Source of the DNA: Actinomycetes bacterium
GTDB lineage: Bacteria > Actinomycetota > Actinomycetes > Actinomycetales > Cellulomonadaceae
Assembly (NCBI GenBank): GCA_021793115.1
Contig: JAJYTJ010000077.1
Span: 1-17,073 of the forward strand
Direction of reading: 5' to 3'
DNA: 17,073 nt
The notes beneath the pieces were generated by a model. The model was given only the letters and a program-made list of their open reading frames with translations. It did no database searches and had not been told where the DNA came from. A program made the translations under genes and the position numbers. Numbering within the stretch: the stretch's first letter is position 1; every line of letters begins with the position of its first letter. Of this stretch, positions 1-17,073 are shown in pieces.

Positions 1-1833
1 GACGTCCTGGGCCAGCAGCCAGTCCACGAACGACCCCGGCGGCGCGGCCGGCGTCCGCTCCACGAACGTCTCGGCGGCCCGGAAGAGCGCGAGCACGGCG
101 TCGAGGTCGCGGTCCGCGCGCTGGCCGGCCGCGCCGCCGGCGAGCGCCGCACGCCGCCACGGCTCCGCCAGGCCGGTGGCCTCCCACACCGCCCACAGCA
201 CCGCGTGCGCGTGCGCCCCGGTGGCCGCGGCAGCCGCCCGCCCGGCCTCGAGGACGCGCGCCAGCCGGCGCACCGGCGCGCCGACCTCCGGCCGCAGGCC
301 CACGAGCATCCCCGGCTCCGCGAGCGCCGCCACCAGCAGCTCGTCGCTCGCCCGCCCGCCGCCGCCGCCGAGCTCGTCGGCGCGCAGCGCGCGCCGCACA
401 CGGCGCAGCCCCACGGCGTCGAGCCCGCCCACGGGCGAGAGGGCCAGCCGCGCGGCGAGCGGTGCGTCCAGCTCCGCCCGCCCCGTCGCCACGGCCAGCA
501 CGTCGAGCAGCGGCCGCACGGCGGGCTCCTCCCGCAGCGGGACCTGCGAGCCGAGCACGCTCACGGGGACGCCGGCCGCGGCGAGCGAGCGCCGCAGCGA
601 CGTCACGCGCTCGCCCGACCGCGTCACCACCGCCATGTCGCCCCACGCCAGGCCGCCGTCGAGGTGGGCCTCGCGCAGCGCGTGCGCCACGTAGGCCGCC
701 TCCTGCGCGGCACCCGGGAGGACCGCCACCTGCGGCGGCACGCCGCCGGCCGCACCGGCTGGCTCCGCCCGGCGGTGCTCGGCGCCCGCGACCGCGCCGA
801 TCCGCTCCGTGAGGCGCCGCACCACCGAGCGCAGCTCCGGCCCGTGCCGCCACACCGTCGGCAGCGTCAGCACGCGAGCGCCGAAGGCTCCGGTGCCCTG
901 CGCGGCTCCGGCCCGCCCGACGAGCGCGGGATCGGCGCCGCGGAACGTCTGCACCGCCGCGTCCGGGTCCGCCAGCAGCAGCAGGCGGGCCCCGTCGTCG
1001 GCCAGCACGCGCAGCAGCCGCGCGGTGGCCGCGGTGGACTCCTGGTGGTCGTCCACCACCACCAGGCGCCAGCGCGGCCGGGGCGCGCGGTCCACCTCGT
1101 CCTCCCACGCGGCGAGCGCCCGCGCCGCCTCGTCGACCACCACCGCCGGGTCCAGCCGGGCGCCGACGTCCGGCGTGCCGGTGCGCAGCCACATGACGTC
1201 GAGGTACTCCTCGTACAGCCGGGCGGCCGCGGACCACTCGGGGCGCCCCCGCTCCCGGCCCAGCCGGGCCAGCCCGTCGGGCGACAGGCCGCGTTCTGCC
1301 GCGCGCATGAGCAGGTCACGCAGCTCGTCGCGGAACGCGCGCAGCGCGAGCGCGTCCGGCCGGATGCGCTCCGGCCAGGCGATCGGCACACCCTCGCCCG
1401 CCGCGTGGCCGGCGAGCAGCTCGGCCAGCACCTGGTCCTGCTCCGGCCCGGACACCAGCACCGGCGGCGGCTCACCGAGCGCCGACGCCCGCGCGCGCAG
1501 CACCGCGAACGCCGCCGCCGCGGGTGTCTGCACCAGCGGCCGCGCACTCGTGTGGGGCCACCGGGCGGCCAGGCGGTCGCGCAGGTCGGCCGCCAGCCGC
1601 CGGGACGCCGCCAGCACCAGCACGTCCGCGGGCGCCAGCCCGGCGCCCCCGGCCGCCGTCACGGCTTCGAGCGCCACGGTCGTCTTGCCCGTGCCCGGAG
1701 CTCCGAGCACCAGCAGCGCGCGCTCGGTCCCCGCCGCGACGGCCTCCACCGCGGCCCGCTGACCCGCGTCCAGCCCGACGGGGGCGCCCGGACCGCGCGA
1801 GTGCGCAGGGGCCGGCCGGGCGAGGAAGGGCAT
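1..1833 (-). CDS. adnA: AdnA-like UvrD/Rep family ATP-dependent helicase, partial (N-terminal 611 residues)
   Basis: N-terminal part of a superfamily 1A helicase, cut by the window edge, so the C-terminal nuclease expected for AdnA is not visible. AdnAB is the actinobacterial end-resecting helicase-nuclease that replaces RecBCD or AddAB. The frame is open without a stop from the ATG at 1833 to base 1. It shows a Q-motif-like LDAGQRAAVE (residues 21-30), Walker A GAPGTGKT (44-51), a Walker B/motif II reading VVVDDHQES (258-266) and an ADPDAAVQTFRGADP motif. Motif II is DDHQ rather than the DEXQD of UvrD and PcrA. The subunit is assigned as AdnA rather than AdnB because, as I recall, M. tuberculosis adnA (Rv3202c) is first in its minus-strand operon and lies near the same TetR, DUF3107, ferritin-like and RhlE genes. 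A TGAGAT hexamer 6 nt before the ATG suggests a leaderless start. Helicase family is near certain; the AdnA label is an inference. Confidence 0.8.
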   Translation of the reverse strand, partial: MPFLARPAPAHSRGPGAPVGLDAGQRAAVEAVAAGTERALLVLGAPGTGKTTVALEAVTAAGGAGLAPADVLVLAASRRLAADLRDRLAARWPHTSARPLVQTPAAAAFAVLRARASALGEPPPVLVSGPEQDQVLAELLAGHAAGEGVPIAWPERIRPDALALRAFRDELRDLLMRAAERGLSPDGLARLGRERGRPEWSAAARLYEEYLDVMWLRTGTPDVGARLDPAVVVDEAARALAAWEDEVDRAPRPRWRLVVVDDHQESTAATARLLRVLADDGARLLLLADPDAAVQTFRGADPALVGRAGAAQGTGAFGARVLTLPTVWRHGPELRSVVRRLTERIGAVAGAEHRRAEPAGAAGGVPPQVAVLPGAAQEAAYVAHALREAHLDGGLAWGDMAVVTRSGERVTSLRRSLAAAGVPVSVLGSQVPLREEPAVRPLLDVLAVATGRAELDAPLAARLALSPVGGLDAVGLRRVRRALRADELGGGGGRASDELLVAALAEPGMLVGLRPEVGAPVRRLARVLEAGRAAAAATGAHAHAVLWAVWEATGLAEPWRRAALAGGAAGQRADRDLDAVLALFRAAETFVERTPAAPPGSFVDWLLAQDV

Positions 1834-1839
1834 GCCCAG

Positions 1840-1845
1840 ATCTCA
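1840..1845 (-). promoter_or_regulatory. possible -10 hexamer of the AdnA-like gene
   Basis: On the minus strand TGAGAT ends 6 nt before the ATG at 1833. It matches T at the first and last positions of the TANNNT actinobacterial -10 but lacks A at position 2, so it is weaker than the other candidates here. The mRNA would begin at or next to the start codon. No -35 is evident. Confidence 0.3.
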
Positions 1846-1894
1846 CCACCGCCCACCCACAGCGTGGGCCCGGCCGGGCCGGTGGCGGCGTGGC

Positions 1895-1900
1895 TACCAT
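1895..1900 (+). promoter_or_regulatory. possible -10 hexamer of the TetR gene
   Basis: TACCAT fits TANNNT. A start about 7 nt downstream would give a leader of roughly 25 nt containing the SD GGGGGTGA at 1920-1927. The 99-bp gap to the divergent helicase gene is where a TetR operator would be expected, but I found no clear perfect palindrome there apart from GC-rich runs. Confidence 0.4.
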
Positions 1901-1932
1901 GCGCGCGTAGGCGAGCAACGGGGGTGACGCGC

Positions 1933-2565
1933 GTGGACGACGACGGCACCGGGCGCATGACGCGCGACCAGCGCCGGGCCCAGCTGCTCGCGGTCGCCCA
2001 GGACCTGTTCTCCACCGAGGGCTACCACCACGTGTCGATGGACGACATCGCCGAGCACGCCCACGTCACCAAGCCCGTGCTCTACCGGCACTTCCCGTCC
2101 AAGCTCGACCTGTACCTCGCCATCGTCGACGCCCGCGGCCAGGACCTGCTGACGGCGATCGACGACACGGTGCGGCCCGTGGTGGCGGGCTCCGGCGGCG
2201 ACGGCCGCGACGTCGTGGCCGCGATCGTGCGGGCCTACGTCTCGTTCGTCGACGCCGCGGGCGAGGCGGCCGCGCTCCTCTTCGAGTCCGACGTCGGCCA
2301 CGACCCCGACGTGCGCGGCCGCGTGGAGAACGCCTCGCGCCAGGCGGCGCAGCGCATCGCCGCCGTGCTGGCGCGCGTCACCGACCTCGGCCCGTCCGCC
2401 GCGCGCACCGTCGCCGTGGCCCTGGTGTCGATGGCGCAGGGGGCCGCGATCCACCGGCTGCGCGCCGACGGCGCGCCGGGTGCGCAGGAGACGGCCGACC
2501 TCGTCGCGCGCGTCGCCTGGGCGGGCGTCGCGGGCCTCGTCGGCCCCCGGCCGACGACCACCTAG
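1933..2565 (+). CDS. TetR/AcrR family transcriptional regulator
   Basis: A 210-residue TetR-type repressor, normal length for the family. The N-terminal DNA-binding domain is clear: a first helix (QLLAVAQDLFSTEGYHHVS) followed by the helix-turn-helix MDDIAEHAHVTKPVLYRHFP. The C-terminal part is a helical ligand-binding and dimerisation domain too divergent to name a ligand. The GTG at 1933 is chosen because GGGGGTGA lies 5 nt upstream; an ATG at 1957 is the alternative and would lose eight residues. The same frame stays open far upstream opposite the helicase, which is a GC artefact. Position matches Rv3208 of M. tuberculosis, next to a DUF3107 gene 74 bp downstream. The target is unknown; autoregulation is only an inference from the family. 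Confidence 0.9.
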   Translation: MDDDGTGRMTRDQRRAQLLAVAQDLFSTEGYHHVSMDDIAEHAHVTKPVLYRHFPSKLDLYLAIVDARGQDLLTAIDDTVRPVVAGSGGDGRDVVAAIVRAYVSFVDAAGEAAALLFESDVGHDPDVRGRVENASRQAAQRIAAVLARVTDLGPSAARTVAVALVSMAQGAAIHRLRADGAPGAQETADLVARVAWAGVAGLVGPRPTTT

Positions 2566-2600
2566 CGGCGGCCCGGCCGGACCGCACCCGCACGACGACC

Positions 2601-2631
2601 TAGGATCGACCCACCGCCACATCCAAGGAGG
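2601..2631 (+). promoter_or_regulatory. -10 hexamer and SD of the DUF3107 gene
   Basis: TAGGAT at 2601-2606 fits TANNNT and would start a transcript near 2613. AAGGAGG at 2625-2631 is an almost perfect SD, 8 nt before the GTG at 2640, and fixes that start. The gene may also be read from the TetR promoter. Confidence 0.5.
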
Positions 2632-2639
2632 CCAGCGGC

Positions 2640-2864
2640 GTGGAGATCACGATCGGCGTGCGGGACCTGCCCCGCGAGATCACCCTCGAGTCCGACGAGT
2701 CGCCGGACGTGGTCGCGGCGGCCGTCGCCGCGGCGCTCGCGGGCAAGCCCGCGCTCGAGCTGGTGGACACCCACGGCCGGCGCATCATCGTGCCGACCGC
2801 CGGGATCGGGTACGTGGAGATCGGCGCCGAGTCGCGCGCGCGGGTGGGCTTCGGCTCGCTGTAG
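2640..2864 (+). CDS. DUF3107 domain protein (Rv3208A/TB9.4-like)
   Basis: A 74-residue acidic protein of the DUF3107 family, typical full length. It begins VEITIGVRDLPREITLESDES, alternates short strands with an alanine-rich helix (residues about 21-36), and ends with strands including HGRRIIVPTAGIGYVEIGAE. There is no signal peptide or membrane segment, so it should be cytosolic. The function of the family is unknown. The GTG start has an AAGGAGG SD 8 nt upstream. The strong SD implies high translation. The gene is codirectional with the TetR gene and convergent with the ferritin-like gene, whose stop codon is only 14 bp beyond this one. Confidence 0.9.
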   Translation: MEITIGVRDLPREITLESDESPDVVAAAVAAALAGKPALELVDTHGRRIIVPTAGIGYVEIGAESRARVGFGSL

Positions 2865-2881
2865 CGGCCGACCGGCGGCTA
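2862..2881. terminator. short palindrome joining two convergent stop codons
   Basis: The 20 bases from the TAG of the DUF3107 gene to the complement of the TAG of the ferritin-like gene form an interrupted palindrome: TAGC, one G-G mismatch, then GGC against GCC around a 4-nt apex. Both stop codons lie in the stem. It could act as a small hairpin in either direction. There is no U tract, so intrinsic termination is uncertain. Confidence 0.35.
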
Positions 2882-3523
2882 CGCCGTCAGGCGCAGCCGC
2901 CCCATCCGGCGCGCGTGCTCGGCGGTGAGCTTGCCGTACAGCGCCCCGCGCTGGACTCCGAGCAGGTGCTCCATGCCGGGCTTCGACTCGAGCACGCTCT
3001 GCACCACGGTGAGCGCCTCGCCCACGAGCCGGCGGCCCCACAGGGCCAACCGGGCCCCGAGCACCGTGTCCCGCGCCGTGACGTCGTCGAGCTCCTGGAG
3101 CGCGAGGTCGGCCGGCATCGGGTCGGCGAGCACCTCCTGCAGCAGCGCGCGGCTCTCGTCGTCGAGCCCGTCGGCCGCGATGCGGCAGAAGTCGTCGGCC
3201 ACGCCGTACCCCAGGTACGGCACCAGCAGCCGCTCGGCCCACGAGGTCGAGGCGGTGCGCGCGTCGAAGCCGTCCAGCACGTGGCAGAACGCGGACATCG
3301 CCGCGTCCGCGTCGCCGCCGAGGTCGGTGATGCGCGTCAGGAGCCGCTCGCACGCGTCGAGTCGCTGCACCGCGCACCGCGCCAGCGCCATGCGCTGCGC
3401 GGTGCCGGGCGCCACCCTTGAGTACGCCGCCAGGCGCGTGAACTGCGTGTGCTCCACCTGGGCAGCCAGGCCCAGGAGCTCGATCGTGGTGGTGGGGTCG
3501 GCCATCGGGGGGGCAATCGCCAT
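2879..3523 (-). CDS. ferritin-like fold protein (MiaE-like family, Rv3210c-like)
   Basis: A 214-residue, largely helical soluble protein. Composition and helix spacing fit the actinobacterial ferritin-like family related to the tRNA hydroxylase MiaE. Helix A carries QVEHTQFTRLAAYS (residues about 22-35), helix B RMALARCAVQRLDACERLL, and a central helix has YLGYGVADDFCRIAADGL. I cannot confirm a complete di-iron ligand set, so catalytic activity should not be assumed. The ATG at 3523 is chosen because TACCAT lies exactly 6 nt upstream, the spacing of a leaderless transcript; ATG at 3505 is the alternative. No SD is visible for either. In M. tuberculosis the equivalent gene also sits between the DUF3107 and RhlE genes, as I recall it. 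The functional link, if any, is unknown. Confidence 0.82.
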   Translation of the reverse strand: MAIAPPMADPTTTIELLGLAAQVEHTQFTRLAAYSRVAPGTAQRMALARCAVQRLDACERLLTRITDLGGDADAAMSAFCHVLDGFDARTASTSWAERLLVPYLGYGVADDFCRIAADGLDDESRALLQEVLADPMPADLALQELDDVTARDTVLGARLALWGRRLVGEALTVVQSVLESKPGMEHLLGVQRGALYGKLTAEHARRMGRLRLTA

Positions 3524-3529
3524 CTACGG

Positions 3530-3535
3530 ATGGTA
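3530..3535 (-). promoter_or_regulatory. leaderless -10 of the ferritin-like gene
   Basis: TACCAT on the minus strand, then CCGTAG, then ATG. The 6-nt spacer puts the expected transcription start at the A of the start codon. No SD is present, which supports a leaderless mRNA. The -35 region is not recognisable. Confidence 0.5.
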
Positions 3536-3623
3536 GCCCCGGCGGTCGCGGCGGGCGCCCCCACCGTCGCCCGCCGTTCACCCTCCCGTCGCCCGGGTCC
3601 CCCGGTCGTCCGACGACCTCGGG

Positions 3624-3629
3624 TACACT
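3624..3629 (+). promoter_or_regulatory. -10 hexamer of the rhlE-like gene
   Basis: TACACT is the only good TANNNT in the 319-bp gap before the helicase gene. Transcription would start near 3636, leaving a leader of about 207 nt. The position 17 bp upstream (3601-3606) reads CCCGGT and is not a good -35. Confidence 0.45.
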
Positions 3630-3635
3630 GGCGCG

Positions 3636-3842
3636 CGTACAACGGTTGCCCGGTCGTCCTGCTTCTCACGGCTCACCGGCCACCTCGCACCGCCCCTCGG
3701 GCTCGCGTGCGAGACGACGTTCACGATCGGCTGCCGGCCAACCCGCGTGGCGACGCCGCGCGACCAGGGCGGGGCAGGGCTGCGGCCACTGCCGGCTCCA
3801 GCCCGGTCGCCGCGAGGCGCCACCTTTCGTGAAGGGTCCCCC
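3636..3842 (+). promoter_or_regulatory. long structured 5' leader of the rhlE-like gene
   Basis: This roughly 207-nt stretch has no supported gene. It contains a perfect 7-bp stem, CTCGCAC (3684-3690) with GTGCGAG (3707-3713), around a 16-nt loop. At its end ACCTTT (3822-3827) pairs with AAGGGT (3832-3837) across a 4-nt CGTG loop, with one G-U pair, so the SD GAAGGG (3831-3836) is inside a small AU-rich hairpin. RNA helicase and RNase genes in other bacteria often carry regulatory leaders. The transcription start is inferred from the -10 only. Confidence 0.4.
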
Positions 3843-5579
3843 GTGACCACCTCCGAGCAGCCGACCACGGTCGGCGCCGACATCGACACCCTCCAGACCG
3901 CCGCCGACGCCGTGCCCACGCCGGTCGGCGCGGCCTCGCGCGCCGCCGCCTCCGTCCAGGCCGTCGACGCCTCGTTCGCGGACTTCGACATCCGCCCCGA
4001 GACGGTCGCCGCCCTCGCCGAGCGCGGGATCGTCAACCCCTTCCCCATCCAGGCGATGACGCTGCCGGTCGCGCTGGCCCGGCACGACATCATCGGGCAG
4101 GCCAAGACCGGGACCGGCAAGACCCTGGGCTTCGGCATCCCGCTGCTCGAGCACGTGGTGGCCCCCGGCGAGCCGGGGTACGACGAGCTCGCCGCCCCCG
4201 GCAAGCCGCAGGCGCTGGTCGTCGTCCCCACGCGCGAGCTCGCCGTCCAGGTGGCGGGGGACCTCGCGATGGCCGCCGCCGGCCGGCGCGTGCGCATCGT
4301 CCAGGTCTACGGCGGGCGCGCCTACGAGCCGCAGGTCGACGCGCTGGCGCGCGGCGGCGAGGTCGTCGTCGGCACGCCAGGCCGCATGATCGACCTGCTC
4401 AACCAGCGGGCGCTGATCCTGACCCACGCGCGCACGGTGGTGCTCGACGAGGCCGACGAGATGCTCGACCTCGGCTTCCTGCCCGACGTCGAGAGGCTGC
4501 TCGCCGCGACGCCCGCGAGCCGGCACACCATGCTCTTCTCGGCGACGATGCCCGGCGCGATCGTGGCGATGGCCCGCCGCTACATGACGCAGCCGACGCA
4601 CATCCGCGCGCACGACCCGGGCGACGACCACCAGACGGTGCAGAACATCGCCCAGGTCGCCTACCGCGCGCACGCGCTCGACAAGATCGAGCTGCTGGCC
4701 CGCATCCTGCAGGCGCGGGGCCGCGGCCTGACCATCGTGTTCGCGCGCACCAAGCGCACGGCGGCCAAGGTGGCCGAGGAGCTCACCGCCCGCGGGTTCG
4801 CCGCCGGCGCGATCCACGGCGACCTCGGGCAGGGCGCGCGCGAGCAGGCGCTCCGTGCGTTCCGCCACGGCAAGGTCGACGTGCTCGTGGCCACCGACGT
4901 CGCCGCGCGCGGCATCGACGTCGAGGACGTCACGCACGTCGTCAACTACCAGTGCCCGGAGGACGAGAAGATCTACCTCCACCGCACGGGCCGCACCGGC
5001 CGTGCGGGCAACAAGGGCACCGCGGTGACGTTCGTCGACTGGGACGACATGCCGCGCTGGGGCCTCATCAACAAGGCGCTCGAGCTTGGGATCCCCGAGC
5101 CGGTCGAGACCTACTCGTCGTCGGCGCACGTCTACACGGACCTCGACATCCCCGAGGGCACCACGGGCCGGCTGCCGGAGGCGCAGCGCACGCGCGCCGG
5201 GCTGGACGCGGAGGTGATCGAGGACCTCGGCGAGACGGGCAAGCACGGCGGGCCCTCCGCCCCCCGCGGGGGCGCGGCGCGCGACGAGCGCGGCGGGCAT
5301 GGCCGCGGGCGCGACGACGAGGCCGGGCGCGGACGCGGCCGGGGCGGACGCGGCCGCGGCGGTGCCGAGCGCGAGGACCGGGGTCCCGGGACGCGCGAGG
5401 CTCGTCCCCCGCGGACGCGCGACGAGGCCACGGGTCCGGCCCACGACGACGCGGCCACCGCCGGCACGCCCGGCGCATCCGGCGCGGGCGCTACGAGCGA
5501 CGCACCCCGTCGCCGTCGTCGGCACCGGCGCGGCTCGGGCTCGTCGTCGGCCGCCGCCACCGCGCCGACGGCCGACTGA
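3843..5579 (+). CDS. rhlE: DEAD-box ATP-dependent RNA helicase (RhlE/CsdA type)
   Basis: A 578-residue DEAD-box helicase, expected to unwind RNA duplexes in ribosome assembly or mRNA decay. All core motifs are present: Q motif NPFPIQ (65-70), motif I AKTGTGKT (87-94), PTRELA (129-134), GTPGR (177-181), DEAD (202-205), SAT (233-235), ATDVAARGID (350-359) and HRTGRTGRAG (380-389). A 45-residue Ala/Thr-rich N-terminal extension precedes the core. A disordered, basic Gly/Arg-rich tail from about 465 holds RGRGRGGRGRGG-type repeats and RRRRRHRRG, likely for RNA binding. GTG 3843 is chosen because GAAGGG lies 6 nt upstream; longer in-frame starts would lie in the leader. Position matches Rv3211, annotated rhlE in M. 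tuberculosis; the exact subfamily name is less certain than the helicase call. Confidence 0.95.
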   Translation: MTTSEQPTTVGADIDTLQTAADAVPTPVGAASRAAASVQAVDASFADFDIRPETVAALAERGIVNPFPIQAMTLPVALARHDIIGQAKTGTGKTLGFGIPLLEHVVAPGEPGYDELAAPGKPQALVVVPTRELAVQVAGDLAMAAAGRRVRIVQVYGGRAYEPQVDALARGGEVVVGTPGRMIDLLNQRALILTHARTVVLDEADEMLDLGFLPDVERLLAATPASRHTMLFSATMPGAIVAMARRYMTQPTHIRAHDPGDDHQTVQNIAQVAYRAHALDKIELLARILQARGRGLTIVFARTKRTAAKVAEELTARGFAAGAIHGDLGQGAREQALRAFRHGKVDVLVATDVAARGIDVEDVTHVVNYQCPEDEKIYLHRTGRTGRAGNKGTAVTFVDWDDMPRWGLINKALELGIPEPVETYSSSAHVYTDLDIPEGTTGRLPEAQRTRAGLDAEVIEDLGETGKHGGPSAPRGGAARDERGGHGRGRDDEAGRGRGRGGRGRGGAEREDRGPGTREARPPRTRDEATGPAHDDAATAGTPGASGAGATSDAPRRRRRHRRGSGSSSAAATAPTAD

Positions 5580-5580
5580 C

Positions 5581-5635
5581 ACCCCACCGCCCGACGCCGG
5601 GGGCCCACTCGCGGGCGCTCGACGTCGGGTGGGGT
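5581..5635. terminator. inverted repeat between convergent rhlE and marC-family genes
   Basis: ACCCCACCGCCCGACG (5581-5596) pairs with CGTCGGGTGGGGT (5623-5635), leaving a 3-nt bulge on the left arm and a 26-nt GC-rich loop that can fold further. It lies exactly between the two stop codons and would serve both strands. There is no U tract, which is common for actinobacterial terminators. Confidence 0.55.
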
Positions 5636-6246
5636 CAGAGGCGGGCGAACGCGAGGATCGCGTCCGCAAGCATCTGCGCCGCGATGGCGGCCAGGAGCAG
5701 CCCGGCGATCCGGCTGACGAGCAGCGTCCCGGAGTCGCCGAGCACGCGGTGCACCGCGGTGGCGAACCGCATCGCCACGTAGAGGCACGCGTGCACCAGC
5801 ACGATGCCCAGCCCGAGCGCGACCCACTGCGAGGCGTTCGACGCCTGGTGGACGAACACCATCGTCGCGACGATCGCGCCGGGGCCCGCGAGCAGCGGCG
5901 TGCCGAGCGGCACCATCGCCACGTTGCCGCCCACCTCGACGTCGTCGGGCACGCTGCCCTGGTCCTTGCCGGTGAGCAGCTGCATGGCCACGAGGAGCAG
6001 CAGCAGGCCGCCCGCCGCCTGCAGCGCGGGCAGCGACACGTGGAGGTAGGTCAGCAGCTGCTGCCCGAACAGCGCGAAGCCGACGATGACGCCGAACGCC
6101 ACCGCGAGCGCCTGCCACGCCGCCCGGGCGCGCTGGCCGTGGGTCATGGGCCGCGTCAGGGCCAGGAAGATGGGCACCGTGCCCGGCGGGTCCATGATGA
6201 CGAAGAGCGTCACGAACACCGAGATGAACAGCTGGACGTCGATCAC
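5635..6246 (-). CDS. MarC family (UPF0056) integral membrane protein
   Basis: A 203-residue polytopic protein of the MarC family, full length, with about six membrane helices. Family features are FVIMDPPGTVPIFLALT near the N-terminus (residues about 15-31) and PLGTPLLAGPGAIVATMV in the middle. The second half has further hydrophobic helices and ends ILAFARL. The biochemical function of MarC proteins is not established; early links to multiple antibiotic resistance were not upheld. The GTG at 6246 overlaps the stop codon of the upstream PHP gene by 4 nt (GTGA), so it is very probably translationally coupled to it. The gene ends at a stem shared with convergent rhlE. Confidence 0.92.
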   Translation of the reverse strand: MIDVQLFISVFVTLFVIMDPPGTVPIFLALTRPMTHGQRARAAWQALAVAFGVIVGFALFGQQLLTYLHVSLPALQAAGGLLLLLVAMQLLTGKDQGSVPDDVEVGGNVAMVPLGTPLLAGPGAIVATMVFVHQASNASQWVALGLGIVLVHACLYVAMRFATAVHRVLGDSGTLLVSRIAGLLLAAIAAQMLADAILAFARL

Positions 6247-7085
6247 GGCCTGACCACCTCGGTGAAGCCCTCCTCCTCGATCGCCGCGAGCGCCTGCGGC
6301 GTGGTCAGATTCTCCCCGAGCCGGTTGAGCTTGCCGGCACCGTGGTAGTCGCTCGACCCCGTGACGAGCAGCCCGAGCCGCGCCGCGATCCCCGCCAGCC
6401 GCTCCCGCTGGGCCGCGTCGTTGTCGCGGTGGAACACCTCCAGGCCCGCCAGGCCCGCCTCCGCGAGCTCGTCGAACACGCGGTCGGCGACGATGCGGCC
6501 GCGCCCGTCCGCGCCCGGGTGCGCGAACACCGGGACGCCGCCCGCGGCACGGATGAGCTCGACGGCCGCCGCGGCGTCCGGCGCGTAGTAGGGCACGTAG
6601 TAGGGGCCCTGCGAGTGCAGCAGGGTCGCGAACGCGGCGTCGCGGTCCGGCACCACGCCGTTGGCGACGAGGACGTCGGCGATGTGCGGCCGCCCGACGA
6701 CCGCGCCCTCGCCCGCCTGGTCCAGCACCTGCGGCCAGCTGATGGGCACGTCGCGCGCGAGCGCCTGCACGATGCGCTCGGCGCGGTGCACGCGCGAGTC
6801 GACGACGCGCGCCAGCTCGTCGGCCAGCGGGCGGTACCCGGGGTCCTGGAGGTAGCTCAGCAGGTGCACCGAGACGGGGCCCGACCGCGCCGACACCTCC
6901 GTGCCGCGCACGAGCACGATGCCGGCCGCCCGGGCGGCTGCCGCGGCCTCGTCCCAGCCCGCCGTGGTGTCGTGGTCGGTGAGTGCGAGCACGTCGAGGC
7001 CGGCGTCCACGGCGGCCCGCACCACCTCGGCCGGTGCCTGCGTGCCGTCGGACGCCGACGAGTGGGTGTGCAGGTCGATGCGCAC
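6243..7085 (-). CDS. PHP domain metal-dependent phosphoesterase (RNase AM/TrpH-like)
   Basis: A 280-residue PHP-domain enzyme. The metal-binding signatures are in order: DLHTHSSASDG (residues 4-14), ALTDHDTTAGWDEA, a glutamate in RGTEVSARSG, HPGADGRGR, and SSDYHGAGKLNRLG near the C-terminus. Close relatives (YciV/RNase AM, TrpH) hydrolyse 3',5'-nucleoside bisphosphates or trim RNA 5' ends; substrate here is inferred from family only. The GTG at 7085 is chosen because it starts directly at the conserved first strand and lies 7 nt after TAGCGT, a leaderless arrangement. The gene is divergent from the aminopeptidase gene (78 bp) and overlaps the MarC-family gene by 4 nt. Confidence 0.92.
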   Translation of the reverse strand: MRIDLHTHSSASDGTQAPAEVVRAAVDAGLDVLALTDHDTTAGWDEAAAAARAAGIVLVRGTEVSARSGPVSVHLLSYLQDPGYRPLADELARVVDSRVHRAERIVQALARDVPISWPQVLDQAGEGAVVGRPHIADVLVANGVVPDRDAAFATLLHSQGPYYVPYYAPDAAAAVELIRAAGGVPVFAHPGADGRGRIVADRVFDELAEAGLAGLEVFHRDNDAAQRERLAGIAARLGLLVTGSSDYHGAGKLNRLGENLTTPQALAAIEEEGFTEVVRP

Positions 7086-7092
7086 GCGGGAC

Positions 7093-7098
7093 ACGCTA
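7093..7098 (-). promoter_or_regulatory. leaderless -10 of the PHP-marC-family operon
   Basis: TAGCGT on the minus strand is followed by seven bases and the GTG at 7085. It fits TANNNT and the spacing would place the transcript 5' end at the start codon. An in-frame GTG at 7094 overlaps the hexamer and is disfavoured. Confidence 0.45.
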
Positions 7099-7151
7099 GC
7101 GCGCGCCCTCGCCCCGTCCGGCGCCCGGCCTTCGGGGGACGGCGGCGGTGG

Positions 7152-7157
7152 AAGGAT
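7152..7157 (+). promoter_or_regulatory. AAGGAT: SD or -10 of the aminopeptidase gene
   Basis: GGAAGGAT lies 6 nt before the GTG at 7164. The AAGGA core has a good SD spacing of 7 nt, and AAGGAT also sits where leaderless -10 hexamers sit in this window. I favour the SD reading because T is missing at position 1 of the hexamer. Confidence 0.45.
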
Positions 7158-7163
7158 GGCCCG

Positions 7164-8684
7164 GTGACCGACTCCCCCGAGACCAGCACCGACCAGCCCC
7201 TCGGCGCGCGCGGTGGCAACCGCTCGCTGCGCCCCACCTCGAAGCGGTTCCTCGACTTCGTGACGTCGGGCTGGGGCCCCCGGGCAGACCTCGGCACCAT
7301 GCGCTCGGCCGCGGCCGACTTCGCCGCGGCCCGCCGGGCCCGGCTGTCGGCGGCGTTCCCGGGCGCACGGCTCGTCGTGCCCGCGGGGACGCCCCGGGTG
7401 CGGAGCAACGACACGGACTTCCGCTTCCGGCCGCATGCCGCGTTTGCGCACCTCACCGGCCTGGGGATGGAGCAGGAGCCGCGCGCGGTGCTCGTGCTGC
7501 ACCCCGTGGACGACGGCGAGGGCGACGGCGGCAGCGGCCACCGCGCGGTGCTCTACCTCGAGCCGCCGGCCGGCCGCGACACGGAGGAGTTCTTCGCCGA
7601 CAGCGCGCACGGGGAGTTCTGGGTCGGCCCCCGGCCGGCGCTCGGCGACGTCGCCACGCTCACCGGCATCGCGACCGCGCACCTGGACGGGCTGCGGGAC
7701 GCGCTCGCCAAGGACGTGGGCGCGGACGGCGTGCAGCTGCTCCTCCTGGCCGGCGTCGACGAGGCGGTCGACGAGGTCGTCGCGCAGATCCGCGAGGACG
7801 AAGCCGCCGGACGCGCCGACGAGGCCCTGGCCGAGGCGCTGAGCGAGCTGCGGCTCGTCAAGGACGAGTACGAGGTCGCGCAGCTGCAGCTGGCCGTCGA
7901 CACGACCATCGCCGGCTTCGAGAAGGTGGTGCGGGCGCTGCCCGCCGCCACCGCGCACCGCCGCGGCGAGCGCGTGGTCGAGGGCACGTTCCTCGGGCAC
8001 GCGCGCCAGGAGGGCAACGACGTCGGCTACCACACCATCGCGGCGGCCGGTGAGCATGCGACGACGCTGCACTGGACGGACAACGACGGCGCCGTCCGCG
8101 ACGGCGAGCTGCTGCTGCTGGACGCCGGCGTCGAGGCGGACTCCCTGTACACCGCGGACGTCACGCGCACCCTCCCGGTGAGCGGGACGTTCACGCCCGC
8201 GCAGCGGCAGGTGTACCAGGCGGTGCTCGACGCCGCCGATGCCGCGATCGCGGCCATCCGGCCGGGCATCCGCTTCCGGGACGTGCACGCCGCGGCGATG
8301 GCGGTCATCGCGGAGCGGGTCGCGCAGTGGGGGCTGCTGCCGGTGAGCGCGCAGGAGTCCCTCGAGCCCGACGCGCAGCTGCACCGGCGGTGGATGGTCC
8401 ACGGCACCAGCCACCACCTGGGTCTCGACGTGCACGACTGCGCGCAGGCGCGCGCGGAGATGTACCTCGACGGCACGCTCGAGCCGGGGATGGTCTTCAC
8501 GGTGGAGCCTGGCCTGTACTTCAAGTCCGACGACCTGCTGGTGCCCGCCGAGCTGCGGGGCATCGGGGTGCGCATCGAGGACGACGTCGTGGTCACCGCG
8601 GAGGGCTGCCGCCTGCTCACCGGCGCGCTGGCCCGGACGCCCGACGACGTCGAGTCCTGGATGTCGGCCCTGCGGGGGGCCTGA
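7164..8684 (+). CDS. pepP: Xaa-Pro aminopeptidase (aminopeptidase P, M24B)
   Basis: A 506-residue dimetal peptidase that removes an N-terminal residue preceding proline. An N-terminal aminopeptidase P domain (about 45-175, with FRFRPHAAFAHLTGL) precedes the pita-bread catalytic domain (about 235-495). The five metal ligands are all present: D320 (LLLLDAG), D332 (YTADVTRT), H417 (GTSHHLGLDVHD), E448 (FTVEPGLY) and E472 (GVRIEDDVVVT). No signal peptide is present, so it is cytosolic. The first 40 residues are a poorly conserved extension typical of actinobacterial members. GTG 7164 is selected by GGAAGGA just upstream. It is transcribed divergently from the PHP gene and ends just before the leader of the metal-transport operon. 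Confidence 0.95.
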   Translation: MTDSPETSTDQPLGARGGNRSLRPTSKRFLDFVTSGWGPRADLGTMRSAAADFAAARRARLSAAFPGARLVVPAGTPRVRSNDTDFRFRPHAAFAHLTGLGMEQEPRAVLVLHPVDDGEGDGGSGHRAVLYLEPPAGRDTEEFFADSAHGEFWVGPRPALGDVATLTGIATAHLDGLRDALAKDVGADGVQLLLLAGVDEAVDEVVAQIREDEAAGRADEALAEALSELRLVKDEYEVAQLQLAVDTTIAGFEKVVRALPAATAHRRGERVVEGTFLGHARQEGNDVGYHTIAAAGEHATTLHWTDNDGAVRDGELLLLDAGVEADSLYTADVTRTLPVSGTFTPAQRQVYQAVLDAADAAIAAIRPGIRFRDVHAAAMAVIAERVAQWGLLPVSAQESLEPDAQLHRRWMVHGTSHHLGLDVHDCAQARAEMYLDGTLEPGMVFTVEPGLYFKSDDLLVPAELRGIGVRIEDDVVVTAEGCRLLTGALARTPDDVESWMSALRGA

Positions 8685-8690
8685 GGCGGG

Positions 8691-8696
8691 TAGCCT
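8691..8696 (+). promoter_or_regulatory. possible -10 of the MgtE-like/Nramp operon
   Basis: TAGCCT, 7 nt after the aminopeptidase stop codon, fits TANNNT. Transcription near 8703 would give a leader of about 297 nt. No convincing -35. Read-through from the aminopeptidase gene is the alternative. Confidence 0.35.
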
Positions 8697-8763
8697 GTGC
8701 GCCCGTGCGGGCACGCCCGCGCAGACCGGACGCAGACGGGCCGACCAGCTGGGGGTGAGCCGC

Positions 8764-8823
8764 ATGGCACCAGGCAGTACACGCAGGGCTCGCCTCGCGC
8801 CGGCCGTCCCGCGGTGCCGCTGA
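8764..8823 (+). CDS. 19-residue upstream ORF (possible leader peptide)
   Basis: ATG at 8764 opens 19 codons, MAPGSTRRARLAPAVPRCR, before TGA at 8821. GGGGGTGA at 8751-8758 lies 5 nt before the ATG, the same SD and spacing as the TetR gene in this window. The peptide has three prolines and six arginines. Codons 5, 6 and 8 are AGT, ACA and AGG, all rare in such GC-rich genomes. It lies 176 bases before the MgtE-like ATG. Proline- and arginine-containing leader peptides sense Mg2+ in the Salmonella mgtA and mgtC leaders; whether this one does is speculation. It may simply be a chance ORF with a chance SD. Confidence 0.4.
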   Translation: MAPGSTRRARLAPAVPRCR

Positions 8824-8949
8824 CCCTCGTCACGGCCGCGTCCCCCGAGCGCCTGGAGTAGCCCTGGCCACGGCGATGCCGCCTGCCGCCTTGCGCGCAG
8901 GGGTGCCGCCCCGTCCCCCCTCTCCCGCGCGTGACCGCGGCGCCAGGCA

Positions 8950-8994
8950 CCTCCCCCGACGCCCGCGCGGCGCGCGCCCGCGCTCGTCGGGAGG
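8950..8994 (+). promoter_or_regulatory. stem sequestering the SD of the MgtE-like gene
   Basis: CCTCCC (8950-8955) is complementary to GGGAGG (8989-8994), the SD 5 nt before ATG 9000. GACG (8958-8961) next pairs with CGTC (8985-8988) after a CC bulge. The GC-rich loop can pair further. In this state the ribosome could not reach the SD, so an antagonist (translation of the upstream ORF, metal or protein) would be needed for expression. Confidence 0.5.
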
Positions 8995-8999
8995 CCCCC

Positions 9000-10355
9000 A
9001 TGTCGGGTTCCGTCCTCGGTTCCGCCCCGCCCGGTCGCCCCGGGCTGCTCTCGCGCGCCCAGCACGGCCCCCAGTCGCTCGCGCTGCGCCGTGAGGTCGC
9101 CGGCGCCCTCGTCTCCGTCGCGGGCCTCGCCGGCCGCCCGGTGCGCGACGGCGACGGCAACGTCATCGGCACGGTGACGGACGTCGTCGTGCACTGGGAC
9201 GCGGGCTACTCGCCCGTCACCGGGCTCATCGTCCGCGTGGGCCAGCGGCGCACGTGGCTGCACGCGGCCGACGTCGTGGCGATCGAGCGGTCCGGGGTCC
9301 GGCTGCGCTCCACCCGGTTCGACCTGCGCGACGTGGTGCGCCGCTCGGGCGAGCTGCAGCTGCTCGCCGACGTCATCGACCACCAGCTCGTGGACGTCCA
9401 GGGCGTGCAGGTGGTGCGGGCCTCCGACCTCTACCTCACGCAGGTGCATGCGGTGTGGCGGCTCGTGGGGGTGGACGTGTCGCTGACGTCGCTGCTGCGC
9501 CGCGCGCTGCCCGGTGGGTTGAGCCGTCGGCCGAGCCCGGGCCTCGTGCTCGACTGGTCCAGCGTGCAACCCTTCGGCGTGCCCGGCGGGTCGGTGCGCC
9601 TGGCGCGCGCGCACTCTGAGCTGCGCCGCATGCGCTCGGCGGACCTCGCCGACCTGCTGGCCACGCTCGGGCGCGCCGAACGGCGCGAGCTGCTCGGCGG
9701 CCTCGAGCCGGGCACCGCCGCCGACGCGCTCGAGGAGATGAACGCGCGCGATCTCAACGACCTCCTGCGGGACGCCCCGGTGGAGCAGGCCGCGGAGCTC
9801 GTCGCGGCCATGGAGGCCGACGAGGCGGTCGAGGCGCTGCGCGAGATGCCACCCGAGGAGCGCGACGAGGTGCTCGACGCGATGCCGGCCGAGCAGCGCG
9901 CCGAGCTGGGCGCGCTGCTGAAGTTCGACGAGGAGTCCGCCGGCGGCGTCATGACCTCGCGGCTGGTGCGCCTGCCGGCCGACGACACGGTGCACGACGC
10001 CGTGGCGGCGGTGCGCCGCCAGGTGCAGGAGGGCGAGACGCCCGCGGGCGTCGTCGTCATCGACGAGCACGGCGCGCTGCTGGACGACGTGTCGTTCGTC
10101 GAGCTGCTCGGGGCCGAACCGGGCACGCCGCTGCGCGCTCTCGTCGGGCCGCCGTGGCCCGTCACCGTCGGCCCGGACGCCGGGCTCGACGAGATCGTCG
10201 AGCGGATGACCGACAACCGTGGCTCGTCGCTGCTCGTCGTCGACGACGCGAACCGCCCCATCGGGCGCATCCTCGCCGACGACGTCGTCGACCTGCTCGC
10301 CCACCAGGGCGAGCGCCGCTGGCCGTGGCAGCGGCCGTCGGGAGGTGCCCAGTGA
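9000..10355 (+). CDS. soluble PRC-barrel/MgtE N-domain/CBS protein, partner of the Nramp-like transporter
   Basis: A 451-residue cytosolic protein built like the regulatory half of the Mg2+ channel MgtE. Two PRC-barrel-like segments (about 40-105 and 118-190) precede an MgtE N domain of repeated Leu/Glu-rich helices (about 205-320), the MgtE hallmark FDEESAGGVMTS, and two CBS motifs (about 322-440). No hydrophobic pore follows; the chain ends QRPSGGAQ. In MgtE the N and CBS domains bind Mg2+ and close the pore, so a sensor or gating role is inferred. The ATG at 9000 has GGGAGG 5 nt upstream; GTG 8931 lacks an SD. The stop overlaps the next GTG by 4 nt (GTGA), coupling it to an Nramp-like transporter. 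A paralogue lies at 12308-13576. Confidence 0.87.
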   Translation: MSGSVLGSAPPGRPGLLSRAQHGPQSLALRREVAGALVSVAGLAGRPVRDGDGNVIGTVTDVVVHWDAGYSPVTGLIVRVGQRRTWLHAADVVAIERSGVRLRSTRFDLRDVVRRSGELQLLADVIDHQLVDVQGVQVVRASDLYLTQVHAVWRLVGVDVSLTSLLRRALPGGLSRRPSPGLVLDWSSVQPFGVPGGSVRLARAHSELRRMRSADLADLLATLGRAERRELLGGLEPGTAADALEEMNARDLNDLLRDAPVEQAAELVAAMEADEAVEALREMPPEERDEVLDAMPAEQRAELGALLKFDEESAGGVMTSRLVRLPADDTVHDAVAAVRRQVQEGETPAGVVVIDEHGALLDDVSFVELLGAEPGTPLRALVGPPWPVTVGPDAGLDEIVERMTDNRGSSLLVVDDANRPIGRILADDVVDLLAHQGERRWPWQRPSGGAQ

Positions 10356-11617
10356 GCACGACGACCACGACGCCGCCGACGCGCCGGCGCACGCGCGTGC
10401 GGATCACGCTCGGCGCGCTGGCCGCCGTCGTCGGGCCCGGCCTCATCGCCGGCCTCTCGGACGACGACCCCGCCGGCATCACCACCTACTCGGTGCTCGG
10501 CAGCAGCTACGGCTACCGGCTGCTGTGGGTTCTCACGGTCTCCACCGTGGCGCTCATCCTGTTCCAGGACCTCGGCGCCCGCATCGGCGTCGTCACCGGG
10601 CAGGGCCTGGCCGGGCTCATCCGGCAGCGCTACGGCGCGCGCGCGGGCGTGCTGTCGATCTCCGCGCTGGTGCTCGCCAACGTCGGCACCACCACCGCCG
10701 AGTTCGCCGGCATCGCGGCGGGCTTCCAGATCTTCCACGTCAGCCGGTACGTCTCGGTGCCGATCGCGGCGGTGCTCGTGTCGGTGCTGGTGCTGCGGGG
10801 CGGGTTCCGGGGCGTCGAGCGCGTCCTGCTCGCGCTCTCGGCGGTCTTCATCGCGTACATCGCCGCCGGCATCCTCGCCAAGCCCGACTGGGGCGCCGCG
10901 CTGGCCGGCACGGTGGTGCCCACGCTGCCGTCAGGCCGCGACGCGGTCCTCATCGCCACGGCGACGCTCGGCACCACGCTGGCGCCCTGGGGTCTGGCGT
11001 TCATCCAGTCCTACGCCGTGGACAAGCGGCTCACGCCGCGCGAGCTGGGCCTGTTGCGCTGGGACGTCATCACCGGCGCGGTGCTCACGGGCGTCATCGG
11101 CTTCTTCGTCGTCGTGGCGTGCGCCGCGACGCTGCACGTGCACGGGCTGACGATCACCAACGCCTCCGACGCGGCCGCCGCGCTCGAGCCGCTCGCGGGC
11201 CGGCTCGCGGCGGAGCTGTTCGCGGGCGGCCTCATCGGTGCCGCGCTGCTCGCCGCGTCGATCCTGCCGCTGTCGACGGCCTACTCGGTGTGCGACTTCG
11301 CCGGCCGGCCCGCGGCGCTGGACGACTCGCCGTCGCAGGCGCCGCTGTTCTACGGCACGTTCGCGGCGGTGACGGTGACCGGCCTGGTGCTGGTGCTGCT
11401 GCCGGGGGTCTCGCTGGTGCCGCTGCTGGTGGGCACGCAGGTGGTCAACGCGGTGCTGCTGCTGCCGCTGCTGGGCTACATGTCCGGCATCGCGCGCGAC
11501 CGGCGGCTCATGGCGGAGTTCACGGCGCCCCGGGCCGTCGCGGCGGTCTACTGGGTGACGATCGCCCTCATCACGGTCTGCATCGTGGCGCTGGGGGTCT
11601 TCTCCGTGCGCCACTGA
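10352..11617 (+). CDS. Nramp-fold divalent metal transporter with non-canonical site (NRMT-like, probable Mg2+)
   Basis: A 421-residue SLC11/Nramp-family membrane protein with about eleven helices. Helix 1 aligns clearly with Nramp (VGPGLIAGLSDDDPAGITTYS) and helix 6 is LGTTLAPWGLAFIQSYAVDK. The metal-binding DPGN becomes DPAG (39-42) and MPH becomes APW (211-213), so the soft methionine, the asparagine and the conserved histidine are lost while the aspartate stays. Loss of the methionine is the hallmark of Nramp-related Mg2+ transporters, which carry hydrated Mg2+ or Mn2+. Mg2+ is therefore my inferred substrate, supported by the coupled MgtE-like gene. The GTG at 10352 follows GGAGG and overlaps the upstream stop. 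The C-terminus ends FSVRH, 18 bp from the convergent stress-protein gene. An Mn2+ role cannot be excluded. Confidence 0.88.
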   Translation: MSTTTTTPPTRRRTRVRITLGALAAVVGPGLIAGLSDDDPAGITTYSVLGSSYGYRLLWVLTVSTVALILFQDLGARIGVVTGQGLAGLIRQRYGARAGVLSISALVLANVGTTTAEFAGIAAGFQIFHVSRYVSVPIAAVLVSVLVLRGGFRGVERVLLALSAVFIAYIAAGILAKPDWGAALAGTVVPTLPSGRDAVLIATATLGTTLAPWGLAFIQSYAVDKRLTPRELGLLRWDVITGAVLTGVIGFFVVVACAATLHVHGLTITNASDAAAALEPLAGRLAAELFAGGLIGAALLAASILPLSTAYSVCDFAGRPAALDDSPSQAPLFYGTFAAVTVTGLVLVLLPGVSLVPLLVGTQVVNAVLLLPLLGYMSGIARDRRLMAEFTAPRAVAAVYWVTIALITVCIVALGVFSVRH

Positions 11618-11635
11618 CCGCGGACCGGGCCGCCC

Positions 11636-12244
11636 TCAGGAGGCGGGCGGCGTGGGGCCGTCCGGAGGTGCCGGCGGGTACGTCGGCGTGGACGGGGGCG
11701 CGCCGAACGGCGTCGCCGGGGCGGCCGGCGGCGGCGTGGGCGTCGCACCGGGCCACCCCGAGACCACGCCACCGACGGCCGCGAGCATCTGCCGCGCCTG
11801 GGCGGCGTGCTCGGAGGCGCACAGCACCGCGTACGTCGTCGCGACGATCTGGCTGGACGACGTGAAGTCCCTCCGGCCGCGCGTGAGCGAGTAGGTGATG
11901 ATCGAGAACAGCAGCCCGAAGGCGCCGCCGAAGAGCACGGCCGGGATCATGAGGTCGAGGGCCGACGACGAGAACAGCGTGAGGATGAGGCCGACGAACA
12001 GGCCGAACCACGCGCCCGACGCGAACCCGCCGACCGCGACCGACGGGTACGACAGCCGCCGCAGCACGCGCTCGACCGTCTTGAGGTCGCTGCCGACGAT
12101 CGTCACGTGCTGCACCGGGAACTGGTGGTCCGCGAGGTGGTCGACGGCCTTCTGAGCCTCGAGGTAGCTGCTGTACGAGGCCACCGTCTCGCCCTGCGGC
12201 AGGGTGGGCACCTTCGGCACCCGGTTCGCGCTGCTCATGCTCAT
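11636..12244 (-). CDS. general stress protein 17M-like membrane protein
   Basis: A 202-residue protein with a GSP17M (YflT-like) domain followed by membrane helices. The N-terminal part has VASYSSYLEAQKAVDHLAD and FPVQHVTIVGSDLKTVERVL (about 20-65), a ferredoxin-like fold. A glycine-rich hydrophobic pair of helices follows (about 71-120, FGLFVGLILTLF and VLFGGAFGLLFSIITYSL), then a short soluble part and a Pro/Ala/Thr-rich tail (about 165-202). Function is unknown; stress-related membrane protein is inferred from the family. ATG 12244 is chosen because GGAGGA lies 7 nt upstream; ATG 12238 is an alternative. It is divergent, by 63 bp, from the second MgtE-like gene, as Rv1233c is next to Rv1232c in M. 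tuberculosis. Confidence 0.83.
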   Translation of the reverse strand: MSMSSANRVPKVPTLPQGETVASYSSYLEAQKAVDHLADHQFPVQHVTIVGSDLKTVERVLRRLSYPSVAVGGFASGAWFGLFVGLILTLFSSSALDLMIPAVLFGGAFGLLFSIITYSLTRGRRDFTSSSQIVATTYAVLCASEHAAQARQMLAAVGGVVSGWPGATPTPPPAAPATPFGAPPSTPTYPPAPPDGPTPPAS

Positions 12245-12295
12245 GACCAGATCCTCCACCCCGGCGGGGGGCGGTGCCAGGCGCGGACCCGCAGA

Positions 12296-12301
12296 TACGC
12301 T
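12296..12301 (+). promoter_or_regulatory. leaderless -10 of the second MgtE-like operon
   Basis: TACGCT fits TANNNT and ends 6 nt before the GTG at 12308, so the transcript should begin at the start codon. No SD is visible, which agrees. The 63-bp intergenic stretch must also hold the promoter of the divergent stress-protein gene. Confidence 0.5.
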
Positions 12302-12307
12302 GTCGCG

Positions 12308-13576
12308 GTGAGCTCGGTCGGCACCAGGGTCTTCGTGGCGCGCCTCGCCGGCACCGCCGTCTTCGACCCGATCGGGGACCAGGTGGGCCGGGTGCGCGAC
12401 GTCGTGCTGCTCGAGCACGCCACGGCGGCGCCGCGTGCCGTGGGCCTCGTCGTGGAGGTGCCCGGCAAGCGCCGCATCTTCCTCCCCCTCACGCGCGTGA
12501 CGAGCATCGACGCGGGCCAGGTCATCAGCACGGGCCTGCTCAACATGCGCCGGTTCGAGCAGCGCCCCACCGAGACGCTCGTCGTCGGCCAGCTCCTGGA
12601 GCGCACCGTCACCCTCGTCGACGGCTCCGGTCAGGGCACCGTCGAGGACGTCGCGATCGAGTACCAGCGCGGCAAGGAGTGGGTGGCCACCAGGCTCTCC
12701 GTCCGCTTCAAGGCCGGCGGCGGCCTGCTGCGGCGCCGCGGCACCACCCAGACCGTCGCCATCGCCGACGTCACCGGGCTGTTCCAGCACGCGCCGACGC
12801 AGGGTGCCGAGCTGCTGGCGGAGCGGTACGAGGACATGAAGCCGGCGGACGTCGCCGACGAGCTGCACGACATGGAGCGCCGGCGCCGGTTCCAGGTCGC
12901 CGCGGCGCTGTCCGACGAGCAGCTGGCCGACGTGCTCGAGGAGCTGCCGGAGGACGACCAGGTGGAGATCCTCGCCGGCCTGGAGATCGACCGCGCCGCG
13001 GACGTCCTGGAGGAGATGCAGCCCGACGACGCCACGGACCTGCTGCGCGAGCTGCCGGACGAGCGGAAGAACGAGCTGCTCGCCGCGATGGAGCCCGACG
13101 AGGCGGCCGACGTGCGCCGCCTGCTGGCCTACGAGGACCGCTCCGCGGGTGGCCTCATGACCACCGAGCCGGTGATCCTCGGCCCCGAGACGTCGATCGC
13201 CGCGGCCCTCGCCCACGTTCGCCGCCAGGACCTCAACCCGGCGCTGGCCTCCACGGTCTTCGTCGTGCGGCCGCCGCTCGAGACGCCGACCGGGCGGTTC
13301 ATCGGCGTGGTCCACCTCCAGCGGATGCTCCGGCACCCCCCGCACGAGTCGATCGGGCAGATCGTCGACCGGGACGTCGAGGCGCTGCGGCCGGACAGCC
13401 CGCTGTCGACCGTCGCGCGCGAGCTCGCGACGTACAACCTCCTCATGCTGCCGGTGCTCGACGAGGAGCGGCGGCTGCTGGGGGCCGTCTCGGTCGACGA
13501 CGTGCTGGACCACCTGCTGCCCGAGGACTGGCGCGAGGCGGACGACGATCCGGCGAACGGGGCCCACCATGGCTGA
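12308..13576 (+). CDS. PRC-barrel/MgtE N-domain/CBS protein (Rv1232c-like)
   Basis: A 422-residue soluble paralogue of the protein at 9000-10355. PRC-barrel-like segments at about 8-75 (GTAVFDPIGDQVGRVRDVVL) and 90-170 precede the MgtE N domain (about 175-285, with repeated LEELPEDDQVEIL and LLRELPDERKNELL helices), the hallmark YEDRSAGGLMTTEPV, and a CBS pair (about 290-415). No membrane helices follow. The acidic helices resemble those that bind Mg2+ in MgtE, so a divalent-metal sensing role is inferred. The GTG start is set by a leaderless -10 and by the beginning of the PRC domain; the frame is open further upstream only as a shadow. The end overlaps the DUF1003 gene by 8 nt, indicating an operon. 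Position matches Rv1232c. Confidence 0.88.
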   Translation: MSSVGTRVFVARLAGTAVFDPIGDQVGRVRDVVLLEHATAAPRAVGLVVEVPGKRRIFLPLTRVTSIDAGQVISTGLLNMRRFEQRPTETLVVGQLLERTVTLVDGSGQGTVEDVAIEYQRGKEWVATRLSVRFKAGGGLLRRRGTTQTVAIADVTGLFQHAPTQGAELLAERYEDMKPADVADELHDMERRRRFQVAAALSDEQLADVLEELPEDDQVEILAGLEIDRAADVLEEMQPDDATDLLRELPDERKNELLAAMEPDEAADVRRLLAYEDRSAGGLMTTEPVILGPETSIAAALAHVRRQDLNPALASTVFVVRPPLETPTGRFIGVVHLQRMLRHPPHESIGQIVDRDVEALRPDSPLSTVARELATYNLLMLPVLDEERRLLGAVSVDDVLDHLLPEDWREADDDPANGAHHG

Positions 13577-14060
13577 CCGCCTCGACCAGCCCGTGGGCTC
13601 CCGCCGCGCCTGGCGCCCACGGATGGACCCGGACAGCGTGGGGCGCGGCGCGGAGGGCTTCGCCCGGTTCATGGGCACCGGACGGTTCCTGCTCTACATG
13701 ACGGCGTTCATCATCGTCTGGATCATCCTCAACGTCGTCGGCCTGCTGGGACGCTGGGACCCGTACCCGTTCATCCTGCTCAACCTGTGCTTCTCGGTGC
13801 AGGCCTCGTACGCGGCGCCCCTCATCCTGCTGGCGCAGAACCGGCAGGACGACCGCGACCGCGTCGCGCTGGAGCAGGACCGGCAGCAGGCCGAACGCAA
13901 CCTCGCGGACACCGAGTTCCTCGCGCGTGAGATCGCCGCGCTGCGGATCGGGCTGTCCGAGGTGGCCACGCGCGACTTCGTCCGCTCGGAGCTGCGCGAG
14001 CTGCTGGAGGACCTGCGCCGCGAGGACGACGAGGCCCGCGAGCTCGAGGTGGCCGACTGA
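13569..14060 (+). CDS. DUF1003 family membrane protein
   Basis: A 163-residue protein with the DUF1003 signature: two membrane helices (about 40-60, LLYMTAFIIVWIILNVVGLL, and 67-90) joined by WDPYPFILLNLCFSVQASYAAPLILLAQNRQDDRDR. The C-terminal half (about 95-155) is charged and predicted coiled coil (EQDRQQAERNLADTEFLA), probably cytosolic. Function is unknown. The ATG lies inside the upstream MgtE-like gene (8-nt overlap), so the two are probably co-translated and may act together. In M. tuberculosis Rv1231c is next to Rv1232c in the same way. A membrane anchor or channel partner for the metal-sensing protein is an inference from this pairing. Confidence 0.88.
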   Translation: MADRLDQPVGSRRAWRPRMDPDSVGRGAEGFARFMGTGRFLLYMTAFIIVWIILNVVGLLGRWDPYPFILLNLCFSVQASYAAPLILLAQNRQDDRDRVALEQDRQQAERNLADTEFLAREIAALRIGLSEVATRDFVRSELRELLEDLRREDDEARELEVAD

Positions 14061-14185
14061 GCGCAGCCCGGGCGGTCGACGACGTCGTCGGCGAGGCGGG
14101 CGGTCCCGCCACCGGCGGCGCCGACCTGAGCCCCGGAACGGACCCGGCGGCGCCGGGCGGGCGGCCGGCTGCCCGGGGTCGCGGC
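14061..14185 (+). other. 125-nt gap between DUF1003 and DUF2079 genes
   Basis: No promoter-like TANNNT or terminator is obvious. The stretch is open in frame with DUF2079 and would encode a Gly/Ala/Pro-rich segment if the CTG at 14057 were used. It may instead be an untranslated spacer of the same mRNA. Confidence 0.3.
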
Positions 14186-15556
14186 ATGGTCGTGGGCCCG
14201 GTCGCGGTGTCGGTGCTCGCGCTGGCGACCTACGTGACGTTCTCCTGGTCGCAGTGGCGCCGGCTCGAGACGCCGTCGTGGGACCTCGGGATCTTCACGC
14301 AGCTGGCGCAGCGGTACGCGCACCTGCAGGCGCCGGTGGTCGACATCAAGGGCGCCGGGTTCGACCTCCTGGGCGACCACTTCCACCCGCTGCTCGTGCT
14401 GCTCGGCCTGCCGTACCGCCTCGCGCCGAGCGCGTTCACCGTGATGACCGTCCAGTCCGTGCTCTTCGCGTGGTCGGTGTGGATCATCGCGCGCGAGGCG
14501 GCGCGGCGGCGCGGCCCGCTCGTCGGCTCGCTGCTCGGCGCCGCCTACGCGGCGAGCTTCGGGCTCGCGGGCGCGGTCGAGGTGCAGTTCCACGAGATCG
14601 CCTTCGCCGTGCCGCTGCTGGCCGCCTCGCTCGTCGCGCTGGTGCGCCGCCGGTGGTGGCCGGCCGCCCTGTGGGCCGCGCCCCTCGTCTTCGTCAAGGA
14701 GGACCTGGGCGCCACCGTGCTGGTCATCGGCCTGCTGCTGGCGTGGCGCGCGCGCGCCGAGCGACCCTGGATCGGGCGCGGCCTGGCCGCCTGGGGCGCG
14801 GTGTGGCTGGTGCTGACGCAGGCGGTCATCCTGCCGGCGCTCAACCCGGACGGCGTGTTCGCCTACGGCGACCGCCTGGACTGGCGTGGCCTGGCGACGC
14901 ACCCCTGGCTGCTGGCCACCCACCTCGTCGACGACCAGCGCAAGGTGATCACGCTGGCGCTGCTCGTCGCCGTCACCGGGCTGGTGGGGCTGCGCTCGCC
15001 CGTGATGCTCGTCGCGGCGCCGACGCTCCTGTGGCGGTTCTGGTCGGGCAACGACGGGTTCTGGGGCCACACGTGGCACTACAGCGCCGTGCTCATGCCG
15101 ATCGCGTTCGTCGCGCTGCTCGAGGGGGTCGAGCTCGCGGAGCGGTCACCCCGGGCCTGGCTGCGCCGGTACGCGCGCTCGGCGGTCGCCGTCGCGGTGA
15201 CGGTGGGGGCGCTCGTCGCGCCGCAGACGCCGTTCGGCCGGTTCGGCGACCCCGCGTTCTGGGCGCCGAACCCTCGGGTGCCGGCAGCCCGCGGCGCGCT
15301 CGCGGCCGTCCCCGCGGGCGCCTCGGTGGAGACCGACGTGGGGCTCATGAACTACCTCGTGGACCACCACGACGTCTACTGGATGGGGAACGAGGGCAAC
15401 CCCGCGGCGGACTACCTGGTGTTCGACTCCGCTTGGGTGGGCGTGCCCGGCACGCCGTCGGCGGTGCTTGCGTGGGCGCGCGCACACCACCCGGGCGCCG
15501 TGTACACGGTGACCTACGCCGTGGGCGGCTACCTCGTCGCGCACCGGGTGTCCTAG
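14186..15556 (+). CDS. DUF2079 polytopic membrane protein
   Basis: A 456-residue integral membrane protein with about ten hydrophobic segments. The DUF2079 hallmark follows the first helix: SWDLGIFTQLAQRY, then GFDLLGDHFHPLLVLLGLPYRL (about residues 32-80). A QFHEIAF motif and a DAD-like soluble C-terminal part with NEGNPAADYLVFDSAWVG come later. The fold resembles GT-C glycosyltransferases and the family is often found with cell-envelope genes, but its function is unknown. The ATG at 14186 is the first ATG, GTG or TTG of this frame; SD is weak. The frame is open from 13931 without such a start, so a CTG at 14057, just after GAGGTGG and overlapping the DUF1003 stop, could add 43 residues. The gene fills the interval between DUF1003 and mrp. 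Confidence 0.85.
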   Translation: MVVGPVAVSVLALATYVTFSWSQWRRLETPSWDLGIFTQLAQRYAHLQAPVVDIKGAGFDLLGDHFHPLLVLLGLPYRLAPSAFTVMTVQSVLFAWSVWIIAREAARRRGPLVGSLLGAAYAASFGLAGAVEVQFHEIAFAVPLLAASLVALVRRRWWPAALWAAPLVFVKEDLGATVLVIGLLLAWRARAERPWIGRGLAAWGAVWLVLTQAVILPALNPDGVFAYGDRLDWRGLATHPWLLATHLVDDQRKVITLALLVAVTGLVGLRSPVMLVAAPTLLWRFWSGNDGFWGHTWHYSAVLMPIAFVALLEGVELAERSPRAWLRRYARSAVAVAVTVGALVAPQTPFGRFGDPAFWAPNPRVPAARGALAAVPAGASVETDVGLMNYLVDHHDVYWMGNEGNPAADYLVFDSAWVGVPGTPSAVLAWARAHHPGAVYTVTYAVGGYLVAHRVS

Positions 15557-15591
15557 GTCCGGGCGCCCACGGGGGCCCACGCGGCACCGCC

Positions 15592-15597
15592 TACGAT
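15592..15597 (+). promoter_or_regulatory. leaderless -10 of mrp
   Basis: TACGAT followed by GGCCGC and ATG 15604: a 6-nt spacer, so the expected transcript begins at the start codon. No SD precedes the ATG. This is the best of the leaderless candidates here together with 3530-3535 and 12296-12301. Confidence 0.55.
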
Positions 15598-15603
15598 GGC
15601 CGC

Positions 15604-16749
15604 ATGCCCTCCACCTCCCAGCCCGAGGGTCTTGCCGCTGCGGTCCGTCAGGTGCTGACCGGCGTGCTCGACCCGGAGATCCGCCGCCCCATCACCGACC
15701 TCGGCATGGTCCGGTCCGTGCTCGTCGACGGCGGTCGCGTCACGGTCCGCGTCGACCTGACGGTCGCCGGCTGCCCCATGAAGGACACCCTGGTCACGGA
15801 CGTGACGGCGGCCGTGCGCACGCTCGAGGGCGTCGAGGACGTCAGGGTGGAGCTGGGCGAGATGACGGCCGAGCAGCGGGCCGAGCTGCGCCAGTCGCTG
15901 CGCGGCGGCGCGCCCGAGCCGGTGATCCCGTTCGCGCAGCCGGGCTCGCTCACGCGGGTCATCGCGGTCACCAGCGGCAAGGGCGGCGTGGGCAAGTCCT
16001 CGGTGACGGCGAACCTCGCGGTCGCGCTGGCCCAGCAGGGGCTGTCGGTGGGCGTCGTCGACGCCGACATCTACGGCTTCTCGCTGCCGCGCATGCTCGG
16101 CACCGACCAGCCGCCCACCGCGGTCGACGACATGTTGCTGCCGCCCGTGGCGCACGGCGTCAAGGTCGTCTCGATCGGCATGTTCGTCGAGCCCGGCCAG
16201 CCCGTGGTGTGGCGCGGCCCGATGCTCCACCGCGCGCTCCAGCAGTTCCTCACGGACATGTACTGGGGCGACCTGGACGTGCTGCTGCTCGACCTGCCGC
16301 CCGGGACGGGCGACATCGCCATCTCGGTTGCGCAGCTGCTGCCCGGCTCGTCGCTCGTCGTCGTCACCACACCGCAGCTGGCGGCCGCCGAGGTCGCCGA
16401 GCGCGCGGGCGCGGTCGCGGTGCAGACGCACCAGCACGTCGTCGGCGTCATCGAGAACATGTCGTGGCTGGAGCAGCCGGACGGCTCACGCCTGGAGCTC
16501 TTCGGCGCGGGCGGCGGCGCGCGCGTCGCGGACCGCCTGACGACGCTCGTCGGCTCGCCCGTGCCCGTGCTCGGGCAGGTGCCGATCGACATCGCCGTGC
16601 GCGAGTCGGGCGACGCCGGGACGCCGGTGGTCGCGGCGGCCCCCGACTCCCCCGCCGCGGTGGCGCTGCGTGCCATCGCCGCCGGCCTCGTCGCCACCCC
16701 CCGCGGCCTGGCCGGCAAGCCCCTCGGCGTCGTGCCGCTCACCCGCTGA
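15604..16749 (+). CDS. mrp: Mrp/NBP35-type iron-sulfur carrier ATPase (ApbC)
   Basis: A 381-residue P-loop ATPase that carries and hands over iron-sulfur clusters in the cytosol. An N-terminal MIP18 domain (about 8-85, with LDPEIRRPITDLGMV and AGCPMKDTL) is followed by the Mrp core with deviant Walker A TSGKGGVGKSS (about 124-134), DADIYGFSLPRML, WRGPMLHRALQQFL and DLPPGTGD. The CXXC that binds the bridging cluster in Salmonella ApbC is absent; the place after ENMSW reads LEQPDGSRLELFG. Cys residues are otherwise limited to the MIP18 GCP motif. ATG 15604 is supported by a leaderless -10. Mrp (Rv1229c) is also close to Rv1231c and Rv1232c in M. tuberculosis. galK begins 9 bp after its stop. 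Confidence 0.93.
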   Translation: MPSTSQPEGLAAAVRQVLTGVLDPEIRRPITDLGMVRSVLVDGGRVTVRVDLTVAGCPMKDTLVTDVTAAVRTLEGVEDVRVELGEMTAEQRAELRQSLRGGAPEPVIPFAQPGSLTRVIAVTSGKGGVGKSSVTANLAVALAQQGLSVGVVDADIYGFSLPRMLGTDQPPTAVDDMLLPPVAHGVKVVSIGMFVEPGQPVVWRGPMLHRALQQFLTDMYWGDLDVLLLDLPPGTGDIAISVAQLLPGSSLVVVTTPQLAAAEVAERAGAVAVQTHQHVVGVIENMSWLEQPDGSRLELFGAGGGARVADRLTTLVGSPVPVLGQVPIDIAVRESGDAGTPVVAAAPDSPAAVALRAIAAGLVATPRGLAGKPLGVVPLTR

Positions 16750-16758
16750 GAGGTTGCC

Positions 16759-17073
16759 ATGACCACCACCACCTCGGCCGCGGCGCTGCGGCCGGCCTGG
16801 TCGCCCGACGAGGGTGCGGCACGCGTGCGCGCACTGTTCGCCGCCGCCTTCCCGGACGAGCCGGACGGCGTGTGGTCCGCGCCGGGCCGGGTCAACCTCA
16901 TCGGCGAGCACACGGACTACAACGGCGGCCTCTGCCTGCCGATCGCGCTGCCGCACCGCACCTTCGTGGCGCTGCGCGCGCGCGACGACGACCAGGTGCG
17001 CCTGGTCTCGGCGCAGGAGGCCTCGGCGGTCGTCGCGCTGTCGCTCGACGAGGTCGCCCCCGGCGCCGTACCG
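16759..17073 (+). CDS. galK: galactokinase, partial (N-terminal 105 residues)
   Basis: The start of a GHMP-family galactokinase, which phosphorylates galactose at C1 in the Leloir pathway. The galactokinase signature [15 protein letters not shown] is present at about residues 44-58, followed by [27 protein letters not shown]. The signature is specific to galactokinases within the GHMP kinases. The ATG at 16759 has GAGAGG (16748-16753) 5 nt upstream. The gene runs off the window, so the ATP-binding Gly/Ser-rich motif and C-terminus are not seen. It follows mrp by 9 bp in the same direction, so the two are probably cotranscribed, an unusual pairing with no obvious metabolic link. Confidence 0.93.

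Follow-up and report, generated by a model that had tools for sequence, protein, structure and literature searches.

Two overlapping genes in the stretch of actinobacterial DNA analysed here (the window, 17,073 nucleotides) on balance probably form one translational unit: a carrier of the NRMT type and, acting on it in trans, a cytosolic MgtE-type Mg2+ sensor, together serving the uptake of Mg2+, possibly Mn2+. We infer that the sensor gates the carrier in a Mg2+-dependent manner. The pairing as such is not new, as it was already reported in 2014 by Shin et al. (PMC4072509). The features of the window discussed below are:

9000..10355, + strand: pore-less MgtE-like sensor with PRC, MgtE_N and CBS domains, 451 aa (the ORF opens at 8931; ATG at 9000 preferred)
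9126..9308, + strand: PRC-barrel domain (Pfam PF05239, 23.9 bits, cut-off 21.2; beta strands in the AlphaFold2 model)
9630..9935, + strand: MgtE intracellular N domain, MgtE_N (Pfam PF03448, 79.7 bits, cut-off 25.9)
10158..10301, + strand: CBS domain, second of a pair (Pfam PF00571, 37.5 bits, cut-off 24)
10341..10345, + strand: GGAGG, ribosome-binding-like site ahead of the transporter start, read from the sequence
10352..11617, + strand: Nramp-related (NRMT-type) transporter, 421 aa (GTG start; PF01566, 269.7 bits)
12308..13576, + strand: second PRC, MgtE_N and CBS protein, a paralogue (scanned as ORF 11807-13576; the start is our choice)
13569..14060, + strand: DUF1003 protein, 163 aa (PF06210, 124.1 bits; overlaps the end of the paralogue by 8 nt)

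The first gene of the pair encodes a soluble protein that is probably a magnesium sensor taken over from the MgtE channel: profile and model matches both recover the MgtE_N and CBS domains that make up the channel's cytosolic part. It is not itself a MgtE channel, since it has neither the pore domain (no PF01769 match up to E 0.1 in a Pfam scan of ORF 8931-10355) nor a transmembrane segment (none found in a hydropathy scan); TIGR00400 scores 81.2 bits, under its cut-off of 232.75. The original prediction of a soluble MgtE_N and CBS protein lacking the MgtE pore is thus borne out. ATG 9000 is the likely start because the closest homologue, P0004, is also 451 aa long, and 8685-8999 is therefore intergenic. 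Pfam recognises a single CBS domain, the first of the pair going unrecognised; the match of the AlphaFold2 model to MgtE cytosolic structures (TM 0.80 by target against the Mg2+-bound domain, 2yvy) suggests that two CBS domains are present, the first of them diverged.

The MgtE_N domain contains the residues aligned to E59, D91 and D95 of TtMgtE, and the recognised CBS domain those aligned to D226, D247 and D250; all six belong to sites Mg4-Mg7 of the channel (PMC5882242). At D91, D247, D226, D250, D95 and E59 the window sensor carries D, D, R, D, E and D, so that five of the six positions are acidic and D226 is lost. Short NRMT-linked partners keep an acid at E59 in 22/22 cases, at D247 and D95 in 21/22 each, at D91 in 18/22 and at D250 in 17/22. 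Position D226 (site Mg5) is acidic in 5/22 short partners and in 4/15 and 0/9 long ones, against 21/27 channels. The 24 long partners examined all retain the MgtE membrane part and all lack the pore aspartate D432, which is present in all 27 sampled MgtE channels; this points to a channel turned accessory regulator. The notion that all NRMT-linked partners are pore-less was rejected: 15 of 37 have a degenerate MgtE membrane part.

The stop codon of the sensor gene and the start of the transporter gene share 4 nt (GTGA, 10352-10355), as originally described. That description also had the downstream product as an Nramp-fold transporter with an altered metal site, and this stands: besides the PF01566 match, the motifs are DPAG (D39-G42) and TTLAPW (T208-W213), with D39, G42, E117, T208, A211, W213 and Q363 as site residues. 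D39xxG42 and T208xxA211 correspond to the published NRMT signature, DxxG - TxxA/T (PMC8806188), which here replaces the transition-metal signature. The closest solved relative is EleNRMT (7qia; E 2.1e-91 vs 1.2e-28 for the next). In a FastTree tree of 133 rows, in which EleNRMT is represented by its near-copy L070, the window falls inside a starred set of five NRMT-type rows; the tree does not establish a single NRMT origin, because the motif-set label needs three changes on it. Judged by sequence, the transporter is a member of the NRMT branch, a known magnesium-carrying branch of Nramp. Transport of Mg2+ independently of protons is a further mark of that branch; one relative, A. capsulatum NrmT, seemed to carry Mn2+ (PMC4072509). 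A Mg2+ riboswitch upstream occurs only in a subset of NRMT genes and is not strictly defining; a search of the window for RF00380 gave no match at E <= 1.

We counted the pairing by Nramp type, as the original prediction had proposed, in 198 actinobacterial genomes, taking a MgtE_N match within 4 kb of an Nramp gene as linkage. Nine of the 145 Nramp matches over the cut-off scored under 90 bits (partial or distant) and were left out before typing; none of the nine has an entered MgtE_N match within 8 kb. Linkage was found at 37/50 NRMT-type loci and at 0/86 other typed Nramp loci, among them all 29 canonical (MPH) ones, so the pairing exceeds chance (Fisher p 1.2e-22 for 37/50 vs 0/86, relatedness of the genomes being ignored). 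The motif classes were fixed after the table had been seen; the strict published signature splits the loci nearly alike (35/49 vs 2/87). Of the 13 unlinked NRMT loci, nine are in genomes that encode a long, pore-dead MgtE_N protein elsewhere, and for these nine the assumption that an NRMT gene with no sensor beside it has none in the genome was rejected. Twelve of 18 RF00380 matches in the sample lie at NRMT loci, ten of them with a linked sensor. Four genomes (G105, G126, G148, G154) have a MgtE_N match that is neither a channel nor linked to DUF1003 or NRMT and have no NRMT gene; in three of them the stray match shares a contig with a channel gene. The L070 transporter, very close to EleNRMT (E 2.2e-240), is linked to a partner in which a single hydrophobic segment follows the CBS domain.

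Conservation beyond close relatives was upheld across the phylum sample; within the window's own subclade, only some members have a complete sensor. It is full in the window, in L001/L076 (one genome) and in L002; it lacks CBS and keeps PRC in L069 and L201 (L201 judged by eye); and no sensor partner was found at L072, L081 and L200. Window-type NRMT (E <= 1e-70) occurs in only 3/297 genomes of the order. Elsewhere, one lineage carries a natural sensor-NRMT fusion, clean in P0124 and P0125; in P0126, P0127, P0128, P0129 and P0187 some stretches are garbled, apparently by frame shifts, and these five were excluded from the clean fusions. P0124 was folded with alignment A6, in which NRMT-only rows cover about 91% of the NRMT half, and the resulting model (pTM 0.46) does not place the domains with confidence.

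Gating could work as follows. At high cytosolic Mg2+, ions would bridge the N and CBS domains at counterparts of the MgtE sites Mg4, Mg6 and Mg7; the sensor, compacted in this way, would dock on the cytosolic face of the NRMT carrier, perhaps via PRC, and slow transport. At low Mg2+ the sensor would loosen and transport go on. That PRC is the docking domain, as originally proposed, is a guess; PRC is also present in the DUF1003-linked paralogue. For gating speak the linkage to the NRMT branch, the retained sensor acids, the fusion, the riboswitches at NRMT loci, the 2yvy match, the pore-dead proteins in genomes with unlinked NRMT and the partner of L070. Against it stand the experiments of Shin et al. 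(PMC4072509): co-expression of the A. capsulatum MgtE-like protein brought no gain in rescue, that carrier seemingly moving mainly Mn2+, and the C. acetobutylicum carriers work alone. So do the frequent loss of D226, the missing CBS domain or whole partner in parts of the subclade, the unconfident fused model, the lack of a riboswitch in the window and the stray MgtE_N matches without NRMT.

Some of these observations fit other roles. The MgtE-like protein may act on the carrier like a chaperone, in its assembly, its placement in the membrane or the hand-over of metal, which we consider unlikely, if the strongest of the rivals: Shin et al. named metal chaperone activity as one alternative (PMC4072509), some partners have hydrophobic tails, and the retention of PRC with loss of CBS in L069 and L201 makes a non-sensing scaffold role possible there. 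However, NRMT genes were active in B. subtilis without the MgtE-like protein (PMC4072509), EleNRMT was assayed in proteoliposomes (PMC8806188), and the conserved N and CBS acids would go unexplained. Less probable still is a sensor that reads Mn2+, if the carrier moves it, or adenine nucleotides via CBS, and sets transport accordingly. The A. capsulatum NrmT, whose gene adjoins a MgtE-like one, gave full rescue of a mutant in Mn2+ transport (PMC4072509) and the MgtE CBS domain binds ATP (PMC5529423); the Mg2+ riboswitches at ten loci with a linked sensor and the mostly kept Mg2+-site residues argue against such a sensor. The patchy sensor and rare transporter of the window's subclade would also suit a decaying relict, its carrier working alone while the sensor is being lost. 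We give this slightly less credence again: D242, D274, D428 and D431 are invariant in the window sensor and 49 chosen homologues, and the full-length form therefore looks constrained.

If the partner is indeed a Mg2+ gate, the solved EleNRMT was probably examined in the absence of its regulatory subunit, because its very close relative L070 adjoins such a partner. More broadly, and tentatively, the MgtE family may have supplied a channel made into a regulatory subunit of the unrelated carrier NRMT, in pore-dead, pore-less and fused forms, its PRC-MgtE_N-CBS module also serving DUF1003, which would then contribute, unnoticed until now, to Mg2+ homeostasis in actinobacteria; pore-dead partners would clearly illustrate how a channel can turn into a regulator. 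The second pair of the window has the same sensor architecture and the same kind of downstream gene overlap. It differs in its partner, a DUF1003 protein with hydrophobic stretches at 34-64 and 68-88, and so offers a starting point for work on a functionally uncharacterised family. Literature searches found two papers that mention DUF1003, none joining it with magnesium, none joining PRC-barrel with MgtE, and none naming any two of Rv1232c, Rv1231c and MgtE together.

The original prediction, partly supported overall, knew of no experimental description of such a pair. One exists: Shin et al. found a MgtE-like gene adjoining most NrmT genes examined, suggested that its product exerts feedback control from the cytoplasm, and co-expressed one such pair (PMC4072509). 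As in the window, the partners are adjacent, with the A. capsulatum carrier downstream; the available text presents the neighbour as homologous to the cytoplasmic domain of MgtE and says nothing of PRC barrels or of partners that are pore-dead, fused or unlinked. EleNRMT (PDB 7QIA; Ramanadane et al. 2022, PMC8806188) shares with the window transporter, over 398 aligned residues, the helix 1 Asp and Gly, the helix 6 Thr and Ala, Trp for His, the helix-3 Glu and Gln 379, and lies in a different part of the NRMT branch; the available main text does not mention CBS, operon, accessory or genomic context. Beyond riboswitch control, present at some NRMT genes and absent from the window pair, our literature search found nothing on how overfilling of the cell by NRMT is limited. 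With the TtMgtE channel the window sensor shares the N domain, the CBS pair and most acids of Mg4-Mg7; unlike the channel, it ends soon after CBS, has no pore, carries an added N-terminal PRC and would act, if at all, in trans.

The window (17,073 bases) looks Cellulomonas-like, the better of the two public contigs matching it (Cellulomonas sp. 73-92 MAG) doing so at 92% protein identity. It had been predicted that a pore-less protein with MgtE_N and CBS domains overlaps an Nramp-fold gene here, and this is the arrangement that we see:

8931-10355, + strand: sensor ORF with PRC, MgtE_N and CBS domains, lacking the pore
10341-10345, + strand: GGAGG in the sequence, preceding the carrier start
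10352, + strand: GTG start of the carrier gene, within the sensor stop codon (GTGA)
12308-13576: second PRC-MgtE_N-CBS gene, overlapping a DUF1003 gene by 8 nt (pair 12308-14060)

The sensor likely starts at ATG 9000, since its nearest homologue is 451 aa long. The downstream gene encodes an Nramp-fold transporter (the carrier), the closest solved relative of which is EleNRMT (PDB 7QIA; E 2.1e-91, runner-up E 1.2e-28). According to the available part of the 2022 eLife paper (Ramanadane et al. 2022, PMC8806188), Nramp-related Mg2+ transporters (NRMT) are marked by DxxG, TxxA/T, a Trp replacing a His, helix-3 Glu 133 and Gln 379. In a gapless alignment with 7QIA (offset 16) these marks match D39, G42, T208, A211, W213, E117 and Q363 of the window carrier, and the altered metal site of the original prediction is therefore the already known NRMT site. 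Judged by its site residues the carrier is NRMT-type; sequence does not separate Mg2+ from Mn2+ preference.

We located PF01566 (Nramp) and PF03448 (MgtE_N) in 198 Actinomycetota genomes. An entered MgtE_N match lies within 8 kb of 37 of the 145 Nramp matches over the cut-off, and the 136 matches of at least 90 bits were typed by motif. In the proposed count of MgtE_N genes beside the different Nramp types, linkage (≤4 kb) holds for 37/50 NRMT-type loci versus 0/29 canonical (MPH) and 0/57 other Nramp types. These counts are not independent events, since in a FastTree phylogeny of 133 rows the linked state needs seven changes and the NRMT label three. With the strict published signature, 35/49 loci are linked versus 2/87 of the rest, the two being L046 and L060, with the helix-1 motif GASG. 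At both of these NRMT genes, which have a linked pore-dead partner, GASG replaces DxGG and the metal-binding Asp is apparently absent.

A strong MgtE_N match that is neither a channel (as set by entered PF01769, MgtE pore, places) nor DUF1003-linked occurs in 45 of the 49 NRMT-holding genomes, the others being G040 (truncated partner), G060, G123 and G152. Four NRMT-less genomes have such a match, sharing a contig with a channel gene in G105, G126 and G148 and lying at a contig end in G154. Mg2+ riboswitch matches (n=18) fall at NRMT loci (12, ten with a linked sensor), at MgtE channels (2) and elsewhere (4); an Rfam search found none in the window. Two riboswitch-bearing NRMT genes without a linked sensor (L099, L106) extend ~150 aa past the Nramp domain without a Pfam match.

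Conservation of the pairing stands across the phylum sample and is patchy in the window's own DPAG/TTLAPW subclade, which is rare in the order (3/297 genomes, E ≤ 1e-70). Within it, the full sensor is present in the window, L001/L076 and L002, and no sensor was found at L072, L081 and L200. The upstream partner at L069 (domains from Pfam; 4-nt overlap with the carrier) and L201 (from profile and by eye) has PRC and a degenerate MgtE_N and lacks CBS; in both, PRC appears to persist longer than the sensor.

The 37 linked partners comprise 22 short, pore-less proteins and 15 long ones, whose frames span 607-681 aa and have additional hydrophobic segments at the C-terminus. Four of the short partners (L070, L071, L077, L078) carry one hydrophobic segment past CBS that may anchor them in the membrane; at L070 the NRMT is a very close relative of EleNRMT. 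Among the four long-partner tails scanned, L046 has a degenerate MgtE pore (PF01769, 37.8 bits), L035 scores near the cut-off (26.3 bits), and L040 and L056 have no PF01769 match. From the same genomes we picked 29 of 54 channel-type matches and compared 27. The pore Asp equivalent to TtMgtE D432 (numbering inferred from a 2yvx alignment) is present in 27/27 channels versus 0/24 long partners (15 linked, 9 unlinked), and the GGN stretch in 20/27 versus 0/24. All nine unlinked long partners, which may be a single lineage, are in genomes whose NRMT is unlinked too. On these sequence features, the NRMT partners read as dismantled MgtE.

In TtMgtE, Mg4 is bound at D91/D247, Mg5 at D226/D250, Mg6 at D95 and Mg7 at E59 (available part of PMC5882242).

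Proteins with an acid at E59, D91, D95, D226, D247 and D250, in that order
Short partners (of 22): 22, 18, 21, 5, 21, 17
Linked long partners (of 15): 13, 15, 11, 4, 15, 15
Unlinked long partners (of 9): 7, 9, 9, 0, 9, 9
Channels (of 27): 20, 24, 19, 21, 27, 26

By these counts D226 is gone from most partners. The window sensor has D, D, E, R, D and D at these positions, and D242, D274, D428 and D431 are invariant across it and 49 chosen homologues. At D214 an acid is found in 25/27 channels, 24/24 long partners and 8/22 short ones; at E216 in 27/27, 24/24 and 14/22. The AlphaFold2 model of the window sensor (pLDDT 77.5, pTM 0.65) matches MgtE cytosolic domains, including the Mg2+-bound one.

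Searching with joined pairs retrieved single-chain sensor-NRMT proteins, two of them clean (P0124, P0125; 882 aa). P0126, P0127 and P0128 contain garbled stretches; the junction region is common to all five, which makes them one lineage. P0129 and P0187 were set aside as garbled. The P0124 model (pTM 0.46) does not place the sensor on the carrier with confidence.

The second sensor gene of the window has parallels too: a DUF1003 match lies within 1.5 kb of 27 of the best 131 MgtE_N matches, and 27 of 61 DUF1003 genes (61 of 65 matches listed, 198 genomes) have a sensor within 1.5 kb, always upstream, one of the 27 being a contig-end fragment. All 24 DUF1003-linked sensors sampled have an acid at E59, D91, D95, D247 and D250, and 9/24 at D226. 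P0001-like proteins occur in 230/297 genomes of the order (E ≤ 1e-20); those listed, G001 excepted, are ~27-34% identical, and hence probably of the DUF1003-linked type. The window DUF1003 protein has two hydrophobic stretches, and DUF1003 may take part in Mg2+ homeostasis.

Searches covering few subscription journals found no paper on PRC-barrel together with MgtE, nothing in print on the pore-dead series, the sensor-NRMT fusion or the parallel DUF1003 pairing, and, on NrmT with MgtE and magnesium, only Shin et al. 2014 (PMC4072509) and the 2022 eLife paper, the available main text of which makes no mention of CBS, operon, accessory or genomic context. The supposition that such a pair lacked an experimental description does not hold: the available part of Shin et al. 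2014 already reports the pairing and one co-expression test. Most NrmT group members there have a homologue of the N-terminal cytoplasmic domain of MgtE in their gene neighbourhood, and the authors speculated that it provides cytoplasmic feedback regulation or acts as a metal chaperone. Co-expression of the A. capsulatum MgtE-like gene brought no further gain in rescue, and the carrier of that species fully rescued a Mn2+-transport mutant. The co-expression test is probably not decisive, because no gain in low-Mg2+ rescue would be expected from a gate that closes when Mg2+ is high. The sensor-NRMT pairing is real, conserved and known since 2014, and its best reading, we infer, is that the sensor gates the NRMT.
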